Positions 1 to 52,384 of a stretch of DNA of 52,384 nucleotides are shown here, in pieces. Under the pieces are notes generated by a model. That model did not search any database, was not told the DNA's origin, and saw nothing but the letters and a program-made list of their open reading frames with translations. The stretch's first letter is position 1. Each line of letters starts with the position of its first letter. The stretch covers positions 1 through 52,384 of the forward strand of contig CANFJV010000004.1 of the NCBI GenBank assembly GCA_947447225.1. Direction: 5' to 3'. The DNA is from Acidimicrobiaceae bacterium. GTDB lineage: Bacteria; Actinomycetota; Acidimicrobiia; Acidimicrobiales; RAAP-2. The translations under genes were made by a program, and so were the position numbers.

Positions 1-1248
1 ACCACCATTTCGGGCTTTGCATTCACGCCAGTTGAGGCGCTCCTTGTCCTCGGAGTCATCTGCTCTCGATTTGGTCCACAGTCGCTGACGCGTCGTCGGC
101 CCACCATGTTGATGACCATTGGTGTGATTTTTGGCCTAACCCTTCTCGGACCACTTGTGCGAAGTAAGCAGCCAATGAATATGTTCGTGCTGGCTGCGGT
201 GGTATTTGCGATGGCATACCTAGTCGCGCTTTCGGCTCGAGAGCCACGTGGTCGCCAGGTGGTCATGATGAGTGTTGTTGCATCGTGTGCCATCCAAGGT
301 GGCCTTGGAATTTGGGAATTTCTGAGTCACCACAAACTCAGCCTCTACTCGTCTGGTGGCTCCTCACAATATGACGGGAGTTACTTTTTTCAATTTCAAG
401 GACTCTTTCGCGTCAGCGCGGCATTCCCAAATCCGATTGCGATGGGGAACGTCCTTGCGATGTCTATTCCAATCCTCATTGTGCTGGTTGCGACAATGAA
501 GGGGACAAAGCAACAGGCAGTGCTCTTCATTGCCGGTCTCCTCATCATCTTCGGAGCCGTTGCAACCCTGTCGCGATCAAGTTGGCTTGCCATTGGTGCA
601 GGCGTGCTCATTATGTTCTTTGCCCTTGGAGATAAGCGCGTGATGAAGCCAATCGCTGGACTCTCGCTGATGATTGTTCTTGGAATTACCGTTGGTCAGA
701 ATTTCGCTGGCCCTGCGCTCCTTGCTCGCGCAAACACGATCTTCGGCGGCTCAACGGCGGCAACGGGAACTTCGATTGGAGACTTCACTCGACAAGTGGT
801 GCAAGGCGGCGCACTTGGGCTTTTCCGTGCGCATCCGCTAACGGGCGTAGGACTTGGAAACATTGCCCCCTATCTTGGTGGAACTTCTGTGAGAGATGGT
901 CAAAACGCGCAGAATTACCTCTATCAAATTCTGGCCGAAGCAGGTCTTTTTGCTGGCCTCGCCCTCGTTGGACTCATGGTCTCATTAGCTTGGGTTGCGT
1001 TAAGGGCATACATTCCCTATCGCAATATTGCCGCGATGCTGCTCGCAGAAATTGGGGTCATAGTGGTCGTGTGCTCCACCGATGCGAACTTTCGCTCAGC
1101 CCAAGTTGCAGTCTTTGCTGCAATTATTTTTGGACTCGGCGCCTCGCTTGGCACTTCCGGAGAAGTTCGGCGTGCTCATAATCGAGCACTTGCGACAACC
1201 ACGTTGCCGCGAGATCTCGAACCTGCTCAAGTGGGAGCTCGTTCGTGA
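1..1248 (+). CDS. O-antigen ligase/polymerase-like membrane protein (5' partial)
   Basis: The frame is open from the first base of the window to the stop at 1246-1248, so the gene starts upstream; an internal ATG at 106 is not a credible start. The visible 415 residues form about ten hydrophobic segments. Two stretches are typical of the Wzy_C/O-antigen ligase family: a loop around codons 136-158 with a Phe-Pro-Asn-Pro core after an aromatic-rich external segment, and a His-Pro-Leu-Thr-Gly-Val-Gly-Leu-Gly-Asn motif around nt 832-865. Such proteins polymerise or transfer lipid-linked glycans at the outer face of the membrane. The stop overlaps the GTG start of the flippase gene by 4 bp, which fits a polysaccharide operon. 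Polymerase versus ligase cannot be decided from the sequence. Confidence 0.85.
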   Translation, partial: TTISGFAFTPVEALLVLGVICSRFGPQSLTRRRPTMLMTIGVIFGLTLLGPLVRSKQPMNMFVLAAVVFAMAYLVALSAREPRGRQVVMMSVVASCAIQGGLGIWEFLSHHKLSLYSSGGSSQYDGSYFFQFQGLFRVSAAFPNPIAMGNVLAMSIPILIVLVATMKGTKQQAVLFIAGLLIIFGAVATLSRSSWLAIGAGVLIMFFALGDKRVMKPIAGLSLMIVLGITVGQNFAGPALLARANTIFGGSTAATGTSIGDFTRQVVQGGALGLFRAHPLTGVGLGNIAPYLGGTSVRDGQNAQNYLYQILAEAGLFAGLALVGLMVSLAWVALRAYIPYRNIAAMLLAEIGVIVVVCSTDANFRSAQVAVFAAIIFGLGASLGTSGEVRRAHNRALATTTLPRDLEPAQVGARS

Positions 1249-2795
1249 CGAAGAACGAAGATGACCACGGCGATGCTCAGGAAAAGGGTGTGCCTTCCTC
1301 AACGCCAGATGCCAAATCGATAGATCCTGACCTTGCGTTGAACCTGGCGGGGGCGACAGGGGTCGGCGAATCTTCAACTTCTCGCTCGATTGCGCAATCG
1401 TCGCTCTATTTGGTTATTCGACGGTTTGGCATCCTCGCGATGTCATTTTTTTCGACGATTGTGATCACCAGGAAGCTTGGTCCAGGTGATTATGGAGATC
1501 TTCAATCAGCACTCGCAACCTGGGGTCTGCTCCTTTCGATCTGCGATTTTGGTATTTCCATGGCGCTTGTCCGAGAGATGGCGCAAAACCCCAAGAATCA
1601 CTCTTCGCTCCTCCGGGCAAGTTTCTTCGTGCAAGGCGTATGGTCCATTGCCATTGCCATTGCGATGGTCGGAATCGCGCTGCTGACGTCATCAGGATTT
1701 TCGCAACACGCGCAAATCCTTCTCATCCTTGCTCCAAGTGTGCTCTTCTCGGCACTCTCTTCGGGGAAGACCTTGTTTCGCGTTCGTTATCAAATGGGTT
1801 ATGCCGTCATGGTTGATTTGGTGACGACCTCAATACAAGTGCTCTTGAGCATTGCCGTTGCGCTCCTTGGGTATGGGGCGGTCGGTGTTGCGGTGGTCAT
1901 TTCAGTTACCTCCATCGTGAATTCAGGGTGGATTGGCTGGGCGGCACATCGAAGGTCAAAGGCACTTGACCAGCAAAGTTGGCGGGCTTCTGCGAGGAAA
2001 TTGGTGCGTGCGGCGCTTCCCCTTGGCTCAATGTCGATGCTATCGGGGGCGTATTTGACGATCGATCTGGTCATCTTGGGATTTATCGGCGCAAGTGGGT
2101 CGGTTGGAAATTACGCCGCTGCAGTCAAGGTGGTGTCGTTGGCAAGCACGTTGCCCGGACTTCTCGTGAGTGCAGCTGTTCCAGGATTCTCAGAAAATGC
2201 AGCGAATGAAGAAGTTTCTGGACAACTCATGAGTCGCCTTCTGCATTGGATGGTGGCGTTTGCACTCCCAATATTTATTGCCATTGTGCTGTTTGCCAAA
2301 CCGATCACGTTGGTGATTTTTGGTCGTGGTTTTCTCAATGCAACCACGCTCATCTCGGTGCTCGCCATTGCCGGACTTGTCGGAACCATCAGTCAACTGT
2401 TCAGTGTCATGTTGGTCGCAGCTGCGAAAATGCGGCCGTTGATTGTGCAGAACACCATCGCCACGGTGTTCAACGTCTCATTCAATATTGCCCTGATTCC
2501 GGTTTTCGGGGCGCTTGCGTGTGCGTGGTTAACCGTCGCAACCGAGTGCATTGTCTGTCTTGGCTCAGCATGGACCTTGTTTCACACCATGCGCTTCAGG
2601 TTCCCCGTCGCAGCTGCGAGGACGGCATTCATCGTTGTGGTTGTTAGTACTGCATCTGGAGCACTGTTGCTGATGGTCAATACGACACTGTCCATCATTG
2701 TGTACTCCCTGGTTCTTTTGGCTGGGCTGGTGGTCACGGGGAGCTGGCCAGTTGAGTTTCATCCAAAGAAATTCCTGAAAGTTCGAGCAACATGA
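1245..2795 (+). CDS. Wzx-like polysaccharide flippase (MATE/MVF superfamily)
   Basis: 516 residues from a GTG that overlaps the previous stop (GTGA). A hydrophilic N-terminal tail of about 45 residues precedes some 12-14 membrane helices. The first helix pair contains the pattern common in RfbX/MurJ-like transporters: Ser-Leu-Tyr-Leu-Val-Ile-Arg-Arg-Phe-Gly, then Leu-Gly-Pro-Gly-Asp-Tyr-Gly. The family flips undecaprenyl-linked oligosaccharides to the outer leaflet. It sits directly between the polymerase/ligase-like gene and two glycosyltransferases, which supports a role in surface glycan export. The substrate is unknown. Confidence 0.88.
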   Translation: MTKNEDDHGDAQEKGVPSSTPDAKSIDPDLALNLAGATGVGESSTSRSIAQSSLYLVIRRFGILAMSFFSTIVITRKLGPGDYGDLQSALATWGLLLSICDFGISMALVREMAQNPKNHSSLLRASFFVQGVWSIAIAIAMVGIALLTSSGFSQHAQILLILAPSVLFSALSSGKTLFRVRYQMGYAVMVDLVTTSIQVLLSIAVALLGYGAVGVAVVISVTSIVNSGWIGWAAHRRSKALDQQSWRASARKLVRAALPLGSMSMLSGAYLTIDLVILGFIGASGSVGNYAAAVKVVSLASTLPGLLVSAAVPGFSENAANEEVSGQLMSRLLHWMVAFALPIFIAIVLFAKPITLVIFGRGFLNATTLISVLAIAGLVGTISQLFSVMLVAAAKMRPLIVQNTIATVFNVSFNIALIPVFGALACAWLTVATECIVCLGSAWTLFHTMRFRFPVAAARTAFIVVVVSTASGALLLMVNTTLSIIVYSLVLLAGLVVTGSWPVEFHPKKFLKVRAT

Positions 2796-3889
2796 GAATT
2801 GCGATGGTCGTCACGGCGCAAACTCGTGGCGGCGTGTACACCAATGTCAAAGAGCTCGTTGGTGGACTCACCCAAGTCGGTGACGACGTTGTGCTTTTTG
2901 TCGACGAAGTGTTGAGGGATGATTTTCGAAACGATTTGCGCGATTTGGCCAACGTGGAGATCCACGGACTCGATCAAGCGGCGCGTGAGCACTGTGATGT
3001 TTGGCATCTACATCTGCACGATTCATTCAACCGTCGCGCACTGCAGTTGCAGTTGAAGCGAGTGCTTTTCAAAGGGAGACGGTCGATTCTCATAGATGAG
3101 CATCTTCCACGAACGCCTCGATCTGATTCGGCCCTCGACTATGAGCCTGATACGCCACCAGGAAGCAAGAAGCCCTTTGCGAAACAACTGAAGGGGATCA
3201 TCAAGCGTCTGCAATACCTCCTTTCAGGTTCAGTGGTGGTGCATTCGAAGGCATCGGCAGATTTCCTATCTGCTCGGTATGGGACCAACGTGCACCGAAT
3301 GATTCTTGTTCCCCTTGGCGTCCCTGCAACACCTGAATTGGAGCCGAAAGCTGCTTCTTCGACACTTCAGATTTTGCTCCTCGCGGTGGTGTGTTTTCGA
3401 AAGGGGCACGATCTTCTCATTGAAGCAACGAGATTTGCTACGAAAAGGTGGGAAGTGACCTTCGTTGGTGGTGGTTCTCAGCTTGACGCCTTCAAGGAGC
3501 TCGCAAAAGCACGCGGGCAACAACCGATTGTTTTCTTGGGCCAAGCAAACGAGCCGGGCGATGCGATTGCAGCTTGTGATGTGCTCTGCGTGCCATCGAG
3601 ATCAGATGCTTCATCGATCTCTGCGCTCGAAGCAATGATGGCAGGTAAGCCGGTTGTTGTTTCACGAGCCGATGGTGTGCCAGAGCTCGTTCACGATGGC
3701 GTGACGGGACTTGTTGTTGATGCTGAAGACCCACGAGCCTTGGCGGAGGCATTAGACAAAATGGCAGAGGAGACCTTTCGATTGCAGATGGGTAAGGAAG
3801 CTCGAAAGGTCATGCTGGCCACTCGTACGACCGGTCACATGATTCGCGCAACACGTGATGCCTACAAGGCGATGATGTTCAATGGCTGA
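2792..3889 (+). CDS. Glycosyltransferase, GT4 family (group 1)
   Basis: 365 residues, starting at an ATG that overlaps the flippase stop (ATGA). The N-terminal half has a GT-B acceptor-side Rossmann start (MRIAMVV, then a Gly-Gly-Val loop). The C-terminal half has the GT4 donor-site signature Ser-Ile-Ser-Ala-Leu-Glu-Ala-Met-Met-Ala-Gly-Lys-Pro-Val-Val near residues 269-284, containing the EX7E-type glutamates, followed by Asp-Gly-Val-Pro-Glu-Leu-Val. It probably adds one sugar to the lipid-linked glycan made by this operon, at the cytoplasmic face. Donor and acceptor cannot be predicted. Confidence 0.88.
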   Translation: MRIAMVVTAQTRGGVYTNVKELVGGLTQVGDDVVLFVDEVLRDDFRNDLRDLANVEIHGLDQAAREHCDVWHLHLHDSFNRRALQLQLKRVLFKGRRSILIDEHLPRTPRSDSALDYEPDTPPGSKKPFAKQLKGIIKRLQYLLSGSVVVHSKASADFLSARYGTNVHRMILVPLGVPATPELEPKAASSTLQILLLAVVCFRKGHDLLIEATRFATKRWEVTFVGGGSQLDAFKELAKARGQQPIVFLGQANEPGDAIAACDVLCVPSRSDASSISALEAMMAGKPVVVSRADGVPELVHDGVTGLVVDAEDPRALAEALDKMAEETFRLQMGKEARKVMLATRTTGHMIRATRDAYKAMMFNG

Positions 3890-4955
3890 TGGACGCACGC
3901 TGCACGTAACGCCCTTGACCTTCGGAGAAGGAGGCATTTACGGCGGGGGAGAACGCCTGCCCTTTGGCTTGGCAACAGCGATGGCGTCAAAGATTCCAAC
4001 GAGTTTGCTGGGCTTTGGAAAGAAGCATGCACGAGTACGCCATGGCGACCTTGAGATCATCACCGTGCCTATTCGCGGTCGCTATCACCGAAGTGATCTC
4101 AACCCAATCTCAGAGCGCTACGTGGCCGAACTCTGGAAAGCAGATCGCATCCACACGCATCAGTTCGAGACCTTCACGACCACACAGGCATTGCTGATGG
4201 CGAAGATTCGAAAGGTCGAGGTCTTCACTACCGACCATGGAGCCTTGGTTCACAATCTTCGAAGGCGTCTGGGCGTAGAAAAGTACTTAACCAAACATCT
4301 TGCGGTCTCGCAATTCTCTGCCGATCTTCACCCATCCCTTGCCGATCGTTCACCCGTGATCTATGCCGGTGTTGATACGGACCGCTTTACGCCAGGCCAA
4401 CTCCCAAGAGAGAACAAAGTGGTGTTTCTCGGTCGCATGCTTCCGCACAAAGGCATTGATGTCCTCATTCAAGCCATGCCGGCCAACGTGCCACTTCATG
4501 TTTACGGCCGAGCCTATGACGCTACGTATTTTGATCGTTTGAAGAACTTGGCCGCTGACAAGACGGTGATTTTTCATTCTTCCGCTTCGGATGAAGACGT
4601 CCTTTACGCACTTCAAACTGCGGCAATTTCCGTCCTGCCGACCTTGGCGGGTGACACAAATCTCGTTCCACCACCTCGAACAGAGTTATTTGGCCTCGCG
4701 CTCGTTGAAGCGATGGCCTGCGGCACGCCGGTGATTGCAACACGAGTTGGAGGGATGCCAGAAGTTGTGGCCAATGGAGAAGCTGGCGTTCTCGTGGGGT
4801 CCGGTTCTGTCGCGGAGCTGAGCGAGGCGCTTAGCCGGTTGCTTAGCGACCATGCACTTCGAGCATCACTTGGTGATGCTGGTCTTCAGCGTGTCCGCTC
4901 GATGTTCACCTGGGATGCCGTCGCGGACAGATGCCTTGTGGAGTATGGGCTGTAA
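3882..4955 (+). CDS. Glycosyltransferase, GT4 family (group 1)
   Basis: 357 residues; the ATG lies 8 bp inside the upstream glycosyltransferase, indicating translational coupling. A Gly-Gly-Ile-Tyr-Gly-Gly-Gly-Glu-Arg acceptor-side loop occurs near residues 17-25. The C-terminal donor motif Glu-Leu-Phe-Gly-Leu-Ala-Leu-Val-Glu-Ala-Met-Ala-Cys-Gly-Thr-Pro-Val-Ile is clear, with the two EX7E glutamates, followed by Gly-Gly-Met-Pro-Glu-Val-Val. It is the last gene of the polysaccharide operon in this window. Sugar specificity is unknown. Confidence 0.88.
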   Translation: MADGRTLHVTPLTFGEGGIYGGGERLPFGLATAMASKIPTSLLGFGKKHARVRHGDLEIITVPIRGRYHRSDLNPISERYVAELWKADRIHTHQFETFTTTQALLMAKIRKVEVFTTDHGALVHNLRRRLGVEKYLTKHLAVSQFSADLHPSLADRSPVIYAGVDTDRFTPGQLPRENKVVFLGRMLPHKGIDVLIQAMPANVPLHVYGRAYDATYFDRLKNLAADKTVIFHSSASDEDVLYALQTAAISVLPTLAGDTNLVPPPRTELFGLALVEAMACGTPVIATRVGGMPEVVANGEAGVLVGSGSVAELSEALSRLLSDHALRASLGDAGLQRVRSMFTWDAVADRCLVEYGL

Positions 4956-5030
4956 GTAGCTGATCAGATCGTTGTTGAACAACGCCGGCGAGGTGCGGAG
5001 CGCACTTGTTGGTGATTCGATGTTCTCTGT

Positions 5031-5195
5031 CTAGTAGTTGAGGGTCAAGCCTCTGGCCCCGAACTTGATCATTCGAATTGGTCGGCAGGGTTTCGTGTCA
5101 TCAGCGTTCTTGAGGGTGCGACCGTTGTTGCAACTGATGTAGCCACCTCTCCCGACCGCGCCGTTGTGTCCTGAAAAGTGGCTATGAACTCCAAA
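5031..5195 (-). pseudogene. Possible 3' remnant of a gene, about 50 codons
   Basis: Read on the minus strand, the frame ending in TAG at 5031-5033 has normal-looking coding composition: G/C-rich third positions, Cys, Gly and Asn scattered, and a tail ending Phe-Gly-Ala-Arg-Gly-Leu-Thr-Leu-Asn-Tyr. It contains a Cys-Asn-Asn-Gly-Arg-Thr-Leu motif and a second Cys 13 residues on, loosely like the C-terminal ends of minor prepilins. Upstream (above about 5195) the frame runs antisense into the propeller gene and stops looking like protein, so only a C-terminal stub would remain. It has no start codon or promoter. It could also be chance. Confidence 0.25.
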
Positions 5196-5225
5196 ATATT
5201 CGGATTCTTTGAAATTTGAAGGCGC

Positions 5226-5231
5226 TAATCT
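5226..5231 (+). promoter_or_regulatory. -10 element TAATCT, leaderless-type, for the propeller gene
   Basis: TAATCT ends 7 nt before the ATG at 5239, so transcription should begin at or next to the A of the start codon. This supports ATG 5239 over the TTG at 5209. No good -35 box is seen. Confidence 0.45.
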
Positions 5232-5238
5232 CCACAAC

Positions 5239-8200
5239 ATGGTTGCGAATCGACCGCGAAAAACTGGCGTAGGTTTCCTCGTTTTCTCTCTGGCTGCCAG
5301 CGCACTTTCGCTGGTCTCTGTTGTTGCGATCGATGGTCTTGCTGGGGCTGACGCACTGCAAAACAATGGATCCACGAGTCGAAATGCGTGGTATCAAACC
5401 GAGACGGCACTCACTCAGGCATCGGTCACGTCAGGGTTGTTCGGCCAGCGGTTTGCCACGCATCTCGAAGGATCGATTATGGGCCAACCCGTTGTCGTGA
5501 ATGGGACGTTGGTGGTAGGCACGGAAGAGGACCGTATCTACGGACTCAATCCGCTCACCGGTGCGGTGAAGTGGTCTCGAGTGATTGGTACGCCAATCCA
5601 ACAAGCGGCACAACAAGGGTGCGGCGACCTCCAAGTCGCGGGGATTACTGCGAGCCCAGTTGCTGATGGGGTCTCAGGAGCGGTCTATTTCTTGGCAAAG
5701 ACCTATTCCAATGAAGTTGCCTCGGGCATGGTGTTCAAGTTGCACAAAGTTGAGGCGGCAACAGGGAAGGAATTCGAAAATTTCCCTGTCACCTACGGCG
5801 GGGTTGCCGACAATGACCCAAATGCTGACTTCGACGCAGAGTGGCAAACCCAACGCACTGGCCTTCTCCTCGATCAAGGCGTGATTTACGCAGGTTTTGC
5901 GTCAGTGTGTGATCATGGCGACTTCAAAGGTTGGGTCTTTGGCACCGATGGTTCAACTGGGGAGCACACCGCCCGGTTCGTCACGGATGCTGGTACGGCA
6001 TCTGGTGGTGGCGTGTGGCAGTCAGGAGTAGGAATTGCTTCAGACGGTCCGGGGCAGCTTCTACTCACCACCGGTAATGGCACGACGCCAAAACTTGGAA
6101 CGCCAGGAAACGAGCCTCCAGGAGCACTCGGGCAGTCAGTAGTCCGATTGGTGGTGCAAAGCGACCGAACGCTGAAAGCGACAGATTTCTTTACTCCGGT
6201 AACGGCTGACCAATTAAATGAGGTTGACGGCGACCTCGGTTCTGGTGGGCCTGTTATTTTGCCAAGTTCATTTCATACGACTGGTGCATCTGAGATCTTG
6301 GCCAACGGGAGCAAGGGTGGATACCTGTACTTGCTGAATGGAAAGAATCTCGGCGGCATCGGAACTGGAAAGAACGGCGGCGATGCAACGGTCGCAACGC
6401 TTGGTCCGATTGGCGCGATGTTTGGAAGTCCCGTTGCGTGGTCAGGCGGCGGGGGATACCTTTACACCTCTGCTGTTTTGTCTGGCCTTGAGCAATCGGG
6501 TTCTGGACCATCGCTCGCTGCGTATAAGTGGGGGGTCACCTCAAGTGGGGATGCTGCGATCACCCTTGCTGGTTCGGCTCGCGAGCAGCCTGGTTTCGGA
6601 TCGAGTTCTCCCGTGCTTTCTTCCAACGGAACCTCCACGAGCTCGGCCATTCTCTGGCAAATCTGGAAGCCAATGGTTGGTGGTAACGCTGAACTTCGTG
6701 CGTTCAATCCAATTCCCGCAAATGGGCAGCTCCAGCAATTGTGGTCGGCTCCAGTGGGCCCGCTGTCGAAGTTCTTAAATCCGGTCATTGACAGCGGGTC
6801 TGTCTATGTCGGGTCAAATGATGGAACGCTCTTTGGTTTCGGATTGGCGGCAAAGGCACCACTTGTTGCGACATCGTTGACCATTTTGCCGACCCCTGCG
6901 GGAACGGCCAAGACCTCCAATGTGACGATTACCGCGAACAGGCCGGTGACCATTCGATCGCTTTCAAGTTCTTCAACTCGCTTCGTTCTCTCCAAAGTTG
7001 CGCTTCCGAAGGTCCTTGCTGCTGGAGGTTCGCTTACGATTCCAGTGACCTTTAAGCCCACTACTTCTGGGTCAACGTCTGCTTCGCTCGTGGTCGCCAT
7101 GAACGGTGAAGCAAATGTCGCCTTGCCACTGAATTCCTACGGAATCTACGTTGGCCCCCGACTCACTCTGTCCTCACCAATTTTGGCCTTCGGAAATGGA
7201 GGACGCGGTGGGACCCCTCTGACCGCTTCTTTCAGCGTGACCAATGTGGGAAGTGCTTCTGCGCTCATTACGAGCGCAAGCGGTCTGAAGGCTCCATTTG
7301 TTGTCACGTCGGCGCTCGTGGGGAAGACCATTCTTCCTGGCCGCAGTTTGCCGGTCATCGTGAAAATGACACTTGGGACACTTGGACAGTTCACCTCCTC
7401 GCTGGCAATTGCGATCAAGGGTCAAACCATTTCGATGCCACTCGTTGGAAGTGTTGGGCAACCTGCGCTGGTGACGGTTGAGCCGGCGTCAATTGCCTTT
7501 GGAGAAGTTCCCCTTGGCCAATCCGTGGTCAGAACAATCACCTTGACGAACACAGGAAATACCCCGGCGAATTGGTATGCCTCTCGCCCATACTTCTTGG
7601 GATCACAAGGAGCCTTCTTTCTCGTTGGTTCACAGACCTCCTCAACCATTCCTGCACACTCCTCGGTGTCGCTCAAGATTCGGTTTACCCCTGACCCTGA
7701 AGAGCCTGATGACAAGGGCATGCTGCAGTTCAACATTGATGACGGCCTCGTTCCTCGCCAGGTGTGGTTCAGTGGTGCCGTAGGGGCCCCCGTCCACCCT
7801 GTGTTGAATGTCGCCTCGATCAATGTCTATCCAGGCGATTCGACGGCATGGGTTCCGGTTGATATTTCGCCGACACCCATCGACACGGTGACCTTCACCG
7901 TGAAAACGATCGATGGTACGGCAACAGCAGAAAGTGGGGCCTATCAAGCCACATCTGGCATCCAAACAAGTCTCGCTGGCGGGATGCGACGGGCATATAT
8001 CCCAATTCCTGTAGACCCCTCACTTGGAGCCGGAAAGAGTTTCTCGGTCAGTCTGAAGAGCGCAAACGGTGCGGCGCTTGGTAGCGACGGGACGGTCTTC
8101 ATCCGTGGAAGTAGAACCGATGGAGTCGCGTTTGTCACTGCCGACGCGGCTGAATTTGTCGTGAGCCAGGTTGAAGACCAACAAGTGCAAGTCCCAGTCG

Positions 8201-8793
8201 TGGTCGCACCCATCCTCAGCGCTCCAGTGACGTGTCGGGCAACAACCGCAGATGGTTCGGCAACCACTGCAAATGGTGATTACGTCGGCCTTTCCAACCA
8301 ACTCGTGACGATTCCGCCCACTGGAATCGGCTCGGTTTCCATTAAGGTCAAGGCAAAAGCGACGCTTTTCAGTGAACGGAATTTCTCTGTCACCATTTCG
8401 CAGTGCAGCGGAGATGGAGCACTCAGCTTGGTTCGATCGACCGCAACAGTGACCTTGCTCGGCCAACTCAACCGTGCATCATTGGCCGAGTTGCAACTTC
8501 AAAAAGTCGTGATTATTGCGCCAGGTATTGGGAAAACTGGCTACCAAAATGTGGTTGTTCGAAATGTTGGGGGCTCCTCCATCACCTTTCGGGTCACGAC
8601 GCCAATTTCCGACGCACACTTCGGGCTCGGGGCACCACTGACGGCTCCGATCACGATTGCCGCAGGAAGTACCTACACGATGAGACTGAGTTACCGCGCA
8701 ACCTCTACTGCACTCACCCGAGCAAGCTTGGCTGTGCAGGCATCGACCGATGAGTTCCCACAAATCATCAATTTGCTAGGCGAGTCAAACTAG
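5239..8793 (+). CDS. Exported PQQ-type beta-propeller protein with ASH and Calx-beta-like domains
   Basis: 1184 residues. The start ATG 5239 is chosen because a TAATCT box lies 7 nt upstream and because it gives a clean signal sequence: basic MVANRPRKTG, a hydrophobic core to about residue 28, and an Ala-Gly-Ala-Asp-Ala region. Residues about 40-540 carry PQQ/WD-like blade motifs (Tyr-Gly-Leu-Asn-Pro-Leu-Thr-Gly, then Val-Gly-Ser-Asn-Asp-Gly-Thr-Leu). Residues about 540-850 hold three immunoglobulin-like ASPM-SPD-2-Hydin repeats (Ile-Ala-Phe-Gly-Glu-Val-Pro-Leu-Gly, then Leu-Thr-Asn-Thr-Gly). Residues about 850-1080 contain two Calx-beta-like units with Asp-Gly-Thr/Ser-Ala and Asn-Gly-Asp-Tyr. 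A last Ig-like domain ends the protein. There is no LPXTG motif or C-terminal membrane helix, so it is probably secreted or held by surface glycan. The function is unknown; it may be an adhesin or matrix scaffold rather than an enzyme. Confidence 0.8.
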   Translation: MVANRPRKTGVGFLVFSLAASALSLVSVVAIDGLAGADALQNNGSTSRNAWYQTETALTQASVTSGLFGQRFATHLEGSIMGQPVVVNGTLVVGTEEDRIYGLNPLTGAVKWSRVIGTPIQQAAQQGCGDLQVAGITASPVADGVSGAVYFLAKTYSNEVASGMVFKLHKVEAATGKEFENFPVTYGGVADNDPNADFDAEWQTQRTGLLLDQGVIYAGFASVCDHGDFKGWVFGTDGSTGEHTARFVTDAGTASGGGVWQSGVGIASDGPGQLLLTTGNGTTPKLGTPGNEPPGALGQSVVRLVVQSDRTLKATDFFTPVTADQLNEVDGDLGSGGPVILPSSFHTTGASEILANGSKGGYLYLLNGKNLGGIGTGKNGGDATVATLGPIGAMFGSPVAWSGGGGYLYTSAVLSGLEQSGSGPSLAAYKWGVTSSGDAAITLAGSAREQPGFGSSSPVLSSNGTSTSSAILWQIWKPMVGGNAELRAFNPIPANGQLQQLWSAPVGPLSKFLNPVIDSGSVYVGSNDGTLFGFGLAAKAPLVATSLTILPTPAGTAKTSNVTITANRPVTIRSLSSSSTRFVLSKVALPKVLAAGGSLTIPVTFKPTTSGSTSASLVVAMNGEANVALPLNSYGIYVGPRLTLSSPILAFGNGGRGGTPLTASFSVTNVGSASALITSASGLKAPFVVTSALVGKTILPGRSLPVIVKMTLGTLGQFTSSLAIAIKGQTISMPLVGSVGQPALVTVEPASIAFGEVPLGQSVVRTITLTNTGNTPANWYASRPYFLGSQGAFFLVGSQTSSTIPAHSSVSLKIRFTPDPEEPDDKGMLQFNIDDGLVPRQVWFSGAVGAPVHPVLNVASINVYPGDSTAWVPVDISPTPIDTVTFTVKTIDGTATAESGAYQATSGIQTSLAGGMRRAYIPIPVDPSLGAGKSFSVSLKSANGAALGSDGTVFIRGSRTDGVAFVTADAAEFVVSQVEDQQVQVPVVVAPILSAPVTCRATTADGSATTANGDYVGLSNQLVTIPPTGIGSVSIKVKAKATLFSERNFSVTISQCSGDGALSLVRSTATVTLLGQLNRASLAELQLQKVVIIAPGIGKTGYQNVVVRNVGGSSITFRVTTPISDAHFGLGAPLTAPITIAAGSTYTMRLSYRATSTALTRASLAVQASTDEFPQIINLLGESN

Positions 8794-8848
8794 GCAGCGA
8801 GAAGATGCTGTGGAGCGTTCGATGCACCGGGCCGAAGAGCAGCAATGA

Positions 8849-8870
8849 ACCGACTTTGGCCGGTATTTTC
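8849..8870 (+). terminator. Terminator-like hairpin with T-rich tail
   Basis: ACCGAC and GCCGGT form a 6-bp stem with one mismatch around a TTTG loop, followed by ATTTTC. It lies in the 84-bp gap between the propeller gene and the convergent acyltransferase gene. Confidence 0.35.
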
Positions 8871-8877
8871 TGCGCAG

Positions 8878-9468
8878 TTAAAACTCCCACTCAATTGGAC
8901 GAATGGCTTTGGCCGGACTTCCAACAGCGAGCATTCCTGGAGCAATATCTGACGTCACTACTGAGCCAGCTGCGATGACGGCACCCTTGCCAATGGTGAC
9001 GCCCTTCAAGATAGTGACGTTCGCACCAACCCACACATGATCTTCAATCACGACCGGTGCCGATATTTCCTGACCTTCAATTGGGTGAAAGTCGGTGTCG
9101 GTTACCAAAGTGTTGAATCCAAGGCCTGATTTTGTGCCAATCGTCACTGAATTCCGGCAAAAGATTTGCGCACCAGAATTCAGCACCGTCCTGTCGCTAA
9201 TGCGCAACCTCGCGCCAATACCTTCAACGTTGATTCTCGAATACTCATACAAAATGACGGAGTGTCCAAGTTCCAGCGTGGCACCAGGAGTGACACCGAC
9301 GAAGCAGTGACGGTGAACGCGAAATCGTGACCCATCAACAGGAACCGTTAGACAGGCAATCGCTCCTCTTATCAAACTGAAAAACTTGGTTCTTGGGTAT
9401 CGCCTCGAACGCCACGCATCGAAAAGAGACACTCTACCAATTCTATAGAGAACGTGTGATTTCTTCAC
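8878..9468 (-). CDS. Hexapeptide-repeat acyltransferase (WcaF/maltose O-acetyltransferase-like)
   Basis: 196 residues from the GTG at 9468; a TTG at 9492 is the only longer start. The GTG is preferred because TATGGT lies exactly 6 nt before it. The C-terminal two thirds is a left-handed beta-helix with hexapeptide periodicity, and the end has the usual xenobiotic/sugar acetyltransferase pattern: Val-Trp-Val-Gly-Ala-Asn-Val-Thr-Ile, then Gly-Ser-Val-Val-Thr-Ser-Asp-Ile and Gly-Ser-Pro-Ala-Lys. A His in Asp-Thr-Asp-Phe-His-Pro is the likely catalytic base. The family transfers acetyl from acetyl-CoA to a sugar hydroxyl. Its closeness to the glycan operon suggests O-acetylation of that polysaccharide or its precursor. 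Confidence 0.85.
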   Translation of the reverse strand: MKKSHVLYRIGRVSLFDAWRSRRYPRTKFFSLIRGAIACLTVPVDGSRFRVHRHCFVGVTPGATLELGHSVILYEYSRINVEGIGARLRISDRTVLNSGAQIFCRNSVTIGTKSGLGFNTLVTDTDFHPIEGQEISAPVVIEDHVWVGANVTILKGVTIGKGAVIAAGSVVTSDIAPGMLAVGSPAKAIRPIEWEF

Positions 9469-9474
9469 GACACC

Positions 9475-9480
9475 ACCATA
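9475..9480 (-). promoter_or_regulatory. -10 element TATGGT, leaderless-type, for the hexapeptide acyltransferase
   Basis: On the minus strand TATGGT is followed by 6 nt and then GTG at 9468. The start choice and the box support each other, so this example is partly circular. Confidence 0.4.
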
Positions 9481-9561
9481 CCAAGATTGCAAAGAACTGC
9501 ACCATCACAAGCGCCACGACGCTTGTTAGTGAGTTTGAAAAGGGAAACCAACCTTCTCGAA

Positions 9562-10899
9562 TTAGGCATTCTCCATTGCGGTAAGCAAGTAGGAGCGGAG
9601 TTCGCTGATGGCAATGCGGATCTGCATCGTAGTGTCGCGGTCTCGAAGCGTCACGCAGTGGTCTTCCAACGTGTCAAAGTCGACCGTCACGCACCACGGC
9701 GTGCCCACCTCGTCTTGTCGTCGATAGCGCTTTCCAATGGACTGAGTGACGTCGTAGTCGCAGAGGAAGTGCTCTTGCAACATTGCAAGAACTTCACGGG
9801 CAGGCGCCTCAATTTCTGGCTTCTTCGACAACGGCAGGATGGCGACTTGGATTGGAGCCAACTTCGGGTGAAGGCGCAAGAGTGAACGAGTCTCGCCACC
9901 CACTTCATCTTCGGTGTACGACGCCAACAAAAAGGCCATCATCGCTCGAGTCGCTCCAGCAGCAGGCTCGATGACGTATGGCGTGTAACGAGTGCTCGTT
10001 GCCTGATCGAAATACTCAAGCTTTTCGCCAGACGCCGAAGCATGAGCGGTCAGGTCATAGTCGCCACGGTTGGCGACGCCTTCGAGTTCATCGAATCCCC
10101 ACGGAAAGGCGAATTCAATGTCGGTTGTGCCCTTGGAGTAGTGAGCAAGGTCCTCCGGCGCGGCCTCGTTCTTCCGTAATTTTTCCTCGGGAAGTCCAAG
10201 TCGGAGGTACCAGTTGAACCGTTCTTCAATCCAGTAGCGGTACCACTGTTCAGCATCTTCTGGCGGGACGAAGAATTCGAGCTCCATTTGTTCGAACTCT
10301 CGTGTTCGAAACACAAAGTTGCCAGGGGTGATTTCGTTGCGGAAGGACTTTCCAATTTGCGCGATGCCAAATGGCGGCTTCTTGCGCATCGTGGTGAGCA
10401 CATTTGCGAAGTTGGTGAACATCCCCTGTGCCGTTTCGGGTCGAAGGTAGGCCGTCGCGCCATCACCTTCAACAGGGCCGGCTTGGGTTTTGAACATAAG
10501 GTTGAACGCGCGAGGTTCGGTGAACTCGGTTGACTTACAGTTGGGGCAGACGCCATTGATCTTGTCTTCACGCCAGCGCTCGTTGCACTTGCGGCAATCA
10601 ACGAGAGGGTCGGTGAATGTCTCGAGGTGGCCGGATGCAGCCCAGATGGCTGGAGGGCTCAAGATGGCAGCATCAAGTCCTACGACATCATCACGACGCT
10701 GCACAATGGCTTTCCACCACTGTTCTTTGACGTTGCGGAGCATTTGCACACCCAAGGGGCCGTAGTCATAGGTCGACCGAAATCCACCGTAAATTTCAGC
10801 CGACTGAAAGATGAAACCTCGGCGCTTGCACAGTGAGGTGACCTTTTCTAAGAGGTCGTTTGGCGTTGAGCGTTCATCAAGATTCGAAGGAGTAGCCAC
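9562..10899 (-). CDS. glyQS: Glycine--tRNA ligase (single-chain, dimeric type)
   Basis: 445 residues from a GTG start that has TAGCCT exactly 6 nt upstream. Class II aminoacyl-tRNA synthetase features are present: an N-terminal Tyr-Gly-Pro-Leu-Gly motif 1 region, motif 2 with Ser-Phe-Arg-Asn-Glu-Ile, and Arg-Pro-Glu-Thr-Ala-Gln-Gly just before it. A four-cysteine insertion (CxxC about residue 104, CxxC about residue 118) resembles that of the Thermus-type enzyme. The C-terminal anticodon-binding domain ends with the Arg-Asp-Arg-Asp-Thr-Thr-Met-Gln region. It charges tRNA-Gly in the cytoplasm. The length is normal for the homodimeric alpha2 form. Confidence 0.96.
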   Translation of the reverse strand: MATPSNLDERSTPNDLLEKVTSLCKRRGFIFQSAEIYGGFRSTYDYGPLGVQMLRNVKEQWWKAIVQRRDDVVGLDAAILSPPAIWAASGHLETFTDPLVDCRKCNERWREDKINGVCPNCKSTEFTEPRAFNLMFKTQAGPVEGDGATAYLRPETAQGMFTNFANVLTTMRKKPPFGIAQIGKSFRNEITPGNFVFRTREFEQMELEFFVPPEDAEQWYRYWIEERFNWYLRLGLPEEKLRKNEAAPEDLAHYSKGTTDIEFAFPWGFDELEGVANRGDYDLTAHASASGEKLEYFDQATSTRYTPYVIEPAAGATRAMMAFLLASYTEDEVGGETRSLLRLHPKLAPIQVAILPLSKKPEIEAPAREVLAMLQEHFLCDYDVTQSIGKRYRRQDEVGTPWCVTVDFDTLEDHCVTLRDRDTTMQIRIAISELRSYLLTAMENA

Positions 10900-10905
10900 C
10901 TCACG

Positions 10906-10911
10906 AGGCTA
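10906..10911 (-). promoter_or_regulatory. -10 element TAGCCT, leaderless-type, for glyQS
   Basis: Minus-strand TAGCCT, then a 6-nt spacer, then the GTG start of glyQS. No convincing -35 box at 16-18 nt. Confidence 0.5.
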
Positions 10912-10959
10912 CAACGTCGCTCTGTTGTCTTCGGTCCCCGCAATGCGGGTTTTGCGCAA

Positions 10960-10992
10960 TACGGTGGGGAGGTGAGTGGGGAATGGCGATGA
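10960..10992 (+). promoter_or_regulatory. hemW promoter region with TACGGT box, six-codon mini-ORF and SD
   Basis: TACGGT (10960-10965) lies 6 nt before a GTG at 10972 that opens a six-codon frame ending TGA at 10990-10992. That TGA overlaps an in-frame hemW ATG at 10989. The same stretch contains GGGGAGGTGAG (10966-10976), which can act as a Shine-Dalgarno for the ATG at 10983 or 10989. Both readings are possible. Confidence 0.35.
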
Positions 10993-12080
10993 CCAACAAC
11001 AACCAGCAGCGAATTGGTGCCTATGTGCATATTCCGTTTTGTCGCTACCGATGTGACTACTGCGCGTTCATCACCTTCACCGATCGCGACCATCTGATTG
11101 GCGCCTATGTCGATGCGTGCATGTTGCAACTGCAACAAGAATCGGCCACCCACCCTCCACTTCACACGTTGTATTTCGGCGGTGGAACGCCGTCGCGGCT
11201 TACGCCGGAACAGGTGGGAAAACTCATCAAATCGGCGACACTCCAACCAGGCGCGGAGGTCTCCATTGAATGCAATCCTGACGATGTCAGCGTTGAACTG
11301 CTCCGCGGCTATGTCGAAGCGGGGGTGACTCGGGCATCGTTCGGCGTGCAATCAACTTCGACGAGAGCACTGCAACAGCTTGGCCGCCCCACCCCCGCAC
11401 TCAGTGTTGAAGAGCTCGCAGAGGTGGTCCGCGAGTGTGGACTTGCCTCATGGAATCTTGATCTCATTTACGGCGCTGCAGGCGAAACGCCCGCAGAGTT
11501 CGGTGCAACACTCGGGCGAATTCTGGCGCTTCGGCCACCACACCTTTCTGCCTATGCGTTAACCGTGGAACCAGGCACACCCCTTGCACGAACCCCTGAG
11601 CGGTATCCAAATGAAGACCATCAAGCCGATCGATACGAGTACCTGAGCGAGCAGTTGAGTAGCGCGGGTTACGTCTTTGAAGAAATCTCGAGTTGGTCGC
11701 TACCTGGCCATGAATGTCTTCATCATGACCTCTACTGGACTGGCGGAAACTATCTCGGAATTGGCGCTGGAGCCCATGGTCACGGCAACGGTCGTCGTTA
11801 CTGGAATTCAGTGAGTCCCGAGCGATACATCGAAGCAGTGCAAACCGGAAGGTCACCGGTTGCTGGAGAAGAACTCCTTGATGAGCAAACCAGGGCACTT
11901 GAACAATTGACCCTCTTGCTCAGAACCGCACATGGCGTCCCATGGGAAGGCATTGATCACGACAAACTACGAGACCTCGGAGCCGAGCGAGCACTCATAG
12001 AACGCCGTGAAAACCGAGCGGTGTTAACCATTGCCGGTCGGCTGGTGGCCAACACCGTCGTGCAGTGTTTGATTGGCTAA
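10983..12080 (+). CDS. hemW: HemW-like radical SAM heme chaperone
   Basis: 365 residues from ATG 10983; ATG 10989 is an equally plausible start. The radical-SAM cluster motif is CxxxCxxC at Cys20, Cys24 and Cys27 after the family hallmark Tyr-Val-His-Ile-Pro-Phe. Next come Tyr-Phe-Gly-Gly-Gly-Thr-Pro-Ser and Glu-Cys-Asn-Pro-Asp-Asp. The C-terminus carries the HemN-like domain (Gly-Ile-Gly-Ala-Gly-Ala-His-Gly, then Tyr-Trp-Asn). HemW proteins bind heme and deliver it to acceptor proteins; many are misannotated as oxygen-independent coproporphyrinogen oxidase. The 3' end interleaves with the stop codon of the convergent ABC permease gene. Confidence 0.93.
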   Translation: MAMTNNNQQRIGAYVHIPFCRYRCDYCAFITFTDRDHLIGAYVDACMLQLQQESATHPPLHTLYFGGGTPSRLTPEQVGKLIKSATLQPGAEVSIECNPDDVSVELLRGYVEAGVTRASFGVQSTSTRALQQLGRPTPALSVEELAEVVRECGLASWNLDLIYGAAGETPAEFGATLGRILALRPPHLSAYALTVEPGTPLARTPERYPNEDHQADRYEYLSEQLSSAGYVFEEISSWSLPGHECLHHDLYWTGGNYLGIGAGAHGHGNGRRYWNSVSPERYIEAVQTGRSPVAGEELLDEQTRALEQLTLLLRTAHGVPWEGIDHDKLRDLGAERALIERRENRAVLTIAGRLVANTVVQCLIG

Positions 12081-12892
12081 TCAACCTTGCGATAGCTGCG
12101 AACCGCAAGCCAGCTAAAGCCGACGAGCAGTACTGCCGCCCACACAAAGGTCCAGCCAACCGCACTCGTGTTGGTGTATGGGCCACCGCACATCAGCGAA
12201 CGAGTCGCAGCAACCACCACGCCAACTGGCTGGTGAATGGCAAACCACTGCAACCAGCCCGGCATGGACTCAACGGGAGCAAAGGCACCTGAGGCAAAGG
12301 TGATCGGGAACAGAATCGGGAACGACATCAACTGTGCCGTTTCTGCGTTTGGCGCCTTCAGACCAATGATGGCAAACCCCCAACTCAGCGCATAGGCAAA
12401 CACAATCATGACAATGCAACCCAAAATGAAGTTGACAACGCCATTGACCATGCGAAATCCAACGGCGAGTCCAACGACGGTCAAGATGACCAACACAAAG
12501 ATGTTGCGAACAAGGTCTGCGGTCGTGCGGCCGGCAAGAACTGCTGACCGGGCCATGGGAAGCGCACGAAAGCGCTCAATGAGGCCCTTCGCCATATCTT
12601 CTGACAGACCAATCGCCGTTGCCACTGCGCCAAAGCACACGGTTTGGACGAAGATGCCGGGCATCAGAAAGTTGACGTAACTCACGCCAGCGACCGGAAT
12701 GGCTCCGCCAAAGACATAGCGAAACAGCAGCACAAACATGATGGGCTGGAGCGAGGAGAAGAAGATCGCTTCAGGGATGCGAAGGCTGGCCATCAAGTTG
12801 CGCCAGGTGACGACTCGCATGTCGCGAAATGCCCACATCGTGCGTTCAATCACGGAGAGTTTTTCCATGGCAACTTCAGCACTTGCGGTCAT
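12077..12892 (-). CDS. ABC-2 type transporter permease (DrrB-like)
   Basis: 271 residues with six predicted membrane helices. The pattern Met-Pro-Gly-Ile-Phe-Val-Gln-Thr near residues 74-81 and the loop Gly-Leu-Ile-Glu-Arg-Phe-Arg-Ala-Leu-Pro-Met are characteristic of DrrB/ABC2_membrane exporters. Its start overlaps the stop of the ATPase gene by 4 bp, so the pair is translated together. Such exporters move hydrophobic drugs or lipids outward; the substrate here is unknown. Confidence 0.9.
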   Translation of the reverse strand: MTASAEVAMEKLSVIERTMWAFRDMRVVTWRNLMASLRIPEAIFFSSLQPIMFVLLFRYVFGGAIPVAGVSYVNFLMPGIFVQTVCFGAVATAIGLSEDMAKGLIERFRALPMARSAVLAGRTTADLVRNIFVLVILTVVGLAVGFRMVNGVVNFILGCIVMIVFAYALSWGFAIIGLKAPNAETAQLMSFPILFPITFASGAFAPVESMPGWLQWFAIHQPVGVVVAATRSLMCGGPYTNTSAVGWTFVWAAVLLVGFSWLAVRSYRKVD

Positions 12893-13905
12893 TGTGCAGA
12901 CTCCTTCTTTGCCTTGCGGCCTTGGCGCTTCGCTGGTGCAGCGTTCGCCACTTCTTCTTCCGTTCGGTGTCCTGTGAGTGACAAGAACACGTCATCGAGA
13001 CTCGGCTCACGAAGCGCAAGTCCGAGGAGTTCCACGCCGGCACCATCGAGGGTGCGAAGCACATCGGCAGCCACCTTCGGTCCATTTTCGACCGTGAGTT
13101 CGAGGAGCGATCCTTCGCGAATTGGTGGTTTTGGTGTGAGTTGTGTGAGCAACGAGCTGGCACGGTCGGCGAGTTCGTGACTGGCGAAGGAAACCTCGAT
13201 CACTGTGGTGCCGAGTTGCGCTTTGAGTTCAGCTGGAGTTCCTTTGGCAATGACTCGTCCTTTTTCCATCACGACGATGTCTTGCGCCAAGCGATCAGCT
13301 TCTTCTAAGTACTGGGTCGTGAGCAGTACGGTCGTGCCGCCATCGACGAGTTCTTCAATGATCTCCCAGAGGTCATTTCGACTCTGTGGATCAAGTCCAG
13401 TCGTTGGTTCATCCAAGAACAGCACTGGTGGCTCTGCCACGAGTGAAGCGGCAAGGTCGAGTCGGCGCCGCATTCCACCCGAATAGGTCTTCGCTGGACG
13501 ATCTCCGGCGTCGGTGAGCTTGAATCGCTCCAAGAGTTCATCAGCTTTTGCTCGGCCAGCAGCTTTGGTGAGATGCGTTAATTGCGCCACCATACGAATG
13601 TTCTCGCGCCCGGTTAAATTCTCATCAACCGTGGCGTATTGGCCCGCGAGTCCAATGGTTCGACGAACCGCATCTGACTGGCGAACGACGTCAAGTCCCA
13701 TGATTTCTGCCGTTCCCTCATCGGGGGACAAAATCGTGGACAAGATTCGAACCGCGGTGGTTTTTCCGGAACCATTTGGTCCAAGGAGACCAGTGACGGT
13801 TCCCCGCTTTACTTCAAGGTCAAAGCCATCGAGAGCGCGGACAGACTGGCCTCGGTTAAACACCTTGACGAGGCCACGCGCAGAAATTGCGAGATCGTTA
13901 TTCAC
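12889..13905 (-). CDS. ABC transporter ATP-binding protein (DrrA family)
   Basis: 338 residues from a GTG with TACGAT exactly 6 nt upstream. Walker A is Gly-Pro-Asn-Gly-Ser-Gly-Lys-Thr near residues 40-47. The signature is Tyr-Ser-Gly-Gly-Met-Arg-Arg-Arg-Leu. Walker B is Val-Leu-Phe-Leu-Asp-Glu-Pro-Thr-Thr-Gly-Leu-Asp. The C-terminal accessory domain with Glu-Pro-Ser-Leu-Asp-Asp-Val-Phe and a basic tail is typical of daunorubicin-resistance-type ATPases. It pairs with the downstream DrrB-like permease. It is divergent from dnaG with only 72 bp between the start codons. Confidence 0.94.
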   Translation of the reverse strand: MNNDLAISARGLVKVFNRGQSVRALDGFDLEVKRGTVTGLLGPNGSGKTTAVRILSTILSPDEGTAEIMGLDVVRQSDAVRRTIGLAGQYATVDENLTGRENIRMVAQLTHLTKAAGRAKADELLERFKLTDAGDRPAKTYSGGMRRRLDLAASLVAEPPVLFLDEPTTGLDPQSRNDLWEIIEELVDGGTTVLLTTQYLEEADRLAQDIVVMEKGRVIAKGTPAELKAQLGTTVIEVSFASHELADRASSLLTQLTPKPPIREGSLLELTVENGPKVAADVLRTLDGAGVELLGLALREPSLDDVFLSLTGHRTEEEVANAAPAKRQGRKAKKESAQ

Positions 13906-13911
13906 AAAACC

Positions 13912-13917
13912 ATCGTA
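13912..13917 (-). promoter_or_regulatory. -10 element TACGAT, leaderless-type, for the drrAB-like operon
   Basis: Minus-strand TACGAT, 6-nt spacer (GGTTTT), then the GTG start at 13905. It faces the dnaG promoter in a 72-bp divergent region. Confidence 0.5.
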
Positions 13918-13965
13918 CCTTGACTACTTCTCACTTTTCGCGGTGACGGTGCTTCGTGCTCGCGC

Positions 13966-13971
13966 TACCGT
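13966..13971 (+). promoter_or_regulatory. -10 element TACCGT, leaderless-type, for dnaG-sigma operon
   Basis: TACCGT is followed by 6 nt and the dnaG ATG at 13978. A TTGACT at 13920-13925 is too far upstream (40 bp) to be its -35. Confidence 0.5.
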
Positions 13972-13977
13972 CGCACT

Positions 13978-15849
13978 ATGGCTTTTTCGCCCGAGGACAT
14001 TGCAGAGGTTCGGGCTCGCACCGATCTTGTTGCCCTGATTTCAGAAAAGTCCTCACTGAGACGCGTGGGGCGTCGGTGGACCGGTCTGTGCCCATTCCAT
14101 CAAGAGAAGTCACCTTCGTTCTCTGTCAATGGAGAAGAAGGCTTCTACCACTGCTTCGGTTGCGGCGTCTCGGGTGACGCCATCAGTTTTGTTCGAGCAA
14201 TTGACCACCTTGATTTTGCTGATGCGGTTCGCTTCTTGGCACAGCGATGTGGCGTCACGCTCACCGAGGATCCTGCCCAAGCGGGTCAAAGCCAGCGTCG
14301 AGCAGCGCTGTATCAAGCCGTAGATGCGGCTGTGGAGTGGTATCACCAGCGACTGCTCTCGGCTCCTGATGCTGGCCGTGCTCGTGACTATCTGAGAAGT
14401 CGCGGGTACAACGGTGACGTGGTGCGCCAATTTCGTCTGGGTTGGGCGCCAGATGACTGGGACGCAATGTCGGTTTCGGTAAAGCTCCCGCCGAAGGTGA
14501 TGGAAGAAGCTGGCTTGAGCTTTACGAATCGGGCAGGTCGTCAACAAGATTTCTTTCGCAATAGGGTGACGTTTCCGATTTGTGATCCGTCTGGGCGCGC
14601 CATTGCTATGGGTGCACGTATCTTGCCAATGCGAGAAGGGGAGATCCCAGACCCAAAACGAGGGCCTGAGCCAAAATATAAGAATTCAACCGAGACCCCG
14701 ATCTATGTCAAGAACCGAACGCTTTATGCCCTGAATTGGGCCAAGGCTGACATTGTTCGTGCCGATGAAGTCGTCGTCTGTGAGGGCTACACCGACGTTA
14801 TTGGTTGTTTTCAAGCCGGGATTCCTCGAGCCGTTGCGACCTGTGGAACTGCACTCACCGAGGACCATTTCAAGACGCTGTCAAACTTTGCAAAACGCAT
14901 TGTGTTGGCGTTTGATGCCGATGCTGCAGGCCAAAATGCCATCACCCGGGTCTACGAGTGGGAAAAAACCCACAGCGCCGAAGTGGTTGTTGCCGCAATG
15001 CCGGAGGGCAGTGATCCCGGACAACTTGCCCGAGAGGATCCACAAACCCTTATCGCTGCAATTGCGGGAGCGCGACCGTTCCTTGCCTTTCGCGTTGACC
15101 GGGTGCTTGGACTTGCGGATCTCTCCGCACCCGAACGTCGAGCCGCAGCAGCAGAACGAGCACTTGCGGTGGTGGCGGAACATCCAAGCGACTTGGCCCG
15201 TGATCAGTATGTGATGTCGATTGCTGATCGTTGCAGCCTTGATGCCGACAACCTCCGTCGTCGCCTTGAGCAACTCCGTCGCGACCCAGAAGCCAGAGCG
15301 AAGTTGCTTCAAGATCGAAAATCGATCACCCGTCGCGAGGTTGACGAGCACCGAGAACCGGAGGCACCTCGCCCCATTCGGCTCGATCCCCGTTTTCGCC
15401 CTGGACTCGAAGCATTGCGAATTGCGGTGCATTTCCCTGAACGTGTGGCAACGCGCCTCGAACCCGCGTTGTTCATTGACCCAATTCAACGAGCGGCGTT
15501 TGAGGCGTTGCTTTCGGCGGAAAGTCTTCAAGCAGCGGTTGACGGTGCCGGCGACGCTGAAGCGCAACTTTTGCGACAGTTGATTGTCGATGAGCCAATG
15601 GTCGACGTGACCGAAGTTGGCGACCCAGTGGAGGCGTGCATTGTGCAACTCGTAAGAACAGCAGCCAAGCGCAACCTTGATGCACTGCTGGCTCGTGCGC
15701 GAACCGAACCCGAAAAATTCGCCGAATTGAGCGAAGCCGCAGCGTCGGCTCGCCGACTGCTTGACGAATTGGTCGAACCGGCAACATCTGGTGCGGCAGA
15801 AGTGGCGTTGGTGCAATGGATCGCAGCGCAAGAAGGAGCGACGCAATGA
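13978..15849 (+). CDS. dnaG: DNA primase
   Basis: 623 residues. The N-terminal CHC2 zinc finger has ligands Cys38, His41, Cys59 and Cys62, in the order Cys-Pro-Phe-His and Tyr-His-Cys-Phe-Gly-Cys-Gly. The TOPRIM domain follows with Val-Cys-Glu-Gly-Tyr-Thr-Asp-Val and Ala-Phe-Asp-Ala-Asp-Ala-Ala-Gly. The C-terminal part, rich in Arg and Glu, matches the DnaB-helicase-binding region. It makes RNA primers at the replication fork. Its last codon overlaps the start of the sigma factor gene (ATGA), recalling the dnaG-rpoD part of the classical macromolecular synthesis operon. Confidence 0.97.
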   Translation: MAFSPEDIAEVRARTDLVALISEKSSLRRVGRRWTGLCPFHQEKSPSFSVNGEEGFYHCFGCGVSGDAISFVRAIDHLDFADAVRFLAQRCGVTLTEDPAQAGQSQRRAALYQAVDAAVEWYHQRLLSAPDAGRARDYLRSRGYNGDVVRQFRLGWAPDDWDAMSVSVKLPPKVMEEAGLSFTNRAGRQQDFFRNRVTFPICDPSGRAIAMGARILPMREGEIPDPKRGPEPKYKNSTETPIYVKNRTLYALNWAKADIVRADEVVVCEGYTDVIGCFQAGIPRAVATCGTALTEDHFKTLSNFAKRIVLAFDADAAGQNAITRVYEWEKTHSAEVVVAAMPEGSDPGQLAREDPQTLIAAIAGARPFLAFRVDRVLGLADLSAPERRAAAAERALAVVAEHPSDLARDQYVMSIADRCSLDADNLRRRLEQLRRDPEARAKLLQDRKSITRREVDEHREPEAPRPIRLDPRFRPGLEALRIAVHFPERVATRLEPALFIDPIQRAAFEALLSAESLQAAVDGAGDAEAQLLRQLIVDEPMVDVTEVGDPVEACIVQLVRTAAKRNLDALLARARTEPEKFAELSEAAASARRLLDELVEPATSGAAEVALVQWIAAQEGATQ

Positions 15850-17114
15850 GCGACGACCATGCGGTGACCGTCACCGAGACACCAACAGGTGTCTTGGTTG
15901 GCAGCAAAGAAGTTTCGTTCATTGAGCTTGAGGCGCTGATTGAGGCGGCTGAGCGCAATGCACAGGTCACGATTGATGATGTTGCGCATGCGCTGAAAGA
16001 CGTTGAAGTCGGGTCGGCGGCGTTCGAAGTCTTGGTGGACTCACTTGGTGCTGTTGGTGTTGCGATTCACGATCACCTTGACGACGAGTTGCACCATGAC
16101 GACCTGCCTGTTTCTCGTTCAGTAACTTCCACTCGAGGTCGCCCCCCAGTCGCGAAGAAAGTACACGGGCCGCTTCGTGTTGAGCGACCTCTTGGTGACG
16201 CGACCGATGCCTACTTGCGAGAAATTGGTCGGGTTCCGCTCCTTACGGCGGAAGAAGAAATCGAACTCTCGACCCGACTCCATGAAGGAGTTGAAGCAGC
16301 GCGAAGACTCGAAGCTGCCCATGACGAAGGTCACGTGCTCGACCCGGAAGCGGCCTCAACGCTCAACTTCGCAGTGAAGCGTGGGGCGAAAGCTCGGGCT
16401 CGGTTGATTGAATCGAATCTCCGACTCGTGGTGTCGATTGCAAAGCGCTATCGCAGAGACAGCATCGCCATGTTGGACCTCATTCAAGAAGGCAATATCG
16501 GCCTCATGAAGGCGGTCGAAAAATTTGACCCAACGAAGGGCTTTCGCTTTTCTACCTATGCCAGTTTCTGGATCCGCCAATCGTTGTCTCGAGCAGTGGC
16601 AGAACAAGGTCGGTCGATCCGAATCCCGGTCCACTTGGTTGAACTCATCAATCGCATCAAAGCGGTGCAACGAGAATTTGTGCAACTCCATCATCGAGAG
16701 CCATCGATGATTGAACTTGGCGCAGAACTCCACCTTGATCCACATCGAGTGGAGGAATTGCTCATTGCGAGCCAAGAGATCCTCTCGACGGATCAGCCAC
16801 TCTCGAGCGAAGATGGCTTCACCCTTGGTGACACCATTGGCGATCCATCCATTGTTGACGTTGAAACCGGCCTTGACCATGACGACCTCGACGACCAACT
16901 CAGCGTGATCCTTGGATCGCTCGACGTAAAAGATCGAGAAGTCGTCAAACTTCGTTTTGGTCTTGGCTCCAACCGACCCCACACCCTGGAAGAAGTGGGA
17001 AAGATCTTGGGCGTCACCAAAGAGCGTGCCCGCCAACGAGAGCTTCGAGCACTCGCTCGGTTAAAGCGAGAACATGGGATTGAAGGACTGAAGTCCTACC
17101 TTTCGGGGGACTAA
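15846..17114 (+). CDS. rpoD: RNA polymerase sigma-70 factor, primary (group 1/2) type
   Basis: 422 residues from ATG 15846; the longer start at 15816 is rejected because GAAGGAG lies 7 nt before 15846 and the ATG overlaps the dnaG stop. A region 1.1-like helical domain occupies roughly residues 18-75. Region 1.2 has Ala-Tyr-Leu-Arg-Glu-Ile-Gly-Arg. Regions 2.1-2.4 have Leu-Arg-Leu-Val-Val-Ser-Ile-Ala, Asp-Leu-Ile-Gln-Glu-Gly and Phe-Ser-Thr-Tyr-Ala-Ser-Phe-Trp-Ile-Arg-Gln. Region 3 has Ile-Arg-Ile-Pro-Val-His. Region 4.2 has Leu-Glu-Glu-Val-Gly, then Val-Thr-Lys-Glu-Arg-Ala-Arg-Gln-Arg-Glu. The usual Arg-Glu-Arg-Ile-Arg-Gln-Ile-Glu recognition helix is altered. Whether it is the main sigma factor or a group 2 paralogue cannot be told from one window. 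Confidence 0.93.
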   Translation: MSDDHAVTVTETPTGVLVGSKEVSFIELEALIEAAERNAQVTIDDVAHALKDVEVGSAAFEVLVDSLGAVGVAIHDHLDDELHHDDLPVSRSVTSTRGRPPVAKKVHGPLRVERPLGDATDAYLREIGRVPLLTAEEEIELSTRLHEGVEAARRLEAAHDEGHVLDPEAASTLNFAVKRGAKARARLIESNLRLVVSIAKRYRRDSIAMLDLIQEGNIGLMKAVEKFDPTKGFRFSTYASFWIRQSLSRAVAEQGRSIRIPVHLVELINRIKAVQREFVQLHHREPSMIELGAELHLDPHRVEELLIASQEILSTDQPLSSEDGFTLGDTIGDPSIVDVETGLDHDDLDDQLSVILGSLDVKDREVVKLRFGLGSNRPHTLEEVGKILGVTKERARQRELRALARLKREHGIEGLKSYLSGD

Positions 17115-17149
17115 TACCCACACTGCTGAGTGGCATCGCAGAGTGCTGC

Positions 17150-17155
17150 TAGCCT
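17150..17155 (+). promoter_or_regulatory. -10 element TAGCCT for tRNA-Asn
   Basis: TAGCCT within CTAGCCTCA, 14 nt before the first tRNA base. The same nine bases precede the second tRNA gene at 21657-21665. Confidence 0.4.
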
Positions 17156-17169
17156 CAGTGGCGCAACGA

Positions 17170-17245
17170 TCCCAGGTAGCTCAATTGGCAGAGCAAGCGA
17201 CTGTTAATCGCTAGGTTGCAGGTTCGAGTCCTGCCCTGGGAGCCA
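17170..17245 (+). tRNA. tRNA-Asn (anticodon GTT), CCA encoded
   Basis: The acceptor stem TCCCAGG (17170-17176) pairs with CCTGGGA (17235-17241), followed by discriminator G and an encoded CCA. The D stem is GCTC/GAGC. The anticodon stem AGCGA/TCGCT encloses the loop CTGTTAA with GTT at 17203-17205. The T loop is GGTTCGAGTC. All four arms fold. Confidence 0.97.
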
Positions 17246-17344
17246 GAGTCCCGTGGCGAGCGTTGAGCAAGAAGACTGCTCCGTTGGCGCTAGTTGGAAT
17301 CCTTGAAACTGTTGAGTTCGTTTTCAAGCGTCACTGTGCGATCC

Positions 17345-17602
17345 TCAAATGATCGGGATTCTTTTGACCTTCAACGTTGTAGACGTTGTGGCCTTCACGG
17401 TCGTTGTGGTGGTTGAGGTCGTTGAGGTTGTTGTTGCCACGGTTGGCATAGTCACAATTGCACCAGGACTACTTTCCGTGGACGAGTTTCCGAGAAGTAA
17501 GAAGCCAAGAATCAGCCCAGCGCTGATGAGGAGCGCAATGGCCGTTGAGATCTTGGCCACCGTTGCTTTCTTTTGAAACTGGTGCTCGCTGACATCGTTC
17601 AT
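17345..17602 (-). CDS. Small single-pass membrane protein with Ser/Thr-rich tail
   Basis: 85 residues starting at ATG 17602, preceded on the minus strand by AGGTGGAG with 6 nt spacing. The same frame is open further upstream, but that part lacks protein-like composition and is left out. The N-terminal 18 residues are polar and basic. One hydrophobic helix spans about residues 19-38. A tail of about 45 residues follows, dominated by Thr, Ser and Val, ending Lys-Val-Lys-Arg-Ile-Pro-Ile-Ile. The tail looks like an extracytoplasmic stalk that could be O-glycosylated. I do not recognise a family. It is divergent from the DUF4012 gene. Confidence 0.7.
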   Translation of the reverse strand: MNDVSEHQFQKKATVAKISTAIALLISAGLILGFLLLGNSSTESSPGAIVTMPTVATTTSTTSTTTTTVKATTSTTLKVKRIPII

Positions 17603-17782
17603 GGGGTTCTCCACCTCTTGAATTTGGCAATCGAATGCTATCGGTCTCCTGTTTGTCACGCGGAAAGACCTGCGGACGCTGGGGTTTGAAGATCGTGAAG
17701 GCTTGGTCGCAATGGAGAGCATTCTCTGGCGAAGTTCAGCAGATGCCTCAAGAATTTCTCGACCGAGTGGAAAGATGCACCC

Positions 17783-19576
17783 GTGACGTTCCGCCACACC
17801 TCTCGACGCAAACTGGTCATTGGCGCGATGGTCGCGGCACTTTTGTTTCTTGCAATCCTTGGCGCCCTTGCCCTTCGAGATGCAGTTTCTCTTCGTAGTC
17901 AAGCTGCAGAGGCGATCAAAGCACTCAGTCGCGTTGAGCACGATCCCAACGTTCTCACCACCCATGAGGGTCGAATATCGGTGGAGCGAGATCTCGACAC
18001 GGCAAGGCGCATTGCCGAACAAAGTGCCATGGCCATTGACCAGTCATTCAGCCTTTCCGTGATTGGAGCGATTCCGTATCTTGGTAGAGCAACCCATGGC
18101 GCCAAGGAGTTGGCAACCGATGCGGCAACAACGGCAACGCTGCTCAGTGGAATTGTGAACGACGCTGATGCAGTGGTTCGCCAAAGTAGTGACCACCGCA
18201 TTGACTGGGAGAAGTTGCCTCAACTCATTGCCGATGCAACGTCGACCTCAACCTCGCTCAGGCAACTCCTCGACCACGGGAAAGGACTTTGGGGGCCGGT
18301 CGGTGCAAAGCGATCAACCTTTACGACCGCTGTTCGCTCACTTGCGAACCGACTCGATGATGTTGCCGCTGGTGGAAAGCTCGGGGCGTCACTGCTTGGG
18401 GCGAATCACCCTTCTCGGGTCCTGGTCCTGGCAGCAAACAATGCAGAAATGCGGGCACAGGGTGCATTCTTAAGTTACGCACTTCTCGATTTTCACCACG
18501 GGAGCATTACCCACGTCACGACGGGTTCGCTTTCGGAACTTGAGCGCTCCATTGCCTTGGCAAGTTCACCACCGACAGCACAGATGTTCGTGAACAATGG
18601 AGCAACGCGTCTGTGGTCGGCCATCAACATGACGGCAAATTTCTCCTGGACGGGTCACGTTGCCGCAGAGAAACTGCATGCCACACTGGGATTTCGTCCG
18701 GACTTTGTTGTTGGCGTCGATGTGGTGACTTTGCAAGAACTTCTCGGAGCAGTGGGGAGTGTGAAGGTCTCCTCACTACGAGAGCCACTCACCAAGTCCA
18801 ATGTCGCGACGGTGTTGCTGAAGTCGCTCTATGAACGTTTTACTCCTGACCAGAGGACAAAGCGTCTTGAGGTGCTGTCGCAAGTCATTGCCGCAGCAAT
18901 TGGTAAAGCAGTCGAGCCCACGACGAATCCCGTTTCCGTTACTCGGTCCTTTGCACGAGCAATTGGCGGAAGACACCTCCTGCTGTGGAGCACAGATCCA
19001 GCAGCACAAGCGGCAATTCGTGAACTGAACGCAAGCGGCGAGCTTGACCAACATCACCGTGATGTCACCTTTTCTGTTGCGGTTGAAGCTGCAGTAGCGG
19101 CCAAGATGGATGCGTTTGATGTGCACTGTTCAACGTCCTACAAAGTCGTCGTAGCGCCCGATCGAAGTGCAATGGTCGATCTTGCCGTCACCATCGCAAA
19201 CGATGCGCCGCGCAACCTCCGTCCCGGTTCCTATATCTATGGCCCCGATGGATGGAACGCCCATCAGCCTGGCGAGTATCTCGCCAATGTCTTTGTCTGG
19301 ACGCCACTCGGCTCGGCCCAACAAGGAGCTCCAATCGATGGAGGTCTTGAACTTCGAGCCACGTCAGTCGATCTCCTTCCAGGCAAGTCGGCGGTAGTGC
19401 ACTTTTATTCTCATCTCAAGGCGTCTGTCGACGGCAGGGTTCGATTGCGCCTTGTCCCGCAACCTCGGCTCTTTCCGACCCAAACAAACGTCACCGTTGT
19501 CGACGGGAATCAGTCGAAAACTTGGTCGTTCCCCCTCGCGTCAACCCAAGAACTCCTCCTGAGAGGGAAGAGGTAA
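17783..19576 (+). CDS. DUF4012 domain-containing membrane-anchored protein
   Basis: 597 residues from GTG 17783. A basic N-terminus is followed by one signal-anchor helix (about residues 12-31) and a helical segment to about residue 200. The DUF4012 core starts near residue 212 with Val-Leu-Val-Leu-Ala-Ala-Asn-Asn-Ala-Glu-Met-Arg, then Gly-Phe-Arg-Pro-Asp-Phe-Val-Val-Gly-Val-Asp, the typical family sequence. In other bacteria the family is linked to surface polysaccharide genes, and it resembles LytR-CpsA-Psr-type extracellular domains only loosely. The bulk should face outside the cell. The exact activity is not known. No clear leaderless box precedes it; GGAAAG 9-10 nt upstream may serve as a weak SD. 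Confidence 0.85.
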   Translation: MTFRHTSRRKLVIGAMVAALLFLAILGALALRDAVSLRSQAAEAIKALSRVEHDPNVLTTHEGRISVERDLDTARRIAEQSAMAIDQSFSLSVIGAIPYLGRATHGAKELATDAATTATLLSGIVNDADAVVRQSSDHRIDWEKLPQLIADATSTSTSLRQLLDHGKGLWGPVGAKRSTFTTAVRSLANRLDDVAAGGKLGASLLGANHPSRVLVLAANNAEMRAQGAFLSYALLDFHHGSITHVTTGSLSELERSIALASSPPTAQMFVNNGATRLWSAINMTANFSWTGHVAAEKLHATLGFRPDFVVGVDVVTLQELLGAVGSVKVSSLREPLTKSNVATVLLKSLYERFTPDQRTKRLEVLSQVIAAAIGKAVEPTTNPVSVTRSFARAIGGRHLLLWSTDPAAQAAIRELNASGELDQHHRDVTFSVAVEAAVAAKMDAFDVHCSTSYKVVVAPDRSAMVDLAVTIANDAPRNLRPGSYIYGPDGWNAHQPGEYLANVFVWTPLGSAQQGAPIDGGLELRATSVDLLPGKSAVVHFYSHLKASVDGRVRLRLVPQPRLFPTQTNVTVVDGNQSKTWSFPLASTQELLLRGKR

Positions 19577-19618
19577 GTCCAGAAGTCTTGTGACTAGAGT
19601 TCGGCCAAAAAATTGGAG

Positions 19619-19648
19619 TAGAATTGCGTCCAAAGCGGTTGAGTGAGG
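19619..19648 (+). promoter_or_regulatory. -10 TAGAAT and SD for the repeat-protein operon
   Basis: TAGAAT (19619-19624) would give a leader of about 27 nt that contains GAGG (19645-19648) 9 nt before ATG 19658. No matching -35 box was found. Confidence 0.35.
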
Positions 19649-19657
19649 TTCCTTCCA

Positions 19658-20368
19658 ATGCGGACATACCGAATGACAATTGTCTTCGCCTCGTTATCGC
19701 TTGGCCTACTCATTGTCCTTTTGTCCATGATGGGGTCCTCGAATGCAGCGACCATCCGACCAGTTGGCTACCCAGGAACAACGGTGGTTCCTGTCACGGA
19801 GCCAACAGTTCCTGTCACGAAACCAACAGTTCCCGTCACTGAACCAACAGTTCCCGTCACTGAACCAACAGTTCCGGACGAACCTTCGACAACACTCTCC
19901 GAAGATGTTCCCTACACCTCATATGATCCGAAAAATCTGTCTCCTGAGGAATCCTCAAAGAACACCTCGGCGGTTGTCAGTGTGATTGCGACCGCAGCCG
20001 CCGCCAGTGCCGCCGCCGCCGCCGCTAGTGCCGCTAGTGCTGCGAGTGCTGCAGGAGCCGCTGGTGGAGCTGCTGGAGCAGCCGGTGGAGCAGCCGGTGG
20101 AGCAGCGGGAGGTGCTGCCGGTGGAGCCGGTGGAGCCGGTGGTGGCGCTGGTGGCGCTGGTGGATCCGGTGGTTCGGGCGGGTCAGGTGGTGGCTCGTCT
20201 ACGGATCGTGTTGAGGGACTTGATGACGGTGGTGATGACGCCGATGCAGGAGACGACGGTCCTGACGACGGTGGAGATGATCCAGAGGCCACCGATGATG
20301 GTGGCGACCCACCTGAGGGCCGTAGCGAAGAAGAAGAAGAAGAATTCGAAGGCGAGAGCGACCAATGA
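19658..20368 (+). CDS. Exported low-complexity repeat protein (PVTEPT, Ala/Gly, acidic)
   Basis: 236 residues from ATG 19658, chosen for the GAGG at 9 nt and the signal sequence. A hydrophobic segment of about 20 residues ends Ser-Ser-Asn-Ala-Ala, a likely cleavage site near residue 27. Residues 44-71 are four copies of a Val-Pro-Val-Thr-Glu/Lys-Pro-Thr heptad. Residues about 111-178 are almost only Ala, Gly and Ser, shifting from Ala-rich to Gly-rich to Gly-Ser. Residues about 186-236 are strongly acidic (Asp-Gly-rich, then a run of six Glu). This looks like a disordered surface or linker protein. I recognise no family. The stop overlaps the start of the multipass membrane protein gene by 4 bp, so the two are co-translated. 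Confidence 0.75.
   Translation: MRTYRMTIVFASLSLGLLIVLLSMMGSSNAATIRPVGYPGTTVVPVTEPTVPVTKPTVPVTEPTVPVTEPTVPDEPSTTLSEDVPYTSYDPKNLSPEESSKNTSAVVSVIATAAAASAAAAAASAASAASAAGAAGGAAGAAGGAAGGAAGGAAGGAGGAGGGAGGAGGSGGSGGSGGGSSTDRVEGLDDGGDDADAGDDGPDDGGDDPEATDDGGDPPEGRSEEEEEEFEGESDQ
19787..19870 (+). repeat. Four tandem 21-bp repeats
   Basis: Units at 19787-19807, 19808-19828, 19829-19849 and 19850-19870, beginning GTTCCTGTCAC or GTTCCCGTCAC, differ at a few positions. Each encodes one Val-Pro-Val-Thr-Xaa-Pro-Thr heptad, and a partial fifth unit follows. Because 21 is a multiple of 3, copy-number change would alter the protein's length without shifting the frame. Confidence 0.95.
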
Positions 20369-21606
20369 CCGGCGGAGGCGAATGGGATCTTGGACACCAT
20401 GTTGTCCATCTTCATGATGGACATGCACACGGGCTCAATGACATTGAAGCTGGAATTGGCGATGAGTCACGGACGTGGAAGTTTTATGGCTGGCAACACG
20501 GAGATAAATTCTTTCGGTCGTTCCCCCCGTTAGCTGCCAAGGTGACGCCAATGGTGTCCTTGGCTATTGACGATGCGAAGTATCTCCAGGCAATGGTCGG
20601 CGGATTCGGTTTTCTGTTGCCGATTGCTGGATTTATTTTGGGATTGATGTCGACGTTGAAGTTTGGTGGCTTTGTGGTGCCTCCCGACACGACGATGTAT
20701 CTGGTCATCATGGGGCTGAGCATTTTTAGTGCCTTTGCAGGGATGATGGCCCTTGTTCCAATCATCGTTGGTGCAATCGTGACTGGCAACCTCACCACGA
20801 TTTCAAGTGCACTGACGCTCTTTCTTCTCGGCTGCATCTGGATTTCAGGCCCCCAACTTGCGAGGCGCTTTCGGCCACTCAATGATCACCGAACGATGGA
20901 CAATGAGCCGTTTGAAAAATGGTGGATCGTGGTGGGCGACTACGTGATCCAACTAGTGATGACGATGTTCATTCTCGGAAAACTCACCATCGTGTTACCC
21001 ATCGTTTGCGGGTTGAATGTGCCAGCTGCTCAACACGAACCCGCAGTGTGGGTTCTCACCTTTGTCACAGTGCTGCTTCGCCAGATGCTTGAAACGGTCG
21101 CTCGTCATCACTATCCGCGCCGGCTTTTCCTGGTTACTAGCGACTTTCACGCTGTTGAGCGGAAAAAGGTCGTCAATGCTGCCTTCGTTGGCGGCGTTCA
21201 AATGCTGATCGTCTTCGGCGCCCTCTCATTGGTGCTCGGAAATTCTTGGCAAACATGGACTATTGGCGGAATCTACGGACTCATGCTCATTGTCGCTGGG
21301 CTCCGGAGAGAATTCCCTGAAAAGAAGTGGATCTATCGACTCACGCCAATTGGTATCGCCCGAATTGTCTTATTCATGCTGCTTGGAGAGTATTCCGCAA
21401 GCTATTTCATCGGACGTGGTGTAATCGATTCGGTGGAGTTGACCGGAGCGGTCTTCCTCGTCATCGCAATTTTCCTTCTGATTTTGACCTACTTCGGAAA
21501 GTTCCCCGGAGATCCATGGCCGAAAAACGTCATCTGGAAGATTCTTGGTGTCATCACGGTTGCGGTGCTTATTGGCCTCGGAACGGGAACACTCTCGCTC
21601 ATATAG
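20365..21606 (+). CDS. Multipass membrane protein with His-rich N-terminus, unknown function
   Basis: 413 residues; the ATG overlaps the upstream stop (ATGA). The soluble N-terminus carries six histidines within 12 residues (His11, 12, 15, 17, 20, 22) with Asp18 and Asp26, a plausible metal-binding patch. From about residue 75 onward there are roughly nine to ten hydrophobic helices. Polar loops between them include Arg-His-His-Tyr-Pro-Arg-Arg and Arg-Arg-Glu-Phe-Pro-Glu-Lys-Lys-Trp. I do not recognise a transporter family or any catalytic motif. Overlap with the acidic, repeat-rich exported protein implies a shared job, perhaps surface assembly or ion handling, but that is inference. Confidence 0.75.
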   Translation: MTGGGEWDLGHHVVHLHDGHAHGLNDIEAGIGDESRTWKFYGWQHGDKFFRSFPPLAAKVTPMVSLAIDDAKYLQAMVGGFGFLLPIAGFILGLMSTLKFGGFVVPPDTTMYLVIMGLSIFSAFAGMMALVPIIVGAIVTGNLTTISSALTLFLLGCIWISGPQLARRFRPLNDHRTMDNEPFEKWWIVVGDYVIQLVMTMFILGKLTIVLPIVCGLNVPAAQHEPAVWVLTFVTVLLRQMLETVARHHYPRRLFLVTSDFHAVERKKVVNAAFVGGVQMLIVFGALSLVLGNSWQTWTIGGIYGLMLIVAGLRREFPEKKWIYRLTPIGIARIVLFMLLGEYSASYFIGRGVIDSVELTGAVFLVIAIFLLILTYFGKFPGDPWPKNVIWKILGVITVAVLIGLGTGTLSLI

Positions 21607-21657
21607 TTTCGCTTAGCGTTCTTCAACCGGCGCAACGAGACCATGCCGCCGACCAAC

Positions 21658-21663
21658 TAGCCT
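21658..21663 (+). promoter_or_regulatory. -10 element TAGCCT for the CAT tRNA
   Basis: TAGCCT within CTAGCCTCA, 13 nt before the tRNA start; the nonamer is identical to the one before tRNA-Asn. Confidence 0.4.
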
Positions 21664-21676
21664 CACGAAGATATTC

Positions 21677-21749
21677 GGGGCTGTAGCTCAATGGTTAGAG
21701 CAGGGGACTCATAATCCCTTGGCTGAGGGTTCGATCCCCTCCAGCCCCA
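21677..21749 (+). tRNA. tRNA with CAT anticodon (elongator Met or Ile2)
   Basis: The acceptor stem GGGGCTG (21677-21683) pairs with CAGCCCC (21742-21748), with discriminator A and no encoded CCA. The D stem is GCTC/GAGC with the loop AATGGTTA. The anticodon loop CTCATAA has CAT at 21710-21712. The T arm is GAGGGTTCGATCCCCTC. An initiator tRNA is unlikely because the first acceptor pair is a G-C match and the anticodon stem lacks the three G-C pairs. The D loop length and anticodon arm resemble bacterial tRNA-Ile(CAU), which TilS modifies, but elongator tRNA-Met is not excluded. Confidence 0.92.
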
Positions 21750-21774
21750 CAGAGCACCATGCAGGACCGAAACC

Positions 21775-22155
21775 TTATGAAGCGTCGACGCGACAACTCT
21801 CGCTGGAGCGGGGTAGTCGGTGCCGGTGGGCCGCAACATGGGGATACAGCCAATTCGCGACCGCTCGCCCGAGAGGAAGACGTCCGAGTGTTCCGAAGAT
21901 GCGCCATGGCAGTCTGAGTGAAGAAAATGCGCTGATCACTGCGTCTCCGCCAATCGCCACTTCACTTGCGGTCACCACGTGAAGCGCTTGTGCGGCCGAG
22001 GCAAGATTCGTTCCGTAGACCGAGAGGTCGGGAACCTGCTGAAAGGCGAGGGCAACACCGTCAACGCTTGGAGAAAGGTGACGCAGCCACCAGTTGGCTG
22101 CACTTGTACAAAACCCACAATCGCTGTCGAACAGCATCGTGACGGTTTCTGCCAT
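21775..22155 (-). CDS. DUF393 / DCC-family thiol-disulfide oxidoreductase-like protein
   Basis: 126 residues from an ATG with TAGGGT exactly 6 nt upstream. The N-terminus shows the family signature Leu-Phe-Asp-Ser-Asp-Cys-Gly-Phe-Cys, with Cys13 and Cys16 forming a CxxC pair. The later part has the usual Gly-Gly-Asp-Ala-Val and Trp-Leu-Tyr-Pro-His-Val. Members are predicted small thioredoxin-like redox proteins; the physiological partner is not known. It is convergent to the CAT tRNA gene and divergent from the LppX-like gene. Confidence 0.88.
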   Translation of the reverse strand: MAETVTMLFDSDCGFCTSAANWWLRHLSPSVDGVALAFQQVPDLSVYGTNLASAAQALHVVTASEVAIGGDAVISAFSSLRLPWRIFGTLGRLPLGRAVANWLYPHVAAHRHRLPRSSESCRVDAS

Positions 22156-22161
22156 AGCTCA

Positions 22162-22167
22162 ACCCTA
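22162..22167 (-). promoter_or_regulatory. -10 element TAGGGT, leaderless-type, for the DUF393 gene
   Basis: Minus-strand TAGGGT, 6-nt spacer (TGAGCT), then ATG at 22155. Confidence 0.5.
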
Positions 22168-22224
22168 CGGGCGAAATCTGAGAGTTCAGACAGAGAGCGG
22201 ATGTCCTTTGCGATCACCATTCGG

Positions 22225-22230
22225 TAACCT
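22225..22230 (+). promoter_or_regulatory. -10 element TAACCT, leaderless-type, for the LppX-like gene
   Basis: TAACCT, 6-nt spacer (GAATCC), then ATG at 22237. Confidence 0.5.
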
Positions 22231-22236
22231 GAATCC

Positions 22237-23019
22237 ATGCAAGTTCGGACGCCTCTTTTTGCCTTGGCTCTTGTCCTTGCTGGTACTTCACTCGCCGGAG
22301 GTGCGGTGACGCACGGCACGATTCGGGCCAAACCCGTTCCGACAACCGTGGTCAATCCATCGGCACAGATGCTGAGAACCTCGGTGCAGCAAGCGGCCAC
22401 CTTGGCAAGTGTTCACGTGACGTGGTCCACGTCGTATGGCAATCACTCCTATCGCAATACGGCGGAAGTCTCACAAAATGGAGGTCTCGTAACCATTGTG
22501 AGCACGGTTGGCAAAAACAAAGGCACCGCTTCAGCGGTGGTGACGCCAACAACTGCATATTTGAAGGCGGATGGCTTTTCGCTCCGGAGCACCTTCAATT
22601 TCTCTGCTGCTGGCGCATCGAAGTACGCAGGAAAGTGGCTCTCCTTCACGGCAAAACAGTCGCTGTATCGAACGATCGCTTCGACCGCATCGTTTTCCTC
22701 CATCATTTCTTCCATGAGCCTCCGAGCTCCGTTCACGACGCTGAAGGCCGACAAAATTGGCTCGAAGCGAGTGGTGGGGGTTCGAGGTGTGGCTGCAGGG
22801 GCATCGGATTCTTCGATTGGTGAAGGTCAAACCATCACGATCTACCTTTCGACCGATACGGGGCTTCCTGTTCGCGTGGTTCCGGTCTCGAAGGCTGCGT
22901 CTGCGTGGTGTTTGGACTTCTCTTCTTGGGGCGAGCCCGTCGTCATTGCCATACCAAATGGGGCAATTTCTTCCTCGGCAATCCACGAATCTTTTCGTGT
23001 GGCCGAAGCTGCGCTGTAG
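22237..23019 (+). CDS. Exported LppX/LprG-like protein
   Basis: 260 residues. A signal sequence covers about residues 1-24 (hydrophobic core Leu-Phe-Ala-Leu-Ala-Leu-Val-Leu, then Gly-Gly-Ala). There is no lipobox Cys, so it appears secreted rather than lipidated. The mature part alternates beta-strand-like segments, and the block Ala-Asp-Lys-Ile-Gly-Ser-Lys-Arg-Val-Val-Gly-Val followed by Ile-Thr-Ile-Tyr-Leu-Ser-Thr-Asp-Thr-Gly-Leu-Pro-Val-Arg-Val resembles the LolA/LppX-like lipid-carrier fold. In mycobacteria such proteins carry lipids across the envelope. Assignment is by pattern only. Confidence 0.6.
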   Translation: MQVRTPLFALALVLAGTSLAGGAVTHGTIRAKPVPTTVVNPSAQMLRTSVQQAATLASVHVTWSTSYGNHSYRNTAEVSQNGGLVTIVSTVGKNKGTASAVVTPTTAYLKADGFSLRSTFNFSAAGASKYAGKWLSFTAKQSLYRTIASTASFSSIISSMSLRAPFTTLKADKIGSKRVVGVRGVAAGASDSSIGEGQTITIYLSTDTGLPVRVVPVSKAASAWCLDFSSWGEPVVIAIPNGAISSSAIHESFRVAEAAL

Positions 23020-23141
23020 TCAACAGCGAAGGATTGAACATGAGGTCATGACTGCCCTCATGGCTATCGGGATTACTGGTCTCCAGCGAATGGCCATGTG
23101 GAAGGGTTGATGAATGCGGGCAAAGAATTCATCTGCTCATA

Positions 23142-23162
23142 GCGCCCCTGGCAAGGGGGCGC
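23142..23162 (+). terminator. GC-rich hairpin without U-tract
   Basis: GCGCCCC (23142-23148) and GGGGCGC (23156-23162) form a perfect 7-bp stem with a 7-nt loop, between the LppX-like gene and the MFS gene. No T-run follows. The surrounding 186 bp (23020-23205) hold no credible gene. Confidence 0.35.
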
Positions 23163-23205
23163 ACATCGCACACCTAGATGGCAATCGTCACCTACATTGG
23201 CCGAG

Positions 23206-24531
23206 GTGCAAACCGTGACGATGTGGGCGAAGATTCGACGTCAATTCGCCACTGCTCTCGCCGATTTGTTCGACCAGTCGCGCCCGTTTGGCCGGTTAGC
23301 CCTCGTGCAAGTTCTCATGATCATGGGGGATACCCTGGTCACCATTTCGCTTGCGGGATCACTGTTTTTTTCCATCAGTCCTCAAGCAGCGAAGAGCAAT
23401 GTCTTGCTGTATCTCGCGATCACGATTGCGCCCTTTGCGGTGGTTTCGCCCCTCCTTGGGCCACTCATTGACCGTGGTCAAGGGGCAAGGCGGGCCATGG
23501 TGGTCTTTTCGGCGCTAGGGCGGGCGCTTGTGTGTCCACTCATGGCGCTCAATCTTGATTCGCTGTACCTGTTCCCGGCAGCGTTTGTCATTCTCATCTT
23601 GTCCAAGGTCTACGGCGTGACGAAGGGAGCACTTGTTCCTGAGATGGCCGCCCATGAGGCTCTTGCCCGTGGCCACGAGGTTGATGACCTTGATGATGCA
23701 GATGGCTATGCCGAGTGGAACGCAAAGTTGGTCCTGCTCGGGACCGTTGCGGGGTTTGTGGCGTCCATACCTGGAGTGCTGGTGCTCAAGGTCATTGGTG
23801 CGCCAGCGGTGCTTTATCTCGATGCGGTGGTTTTCACGCTGTCTGCCATTGCGGCATTTCGTCTACCGTCAATGAAAAAGCGAGCCCGGGGCGCTGCTCC
23901 TCGAACCTCAACGCAAAATCGCCACCTTGCCACCTTGCAGCCGGTTGCTCATCCGGAAGTGACCGCAGCACTCACGGTGAACGCGCTGCTTCGAGGCATC
24001 GCGGGGTTCTTTGTGTTCCTTATTGCATTTGGTCTGCGTCGAATTCACGCACCGTTGTTTTGGTATGGGTTGGTGCTTGGGATGAGTGGACTTGGCGCCA
24101 TGGTGGGACTCGTCATCATTGCTCGCATTCGACGGCGGCTTACCGAACAGAACATCATTGTGCTTGCTGGTCTACTGATCTGTAGTGCAGGTGTTCTTGC
24201 GGCTTGGGCGGACTCGGTGTGGATTCAGACGATCTTGGCGTTTGTTATTGGCGTCGGAGGTTCACTGGCGCAACCGTCGTTTGACGCAATGGCGCAGCGA
24301 TTTGTTCCAGTTGAGGTCCAAGGCAGAGCCTTCGCTCGATTCGCCACCCGTCAACAACTGGTGTGGGTGGTTGGAGCACTGCTGGCCGTCGTCATCCCGC
24401 TCACCTTGAAAGAGGGCGATGTAGCCGTTGCCGCAGTGGCAGGGGCTTCTGTCATTGGCTACAGCATCAGCCGCCTCCTGATGCGCAACAAAGCTCTTCC
24501 TCGAGCGGTGCAACACCATGAACGCGACTGA
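23206..24531 (+). CDS. Major facilitator superfamily transporter
   Basis: About 441 residues with 12 predicted membrane helices. The start is uncertain: TTG 23197, GTG 23206 (TACATT box 7 nt upstream), GTG 23215 (GAGG 8 nt upstream) and ATG 23221 are all in frame. I chose 23206 because the spacing fits the leaderless pattern of this region. The loop after helix 2 has Gly-Pro-Leu-Ile-Asp-Arg-Gly-Gln-Gly-Ala-Arg-Arg, an MFS motif-A-like sequence. The C-terminal half repeats the layout, with a central polar loop near residue 230. It looks like an exporter of the MFS_3/NreB type. The substrate is unknown. It converges on pckG with a 12-bp gap. Confidence 0.85.
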   Translation: MQTVTMWAKIRRQFATALADLFDQSRPFGRLALVQVLMIMGDTLVTISLAGSLFFSISPQAAKSNVLLYLAITIAPFAVVSPLLGPLIDRGQGARRAMVVFSALGRALVCPLMALNLDSLYLFPAAFVILILSKVYGVTKGALVPEMAAHEALARGHEVDDLDDADGYAEWNAKLVLLGTVAGFVASIPGVLVLKVIGAPAVLYLDAVVFTLSAIAAFRLPSMKKRARGAAPRTSTQNRHLATLQPVAHPEVTAALTVNALLRGIAGFFVFLIAFGLRRIHAPLFWYGLVLGMSGLGAMVGLVIIARIRRRLTEQNIIVLAGLLICSAGVLAAWADSVWIQTILAFVIGVGGSLAQPSFDAMAQRFVPVEVQGRAFARFATRQQLVWVVGALLAVVIPLTLKEGDVAVAAVAGASVIGYSISRLLMRNKALPRAVQHHERD

Positions 24532-24543
24532 TGCCGCCAACGT

Positions 24544-26334
24544 CTAGCTGAAGCGACGCTCGAGGTCGTCAACTGCCCCAACGAGTGCTGCAGGAATGCG
24601 ATCGCCGAACTGGGCAAAGTGCTCGCGAATGAGCGGAACTTCTGCCCGCCAGTCATCAGCGTTCACTGCCAAGAGCGTGTCCATGTCTTGGCTTGTGACG
24701 TTCAGGCCATCGACATTGATCGCGTCTTTGGTTGGGACGTAACCAATCGGGGTCTCAATGGCGTCGCCTTCACCAATCACGCGCTTAAACACCCACTCGA
24801 GCACACGGCTGTTGTCGCCGTAGCCTGGCCAAAGCCATTTGCCGTTGTCATCTTTGCGGAACCAGTTGACGTAGAAGATCTTTGGCAGCTTTGTGGCATC
24901 ACCCTTGGCACCGACGTTCAGCCAGTGCTGGAAGTAGTCGGCCATGTTGTAGCCACAGAAGGGCAACATGGCGAAGGGGTCACGACGAAGGTTGCCAACC
25001 GCGCCAGCAGCAGCAGCGGTCGTCTCTGAGGCCATGATCGAGCCCAAGAACACACCGTGATCCCAGTTGAAGCTTTCAAACACGAGCGGGACGACGGACG
25101 CACGACGGCCACCGAACAAGATCGCGGAGATTGGAACACCCTGTGGGTCTTCCCACTCAGGAGCAATTGCTGGGTCTTGAGCTGCAGGTGTTGTAAAGCG
25201 TGCATTTGGGTGAGCAGCAGGAGCACTCGAGGCTGGGTCGTAGGCGTTGCCCTTCCAGTCGGTCATGCCGGCAGGAACTTCGTCGCTCATGCCTTCCCAC
25301 CAGACGTCGCCATCTGCGGTGAGGGCAGTGTTCGTGAAAATGGCGTTCGCTTCAACCGAGAACATGGCGTTCGGGTTGGTGGCCATGTTGGTGCCAGGAG
25401 CCACCCCAAAGAACCCAGCTTCTGGGTTGATGGCGTAGAGCTGGCCGTCTGGCCCGTACTTCATCCAGCAGATGTCGTCACCAACGGTCTCAACCTTCCA
25501 GTCAGGAAGGGTTGGGATCAACATGGCCAAGTTGGTCTTGCCACATGCACTTGGGAAGGCGGCGCTGACGTACTTGGTGTCGCCAGCTGGGCTCGTGAGC
25601 TTCAAGATCAGCATGTGCTCGGCCAGCCAACCCTCGTCACGTGCCATCACGCTTGCGATGCGAAGGGCAAAGCACTTCTTGCCAAGCAGTGCGTTGCCGC
25701 CGTAGCCAGAGCCGTACGAGATGATCTCGCGGGTTTCTGGGAAGTGGACGATGTACTTGTTCTCCGCGTCGCAGGGCCACGCAACATCAGCTTGTCCGGC
25801 CTCGAGTGGAGCGCCAACCGAGTGCAGGCAAGGGACAAAGTCACCGTTGTCGCCAAGTTGGGCCAACGCACCAGCACCCATGCGGGTCATGATGCGCATG
25901 TTGACCACGACGTAGGGGGAGTCGGTGAGTTCAACGCCGATGTGCGAGATGGGTGAGCCAAGTGGGCCCATGGAGAACGGCACGACATACATCGTGCGTC
26001 CGCGCATGCAGCCGTCGAAGAGTTCGTTCAAGACTCCACGCATCTCTTGTGGGTCTCGCCAGTTGTTGTTGGGGCCTGCGTCAACTGCATTGGTTGAGCA
26101 GATGTAGGTGCGGTCTTCAACACGAGCCACGTCGCCTGGGTCTGAGTGCGCCCAGTAGCTGTTCGGGCGCTTGGCGTCTGAGAGCTTGGTAAAGGTGCCG
26201 CCGTCGACAAGGAGTTGGCACATCGCGTCGTACTCGTCAGCCGAGCCATCACACCAAACGACCTGGTCGGGCTTTGTGAGTGTGGCAACTTCGTCAACCC
26301 ACGCGAGGAGTCGCGCGTTCTTGGTGGGAGCCAT
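24544..26334 (-). CDS. pckG: Phosphoenolpyruvate carboxykinase (GTP)
   Basis: 596 residues, normal for the GTP-dependent family. The kinase P-loop is [12 protein letters not shown] with its reactive Cys. Other family motifs are [12 protein letters not shown], Gly-Asp-Asp-Ile-Cys-Trp-Met, and Asn-Trp-Phe-Arg-Lys-Asp with the nearby nucleotide site. It converts oxaloacetate and GTP to PEP, CO2 and GDP at the entry of gluconeogenesis. The start ATG is preceded by a strong AGGAGG 11-12 nt upstream, so this gene uses a leadered mRNA. Confidence 0.97.
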
Positions 26335-26345
26335 GATGGGGGAGT

Positions 26346-26384
26346 CCTCCTAAGGGGGTACTGATGATTGGTCTTGCCATGTTA
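26346..26384 (-). promoter_or_regulatory. pckG -10 element TAACAT and Shine-Dalgarno AGGAGG
   Basis: Minus-strand TAACAT at 26384-26379 would start a leader of about 38 nt that includes TAGGAGG (complement of 26346-26352). This is a leadered contrast to the leaderless genes nearby. Confidence 0.4.
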
Positions 26385-26432
26385 GGCAGTTCGCGAGCGG
26401 TTCATGTTCGCTTGACAAAAGAAGGAGTCATT

Positions 26433-27356
26433 GTGACAGAAGACGAGGTCCTTGCCGCCTTTGCCAAATCAGTCACCGCCGCAGGCCTTGGGGGAGGAAG
26501 TGACACCCAAGGCATTGGCGATGACGCAGCGGTTGTGCCTATTTCTGACTCCCTTGTGACGTCGGTTGATGTCGTGGTGGAAGGTGTCCATGGTGACTTT
26601 TCCTTCAGTTCACTAAAGGATTTCGGCTGGCGGGCCGTCGGGGCGGCACTATCTGATCTCGCGGCAATGGGAGTGCTGCCCGTTGGACTGCTGTCAAGCG
26701 TGGTGACGCCATCACTCGATCGATTTGAAGAACTTGGCGCAGGGATTTTGGCGGCCGCAACGGCATACTCGTGCCCCATTCTCGGCGGCGACCTAAGCGG
26801 TGGGCCCGTGTGGTCGGTGTCGATCACCGTTCTTGGCGAGACGGGCGGAAGACCCGTTGTTCATCGAAGCGGTGCGAGGCCTGGCGACCACCTTGTCCTC
26901 ACCGGTCCACTTGGTGCAGCTGCTCGTGGGCTCGAGCTGTTACAACGAGGAGTGACGCGACACGACGCTCCTGCTGACGACGCGACGGCAATTGAGCGCC
27001 ACCTTCGTCCGATACCTCGACTCGATGCTGGTGTGGCGGCGCGTCGAGCAGGAGTTCATGCCATGTGCGATGTCTCTGACGGCCTTGGCATTGACCTTGA
27101 CCGGTTGATGCATGCGTCAGGTACTGGTGTTGCACTTGAGGACGTGCCGGTGTTTCCCGGAGCAACCGAGGAGCAAGCCGTTGGAGGTGGAGACGATTAC
27201 GAGTTGCTCATCGCCACTGATGACCTCGAAACACTGCGAGATGAATTTGCCCGTGCAGGTGTGGCGGAACCAATCGTGATTGGCCAGGTTGTGCAAGACG
27301 CCTCAATAAGGACGTTTCGTGGAACGCACATCATCGCCTCCGGATGGAGGCATTGA
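26433..27356 (+). CDS. thiL: Thiamine-monophosphate kinase
   Basis: 307 residues from GTG 26433. The longer ATG at 26364 is rejected because AAGGAG sits 6 nt before the GTG and the first 23 extra residues have no family counterpart. Family motifs include Gly-Asp-Asp-Ala-Ala-Val-Val near the N-terminus, Asp-Leu-Ala-Ala-Met-Gly, Gly-Gly-Asp-Leu-Ser-Gly-Gly, Cys-Asp-Val-Ser-Asp-Gly-Leu-Gly-Ile-Asp-Leu and Gly-Gly-Gly-Asp-Asp-Tyr-Glu-Leu-Leu. It phosphorylates thiamine monophosphate with ATP to give TPP. No other thiamine gene or TPP riboswitch is visible here. Confidence 0.94.
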   Translation: MTEDEVLAAFAKSVTAAGLGGGSDTQGIGDDAAVVPISDSLVTSVDVVVEGVHGDFSFSSLKDFGWRAVGAALSDLAAMGVLPVGLLSSVVTPSLDRFEELGAGILAAATAYSCPILGGDLSGGPVWSVSITVLGETGGRPVVHRSGARPGDHLVLTGPLGAAARGLELLQRGVTRHDAPADDATAIERHLRPIPRLDAGVAARRAGVHAMCDVSDGLGIDLDRLMHASGTGVALEDVPVFPGATEEQAVGGGDDYELLIATDDLETLRDEFARAGVAEPIVIGQVVQDASIRTFRGTHIIASGWRH

Positions 27357-27375
27357 CCTCGAGTTAGTTCGAGGT
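27356..27375 (+). terminator. Bidirectional terminator-like hairpin between thiL and rpmB
   Basis: ACCTCGA (27356-27362) and TCGAGGT (27369-27375) form a perfect 7-bp stem with a 6-nt loop, lying across the 7-bp gap between the convergent genes and into the last codons of rpmB. Confidence 0.4.
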
Positions 27376-27579
27376 GGGGATGACGCGGCGAGCAGGCTTC
27401 GTGATCTTGCCGGCTCGAATGCACGAGGTGCAGGCGTTAATGCGCTTCGGTGCACCACCGACCATGGCACGAACCTTTTGGATATTTGGATTCCAACGAC
27501 GGTTGGTGCGGACGTGGGAGTGACTCAGGCTCTTGCCGAACGAGGGCTTCTTGCCGCAAAGATCGCAAACTGACGCCAT
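27364..27579 (-). CDS. rpmB: 50S ribosomal protein L28 (zinc-ribbon form)
   Basis: 71 residues. The start ATG has AAGGAG 7 nt upstream on the minus strand. The sequence opens with Cys5-xx-Cys8 and has Cys50-xx-Cys53, the four ligands of the C+ zinc-binding L28 form. The core [14 protein letters not shown] is typical of L28. It belongs to the large ribosomal subunit. It is divergent from fakA. Confidence 0.96.
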
Positions 27580-27652
27580 GATGTTTCTCCTTCTCGAGGT
27601 ACGAATGGGGGACGCTCGGACGATCGTGCCCGCCGTTCAACCGTTCAAAGGT

Positions 27653-27658
27653 TAGCAT
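27653..27658 (+). promoter_or_regulatory. -10 element TAGCAT upstream of fakA
   Basis: TAGCAT ends 8 nt before the fakA ATG at 27667, which leaves no room for a Shine-Dalgarno and suggests a leaderless or nearly leaderless transcript. Confidence 0.4.
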
Positions 27659-27666
27659 CGCTTCCA

Positions 27667-29322
27667 ATGCCGCCCTACGAGTCACTCGACGCCCCCAATG
27701 TTTTGAAGGTCATGGTCACCTATCGCGACCTTCTTCGATCCCATCAAGAGGTGGTGAATCGCCTCAATGTCTATCCCGTCCCCGACGGTGATACCGGCAC
27801 AAATATGGCACTCACCTTGGAGTCAGTCGCCAAGGAACTCCTTGAACTTGCTGGTGACCCTTCAATGGAAGTGGTCTGCAAAGCCATCAGTCACGCCTCG
27901 CTGATGGGTGCAAGAGGCAACTCGGGCGTCATCTTGTCGCAGTTGCTTCGAGGTTTCACTGAGCGATTCAGTGGTGTCGCAGGCATCGACGCGGCCACCT
28001 TGGCTGGCGCCTTAGTGCACGCGGACAAACTCGCTCGCCAAGCGGTCGTGCGTCCAGTCGAAGGAACCATTCTCTCGGTGGCGAAAGCGGCTGGCGAAGG
28101 AGCGCAGCATGCGCTCGATGCCGGAGGTTCTTTACTCGCGGTTGCCGAAGCTGCTCGTGCGTCGGCCCAAATTGCGCTCGACTACACCCCAGAACAACTC
28201 CCGCAGTTGAAACAAGCTGGAGTCGTTGACTCGGGCGGCACGGGGTATCTGCTGTTCTTTGACGCATTGTTGAATGGACTTGATGGGCGCGACCTTCCCG
28301 AGGCGCCACCGCTCGAGGGTATTCCCCTCACCACACTCCACGACATGGGCGAACATCACGGCGAAGGTGGCGGCATTGCCGATCTTCGTTATGAGGTCAT
28401 GTATCTCTTGGAAGCCAAGGATGAGAAAATCCCCGCTTTTAAAGAAGTGTGGGCAGGAATTGGTGATTCCATTGTTGTGGTTGGTGGCGATGGAATTTGG
28501 AACTGCCACATTCACACCGATGACATAGGTGCCTCAATCGAAGCCGCGATGGATGCCGGACGACCACGTCAGATTCGGGTAACGGACTTGATGGAGCAAG
28601 TGGTCGAAGAGCGCTGGGTGACGGAAAACGTTGCGGATGCAGCGCCTGAGGCAACTGGTCCGGCACCAATGACTGCGGTGGTGGCCGTCGTGTCCGGTGA
28701 TGGGGTTGGCAGAATCTTTAAGTCACTTGGCGTCGAACGCTTGGTCGTTGGCGGTCAGTCAATGAATCCCTCAACCGAAGAGCTTGTCCAAGCAGTCGAA
28801 GGACTTCGCAGCGACCACGTCGTGTTGCTGCCGAACAACAAGAACATTCGCCCCGTTGCCGAACGCGTCAATGAACTCACGACAAAAACGGTGTCCGTAG
28901 TTCCTACCTCCTCCATTGTCGAGGGCTTCGCTGCACTGTTGGCCTACGACCCAGGGGCAACGGCGGAAGAAAATCAACAGGCCATGGCTCAAAGTGCAGC
29001 AGGAGTCATTGCTGCCGAAGTCACCCAAGCGGTGCGCGACACGACCGTCGATGCAGGAGCCGTCAGTGTCGGCGACTGGATTGGTCTCAGCCGCGAAGGC
29101 ATCTTGGCGATTGCCGCGACCTTGCCAGAAGCGGCATGCCGATTACTCGAACTCCTCGTTACCGAAGATCACGATCTCGTCACCATTATTGAAGGTGATG
29201 GGTCGTCGGCGGCGACAACTCGGCGTATTACTGAGTGGCTGAAGGCAGAACGTCCTCATGTCGAGACCGAAGTCCACCCTGGTGGCCAGCCGCTGTATCC
29301 ATATCTCTTCGGCATCGAGTGA
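27667..29322 (+). CDS. fakA: FakA-like fatty acid kinase / DAK2-domain protein
   Basis: 551 residues. The N-terminal DhaL (DAK2) domain has Val-Tyr-Pro-Val-Pro-Asp-Gly-Asp-Thr-Gly-Thr-Asn-Met around residues 36-48, the Mg-ADP-binding aspartates, then Gly-Ala-Arg-Gly-Asn-Ser-Gly-Val-Ile-Leu-Ser-Gln. A middle domain with Val-Asp-Ser-Gly-Gly-Thr-Gly-Tyr and the C-terminal DegV-like half follow. In Firmicutes the protein phosphorylates fatty acids held by FakB; no FakB gene is in this window. Its stop overlaps the recG GTG start by 3 bp in the GTGA arrangement, and recG follows in the same order as the yloV-recG pairs of many Gram-positives. Confidence 0.9.
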   Translation: MPPYESLDAPNVLKVMVTYRDLLRSHQEVVNRLNVYPVPDGDTGTNMALTLESVAKELLELAGDPSMEVVCKAISHASLMGARGNSGVILSQLLRGFTERFSGVAGIDAATLAGALVHADKLARQAVVRPVEGTILSVAKAAGEGAQHALDAGGSLLAVAEAARASAQIALDYTPEQLPQLKQAGVVDSGGTGYLLFFDALLNGLDGRDLPEAPPLEGIPLTTLHDMGEHHGEGGGIADLRYEVMYLLEAKDEKIPAFKEVWAGIGDSIVVVGGDGIWNCHIHTDDIGASIEAAMDAGRPRQIRVTDLMEQVVEERWVTENVADAAPEATGPAPMTAVVAVVSGDGVGRIFKSLGVERLVVGGQSMNPSTEELVQAVEGLRSDHVVLLPNNKNIRPVAERVNELTTKTVSVVPTSSIVEGFAALLAYDPGATAEENQQAMAQSAAGVIAAEVTQAVRDTTVDAGAVSVGDWIGLSREGILAIAATLPEAACRLLELLVTEDHDLVTIIEGDGSSAATTRRITEWLKAERPHVETEVHPGGQPLYPYLFGIE

Positions 29323-31502
29323 CCAGCGGCGCTGAAAAAGCGCCCGATGAGGGTGGTCGTCGCTTAAGGCAACTCGCCAGCCTTGAGGTGTCAGTGCTCA
29401 AGCGAGCGACGCCCAAAAAGTTGAGCGATCTCCAGGTCCTTGGCATTTTCTCGGTTCTCGATTTGCTGACGACCTATCCGCGTCGCTACCTCGACCGGAC
29501 GAGGAAACTCGAGGTCAGCAGTGCCGAGGTTGGCGATGAAGCAACATTTCTCGCAACGGTGAGAACTGCCAACACCAAAAGTCTCGGTGGTAAGCGATCG
29601 GTTGTTGAACTCACCGTGAACGATGGGTCAGGGTCACTCGCCGTGGTGTTTTTCAATCAACCGTGGCGAGTGAAGCAATTGGTTCCAGGCACGTTGGCAC
29701 TGTTCTTCGGCAAAGTTGGCGAGTTCCGAGGTATGCGTCAAGTCACCAATCCGGTTGTTGATGTTGTGGCGCACGATGGGGAAGAGGTTACCTCTGATCG
29801 CCTGCTCCGCTTCGTGCCGGTCTACCCCTCAAGTGCCAAAGTTCGTCTGACTTCCTACGACCTTGGCAACCTCATTGGCGAGGCGCTTCGACGGGCCGGC
29901 GACTTCGCTGATCCGTTGCCGGGTGAACTTCGCTCAGCACTTGCACTGCTTGATCGCACGAGTGCCATGGTCCAGATTCATCAACCAGCGAGCGAACATG
30001 AGGCTGAAGTTGCTCGACGACGCTTGGCCTTTGACGAGCTCCTTCGACTTCAACTCGCCCTTGGGCTTCGCCGCGCGGTCCTTGAACGCTCGGCTCGAGG
30101 ATTCACGCAAAGCCCAATTGTTCTTGACCAACAGATGAGCGATCCAACCGCACTGGTGAGCCAATTGCTGTCGACCTTGTCCTTTCCGCTTACCGGTGCA
30201 CAATTGCGTGTACTTGGTGAGATCAGCCGGGATTTGGAGCAGCCGCTTCCCATGCATCGCCTCCTGCAAGGAGATGTTGGATCGGGAAAAACCGTGGTTG
30301 CTTTGCTCGCCCTGTTGGCGGTGGCCGATGGTGACCGCCAAGGAGCGTTGATGGTGCCAACGGAAGTATTGGCCGAACAACATGCCCAGTCTCTTCGGCT
30401 ACTCGTCAGTGGACTCGTCCACCGAGATGGACGACCCTTTGGCCTCGAGTTGCTGACTGGAAGGACGCGAGCGGCAGAGCGTCGTCGTATTCTTGAAGGA
30501 CTCGCTTCAGGCACGGTCGATGTGGTGATTGGCACCCATGCTCTGTTGACTGGCGATGTGTTGTTTCGCGAACTTGGACTTGCCGTCATTGACGAACAAC
30601 ATCGCTTTGGCGTCGAGCAGCGTGCCGCACTCAAAGATCGTGGGGGAGAAGCTCGCGACCCTGACCTGCTGGTGATGACCGCAACCCCAATCCCTCGCAC
30701 TGCAGCGATGGTGCTTTTTGGTGACCTCGACGTGAGTGTCATTGACGAACTGCCGCCCGGTCGAACGCCGATCACGACCATTTGGGCACGTAGCGAGCTA
30801 GAAGAACAACAGGCGTGGGCGGCGGTGCGCAGCGCCGTTGCTCGAGGCGAGCAGGCCTATGTCGTGTGTCCGCTCGTCGATGGTTCTGATCGCGTGGCGG
30901 CGTCAGCTGCGACCGAAGTGGTGCAGAACCTGCAACAGATGCAGCTGGCCGGCTTGTCACTTGGACTGGTTCACGGGCAGATGAAAGTGGACGAACGTCG
31001 CCAAACAATGGAGGACTTCAGGCGCCGCGAGGTCGACGTCCTCGTTGCCACCACGGTGATTGAAGTTGGCATCGATGTACCAAATGCCACAGTCATGGTC
31101 ATTTTGGATGCGGCACATTTTGGCATTGCGCAACTCCATCAGCTTCGTGGACGAGTTGGCAGAGGTGCCCTTGCGTCAACGTGTTTTCTCCTCGGCGAAG
31201 CAAAGACCACTGAAGCAGTGACGAGACTCGAAGCAATGGAGTCAACGACGGACGGGTTTGCCTTGGCTGAAGTCGACCTGCAGTTGCGCGGCGAAGGAAC
31301 CATTCTTGGAGCACGTCAAAAAGGTACGAGCGATCTACGGCTGGCCTCACTGGCCACCGATGGCGATTTGTTGGTGTTGGCCCGAGATGTCGCCGAGCAA
31401 TTACTGAGCGATCACCCGTTTTTACGCGGCCTTGACGTGATGAGCGAAGAGTTGCGTCTTTTGCTTGATGAAGATGAAGCAGAGTTCCTCTTTAAGAGCT
31501 GA
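29319..31502 (+). CDS. recG: ATP-dependent DNA helicase RecG
   Basis: 727 residues from GTG 29319. The open frame extends to 29235, but that part lies inside fakA and does not resemble RecG. An N-terminal wedge/OB domain (about residues 40-200) with Tyr-Pro-Arg-Arg-Tyr-Leu-Asp precedes the helicase core. Motif I is Gly-Asp-Val-Gly-Ser-Gly-Lys-Thr near residue 320, motif II is Val-Ile-Asp-Glu-Gln-His-Arg-Phe-Gly-Val, motif III is Met-Thr-Ala-Thr-Pro-Ile-Pro-Arg-Thr, and motif VI is Gln-Leu-Arg-Gly-Arg-Val-Gly-Arg. It remodels stalled replication forks and branched DNA. Confidence 0.96.
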   Translation: MTSGAEKAPDEGGRRLRQLASLEVSVLKRATPKKLSDLQVLGIFSVLDLLTTYPRRYLDRTRKLEVSSAEVGDEATFLATVRTANTKSLGGKRSVVELTVNDGSGSLAVVFFNQPWRVKQLVPGTLALFFGKVGEFRGMRQVTNPVVDVVAHDGEEVTSDRLLRFVPVYPSSAKVRLTSYDLGNLIGEALRRAGDFADPLPGELRSALALLDRTSAMVQIHQPASEHEAEVARRRLAFDELLRLQLALGLRRAVLERSARGFTQSPIVLDQQMSDPTALVSQLLSTLSFPLTGAQLRVLGEISRDLEQPLPMHRLLQGDVGSGKTVVALLALLAVADGDRQGALMVPTEVLAEQHAQSLRLLVSGLVHRDGRPFGLELLTGRTRAAERRRILEGLASGTVDVVIGTHALLTGDVLFRELGLAVIDEQHRFGVEQRAALKDRGGEARDPDLLVMTATPIPRTAAMVLFGDLDVSVIDELPPGRTPITTIWARSELEEQQAWAAVRSAVARGEQAYVVCPLVDGSDRVAASAATEVVQNLQQMQLAGLSLGLVHGQMKVDERRQTMEDFRRREVDVLVATTVIEVGIDVPNATVMVILDAAHFGIAQLHQLRGRVGRGALASTCFLLGEAKTTEAVTRLEAMESTTDGFALAEVDLQLRGEGTILGARQKGTSDLRLASLATDGDLLVLARDVAEQLLSDHPFLRGLDVMSEELRLLLDEDEAEFLFKS

Positions 31503-31509
31503 CCATCAC

Positions 31510-31515
31510 TAGATT
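31510..31515 (+). promoter_or_regulatory. -10 element TAGATT, leaderless-type, for rsmD operon
   Basis: TAGATT, 6-nt spacer (GGCTCC), then ATG 31522. It suggests that rsmD-coaD and the following genes have their own transcript start after recG. Confidence 0.5.
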
Positions 31516-31521
31516 GGCTCC

Positions 31522-32055
31522 ATGCGGGTGATCAGTGGTTCAGCTCGGGGGCGCAACCTCAAAGCAGCAGTACCAAGCGGAGTTCGGCCAACATCAGACC
31601 GAGTGAAAGAGGCCATGTTTGCCATGGTGTTCTCTCGAGGCGGGGTGAACGGCTGGTCAGTTGTTGACTTGTTTTGTGGCACTGGGGGGCTCGGGATTGA
31701 GGCATTGTCTCGCGGCGCAGCATTTGTGACCTTCGTCGATGAGTCGGTGCGATCCATCAAAGCAACGGAAGAAAACCTGTTGGCGGTTGGCCTCGATCTC
31801 ACCGCCACGGCTCGATACCGATCGAGTCTGCCTGGCTGGAAGCCAGCCCAACTGGTCGATCTCGTCGTCTGTGACCCGCCCTATGACTTCACCGAGTGGG
31901 TGGCACTCCTCGATGGATTCCCTGCTGAGATGGCAGTTTGCGAGAGCGCAAAACCATTGCCCGAAATTCCTGGCTGGGAGACCGCCAAGGTGAACAGCTA
32001 CGGAACTACGCTCGTCACTGTGCTTGAACGTGACCGTGAAGTTGCCCCCTCGTGA
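31522..32055 (+). CDS. rsmD: 16S rRNA (guanine966-N2)-methyltransferase
   Basis: 177 residues. The N-terminus Met-Arg-Val-Ile-Ser-Gly-Ser-Ala-Arg-Gly-Arg is the family start. The SAM motif I is Asp-Leu-Phe-Cys-Gly-Thr-Gly-Gly-Leu-Gly-Ile-Glu. The catalytic motif IV is Cys-Asp-Pro-Pro-Tyr-Asp. It methylates G966 of 16S rRNA in the assembling small subunit. Its stop overlaps the coaD GTG start by 4 bp, the conserved rsmD-coaD pairing. Confidence 0.95.
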   Translation: MRVISGSARGRNLKAAVPSGVRPTSDRVKEAMFAMVFSRGGVNGWSVVDLFCGTGGLGIEALSRGAAFVTFVDESVRSIKATEENLLAVGLDLTATARYRSSLPGWKPAQLVDLVVCDPPYDFTEWVALLDGFPAEMAVCESAKPLPEIPGWETAKVNSYGTTLVTVLERDREVAPS

Positions 32056-32543
32056 AGACCGCCTTGTTTCCAGGATCGTTTGATCCCTTCCACAACGGCC
32101 ACCTAGAGGTGGTTGAAGTAGCGGCCAAGTTGTTCGACGAAGTCGTGGTTGCTGCAGTGCGAAACCCGCAAAAGTCGGCCAGTCTGTTTGATCTCGACGA
32201 GCGCAAAGAAATGCTGCTCGAAGCCACCAAGCACATTGGCTGTGTGCGGGTGGTGTCGGTATCGACTCTTGTCGTGACCGTTGCTCGTGACGTTGGTGCG
32301 ACAGCCATCGTGAAGGGTTTGCGAGCGGTTTCAGATTTTGAGAACGAGTTGCAAATGGCCCAAATGAATAGGTCGCTCTCAGGTGTTGAAACCGTGTTCA
32401 TTCCCACCTCGTCCACGCACTCGTTCATTGCCTCGAAGTTGCTCCGAGAAGTTGCCCGTTACGGCGGCGATGTCTCGGCATTTGTCCCGGCATCAGTGAA
32501 TACGGCGCTGCTCGAGAAGTTCAAGGAGGCCCCACATGACTGA
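32052..32543 (+). CDS. coaD: Phosphopantetheine adenylyltransferase
   Basis: 163 residues from GTG 32052. The nucleotidyltransferase motif Pro-Gly-Ser-Phe-Asp-Pro-Phe-His-Asn-Gly-His (T/HxGH type) is at residues 7-17. The C-terminal Ser-Ser-Thr-His-Ser-Phe-Ile-Ala-Ser-Lys-Leu matches the ISSSxVR region of the family. It joins ATP and 4'-phosphopantetheine to dephospho-CoA, the penultimate step of CoA synthesis. Overlaps both neighbours. Confidence 0.96.
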   Translation: MKTALFPGSFDPFHNGHLEVVEVAAKLFDEVVVAAVRNPQKSASLFDLDERKEMLLEATKHIGCVRVVSVSTLVVTVARDVGATAIVKGLRAVSDFENELQMAQMNRSLSGVETVFIPTSSTHSFIASKLLREVARYGGDVSAFVPASVNTALLEKFKEAPHD

Positions 32544-33147
32544 ATTCTTCGACCACGAAGACGACGACACCTTTGACGAGGACGACGACCTCGAAGAGGA
32601 GTACTACGACGATGACGCACTCGGTGCTGAAGCCGCCATTCAGCGCGCCATTACAGAGATTGAGCGAGCAAAGCAACTTCCACTCAGCTCTTCGGTCATG
32701 GTCCAACGTGCGGACTTGCTTGATTTATTGCACCAAGCACTTGATGCGCTGCCTGAGGAGCTAGCCGCCGCACAACGCCTGCTTCGCGACGGAGATCTCT
32801 ACATGGAGGCCAAGTCCAAAGAAGCCAGTCGGATGATTGACGACGTGCGGGTCCAAGCACAGCAAATGATGTTGAACAGCGAGATCGTTCGACAATCACA
32901 GCGCATGGCTGAAGAGATCGTTGACGCAGCAAATGAGACCGCTCGACAGCTCCGTCACGAAGCCGACAGTTATGTTGAGCGAAAGCTCACCGAAATGGAA
33001 ATTGTGGTCAACCGCATCTTAAAGACGGTGGTTTCTGGTCGCGAAAAGCTCAAGCCAGTAGTGGAAATCGGGCAAGGCCCTTTGGCCGCTGATGAGCTTG
33101 GTTTGGACGACGATTCTGGAAACTTCTTCGACCAAGAGTTGCAGTAA
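32536..33147 (+). CDS. SepIVA-like (DivIVA-family-like) coiled-coil septation protein
   Basis: 203 residues. A very acidic N-terminal segment (residues 7-29, mostly Asp and Glu) is followed by a long amphipathic, heptad-like helix rich in Ala, Glu, Gln and Arg (about 33-165), and an acidic tail. The position between coaD and DUF177-rpmF, together with the coiled-coil composition, matches the actinobacterial SepIVA group (mycobacterial Rv2927c), a septation factor related to DivIVA. AGGAGG lies 9 nt before the ATG. The assignment rests on synteny and composition. Automatic pipelines may call this kind of sequence an ATP synthase b-like subunit. Confidence 0.7.
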   Translation: MTEFFDHEDDDTFDEDDDLEEEYYDDDALGAEAAIQRAITEIERAKQLPLSSSVMVQRADLLDLLHQALDALPEELAAAQRLLRDGDLYMEAKSKEASRMIDDVRVQAQQMMLNSEIVRQSQRMAEEIVDAANETARQLRHEADSYVERKLTEMEIVVNRILKTVVSGREKLKPVVEIGQGPLAADELGLDDDSGNFFDQELQ

Positions 33148-33152
33148 CGCAG

Positions 33153-33683
33153 GTGGATCCGTTCCTCGTGCATGTCGCCGTATTGCGACGGGTGGTTGGA
33201 ACGACCGTCAAAGAAGTCCTCGTCGGGCCGTTTGATCCGTCAGACGAACTTGGCCCAACCGCACTGTCGACGAGTCGCATTGTTGAGGGGGCGGAGATGA
33301 CCATGGACATTGTCTTGCAATCAGCCTCTCGCTCCATCACCTTGGCCGGGACCGCGTCAGCACCGTGGAGCGGGCTGTGTTCGCGTTGTGCAGTGCACGT
33401 GAGCGGTGATCTCACCGTGCCGCTTGATGAACTTTTTGTTGAAAAAGTCGGCGAAGACGACGATGTGTATCGCATTGTCGATGATGCGATTGATGTTGGT
33501 CCGGCTGGGCGAGAAGCACTCATTGTTGGGCTACCCCTGCTGCCGCTGTGCCAACCAAATTGTCAAGGCCTGTGTCCGAGTTGCGGCATTGACCGCAATG
33601 AAGCATCGTGCAGTTGTGCGGCGCCAAAAGATGACCGTTGGGCTGCGCTTGATGGTTTACGTTCACTTGGTGAAGAGGCATAA
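33153..33683 (+). CDS. DUF177 (YceD-like) protein
   Basis: 176 residues from GTG 33153. A mid-region Cys-Ser-Arg-Cys and a C-terminal cluster Cys-Gln-Pro-Asn-Cys-Gln-Gly-Leu-Cys-Pro-Ser-Cys-Gly, followed by Cys-Ser-Cys, are the usual YceD/DUF177 features. The gene precedes rpmF, the standard neighbour. YceD proteins are linked to 23S rRNA and large-subunit accumulation in several lineages; the molecular role is not settled. Confidence 0.92.
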   Translation: MDPFLVHVAVLRRVVGTTVKEVLVGPFDPSDELGPTALSTSRIVEGAEMTMDIVLQSASRSITLAGTASAPWSGLCSRCAVHVSGDLTVPLDELFVEKVGEDDDVYRIVDDAIDVGPAGREALIVGLPLLPLCQPNCQGLCPSCGIDRNEASCSCAAPKDDRWAALDGLRSLGEEA

Positions 33684-33727
33684 CCACCCCGTCGTGTCGT
33701 CGTGCCGCCCGAGGGTCCTCCGTCGGC

Positions 33728-33733
33728 TAGGAT
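33728..33733 (+). promoter_or_regulatory. -10-like TAGGAT upstream of rpmF
   Basis: TAGGAT would start a leader of about 42 nt with TTGGAG 7 nt before the rpmF ATG. Internal to the operon; no -35 box seen. Confidence 0.3.
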
Positions 33734-33781
33734 TTCTGAGCACCTCGGCGCACATTGCGCCCCCAACCTCTTGGAGCAATC

Positions 33782-33961
33782 ATGGCAGTTCCGAAGCGGA
33801 AGACCTCGAAGGCCAAGAGCCGCATGCGCCGGGCCTCGAACTGGACCCTCGCCCGTCCTGCTCGCAGTCTGTGCCCACAATGCAACGAGTCGAAGTTGCC
33901 TCACGTCGTGTGCCCAACCTGCGGATGGTACAAAGGCCGTCAGGCCGTAGAGGTCGGCTGA
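33782..33961 (+). CDS. rpmF: 50S ribosomal protein L32
   Basis: 59 residues from ATG 33782; a longer in-frame start at 33755 is not credible because L32 begins Met-Ala-Val-Pro-Lys-Arg-Lys. The zinc ribbon ligands are Cys31, Cys34, Cys44 and Cys47. It belongs to the large ribosomal subunit and lies in the conserved DUF177-rpmF-plsX order. Confidence 0.97.
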
Positions 33962-33962
33962 G

Positions 33963-34967
33963 TTGGCACGGGCGGTAACACTCCGCCCGGTTGCGGAATT
34001 AGAACAACTCCCCGTTGCCGTTGATGCAATGGGTGGAGATTTTGCTCCGTCAGCCATTGTCGCTGGTGCTCGGGCAGCAGCTGATGAAGGTATCTCGGTG
34101 GTCCTCGTTGGCCCACCTGAACTCATTGGTGACCCCCTTGGTCTTCCTGTTGTTGCCTGCACCGAAGTCATTTCTATGGATGACGATCCAGCGCAATCGG
34201 TGAGAACGAAGAAAGATTCTTCCCTTGTGCGGGCGGCTGAACTGGTCCGTGATGGCAAGGCCTGTGCCATGGTTTCGGCCGGAAATACGGGAGCCACCAT
34301 GGGTTCAGCGCTCCTTCGGATGGGCCGCCTTCCTTCGGTACTTCGGCCTTGCATTGGTGCGCCGATTCCCCGACCTGGCAAGACCCCAGTCGTGCTTGCC
34401 GATGCTGGTGCGAATGCCGAATGCACGCCAGCAATGCTGTTGCAGTTTGCCCAGATGGGTGCGGCCTATTGCACTGCTCGCTATGGAGTGGCTCAACCAT
34501 CCATTGGCCTGCTCTCCATTGGCGAAGAACCAACCAAAGGCACGCCACTGGTAAAAGAAGCCTTTGCGGCGTTATCAGAAAGCGGTCTCAATTTCTTCGG
34601 CAACGTTGAAGGCCGAGATCTCCTGAACAGCCCCGTTGACGTCATTGTGACCGACGGTTTCACCGGAAACGTCGCACTGAAGACGATGGAAGGTTCACTC
34701 AAGTTCATCATGGGCGTCCTTGGTGACGTCATTGGAACGAACGATGACACAAAGGCTGCGGGGTTAACGCTGCTGCCGCATCTTTTGCCCTTTGTTGGAG
34801 AGCTTGACCCAGATGCCATTGGTGGAGCAATGCTCCTCGGTCTCGGTGGTGTGTGCATTATTAGCCACGGCTCTTCCTCGGCGAAAGCCGTCACCAATGC
34901 CATCAAAGTGGGACGAACATTGGCGCTGTCGGGATCGACGGAGAAGATCGCCGCTTCGCTCGGCTGA
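33963..34967 (+). CDS. plsX: Phosphate acyltransferase PlsX
   Basis: 334 residues from a TTG start 1 nt after the rpmF stop. The family opening Val-Ala-Val-Asp-Ala-Met-Gly-Gly-Asp-Phe-Ala-Pro is at residues 17-28. Later motifs include Ser-Ala-Gly-Asn-Thr-Gly-Ala, Asn-Val-Glu-Gly-Arg-Asp and Val-Thr-Asp-Gly-Phe-Thr-Gly-Asn-Val. PlsX makes acyl-phosphate from acyl-ACP and phosphate for glycerolipid synthesis. The acpP gene follows, the usual functional neighbour. Confidence 0.94.
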   Translation: MARAVTLRPVAELEQLPVAVDAMGGDFAPSAIVAGARAAADEGISVVLVGPPELIGDPLGLPVVACTEVISMDDDPAQSVRTKKDSSLVRAAELVRDGKACAMVSAGNTGATMGSALLRMGRLPSVLRPCIGAPIPRPGKTPVVLADAGANAECTPAMLLQFAQMGAAYCTARYGVAQPSIGLLSIGEEPTKGTPLVKEAFAALSESGLNFFGNVEGRDLLNSPVDVIVTDGFTGNVALKTMEGSLKFIMGVLGDVIGTNDDTKAAGLTLLPHLLPFVGELDPDAIGGAMLLGLGGVCIISHGSSSAKAVTNAIKVGRTLALSGSTEKIAASLG

Positions 34968-34977
34968 CCCACCGTCC

Positions 34978-35006
34978 CCGACAACGCGCTGAATCGACGG
35001 TAGAGT
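34978..35006 (+). promoter_or_regulatory. acpP promoter: -35 CCGACA, -10 TAGAGT
   Basis: CCGACA (34978-34983) and TAGAGT (35001-35006) are 17 bp apart, one of the few properly spaced pairs in the window. The predicted leader is about 50 nt, with GAGAGG near 35051-35056 as SD. Confidence 0.45.
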
Positions 35007-35018
35007 GTGCTCTCGGCC

Positions 35019-35032
35019 GAGCACCTGTGCTC
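35019..35032 (+). promoter_or_regulatory. 14-bp palindrome in the acpP leader
   Basis: GAGCAC-CT-GTGCTC, a perfect 6-bp dyad with a 2-nt centre, lies about 13 nt after the -10 box. It could be an operator or a very tight RNA stem; a 2-nt loop favours a DNA-binding site. Confidence 0.4.
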
Positions 35033-35063
35033 GCCGCTGACCAAGAAGTAGAGAGGTGCCCCC

Positions 35064-35324
35064 GTGGACCGCAACGCGATTTTTGCCATTGTGCGTGACC
35101 AACTCGCAGAAATCTTGGAGATCGACGCAGCAACAATCGCCGAATCCTCCTCATTTGCCGATCTCGACGCCGACTCGTTGGCTCTCATCGAGCTTGTCGA
35201 AGCGCTTGAAGAGGAATTGAGCGCAGAGGTTGAAGGTTTCCGTATTGATGATGAGGACCTTGAAAGCTTGAAGACGGTTGGCGATGCGGTGAATTATGTC
35301 GCGGCAAAACTCGGAGCAGGCTGA
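35064..35324 (+). CDS. acpP: Acyl carrier protein
   Basis: 86 residues from GTG 35064. Ser38 in Asp-Ala-Asp-Ser-Leu-Ala is the 4'-phosphopantetheine attachment site. The four-helix, acidic composition and length fit ACP. It carries acyl chains for fatty acid synthesis and feeds PlsX. The 3' end overlaps rnc by 29 bp. Confidence 0.96.
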   Translation: MDRNAIFAIVRDQLAEILEIDAATIAESSSFADLDADSLALIELVEALEEELSAEVEGFRIDDEDLESLKTVGDAVNYVAAKLGAG

Positions 35325-36006
35325 TCTGGAAAGCCTTGACGAGCTCTCGAACAGGCTCGGCTACGTGTTTTCGGACCAACGCCTCGTTGAACTCGCACTT
35401 CGGCATCGAAGCCATGCCCAAGAACATGGCGGGGAGTCCAACGAGCGACTTGAGTTCTTGGGAGATGCAGTCCTTGACCTCGTCGTGGCTGACGCAACGT
35501 TTCGCTCGTACCCAGACTTGGCTGAAGGCGCACTCACCAATGTCCGAAAGGGCGTGGTGAGTACCGAATCGTTGGCGCGTGTGGCGTCAACACTGCGACT
35601 TGGTGACTGGTTGTTGCTCGGCAAGGGCGAACAGAGTTCTGGTGGAAGTGAAAAGCCGGCACTGCTCGCCGATGCGTTTGAGGCAGTACTTGGTGCGATT
35701 TACCTCGATGGAGGACTTCGAGCGGCGGAGGACTTCGTGGCTCGTCATCTCGGCGAGGCCATTGAAGTGGAAGTTGCAGCACCTGGGCAAGGTGACGCAA
35801 AGACGGTGTTACAAGAATTTGCCGTGGCGGTTGGATATTCCGCCCCGGTCTATGAAGTTGAGGGATCTGGACCCGATCACGAGCGGACGTTTGATGCAGT
35901 GGTGACCGTTAACGGCACCGTGGCAGGACGTGGCCGTGGCCGGTCAAAGAAAGCCGCTGAGCAAGCAGCGGCACGAGCAGCTCTTGAGGAGCGTGGCAAT
36001 GCCTGA
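35296..36006 (+). CDS. rnc: Ribonuclease III
   Basis: 236 residues. The RNase III signature Asn-Glu-Arg-Leu-Glu-Phe-Leu-Gly-Asp-Ala-Val-Leu near residues 50-61 holds the catalytic carboxylates. The second cluster Ala-Asp-Ala-Phe-Glu-Ala-Val-Leu-Gly-Ala-Ile-Tyr follows. The C-terminal double-stranded RNA-binding domain ends Lys-Lys-Ala-Ala-Glu-Gln-Ala-Ala. It processes rRNA precursors and structured mRNA. The acpP-rnc order is widespread. Confidence 0.96.
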   Translation: MSRQNSEQADLESLDELSNRLGYVFSDQRLVELALRHRSHAQEHGGESNERLEFLGDAVLDLVVADATFRSYPDLAEGALTNVRKGVVSTESLARVASTLRLGDWLLLGKGEQSSGGSEKPALLADAFEAVLGAIYLDGGLRAAEDFVARHLGEAIEVEVAAPGQGDAKTVLQEFAVAVGYSAPVYEVEGSGPDHERTFDAVVTVNGTVAGRGRGRSKKAAEQAAARAALEERGNA

Positions 36007-36898
36007 ATTACCCGAAATTGAGACCCTACGAGGCGAGCTGCACCGCGAAGTCGTGGCAAAGAAGATCAAGGCCGTGACCGTCGATAACGGACGCTGGGTC
36101 GCGCACCACAAGACCGCCAAGGCCTACCGCGACCTGCTCGAAGGGCGCACCATCAAGTCCGTTGACCGCCTCGGCACCTTGTTGCTCTTGTCGCTTGATT
36201 CCGGCAACACTTTGGTGCTTGACCTTGGCACCTCAGGCCAGTTGCAACGAGCCAAGACGGCCAAAGTGGCAAAGGCAAAGCACACGCACATTGTGTTCAC
36301 CTTGAATCAAGGCGGAGAGCTTCGGTTTGTGTCGCCTGATACCAATGGTGGGTCCTATGTTTCAGTCCCGCTTGATGAGTCAGGCCAAGCCGCCCTCAAG
36401 TTGTCTGATTCAGTCATCAACGCAGAAGCCCGAGCACTTCGTCGTCGAGTATCTGAGCTGCATAACCTCGGTTTTGACCCCGTTGAGTCGATGCTCACCT
36501 GGGAGCAATTCGGCTATTTCTTGCACCATGAGCCAGTGCAGCTAAAGGATTTCTTAGTCGACCAGTCGACCCTCGTTGGCATTGGTGACGTCTATTCCGA
36601 CGAAATCTTGTTTGCCGCAGGGCTTCGTCATGACCGCTTGAGTTCATCGCTGTCGACGACCGAAGTTCGCCGCCTCTACCGAGCACTCGTTGAAATCTTG
36701 GCTGAAGCCACCAAGCACAGGGGATCAACCCTCGCTGATGGTCTCTACGTCGACTTGGACGGAAAGCCCGGAAACTTCACCCAATTCCATGAGGTCTATG
36801 AACGAGCCGGACTGGCCTGTCGGCGCTGCCGCAATGTCATCGCCAAGGTGAAGTGGAAAGACCGCGGCACCTACTGCTGCACGCACTGCCAAATCTGA
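35999..36898 (+). CDS. mutM: Divergent Fpg/MutM-like DNA glycosylase
   Basis: 299 residues from ATG 35999, overlapping rnc by 8 bp. The catalytic start Pro-Glu-Leu-Pro-Glu-Ile-Glu is intact, including Pro2 and Glu3. The C-terminal zinc finger CxxC...CxxC with Arg-Gly-Thr before the last pair is also intact. Several residues expected for 8-oxoguanine repair are changed: the usual Lys57 region reads Leu-Gly-Thr-Leu, Gly-Met-Ser-Gly reads Gly-Thr-Ser-Gly, Asp-Pro-Arg-Arg-Phe-Gly reads Ser-Pro-Asp-Thr-Asn-Gly, and Gly-Asn-Ile-Tyr reads Gly-Asp-Val-Tyr. It is at the standard rnc-fpg-smc position, but its substrate range may differ from classical Fpg. Confidence 0.88.
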   Translation: MPELPEIETLRGELHREVVAKKIKAVTVDNGRWVAHHKTAKAYRDLLEGRTIKSVDRLGTLLLLSLDSGNTLVLDLGTSGQLQRAKTAKVAKAKHTHIVFTLNQGGELRFVSPDTNGGSYVSVPLDESGQAALKLSDSVINAEARALRRRVSELHNLGFDPVESMLTWEQFGYFLHHEPVQLKDFLVDQSTLVGIGDVYSDEILFAAGLRHDRLSSSLSTTEVRRLYRALVEILAEATKHRGSTLADGLYVDLDGKPGNFTQFHEVYERAGLACRRCRNVIAKVKWKDRGTYCCTHCQI

Positions 36899-36911
36899 GG
36901 CAGCCAAGAGG

Positions 36912-36926
36912 GCAAGTAGAACTTGC
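36912..36926 (+). promoter_or_regulatory. Inverted repeat GCAAGT-AGA-ACTTGC
   Basis: Perfect 6-bp dyad with a 3-nt loop just after fpg. It overlaps the TTGCAA -35 box (36923-36928) of the SGNH gene, so it may be an operator, or a weak terminator of fpg. Confidence 0.35.
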
Positions 36927-36951
36927 AATCACCACAGCATGATTCTAGGTT
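36923..36951 (+). promoter_or_regulatory. SGNH gene promoter: -35 TTGCAA, -10 TAGGTT, leaderless-type
   Basis: TTGCAA and TAGGTT are 17 bp apart, and TAGGTT ends exactly 6 nt before ATG 36958. Confidence 0.55.
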
Positions 36952-36957
36952 CGGAAT

Positions 36958-37860
36958 ATGCGCATTTCTCGCGGCATTCTCTGCTTATTTCTTGTTTCCT
37001 TATGGATATCAATTTCTGGCAACGCCGGGGCGAACGCGTCACCGCTCGGGCAGGTTGAATTACAAACGCTTGTTGCGTCGTCTGTCGCCATTACTTCAGT
37101 GCCCTCAACGCTCAGCCCAACCCTTGGAGAGGTTTCTCGGGACGTTCCGTCGACAAAATTAAGCAACGTTGGGGCATGCGGAAATCCCTTGAAACTCTGC
37201 ATTTATGGAGCAGTGAAGTCCAAGGGTCTCATCGTGCTCACAGGAGACTCTCATGCTTTGATGTGGGCTCCACCCTTGGCCGCCGTGGCGCAGGCTCTCG
37301 GATTTCGACTAGGACTAACTTGGCTTCCAGGATGCCCGAGTACAACGGTCACGCAGCCAGCCTGCACTTCATTTAAGGCGAAGGTCGATGCAACGATTGC
37401 CGCCCAACGGCCCAGTCTTGTCATCCTTGCGGAACGGACTGCTGGCGTCGCTGCGCAATCCAGGTGGCCGGATTCGAATGTCGACTGGGCGCAAGGTCTT
37501 GCCGGTCGAATGCTTCGGTTAGAGAAGTCATCAAAGGTCGCGCTCTTGTACGACACTCCACCAATGCCTGCATCGCCCGCAGCTTGTCTTGCGATTGATC
37601 CCAACCAGGTGCAGCGTTGCGGAGCACCACTGGTCTCACCGAATCCGCTCTTGCAAACCAAATCGCAAGCGGAACATGATGCGGTCCGTTTTGCCCATGC
37701 AACAGGAATTGACCCGCTTCCATGGCTGTGTGCAACGAGGTGTTCTCCCATAATTGGAACGAGCGTTGTGTATTACGACCAGACGCATTTGGCTACATCG
37801 TGGGTAATGCGGTTGACGTCGGTGCTACAAGCAAAAGTCGCTCCTTTGGTCAAACGCTGA
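36958..37860 (+). CDS. Exported stand-alone SGNH-domain hydrolase/esterase-like protein
   Basis: 300 residues. A signal peptide covers about residues 1-26 (basic start, hydrophobic core, Gly-Ala-Asn-Ala-Ser). The body matches the SGNH domain normally fused to AT3 acyltransferases: Gly96-Asp97-Ser98-His99 with the nucleophile Ser, and the C-terminal Asp274-Gln-Thr-His277 pair. Six or more Cys in the mature part could form disulfides. It likely acts on O-acyl groups of surface glycans outside the cell. It has its own promoter and interrupts the otherwise conserved fpg-smc order. Its base composition is slightly more A/T-rich than the flanking genes, so later insertion is possible. Confidence 0.82.
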   Translation: MRISRGILCLFLVSLWISISGNAGANASPLGQVELQTLVASSVAITSVPSTLSPTLGEVSRDVPSTKLSNVGACGNPLKLCIYGAVKSKGLIVLTGDSHALMWAPPLAAVAQALGFRLGLTWLPGCPSTTVTQPACTSFKAKVDATIAAQRPSLVILAERTAGVAAQSRWPDSNVDWAQGLAGRMLRLEKSSKVALLYDTPPMPASPAACLAIDPNQVQRCGAPLVSPNPLLQTKSQAEHDAVRFAHATGIDPLPWLCATRCSPIIGTSVVYYDQTHLATSWVMRLTSVLQAKVAPLVKR

Positions 37861-37889
37861 ATGGAGAAGACGAACCGCTGAGGCATTGG

Positions 37890-37895
37890 TAGGGT
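37890..37895 (+). promoter_or_regulatory. -10 element TAGGGT, leaderless-type, for smc
   Basis: TAGGGT, 6-nt spacer (GCAGCC), then the smc GTG at 37902. Confidence 0.5.
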
Positions 37896-37901
37896 GCAGC
37901 C

Positions 37902-40900
37902 GTGTTCTTGCGTTCGCTCACCATGAAAGGTTTCAAGTCCTTCGCTGACCCAACCGTGCTCGAATTTGAGCCTGGCGTCACCGTGGTCGTAGGCCCGAAC
38001 GGTTCTGGCAAGTCGAACGTGGTCGACGCCGTGACATGGGTGCTTGGTGCCCAAGGTCCTCGTCAACTTCGTTCCGCCAAGATGGAAGACGTCATCTTCG
38101 CCGGTACGGCATCTCGCTCGGCTCTTGGCCGTGCAGAGGTGTCGCTCACCATTGACAACTCGAGCGGTGATCTCGCAATTGAGACCGCTGAAGTCACCAT
38201 TACGAGAACCTTGTTCCGCAATGGTGATTCCGAATACGCCTTGAATGGCACGCCGTGTCGTTTGCTCGATATTCAAGAACTGCTGTCGGACACCGGCATT
38301 GGTCGATCGCAGCACATGATCATTGGCCAAGGTCAGCTTGATGCTGTGCTGCAGGCTCGTCCTGAAGAGCGTCGTTCGATTATCGAAGAAGCAGCCGGCG
38401 TCTTAAAACACCGTCGACGCAGGGAGCGGGCTGAGCGCCGCCTCGCGCAAACCCAAGAGAACTTGGAACGACTTGGCGACCTCGTTCGTGAAGTGCGTCG
38501 CCAGATGCGCCCCCTCGAACGACAAGCGATTGCGGCGCGGAGCCATGCGTCGCTTGCTGATGAACTGCGAGACGTCCGGGTCTATGTCGCTGGTCAAGAA
38601 TTGGCCGAGCTCATTGCCCGTCGAGATGCGGCCGAGAAGGAAATGGCCGCAATCGCGGCTGAATCAGCCACCCTTCGCGCAGAACTCCAGCAACTCGATG
38701 ATGAGGCTTCTGAAGCTGCGGCGGAACTTTCGAGCCGGCGTGAAGAAACCTTGGCCGGATCACTTGGTCGCGTCCAAAGTCTCATTGAGCGAGCTCGAGG
38801 CTCAGTGTCGGTCCTCAACGAGCGTCATCGCTCAGTGCTTGCCGCCCTTGACGCTTCAGCCGATGTTGACGTGGTGTCGAACTTGGAAGCAGAAGCAGCC
38901 CACCTTCACGATCAACTCGTAGAACTTGACCATGACCGCGTGGGCCTTGACCCAGACCGTCGTTCGTTGATCTCGGCAGAAGCTGACCTGATTGAGGCAG
39001 AGCGGGGCGTTGACAGCACGCAAGCTCGTCTTGGCGTTCAAGAAGCAAGCGAAGCTCGAGCCGCAGCGGTCGCTCGAGCAGCCGAGGCTCGCCGTCGTCT
39101 GAGCGACAGCGAACATGCGCTGAACGCTGCCACGAGCCGCCTTACAAGCGCCGAACAGCGCGTGGCGCGTCGTGCCGATGTCGATGCCACGCTGGTGCAG
39201 CGGGCAGAAGATGCTCGCCATGCGGTTGAAGAGCACACTGCAGCGTTGCGCGTGGCCAACGAAGCCCTTAATGGCGCAGAGCAGCAACTCAGTGCGGCCG
39301 AAGCAGCCGCCGAAGCAGCAGCGGATCGTTCAAGTCGGAGTGAGGCCCGGGCTGAAGCGTTGACCCGCTCATTGGAAGAACTCGAAGGTCAAAATGGTCG
39401 CGAAGCGCTTCAAGGGCTAAGTGGCGTCATTGGTGCACTTGTCGATCTCGTCGAAATTGACGAGGGCTGGGAACGCGCCGTTGAGGCTGCTGCAGGAGCA
39501 AGTGTTGGTGCGGTGGTGGTCGATGGCCGAGATGCGGCTCGAGCTGCACTTCGGGTGCTGCGTGATGCAGGAACTTCAGGCCTTGTGCTTGCCCCAAGTA
39601 CCGGCCAAGCGCTGAGCCAGCCTCTGCCAACACGAGCAGCACCGCTGCGTGAGCACATTCGCCCTCGCAGTGGTGCCTCGAGTGAAGTCAATCAAGTACT
39701 CGACGCACTCTTTGGTCGAGCGGTCCTTGTTGATGCGCTCGATGATGCAATGGAGCTTTCACTCGATCGGCCTGACCTGATTGTGGTCACCATGAGTGGT
39801 GACCGATTCGCCACGAGTGGCTGGAGGGTGCACTCAACAACGGGTGTGGTCACAAGGGCTGCGGTTGAGCAAGCGTCAGCAACCGCACTGAGCGACCGAG
39901 CAGCAGCTTCAGCTGCGTCGACTTCGGTCAGCGCAGAGCGGGTTCGCCTGCAAGAAGCGCGAAGTGTCCAAACCGGAGCTGCTCGCCTGTTGGACCGATC
40001 AACCGCTGACGTCGCTTCACTTGAACGCGAACTCGCGAGCGCCGCTGATGAGCGAGCAGCAGCGGACTTGGCGGTCGTGACCGCAAAGGCTGATCTTGCT
40101 ACGGCAACGACCAACAACGCCACCATTGCTGAAACACTGAGAGAGGCGGAAGCCGCGCTTCCAGATCTCGACCAGACACTCGCCACCGCTCAGGGTGTCT
40201 TAGAAACCATTGGTGAAGCCGAGCGAGCAGTTGCTCTTCAGCGCGAAGAACTCAATCAACATCGCCGGCGACTCGCCATTGCCGAAGCAGAACTCGAAGA
40301 GCGTTCCCGCGTGTTGGACCGTCGACGAGTCGAAATCGAACGGCGGCTTGAAGGACATGCCGTCGAGCGCGAACAAGCCGCAGCTCGTCGACTTCGCCTT
40401 GAGCACACCGCAGAAACCTTGCTGCAACTTCGTAGCCTTGTTGAGGCTGAACAGTTGCGCATCGCGCAGGTTGCACAGTCAGTTGAAGGCGCGTATCAAA
40501 CCCAAATGCAGGCCGTGCGTGCTGGCGGTGAGCGATTGGAAGAGCTGAGAAATCGCCGCAGCGGACTTGAGTCCTCGAACCAGACGCTGTCGAATCGTCA
40601 GCGGGCGAACGAAGTTGAAGTGGCAGAACTCGGTCTCAAGATGACGTCGCTCACCGACCACATTGAACGCGAACTTGGCTCCACAACGACCTTGGTTCTT
40701 GGTGCACAATGTCCACCCCTTCCCGAAGGCATTGTGGCCTCGATCCATGCCAATAATTTGGCCGCAAAGTTGCAATCGCTCGGGCCGATCAACCCGCTTG
40801 CACTTGAAGAGCTGTCGGCACTCGAAGAGCGCCACCGTGACTTAGATGAACAAGTGAGCGACGTGCGAACCGCTCGTCGTGACCTGCAGCAAGTCATTGG

Positions 40901-41408
40901 TGAACTGGACGCAGAAATCGTTGCGACCTTTGCTTCTGCGGTGGCCGACGTGAACGAACACTTCTCGACGCTGGTGGCGATGTTGTTCCCTGGTGGAACA
41001 GGACGCCTCGTGCTGTCAGATCCTGATGATCTCCTCAATACCGGCGTGGAAATTGAAGTGCGACCCATGGGTCGAAATGTTCGCCGCGTGTCGTTGTTGT
41101 CCGGTGGCGAGCGGTCAATGGCAGCCTTGGCCTTTAGTTTTGCCATCTTCCGCTCCCGGCCCTCGCCCTTTTATCTCATGGACGAAGTCGAAGCAGCGCT
41201 TGACGATGTCAATCTGCACCGCTTCTTGGGTCTCATTGAGGAATTTCGCGACGAGGCGCAGCTCATCATCGTGTCGCACCAAAAACGCACGATGGAAGCG
41301 GGCGACGCGCTCTATGGCGTGACGATGAAGCCAGGTGGCTCAAGCCAAGTCGTGAGCCAAAAGGTGATCAGAAAAGCACCAGTTGAAGAACCCGTCGCAA
41401 CGCCATAG
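37902..41408 (+). CDS. smc: Chromosome segregation protein SMC
   Basis: 1168 residues from GTG 37902. Walker A is Gly31-Pro-Asn-Gly-Ser-Gly-Lys-Ser38. Two long coiled-coil arms rich in Ala, Glu and Arg flank a hinge near residues 500-650 (Gly-Ala-Val-Val-Val-Asp-Gly). The C-terminal head has the signature Leu-Leu-Ser-Gly-Gly-Glu-Arg-Ser and Walker B Phe-Tyr-Leu-Met-Asp-Glu-Val-Glu-Ala-Ala-Leu-Asp. It compacts and segregates the chromosome with ScpAB. The stop overlaps the ftsY GTG by 1 bp. Confidence 0.97.
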   Translation: MFLRSLTMKGFKSFADPTVLEFEPGVTVVVGPNGSGKSNVVDAVTWVLGAQGPRQLRSAKMEDVIFAGTASRSALGRAEVSLTIDNSSGDLAIETAEVTITRTLFRNGDSEYALNGTPCRLLDIQELLSDTGIGRSQHMIIGQGQLDAVLQARPEERRSIIEEAAGVLKHRRRRERAERRLAQTQENLERLGDLVREVRRQMRPLERQAIAARSHASLADELRDVRVYVAGQELAELIARRDAAEKEMAAIAAESATLRAELQQLDDEASEAAAELSSRREETLAGSLGRVQSLIERARGSVSVLNERHRSVLAALDASADVDVVSNLEAEAAHLHDQLVELDHDRVGLDPDRRSLISAEADLIEAERGVDSTQARLGVQEASEARAAAVARAAEARRRLSDSEHALNAATSRLTSAEQRVARRADVDATLVQRAEDARHAVEEHTAALRVANEALNGAEQQLSAAEAAAEAAADRSSRSEARAEALTRSLEELEGQNGREALQGLSGVIGALVDLVEIDEGWERAVEAAAGASVGAVVVDGRDAARAALRVLRDAGTSGLVLAPSTGQALSQPLPTRAAPLREHIRPRSGASSEVNQVLDALFGRAVLVDALDDAMELSLDRPDLIVVTMSGDRFATSGWRVHSTTGVVTRAAVEQASATALSDRAAASAASTSVSAERVRLQEARSVQTGAARLLDRSTADVASLERELASAADERAAADLAVVTAKADLATATTNNATIAETLREAEAALPDLDQTLATAQGVLETIGEAERAVALQREELNQHRRRLAIAEAELEERSRVLDRRRVEIERRLEGHAVEREQAAARRLRLEHTAETLLQLRSLVEAEQLRIAQVAQSVEGAYQTQMQAVRAGGERLEELRNRRSGLESSNQTLSNRQRANEVEVAELGLKMTSLTDHIERELGSTTTLVLGAQCPPLPEGIVASIHANNLAAKLQSLGPINPLALEELSALEERHRDLDEQVSDVRTARRDLQQVIGELDAEIVATFASAVADVNEHFSTLVAMLFPGGTGRLVLSDPDDLLNTGVEIEVRPMGRNVRRVSLLSGGERSMAALAFSFAIFRSRPSPFYLMDEVEAALDDVNLHRFLGLIEEFRDEAQLIIVSHQKRTMEAGDALYGVTMKPGGSSQVVSQKVIRKAPVEEPVATP

Positions 41409-42631
41409 TGGGTATGAACGCCGAAATGCTGCTTGCTGCTGTTGACCCAACACTTCTCCTCGTCGTCTTTTCCTCGGTCATCGTCCTTGGCGGGGGAGCC
41501 GTTGTTGTTCAGCGACGATCCGGACAACGACGCGAGACGCCACCAAGCGTGCCAGCGCCTTCCGCCGCGCCAGTTGCCAGCACAACGCTTGACCATTCAA
41601 GTGGACTCGGAGCCACCGAGGAAGTAGTTGACCCGGGCGACGCTCAACCGCTTGTTGTTGAAGCACCTGTTGGCGTTGAGGCCGCCGCTGCTGTGGTTGC
41701 AGCGCCGCCAACGGTCGAAGGTTCATTGCAAAAGAGTCGAGGACTGTTCTCGAGCCTTCGCGCCGCTCGTCGCCTGAAGGCAATTGACGAGGGCACATGG
41801 GAAGACTTGGAAGCAACAATGCTTCGAGCTGACGTAGGCGTGGCAACGACAGCACTGGTTCTGACTGCCCTCAAAGAACAGGTGAAAGAGGGCCTGATTT
41901 CAGATGACGCCGGCCTCTTCGCGGGACTGAAGCAACAACTCACGGCCGTTCTTGACCGCACGGTTCGACCCGCAAATGGCGAACTCGCGAGAACCTCGTC
42001 AGATGAGGCGGTAACGGTCTGGCTTGTCGTTGGCGTCAATGGCGTTGGTAAGACCACCACGATTGGAAAACTGGCCAATCGGGCAAGCAATGAAGGACTC
42101 AAAGTGCTCTTGGCTGCGGGAGACACCTTTCGGGCTGCGGCTGGCGAGCAACTCGCAACCTGGGGTGATCGATCCGATACTGAGGTCGTGCGCGGTGCCG
42201 CTGGTGGGGATCCATCGGCGATCATCTTTGACGCCTTGCAACGAGCCAAGGCCAAGAACTATGACGTGGTGTTGGCAGACACGGCTGGACGCCTACACAA
42301 CAAGGTGAACTTGGTTGAAGAACTCAAGAAAATTCGCCGAGTAGCGGACAAAGAGCCTGGAGACGTAACAGAAGTACTTCTTGTCATTGACGCAACGACT
42401 GGTCAAAATGCACTCGTTCAGGCTCGACAATTCACTGAAGCGGTCTCGGTCACTGGTGTCGTCCTCACCAAGCTTGATGGGACTGCCAAAGGTGGCGTGG
42501 TGTTGGCCATTGAGGCCGAACTCGGGATTCCTGTTCGCTTCATTGGTGTCGGCGAAGGGGTCAATGATCTCTTGGTCTTTGAACCACGTGCCTTTATCGA
42601 TGCGCTCGTTGGCGACGACCAACTAGGTTGA
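41408..42631 (+). CDS. ftsY: Signal recognition particle receptor FtsY
   Basis: 407 residues from GTG 41408 (ATG 41414 is an alternative). A hydrophobic N-terminal helix (about residues 9-31) suggests a membrane anchor, and an Ala/Pro/Val-rich linker follows, both usual in actinobacterial FtsY. The NG domain has G1 [11 protein letters not shown] near residue 208, Ala-Asp-Thr-Ala-Gly-Arg and [10 protein letters not shown]. It docks SRP-ribosome complexes at the membrane. ffh follows 6 bp later. Confidence 0.97.
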
Positions 42632-42637
42632 GTTGAC

Positions 42638-44143
42638 GTGTTTGACGCCCTTTCAGATCGATTAGAGCGAATTGGTGGCCGCCTTCGCGGCCGCGGTCGT
42701 ATTTCGGCCCAAGATCTTGCTGAAGCACTTGGCGAAATCCGAACCGCATTGCTTGAAGCAGACGTCGAACTCTCTGTGGCTCGAGCGTTCTGTGACAATG
42801 TGGCCGCTCGATGCTCAATTGAGGAACTGAGTAAGTCCCTCACGCCTGGCCAACAGGTCGTGAAAGCAGTCCACGAAGAACTCATTTCCGTCCTTGGTGG
42901 CGAAACGCTCAAGATCACCTACGCCTCGCGCCCTCCAACGGTGATTCTGCTTGCCGGTCTCCAAGGCGCGGGTAAGACGACAACTGCAGGAAAACTCGCT
43001 ACTTGGTTTAAGAGTCAAGGTCGAAACCCCATGGTGGTGGCGGCTGACTTGCAGCGCCCAGCTGCAGTTGAACAACTGCGGATTTTGGCTGAACAAGCTG
43101 GTGTGGGCTTCCACTCCTTTGGGACTTCTCCCGTTGAAGTGGTGAAAAACGGTGTGGATGAAGCGGTCCGCATTGGTCGAGATGTCGTGATCTTGGACAC
43201 TGCCGGCCGACTTTCCATTGACGAAGCACTCATGGCCGAAGTGAAGGCCATTAGCGCTGCAACGACGCCGCACTACACCTTCTTGGTCATTGACGCGATG
43301 ACGGGTCAAGACGCCGTTCACACGGCAAAGGCGTTTGATGAGACGCTGGCCCTCGACGGCGTGGTGTTAACCAAACTTGACGGTGACGCCCGCGGTGGAG
43401 CAGCGCTGTCGGTCAAGTATGTGCTCGGAAAGCCGATTGCGTTTGCGTCTACTGGTGAGCGACTTGGCGACTTGGAGCTCTTTCACCCTGATCGGATGGC
43501 CGATCGTATTCTCGGCATGGGTGACGTGCTGTCGCTCATTGAACAAGCCGAGCGCACCATGGACACCGCCAAGCTCGGTGAATCTGCCGGGCGCATGCTT
43601 GCTGGTCAGTTCACGTTTGATGACTTCCTTGAACAAATGAACCAAATTAAAAAGATGGGTTCGTTTGGCTCGATTGCTCGGCTTATCCCTGGGATGGGCA
43701 AGCAGTTGAAAGAAGCGGCTTCTCAATTCGATGACCGAGAAATTGCGCGCATTGAAGGCATGGTGCATTCGATGACCGCCCAAGAACGGCAGAATCCAGA
43801 TCTCATTGATCGCTCACGACAGACTCGAATTGCTCATGGCTCGGGCCGAAGTGTGGCTGATGTTGCGGCCTTGCTCAAGCAGTTCAAGCAAATGGCAAAG
43901 ATGATGAAGTCGCTTGGCGGTGGGGGTGGAATGCCGCAGATGCCCGGTATGGGGAACCCACTTGCAATGCGCAAACAACTTCAAGCCATGTCACAAGCGA
44001 GCCCGGAGCAACTTTCTGGACTCCTTGGCGGGACACCAACCGGGGCGACCGCACCACCGCCGTGGGCAGCACAAAAACCTGCCAGTGGGTCCAAGAAGGG
44101 CAAGAAAAAAGGTGGTCGGGTCACTCCACCAAAGGGTCGGTGA
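42638..44143 (+). CDS. ffh: Signal recognition particle protein Ffh
   Basis: 501 residues from GTG 42638. The N domain is followed by the GTPase G1 [10 protein letters not shown] near residue 109, then Asp-Thr-Ala-Gly-Arg-Leu and [10 protein letters not shown]. The C-terminal M domain contains Met-rich stretches (Met-Ala-Lys-Met-Met-Lys-Ser, then [10 protein letters not shown]) and a basic tail. It binds signal sequences and 4.5S RNA; no SRP RNA gene is visible in the window. Confidence 0.97.
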
Positions 44144-44147
44144 CCAT

Positions 44148-44169
44148 CCCCTCGCTGAGGGGGTAGAGT
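44148..44169 (+). promoter_or_regulatory. Hairpin and -10 TAGAGT between ffh and rpsP
   Basis: CCCCTC (44148-44153) and GAGGGG (44157-44162) form a 6-bp stem with a 3-nt loop, directly followed by TAGAGT (44164-44169). A weak -35, GTGACC, lies 18 bp upstream of it. The site may combine partial termination of ffh with a start for the rpsP operon; the predicted leader is about 70 nt. Confidence 0.4.
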
Positions 44170-44244
44170 AAGAGTCCCGTGTGGCGTGCGCCCCGGGAAG
44201 AACCGCTCCGCCAATCGTGCGGAGACAACGAAGGGGCATCGATC

Positions 44245-44529
44245 GTGGCAGTCAAGCTTCGCCTCGTGCGAATGGGTAAGAAGAAGCAACCGACCTACCG
44301 TGTGGTCGCGGCCGACAGCCGCTCACCTCGCGACGGTCGTTTCTTGGAGATCCTTGGTACTTACGCTCCGCGTGGTGCTTCAAAGGCTGACCCAGAGACC
44401 ATTGTCAAGATTGACAGTGAAGCTGCACTCAAGTGGCTCCGCCAAGGCGCTCAGCCAACCGAACGAGTGGAAAAGCTCCTCAAGACCTCTGGTGTTTGGG
44501 AAGAGTTCACGGCGGCGAAGGCCAAGTGA
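44245..44529 (+). CDS. rpsP: 30S ribosomal protein S16
   Basis: 94 residues from GTG 44245, with AAGGGG 8 nt upstream; the longer frame from 44179 is leader sequence. The opening [11 protein letters not shown] and Tyr-Arg-Val-Val-Ala-Ala-Asp-Ser-Arg are typical of S16. Its stop overlaps the KH protein GTG by 3 bp. Confidence 0.97.
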
Positions 44530-44843
44530 CCGAAGACTACGAAGCAGGCGATGTGAACGTCGTTGACGAAGTCGACGACGAGACCATTGACGACGCTTCG
44601 ATTGAAGTCCCCGTCGCGGTGGCGAGCTACCTCACCAAGGCGCTCACCGACAACCCTGACGATGTTGCCATTGAGACGTCGGTCCGTGGCGACCAAGTGA
44701 AGTTGTCGGTCACGGTGAACCCTGCAGACATGGGACGCGTGATTGGCCGTCGTGGCCGCACCGCACAAGCACTCCGCACCCTCGTGGCCGCCGCTGGCGC
44801 CAAGTCGGGCGTGAAGACCAACGTCGACATCGTCGACGTCTGA
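44526..44843 (+). CDS. khpA: KH-domain RNA-binding protein KhpA
   Basis: 105 residues from GTG 44526 (GTGA overlap with rpsP). An acidic N-terminal extension of about 25 residues precedes the single KH domain, whose GxxG loop is Ile-Gly-Arg-Arg-Gly-Arg-Thr in the C-terminal third. The rpsP-khpA-rimM-trmD order is the standard Gram-positive one. KhpA acts with KhpB as a small-RNA/mRNA-binding pair in other bacteria; khpB is not in this window. Confidence 0.93.
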
Positions 44844-44847
44844 GCAG

Positions 44848-45324
44848 TTGGCTGAGGAGCCGCTGCTTCTCGAAGTCGGGGTAATCACCAAACCTCACGG
44901 GCTCCGTGGGGAGGTGATTGTCCACCTCTTCAGTGACCTACCAGAACGCCTAGCGCCTGGCTCGGTACTCGAAACCGATCGCGGCGACCTTGAAGTCGCG
45001 TCGTCAAAGCCCCATCAGGGTCAATACATCGTGAAGTTTGTTGGAACAAACGACCGAAATGGCTCCGAGGCCCTTCGCAGCGTGGTGCTGAGAGCCGAGC
45101 CCATTGACGTCGAAGGCGTGCTGTGGGTCCATGAACTGATCGGCTGCACGGTCACGTCGACGCGAGGCGAACAATTTGGCTCCGTTCGTGCCGTTGAACA
45201 AAACCCGGCGTCTGATCTCTTAGTGACCTCGACCAAACACCTCGTGCCGTTGGCGTTCATTGTTGAGCACGAGCCCAATGTGGCCATCGTGGTCGACGTG
45301 CCTGAGGGTTTTTTGGAGCTGTAA
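44848..45324 (+). CDS. rimM: Ribosome maturation factor RimM
   Basis: 158 residues from TTG 44848. The N-terminal motif Gly-Val-Ile-Thr-Lys-Pro-His-Gly-Leu-Arg-Gly-Glu-Val is the family hallmark. The PRC-barrel-like second half has Leu-Ile-Gly-Cys-Thr-Val and ends Pro-Glu-Gly-Phe-Leu-Glu-Leu. It helps assemble the 30S head domain. The stop overlaps the trmD ATG by 1 bp. Confidence 0.95.
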   Translation: MAEEPLLLEVGVITKPHGLRGEVIVHLFSDLPERLAPGSVLETDRGDLEVASSKPHQGQYIVKFVGTNDRNGSEALRSVVLRAEPIDVEGVLWVHELIGCTVTSTRGEQFGSVRAVEQNPASDLLVTSTKHLVPLAFIVEHEPNVAIVVDVPEGFLEL

Positions 45325-46094
45325 TGCGCATTGACGTCTTCACCTTGTTCCCAGAGATTGTGACGGCGTATGCAGAAACGTCAATCCTTGGTCGCGCTCA
45401 ACAAGCTGGCGCCTTAACGGTTGCTGCTCATGACCTTCGAATTGGGGCCACCGATGCTCGCCACACGGTTGATGATGCACCTTTTGGTGGAGGGGCTGGC
45501 ATGGTGCTCATGCCAGAACCAGTCTTTAACGCGGTGGAGCAGATTGAAGCGACTGAACCAATGCACCGACCGCTGTTGTTTCTGTCGCCTACGGGTCGAA
45601 CCTTTACACAAGACGTGGCGCAAGAACTTTCTGCCTTGGACGGGTTTTCCTTGTTATGCGGTCGCTATGAAGGCGCTGATCAACGAATCATTGATGAATT
45701 GTGCGATGGAGAGATCTCCGTTGGCGATGTCGTGCTCGCCGGGGGAGAACTCGCTGCACTCGTCGTGATCGAAGCTGTTGGACGCTTGCTGCCTGGCGCA
45801 CTTGGCAATGCCAGTTCAACCACTGACGAGAGTTTTTCCGATGGCTTACTTGAGTACCCGCAGTACACAAGACCTTCGGAGTTTCGAGGCCATGAAGTTC
45901 CCGCAGTGCTGCGTTCTGGGAATCATGGCGAGGTTGAGCGTTGGCGCAGAGCGCAATCACTCCATCGAACGCTTCGTCGTCGACCTGATCTCATCGCTCG
46001 TCGAGGGGGACTTTCGCCGGAAGAAGTCAAACTCCTGACCCAGTTTGGTCTCAATGACGAGCTTCGTGATGAGGCCTCCTCAAAGTCCGGCTAG
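45324..46094 (+). CDS. trmD: tRNA (guanine37-N1)-methyltransferase
   Basis: 256 residues. Family motifs: Met-Arg-Ile-Asp-Val-Phe-Thr-Leu-Phe-Pro-Glu, Pro-Phe-Gly-Gly-Gly-Ala-Gly-Met-Val-Leu, the knotted SAM site Cys-Gly-Arg-Tyr-Glu-Gly-Ala-Asp-Gln-Arg-Ile, and Glu-Ile-Ser-Val-Gly-Asp-Val-Val-Leu-Ala-Gly-Gly-Glu. It makes m1G37 in tRNAs to prevent frameshifts. Confidence 0.97.
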   Translation: MRIDVFTLFPEIVTAYAETSILGRAQQAGALTVAAHDLRIGATDARHTVDDAPFGGGAGMVLMPEPVFNAVEQIEATEPMHRPLLFLSPTGRTFTQDVAQELSALDGFSLLCGRYEGADQRIIDELCDGEISVGDVVLAGGELAALVVIEAVGRLLPGALGNASSTTDESFSDGLLEYPQYTRPSEFRGHEVPAVLRSGNHGEVERWRRAQSLHRTLRRRPDLIARRGGLSPEEVKLLTQFGLNDELRDEASSKSG

Positions 46095-46097
46095 GAT
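46092..46097 (+). promoter_or_regulatory. -10-like TAGGAT upstream of rplS
   Basis: TAGGAT overlaps the trmD stop; a start about 7 nt later would leave a leader of about 28 nt with GGAAG before the rplS ATG. No -35 seen. Confidence 0.3.
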
Positions 46098-46132
46098 AAG
46101 ACGTCCGGTCAACACCTGAAGGAAGACCTCTC

Positions 46133-46486
46133 ATGCACCAGACTGAAGCTCTCGACATGGACTCGATGAAGTCCGACATCCCTGATTTCCGCCCTGGCGA
46201 CACCGTCAAGGTGCACGTGCGCGTCGTTGAAGGAAGCCGCGAGCGTGTTCAGGTCTTTCAAGGTGTGGTGATCCGTCGTCAAAACGGTGGCGTTTCTGAA
46301 ACATTCACCGTCCGCAAGGTGAGTTTCGGTGTTGGCGTTGAGCGCACCTTCCCTCTGCACGCACCAACGATCGCCAAACTCGAAGTCGAGTCCTACGGTG
46401 ACGTTCGTCGGGCAAAGTTGTACTACCTGCGTGACTTGCATGGCAAGGCTGCCAAGATCAAAGAGCGTCGCGTCGTTCGCGACTAA
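46133..46486 (+). CDS. rplS: 50S ribosomal protein L19
   Basis: 117 residues. The core has [11 protein letters not shown], then Phe-Gln-Gly-Val-Val-Ile and [12 protein letters not shown], ending in a basic stretch, as expected for L19. GGAAG precedes the ATG. Ends the rpsP-rplS ribosomal operon. Confidence 0.97.
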
Positions 46487-46533
46487 CTCGCAGCGATCCC
46501 CGGGTCGTACCGGGTCTTGAGATCGGTGTGTTG

Positions 46534-46827
46534 ATGAGCGAAGAGGACCTCGAGCGTTACGAGGATGCGATTGAACTCGCGCTCGTCCAAGAGTACAAAG
46601 CCGTGTTGCCGATGTTCACCCATGTGGTGGAGACTGAGCGCCGTTTTTACCTCTGCAACTCGGTGGACATGACGGTGAGAAATGACACGGTTCCCGCGTC
46701 AATCAGAGTAGTGATGACCGATTGCTGGGTCTGGGACATGTACCGGCCGGCTCGTTTTGTGCCGAGTGTGGAAGTCATCACGTTCAACGATGTGAACGTG
46801 GAGCGCCTTCCTGACGTGGAGTTGTAG
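46534..46827 (+). CDS. DUF2469 protein
   Basis: 97 residues from ATG 46534; GTG 46528 and TTG 46531 are also in frame, but actinobacterial homologues begin Met-Ser-x-Glu-Asp-Leu-Glu. Conserved features are Glu-Thr-Glu-Arg-Arg-Phe-Tyr-Leu and Trp-Val-Trp-Asp-Met-Tyr-Arg-Pro-Ala-Arg-Phe-Val. The family is nearly restricted to Actinobacteria and has no known function (mycobacterial Rv2901c group). In other actinobacteria lepB and rnhB usually lie between rplS and this gene; here they are absent. Confidence 0.92.
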   Translation: MSEEDLERYEDAIELALVQEYKAVLPMFTHVVETERRFYLCNSVDMTVRNDTVPASIRVVMTDCWVWDMYRPARFVPSVEVITFNDVNVERLPDVEL

Positions 46828-46829
46828 CG

Positions 46830-47597
46830 ATGGCTGGCAACGTCATTACCCGTCAAGACGGTGAGGTATTCACGGTAACCATTTCGAATCCTGCTCGCAA
46901 GAACGCTGCAACTCGCCAAATGTTCATCGACCTTGGCAGCGCGTTTCAGGCGGCCAAATCCTCTCGACTCTTGGTGTTGAAAGGCGATGGTGAGAATTTC
47001 TGCACCGGTGCAGATTTGAGCGATGAAGAAGGCATGGGTGGGCAAAGCCCCATTGACTTCATGCGAACGGTCAGCGAAGCAGCCCTTCAACTCCAGGCAC
47101 TCAAGATCCCGAAATTGGCCGTCGTCGATGGCCTGGCAGTTGGCGCAGGACTGTCACTTGCGGTTGGATGCGATCTGGTCTTGGCCACCGAAAGAGCAAC
47201 CTTTTCGGCAATTTTCACCCAGCGTGGGCTGTCACTTGATCTTGGTGCGTCGTGGTTGTTGCCTCGACGAGTTGGTATGGCCAAGGCCAAAGAACTTACC
47301 TTGCTCGCACACCTCATTGGTGCGGAAGAGGCGTTGTCTATGGGTTTGGTGAATTGGGTTGTGCCAACCGAAGAACTCACCGGGCGAGAAGCGCAACTCA
47401 CGAGCGCGTTGAGTTCTGCCGCGACCTTGGCGCTTGCCAGGTCGAACGCGTTGCTCGACCTCAGCCCAACCTTGTCGTTCGATGAAGCACTCGAAGCAGA
47501 GGCGCAGGCACAAGTTGCGAGCTTCACCTCGATTGATACACAAGAAGCAGCCATTGCTTTTTTTCAAAAGCGCAAAGCGCACTTCATCGGCCAATGA
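46830..47597 (+). CDS. Enoyl-CoA hydratase/isomerase (crotonase) family protein
   Basis: 255 residues starting 2 nt after the DUF2469 stop. The first oxyanion-hole segment is Gly-Glu-Asn-Phe-Cys-Thr-Gly-Ala-Asp-Leu. The second is Gly-Leu-Ala-Val-Gly-Ala-Gly-Leu-Ser-Leu-Ala-Val-Gly-Cys-Asp. Next is Gly-Leu-Ser-Leu-Asp-Leu-Gly-Ala-Ser-Trp-Leu-Leu-Pro-Arg-Arg-Val-Gly. The hydratase Glu pair is not obvious; the Asp in the third motif suggests an isomerase-like or other crotonase reaction. The acyl-CoA substrate is unknown. Confidence 0.9.
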   Translation: MAGNVITRQDGEVFTVTISNPARKNAATRQMFIDLGSAFQAAKSSRLLVLKGDGENFCTGADLSDEEGMGGQSPIDFMRTVSEAALQLQALKIPKLAVVDGLAVGAGLSLAVGCDLVLATERATFSAIFTQRGLSLDLGASWLLPRRVGMAKAKELTLLAHLIGAEEALSMGLVNWVVPTEELTGREAQLTSALSSAATLALARSNALLDLSPTLSFDEALEAEAQAQVASFTSIDTQEAAIAFFQKRKAHFIGQ

Positions 47598-48115
47598 CGC
47601 TTCGCCGTCGAATCATCGTGGCAGAACAAGACGGCACGCTTGATGCCATCACTGCACTTGGCGCCTTGAGCGGCAAGGGAATTGGCCTTGGCGTAGGAAT
47701 CAGCATCCTTGGCGGTCGACCACTTCCTGTAGCAGTGCGAGAACTCACCACACTTGATCACTTAGCCGACGGCGATCTCGTGGTCTTGCTTGACCCAGCG
47801 GGTTGCACACAATCTCAGGTTGCAGAAGCGGTTGATCTTCTTCGCTCAATGGCCGCACACGAAGTGACGTCGACGAGCGGTCCGACGTGGCAACTCCATG
47901 AGGCGCCGAATCGACCGCTGCCAACACGTGGCGCATTCTCGCTGTTTTTGTTGGCTCGAGAGGGACGCGAATCGCTGGCCCACTTAGAGGCCGCAACGGG
48001 CATCTCGGCAGTGGCAATTGGTGAGTCAGGTAGTGCCGGGGAAGTCTGGGAGTTTTGCTCAGCCGAGCAGGTCGTTGCGTTGGTGGAGCGTTCAAAAGGT
48101 TCAAATGCGTCATGA
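47594..48115 (+). CDS. Hypothetical protein, unknown family
   Basis: 173 residues; its ATG overlaps the crotonase stop by 4 bp and its own stop overlaps the next ATG by 4 bp, so it is very likely a real, co-translated gene. It is soluble, with alternating Gly-Leu-rich and Asp-rich segments (Leu-Val-Val-Leu-Leu-Asp-Pro-Ala-Gly-Cys) and no signal peptide or membrane helix. I cannot assign a family or active site. Its position suggests a link to the acyl-CoA enzyme upstream or the acyltransferase downstream. Confidence 0.75.
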   Translation: MTLRRRIIVAEQDGTLDAITALGALSGKGIGLGVGISILGGRPLPVAVRELTTLDHLADGDLVVLLDPAGCTQSQVAEAVDLLRSMAAHEVTSTSGPTWQLHEAPNRPLPTRGAFSLFLLAREGRESLAHLEAATGISAVAIGESGSAGEVWEFCSAEQVVALVERSKGSNAS

Positions 48116-50229
48116 TTGGCACCGTGAGCGAACACGCCGAAGCTGAACAAGCCGCAATCGGTGCCACTTCCGTTCGAGGGCGTCACCTTCCCGCACTCGA
48201 CGGACTCCGCGCACTCGCCGTGCTCTTGGTGATGGCGTATCACCTCGGATTTGCCTGGGCGAACGGCGGATTTCTTGGCGTTGATTTGTTCTTTGTCCTT
48301 TCAGGTTTTCTCATTACATCGCTACTTGTAGAAGAACGCTTTGTTGATGGTTCCATTCGCCTCGCAGCATTTTGGGGAAGGCGAGCAAAGCGGCTACTGC
48401 CCGCCACGCTGTGTTTGATTGTCGTGATTGCTGTTGCCCTCATGTTCATTCGCAGATACTGGACGGGCCCAAATGATGTGGCCTTTGATCGCATTGGTTT
48501 TAAAGGTGACGCCTATGCGACGTTGCTCTATGTGGCCAATTGGCATGCGATTTTTGCTCACCAGAATTACTTCGCCGCCTTTTTGGCTCCTTCGCCGCTG
48601 AAGCACACCTGGAGCTTGTCGATTGAAGAGCAGTTCTATCTCGTGTGGCCACTCGCCGTGGTGGCCATGGTCCGCAAGTCGCCTGCGTGGCGACGTGTTG
48701 GCATTGTGGTGTCGATCACCATGGCGGTGTTGTCAACCGTGCTGATGGCGGTGCTGGTGGCAGGTGGTAGCTCACTTTCGAATGTCTACTTCAATACCTT
48801 TGCTCGACTGTTCGACTTGGGTGCTGGAGCGGCGCTGGCGTTCATGGTGGCGCTGCGACCCTCACCAAGCAGCAAGGCAACAACGACACTGAATGTCCTC
48901 GGTCCGGTCGCTTTTGTTGTCTTGGCATTTTTTTGGAGTACTGCTGGTGGGCCAGATGGGTTCCCAGCAAGGGGAATGTTCTTTGGCGGATTCGCCTTGT
49001 GTGCGGTACTCGCCACCATCGTCGTAGCCTCGGTTCGATTACCAAAGCCGACCATCTTTGGCCGAGCACTTGGCATTCGGCCCCTGGCCTGGGTTGGACT
49101 CATTTCCTATGGCCTGTATCTCTGGCACTGGCCGTTATTTCAGATCATGACGCCGTCTCGTATCCATCTTTTTGGTTGGAAACTTGCGGTGGCCAAGATT
49201 GTGGCGACTTTTGTGTTTGCCACCTTGAGCTTCTATCTCTTAGAGCGCCCCATCAGGCGTCGAACCTTCCGCAAGGGCGTGCTTCCCGTCTTGGTCGTTG
49301 CTGGCATGGTTGGCACCGCTGCGGTGGTGACCATGGTGAACCCGTACACCGTGCCCAAGTTGGCCCCGACTCCGCCAACATCGCCAGTACTTCCTACTGC
49401 TCAAGGAACTATTCCCGGAGCCGGCGGGATTATTGGTGCGCCAGTGCATTTCCGCCACGCAATTGACCCTGAGCACCCGCTCAACGTCTTGATTGTTGGT
49501 GACTCGGTGATGTACTCCATCGAACTTCCCGTCAATCGAGGCTTGCGGTCCACGATGAACGCCAAGGCACAGATGAAAGCCTTTCCGGGCTGGGGGTTGA
49601 CGACCAAGAAGATTTGGCGGGAAGAACTCGCCGCGAACCTGGCCAAGTTTCCAATCGACCTCGTCATTGGCACCTGGGGCTGGGACAACAAGGTTGCCCA
49701 TGACCACCCCGAGCGCTACCGAGCCCTCCTCCAAGAATTCGTTGATCGTGCCACAAAGGGGCCGAACGCGGCCGCTGCGGTTGGATTCGTGGAGTATCCA
49801 AAAACCGGGGATCTTGCCTGGCTCGGTAACTCAGGTGCGGCTGAAGTCTTAGGGCTAACTGGCGGAGAAGCAGCGTTTGCTCAGGTGGCAAAACAAGTGG
49901 TCGCAGCCTCGCCTGGAAGGGCGCTGTATTTACCCACCGCTCCATCAATCCTTTACAAGGGCAACTTCGCAAGTTGGCTGCCACCATCGAATCATCGAGC
50001 GGCTCCTCCCTCTGCGTGGGTTCGGGTCAGGTCGGTCGATTCGATTCATGCCTGCCAACCAGGGGCAGTGAATGAGGCTGCAGCGATCATTGCTGACCTC
50101 GACCAACTTGCCGGCATTGGCGCTCCGCGTGGTAATTGGTATGAGGGGAGATGGGTCCACGATCCTCGCTACCACGGAGGCCTCATTGACTGCCCAAATG
50201 ATCACCCGCCGAAGGGCTTTCGGCCCTAG
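48112..50229 (+). CDS. AT3-SGNH O-acyltransferase (OatA-like)
   Basis: 705 residues from ATG 48112, overlapping the previous stop; an upstream in-frame start at 48055 lies inside the neighbour. The N-terminal half is an acyltransferase-3 domain of 10-11 membrane helices with Leu-Asp-Gly-Leu-Arg-Ala-Leu-Ala-Val, the catalytic-type His in Ala-Tyr-His-Leu-Gly, Gly-Val-Asp-Leu-Phe-Phe-Val-Leu-Ser-Gly-Phe and Ser-Ile-Glu-Glu-Gln-Phe-Tyr-Leu-Val-Trp-Pro-Leu. The extracytoplasmic C-terminal half is an SGNH domain with Val-Gly-Asp-Ser-Val near residue 462 and an Asp-Ser-Ile-His pair near residue 643. Such proteins move acetyl groups across the membrane onto peptidoglycan or surface glycans. Confidence 0.92.
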   Translation: MIGTVSEHAEAEQAAIGATSVRGRHLPALDGLRALAVLLVMAYHLGFAWANGGFLGVDLFFVLSGFLITSLLVEERFVDGSIRLAAFWGRRAKRLLPATLCLIVVIAVALMFIRRYWTGPNDVAFDRIGFKGDAYATLLYVANWHAIFAHQNYFAAFLAPSPLKHTWSLSIEEQFYLVWPLAVVAMVRKSPAWRRVGIVVSITMAVLSTVLMAVLVAGGSSLSNVYFNTFARLFDLGAGAALAFMVALRPSPSSKATTTLNVLGPVAFVVLAFFWSTAGGPDGFPARGMFFGGFALCAVLATIVVASVRLPKPTIFGRALGIRPLAWVGLISYGLYLWHWPLFQIMTPSRIHLFGWKLAVAKIVATFVFATLSFYLLERPIRRRTFRKGVLPVLVVAGMVGTAAVVTMVNPYTVPKLAPTPPTSPVLPTAQGTIPGAGGIIGAPVHFRHAIDPEHPLNVLIVGDSVMYSIELPVNRGLRSTMNAKAQMKAFPGWGLTTKKIWREELAANLAKFPIDLVIGTWGWDNKVAHDHPERYRALLQEFVDRATKGPNAAAAVGFVEYPKTGDLAWLGNSGAAEVLGLTGGEAAFAQVAKQVVAASPGRALYLPTAPSILYKGNFASWLPPSNHRAAPPSAWVRVRSVDSIHACQPGAVNEAAAIIADLDQLAGIGAPRGNWYEGRWVHDPRYHGGLIDCPNDHPPKGFRP
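50208..50224 (+). terminator. Hairpin at the end of the AT3-SGNH gene
   Basis: GCCGAA (50208-50213) and TTCGGC (50219-50224) form a perfect 6-bp stem with a 5-nt loop over the last codons of the gene. There is no T-run after it. Confidence 0.3.
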
Positions 50230-50250
50230 GAAATTGTCACACCCCATCAC

Positions 50251-50256
50251 TATCCT
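50251..50256 (+). promoter_or_regulatory. -10 element TATCCT, leaderless-type, for the ADP-ribosylglycohydrolase gene
   Basis: TATCCT, 6-nt spacer (TAGCCA), then ATG 50263. Confidence 0.5.
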
Positions 50257-50262
50257 TAGCCA

Positions 50263-51294
50263 ATGAAACAAGACCGAAGTGATGCCATTGCCGGGAGCCT
50301 GCTCGCTGGAGCCATAGGTGATTGCCTTGGTGCGGCGACTGAATTCAAGTCCTTCGAGAAGATCACCCGAGTCTTTGGGCCAAACGGACTGACGGAAATC
50401 CATCCCCCCGGCCGATTCACTGATGACACGCAAATGACCTTGTTTACCGCCGTTGGCGTGATCACTGCGCTCATTGATCATGAACGCCCAACGGCAAGTG
50501 CGTGGACGAAGGCGTTTCATGAGGCGTATCTCGAGTGGCTTCGCACTCAGGAAATTCGCAAGCCTCGCGGCGACCTCGGTGGAAGCTGGTTGCTCGGTGA
50601 ATCGACGCTGTATCGGCGAGAGGCGCCAGGCATGACCTGCCTTTCTGCGCTTCGCAGTGGTGAGGCCGGCACGCTTGATGATCGCATCAATGACTCGAAG
50701 GGTTGTGGGGGGGTGATGCGGTCAGCGCCAGTTGGATTGTTACTCGCCGATCGCTACAGTCGAGAAGAGATCTATGAGATTGGTTGTTTGTCGGCTGCGG
50801 TTACTCACGGTCACGATGGTGGGATCTTCCCCGCAGGAGCCCTGTCCGTGATGGTGGTTGACCTGATGAATGGCGCGAGCGTTGAGGCGGCGGTCAAAAA
50901 TCTCACCGGTCTCATTCCAACCGATCTCCGTGACCGCCTGCGAGAGGCCGTGAACTTTGCAAAATCGCAACCTCTTGCTCCGCTGCCACTGTGCGATGAG
51001 TTGGGGCAAGGGTGGGTTGGCGATGAAGCACTCGCCATCGCTGTTGCCTGTGCCGTTGGGGGTTTTGACCTCGAAGATTCCTTACTCGTGGCGATTAACC
51101 ATGATGGCGATACCGATTCAACTGGTGCAATTTGCGGCAACCTGCTTGGGGCGAAGCTTGGCGTTGCTGCCATTCCCGAGCGCTTCTTGCGAAATGCACC
51201 CCAGGTGCCGCTCGTAACCAAGGTGGCCCAAGAGTGCGCAACGTTTCTGTGCGAGCCCATGACGCCCGAGTTCGCTGCACGTTACGGCCGGTAG
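50263..51294 (+). CDS. ADP-ribosylglycohydrolase (DraG/ARH) family protein
   Basis: 343 residues. The family metal-site motifs are present: Gly-Ala-Ile-Gly-Asp-Cys-Leu-Gly near residues 16-23, Thr53-Asp54-Asp55-Thr56, and His-Asp-Gly-Asp-Thr-Asp-Ser-Thr-Gly-Ala near residue 279, which supply the two-magnesium ligands. A Gly-Cys-Gly-Gly-Val-Met-Arg-Ser motif fits as well. Members remove ADP-ribose from protein side chains, nucleic acids or small molecules. No partner ADP-ribosyltransferase or nitrogenase gene is seen here, so the substrate is open. Confidence 0.92.
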   Translation: MKQDRSDAIAGSLLAGAIGDCLGAATEFKSFEKITRVFGPNGLTEIHPPGRFTDDTQMTLFTAVGVITALIDHERPTASAWTKAFHEAYLEWLRTQEIRKPRGDLGGSWLLGESTLYRREAPGMTCLSALRSGEAGTLDDRINDSKGCGGVMRSAPVGLLLADRYSREEIYEIGCLSAAVTHGHDGGIFPAGALSVMVVDLMNGASVEAAVKNLTGLIPTDLRDRLREAVNFAKSQPLAPLPLCDELGQGWVGDEALAIAVACAVGGFDLEDSLLVAINHDGDTDSTGAICGNLLGAKLGVAAIPERFLRNAPQVPLVTKVAQECATFLCEPMTPEFAARYGR

Positions 51295-51314
51295 GAGTCG
51301 AGCCGCGTCTTCAC

Positions 51315-51346
51315 TAGGGTAAAGACGTTCTTTGCAGAGGAAGGAG
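51315..51346 (+). promoter_or_regulatory. fumC -10 TAGGGT and Shine-Dalgarno
   Basis: TAGGGT (51315-51320) would give a leader of about 25 nt containing GGAAGGAG (51339-51346), 5 nt before GTG 51352. Confidence 0.4.
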
Positions 51347-51351
51347 TGGCC

Positions 51352-52384
51352 GTGGCCACGAGGATTGAATCAGACACCATGGGCGAAATCGAAGTCGATT
51401 CGTCGAAGTACTGGGGAGCTCAAACGGAGCGTTCCCTCCACCACTTCGCCATTGCGCACGACACCATGCCGCCTTCGCTTATTCGTGCCTTTGGCATCTT
51501 GAAGCTTGCCTCAGCCGAAGTTAACCGTGACCTCGGAAAATTGACCCCTGAAAAGGCCGACCTCATCATCGCCGCAGCTCGCGAAGTGGCAGATGGCCTT
51601 CACCCAACAGAATTCCCACTTCGCATCTGGCAGACCGGTTCAGGCACGCAGACGAACATGAACGTCAATGAAGTCATCTCAAACCGCGCTATTGAGATGG
51701 CCGGTGGAGAACTTGGCTCAAAGAGCCCCGTTCACCCGAACGATGACGTCAACATGAGCCAATCGAGCAACGACACCTTCCCAACAGCGATGCACATCGC
51801 CGCAGTTGAACAAGTCATCCACAAGCTCATTCCCGCAGTTCGCCGCCTCCGTGATGCCTTGCAGGTAAAGACCGAGGCCTACCGCGACATTGTGAAAATT
51901 GGTCGTACTCACTTGATGGACGCGGTCCCGCTCACCTTGGGGCAAGAGTTCTCTGGTTACGTGGCCCAACTCGACGCAGACCTTGTTCGCTTGGAGCAGT
52001 CCCTTGAAGGCGTCTACGAATTGGCCGCTGGTGGAACCGCAGTCGGCACTGGCCTCAACACGCACCCTGAGTTCGGTGAGCGCGTGGCGAGCGCCATTGC
52101 AAAGCTCACCGGCCTGCCATTCATTACCGCCCCAAACAAGTTCGCCGCCTTGGCCGCCCACGATGCCTTGGTTTACTCACATGGTGCGGTGAAGACACTG
52201 GCCGTTTCCATGGCAAAGATCGCCGACGACCTTCGCTGGCTCGGTTCAGGCCCACGTTCGGGACTTGGAGAGCTTCGCCTGCCGGAAAATGAGCCCGGTT
52301 CATCAATCATGCCGGGCAAGGTCAATCCCACGCAGTCTGAAGCGATGATCATGGTCTCCATTCAGGTCATGGGCAACGACACTG
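51352..52384 (+). CDS. fumC: Class II fumarate hydratase (3' partial)
   Basis: The gene opens at GTG 51352 and runs off the window end (344 codons visible). GTG 51346 is also in frame, but overlaps the SD. Superfamily motifs: Trp-Gly-Ala-Gln-Thr-Glu-Arg-Ser, [14 protein letters not shown], [14 protein letters not shown], Gly-Arg-Thr-His-Leu-Met-Asp-Ala and the signature [11 protein letters not shown] with its catalytic Ser. It interconverts fumarate and malate in the TCA cycle. The Thr-His-Leu-Met-Asp form points to fumarase rather than aspartase, where Thr-x-Leu-Gln-Asp is common. Confidence 0.95.

Follow-up and report, generated by a model that had tools for sequence, protein, structure and literature searches.

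A recurrent stalk and platform gene pair, a candidate surface module, in a variable tRNA-to-tRNA interval of an Acidimicrobiaceae genome

Gram-positive bacteria carry multi-Fn3 surface proteins that are held in place by a sortase signal or a single helix. Surface anchoring by exosortases and archaeosortases relies on 8-TM proteins with a conserved Cys and Arg/His active site, and GT-C glycosyltransferases have an acidic motif in their first outside loop. DUF4012 proteins occur in a polysaccharide context: a passage in PMC5412050 places DUF4012 beside a priming transferase and wzz in the Bifidobacterium longum EPS/CPS locus.

We analyzed a window of 52,384 nucleotides, which is contig 4 of an Acidimicrobiaceae genome of 2.04 Mb in 162 contigs. 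The first-pass annotation had described an envelope cluster in which four membrane or exported genes, none of known function, are flanked by two tRNA genes. ARAGORN, Rfam and a codon-usage gene caller confirmed this arrangement: exactly four genes were called from tRNA-Asn to tRNA-Met, spanning 17345-21606, all of them membrane or exported. The features of the interval are:

17170-17245, plus strand: tRNA-Asn(gtt), left border (ARAGORN and Rfam)
17345-17602, minus strand: P0001, 85 aa, a single TM followed by a Ser/Thr-rich tail (gene caller)
17783-19576, plus strand: P0002, 597 aa, N-terminal TM, DUF4012 core at residues 210-350 (PF13196)
19643 (GTG) or 19658 (ATG) to 20368, plus strand: P0003, the stalk (gene caller)
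19766-19777, plus strand: GYPG motif, residues 42-45 of P0003, right after the signal peptide
19787-19891, plus strand: 21-nt repeats of P0003 (7-aa PVTEPT), repeat family D2
19994-20194, plus strand: Ala-rich helix region and Gly run of P0003, repeat family D1
20365-21606, plus strand: P0004, the platform, 413 aa, multipass with 8-10 TM (gene caller)
21677-21750, plus strand: tRNA-Met(cat), right border (ARAGORN and Rfam)

The reading frames of P0003 and P0004 overlap by ATGA (gap of -4), an arrangement of translational coupling. A scan gave 2 promoter-like sites (1.7 expected) and 9 terminator-like sites (5.4 expected), none of which is relied on here.

We surveyed the family to which P0004 belongs. 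A search with P0004 alone recovered the platform in 12 of 61 relatives. Within the taxonomic family, alignment A1 detected it in 35 of 172 genomes and, counted over the better genomes, in 6 of 21 genera; of 396 genomes sampled from the phylum, eight had it. The viral contigs searched contained no platform relative. The window's own genome holds four copies. We read 56 platform loci, the window included, taking copies with a domain of more than 300 residues. Ten stand alone, another ten stand alone but continue into an NHL-type extension at the C-terminus, 27 have a long extension on the N-terminal side and nine start with a short Ala/Arg-rich segment; the labels of L133, L173 and L190 come from genes that a contig end truncates. 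The C-terminal NHL propeller (10/56 copies) is about 520 residues long and matches PF01436 with an E-value of 6.5e-32 in L054, the one copy tested by Pfam, the other nine being assigned by the length of the extension. Compared to described NHL beta-propeller proteins (PF01436), the propeller here follows a multipass platform and has a separate stalk gene as partner.

Upstream DNA is readable in 17 of the 20 stand-alone copies, and a stalk gene lies directly 5' on the same strand in all 17. The stalk-to-platform gap ranges from -4 to +42 bp, apart from L060 (132 bp), where the start is shifted by unread bases. Fourteen of these partners could be read through the signal peptide to YPG, which is present in every one; the stalks of L045, L046 and L047 are cut by a contig end and were judged from their acidic or Ala-rich tail. 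The partners share a plan of signal peptide, GYPG, a domain of about 140 residues, a Thr/Pro linker, a Y(D/N)P-like motif, an Ala-rich helix and a Gly or acidic tail. Complete fused copies show the stalk plan in one open reading frame, as an exported part, a Y(D/S)P-like motif, the Ala-rich helix and a linker. Two fused proteins, L050 (8507-13741, 1744 aa) and L051 (305-5512, 1735 aa), contain 13 and 12 Fn3 domains, respectively, and both end in the multipass domain. They share long exported Fn3 arrays with the multi-Fn3 surface proteins of Gram-positive bacteria but have a C-terminal multipass anchor rather than a sortase signal or a single helix. In the nine copies that start with the short Ala/Arg-rich segment, of which a contig end truncates one, no stalk is visible, so it seems that the platform can function alone. 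Contigs end in or just before the stalk gene in L044, L045, L046, L047 and L173, as if repeats break the assembly, and stalk genes may be under-counted in metagenome genomes.

On the 56-row tree one well-supported group of 19 unites the stand-alone copies, with the exception of the long-branched and distant L133; the fused and short-N copies are on the other side, and the NHL copies make up one clade. The architecture labels need 5 changes on this tree, against 26.2 in shuffles. Distances between stalk ectodomains correlate with those between platforms (Mantel r of 0.918, 12 pairs, 0 of 5000 permutations as high), a correlation also expected from plain co-inheritance of neighboring genes.

P0003 reads, in order, signal peptide, GYPG, PVTEPT repeats, YDP, Ala-rich TM-like helix, Gly run and acidic tail. 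It shares with the other partners the signal peptide and YPG stalk just 5' of the platform but lacks their beta-rich ectodomain after YPG. The ectodomain HMM gave no match to P0003 up to an E-value of 1 with filters off; it matched 12 other partners whole and L048 in two pieces. Since P0003 has no detectable ectodomain, the window copy may be in decay or serve another purpose. P0004 lies on the longest branch of its clade (1.01), has Q75/S122 and is 36-43% identical to its nearest copies. Although intact and coupled, this copy has the appearance of a diverged paralogue of the C81 copy (L041), which is complete. The stalk gene of L048 (8820-10043, G022) is split over two frames, with positions 2-77 and 91-136 of the ectodomain HMM in separate open reading frames, for which a frameshift and an assembly error are both possible.

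P0004 has no Pfam or NCBIfam match, and 19 members of its alignment gave only one-off weak matches. Its profile found no match of weight among PDB sequences. We used AlphaFold to explore the structure from six sequences; the model (mean pLDDT of 57, pTM of 0.59) has some ten long membrane helices, of which one is interrupted by a break. Comparisons with this low-confidence model returned helical bundles only, the best with a Foldseek E-value of 0.15 and a VIA Z-score of 6.8 over 144 residues. A kinship with STING (best E-value of 0.0055 over one 74-column stretch) was taken as chance. We also rejected an exosortase or archaeosortase, since no Cys or His occurs among the columns conserved in at least 70% of the 56 rows, and a GT-C glycosyltransferase, since loop 98-108 has no acidic motif (0.03 Asp/Glu per residue over the 56 rows).

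The loop charges of the platform, averaged over the 56 rows, indicate its probable orientation. Lys and Arg amount to 0.13 per residue before helix 1, to 0.16-0.26 in loops 169-183, 248-268 and 314-333, and to 0.01-0.04 in loops 98-108, 141-145, 214-222, 291-296 and 349-357, and the rich and poor loops alternate over most of the domain. This pattern fits a cytoplasmic N-terminus and, provided that residues 109-140 form a hairpin, a C-terminus outside, which would place the NHL propeller outside too. The loop between helices 9 and 10 (377-391) is net negative, which sits poorly with a plain positive-inside interpretation of the final helices. Within the membrane domain, residue 192 is Asp in all 56 rows and residue 239 is Arg in 52 and Lys in four. 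The R75/D122 pair is present in 50 of the 56 rows, and the six exceptions, which combine Q with either S, N or D, all belong to the genus clade that holds P0004. This covariation hints at a salt bridge, and at no more than that, because the exception clade represents one or two events.

The pair is supported by gene order, coupling, fusion, co-occurrence, correlated divergence and conserved membrane charges. Because of the gene fusion, coupling and co-occurrence, P0003 and P0004 are likely to act together. Judged from its genes, P0003-P0004 is a real and recurrent two-gene module, predicted to lie at the surface, that takes the form of a fused protein in many relatives. We searched the literature on DUF4012, on Acidimicrobiia, Fn3 and NHL surface proteins and on polytopic fusions, and found no such module described. 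The surface module is apparently undescribed, and its platform is covered by neither Pfam nor NCBIfam. The first-pass proposal of an undescribed surface-assembly module is retained for P0003-P0004, which lies outside Pfam and NCBIfam, and abandoned for the four genes together. Thus, a vague envelope cluster gives way to a defined pair with a testable partner relation.

We propose that the window contains a variable tRNA interval with P0001, P0002 and a P0003-P0004 module in which the platform anchors a stalk or adhesin, and assign this reading a probability of roughly 0.6. The interval would hold three unrelated cargoes: the orphan P0001, the DUF4012 protein P0002 with a putative role in envelope polysaccharide, and the surface module. 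P0003 would be exported, with its N-terminal part outside, a single crossing by the Ala-rich helix, and the Gly/acidic tail inside. P0004 would form a platform of about ten helices whose N-terminus, by the loop charges, is inside and whose C-terminus is outside, and the stalk helix would most likely dock on it. We infer the physical docking, the topology and the adhesive or structural role of the pair. The docked pair would work like its fused relatives, as a multipass anchor holding a surface stalk or adhesin, and the window copy would be a diverged paralogue with a reduced stalk. Platform ectodomains would decide how uncultured Acidimicrobiia-like bacteria meet surfaces, particles and neighbors.

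A bolder version of this proposal sees in P0004 the first representative of an actinobacterial membrane machine, so far undescribed, which brings along its own surface protein, either fused or as the product of a coupled second gene. Asp192 and Arg/Lys239, joined in most copies by Arg75 and Asp122, would assemble, energize or sense through an exchangeable ectodomain, be it a stalk, an Fn3 array or an NHL propeller. We consider this conceivable, though rather unlikely.

The platform might instead act on its own stalk as an enzyme or transporter, modifying or exporting it; examples would be a glycosyltransferase or a lipid-carrier flippase that works on the Thr/Pro-rich linker. Such linkers adjoin the platform in most partners, and the invariant Asp192, the basic residue at 239 and the nearly invariant R75/D122 suggest more than anchoring. 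However, the platform shows no enzyme motif, with neither a conserved Cys or His nor a conserved acidic residue in the first loop. Its VIA matches to ArnT or OST (Z-scores of 5.2-5.3) stand among unrelated helical bundles, and no Pfam, NCBIfam or PDB-sequence match carries weight, which makes this an unlikely function. The swappable ectodomains, whether Fn3 arrays or the C-terminal NHL propeller, together with the invariant membrane charge pair and a charged cytoplasmic linker, would also suit a sensor, whose stalk and NHL propeller ectodomains would recognize a ligand or surface outside the cell and whose multipass domain would relay a signal or ion flux inward. Among the neighbors read by inspection, no output gene was seen repeatedly, be it for a kinase, a cyclase, an HTH protein or another type, and we regard a sensor as improbable.

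We compared the gene content between the two tRNAs in a genus sample of five genomes, as the first-pass annotation had suggested. In this sample rpoD was found at an E-value of 1e-100 in three of the five, the relevant tRNA-Met in all five, and both tRNAs on a single contig in two (G000, G002). The tRNAs are 996 bp apart in G002, and the space between them contains a single gene, for a 71-aa, single-TM protein. G004 is the nearest congener, with an rpoD 91% identical to that of the window, and its DNA similarity to the window ends exactly at the final base of tRNA-Asn (17245). Past this point lie a C5 DNA methyltransferase, an unknown gene, the N-terminus of a serine resolvase and then the contig end (L087, 7148-10641), and on another contig a gene fragment of a different kind precedes tRNA-Met. 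The unknown gene beside the methyltransferase is possibly its restriction partner. G001 and G003 have small genes ahead of tRNA-Met, one of them related to the small TM gene of G002 (47-52% identity); no platform gene was seen ahead of tRNA-Met in these two genomes, where the rpoD side is on separate contigs. After tRNA-Met, the order of a lipoprotein-like gene, MFS and PEPCK is as in the window in three of the four congeners, the contig of G001 being too short.

The content of the interval differs across the genus, and these comparisons support an interval that is variable. Insertion of a mobile genomic island at a tRNA gene, which the tRNA bracketing had earlier hinted at, would account for this difference among congeners and for the switch in G004, at the last base of tRNA-Asn, to a methyltransferase and a serine resolvase. 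The genes and domain matches of the window's tRNA-to-tRNA interval, however, include no integrase. A direct repeat of either tRNA 3' end was looked for in the interval and none was found, reproducing the earlier observation, and the base composition resembles that of the remainder of the window. The idea of an island thus keeps its variable gene content and loses its mobility features; we think it has a small chance of being correct. We call the interval variable and not a proven mobile island because it has neither an integrase nor a tRNA-end repeat.

P0001 has no convincing homolog in the genus, where all matches were of low complexity, and its best match outside had an E-value of 0.004. It appears to be an orphan and is the sole doubtful gene of the four. 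A family of small single-TM genes lies near tRNA-Met in three congeners (L086, 5791-6006; L089, 755-1228; L090, 2115-2621), with EELDH.EAG near the N-terminus in two and a similar motif in the third. These genes are on the strand opposite to tRNA-Met, the same orientation as P0001, and no homology between them and P0001 was seen.

P0002 is a member of PF13196, with an E-value of 1e-19 and 71.9 bits compared to the Pfam gathering cut-off of 28. The nearest DUF4012 genes of the genus (38% and 37% identity) adjoin glyS, whose window orthologue is at 9562, and then another exported protein. Other DUF4012 paralogues adjoin Wzz-like, Wzy-like, glycosyltransferase and LMW-PTP-like genes, named by sequence inspection, and one of the paralogues beside polysaccharide-type genes is in the window's own genome (L065). 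DUF4012 paralogues here are thus also near polysaccharide genes, as in the part of the B. longum EPS/CPS locus described in PMC5412050 and in keeping with a remark in PMC6744442, whereas P0002 itself sits in the tRNA-to-tRNA interval, apart from the window's glycosyltransferase genes at 1-5000. By its genomic settings, DUF4012 is best classed as a polysaccharide-locus family. The claim that none of the four genes has a known function needs a single amendment, for DUF4012, which has a known genetic context in polysaccharide loci.

We aligned the DUF4012 core with LCP (LytR-CpsA-Psr) domains and their flanks using hhalign, which gave a collinear match of 114 columns (score of 33.0, P of 3.2e-4, probability of 39%). 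None of 300 column or block shuffles reached this score (best 27.6), and reversed controls scored 12.1 and 12.6. The probability was just 6.5% against the shorter Pfam-range LCP domain (PF03816), and the Arg/Asp signature present in the LCP alignment (A4) is not evident in the DUF4012 alignment (A2). A PDB search with the DUF4012 profile returned nothing of weight, and an AlphaFold model of this part from one sequence (pLDDT of 36) was unusable for fold comparison; the viral contigs searched held no DUF4012 relative. DUF4012 may be a remote relative of LCP-type ligases, a lead that we treat as a weak but controlled hint. Were this kinship real, P0002 would take part in attaching polysaccharide, or in passing it on, on the external side of the membrane.

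The four genes are not linked as a set in the loci of relatives that were read. The DUF4012 HMM, run against 642 called proteins of the platform loci, found the window's own gene only (0 of 55 other loci), and the platform HMM found nothing among 139 called proteins of 10 DUF4012 loci (0 of 10). The pattern that the first-pass annotation had named as refuting a common module, genes scattered in relatives, is seen for DUF4012 and P0001, and P0003 and P0004 stay together, in favor of the pair. One functional surface-assembly operon of all four genes is highly improbable, being contradicted by this linkage of DUF4012 and platform in the window only and by P0001, an orphan on the opposite strand, despite the adjacency of the genes (P0002 and P0003 are 66-81 bp apart on one strand), the exported proteins that follow DUF4012 in five relatives (L022, L061, L062, L063, L069) and the weak resemblance of three such genes (L022, 3057-3854; L061, 8011-8808; L069, 9884-10474) to the stalk ectodomain (E-values of 5e-4 to 5e-3 in a small database). 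The neighborhood is a chance assembly of cargo with one interesting pair.

The exported genes after DUF4012 that resemble the stalk ectodomain possibly point to a loose link between DUF4012 and stalk systems. Elsewhere in the window, the product of 5209-8793 is exported, is 1194 aa long and combines HYDIN/ASH-type Ig-like, DUF1573 and Calx-beta domains; its gene adjoins glycosyltransferase and Wzx-like genes at 1245-4955.
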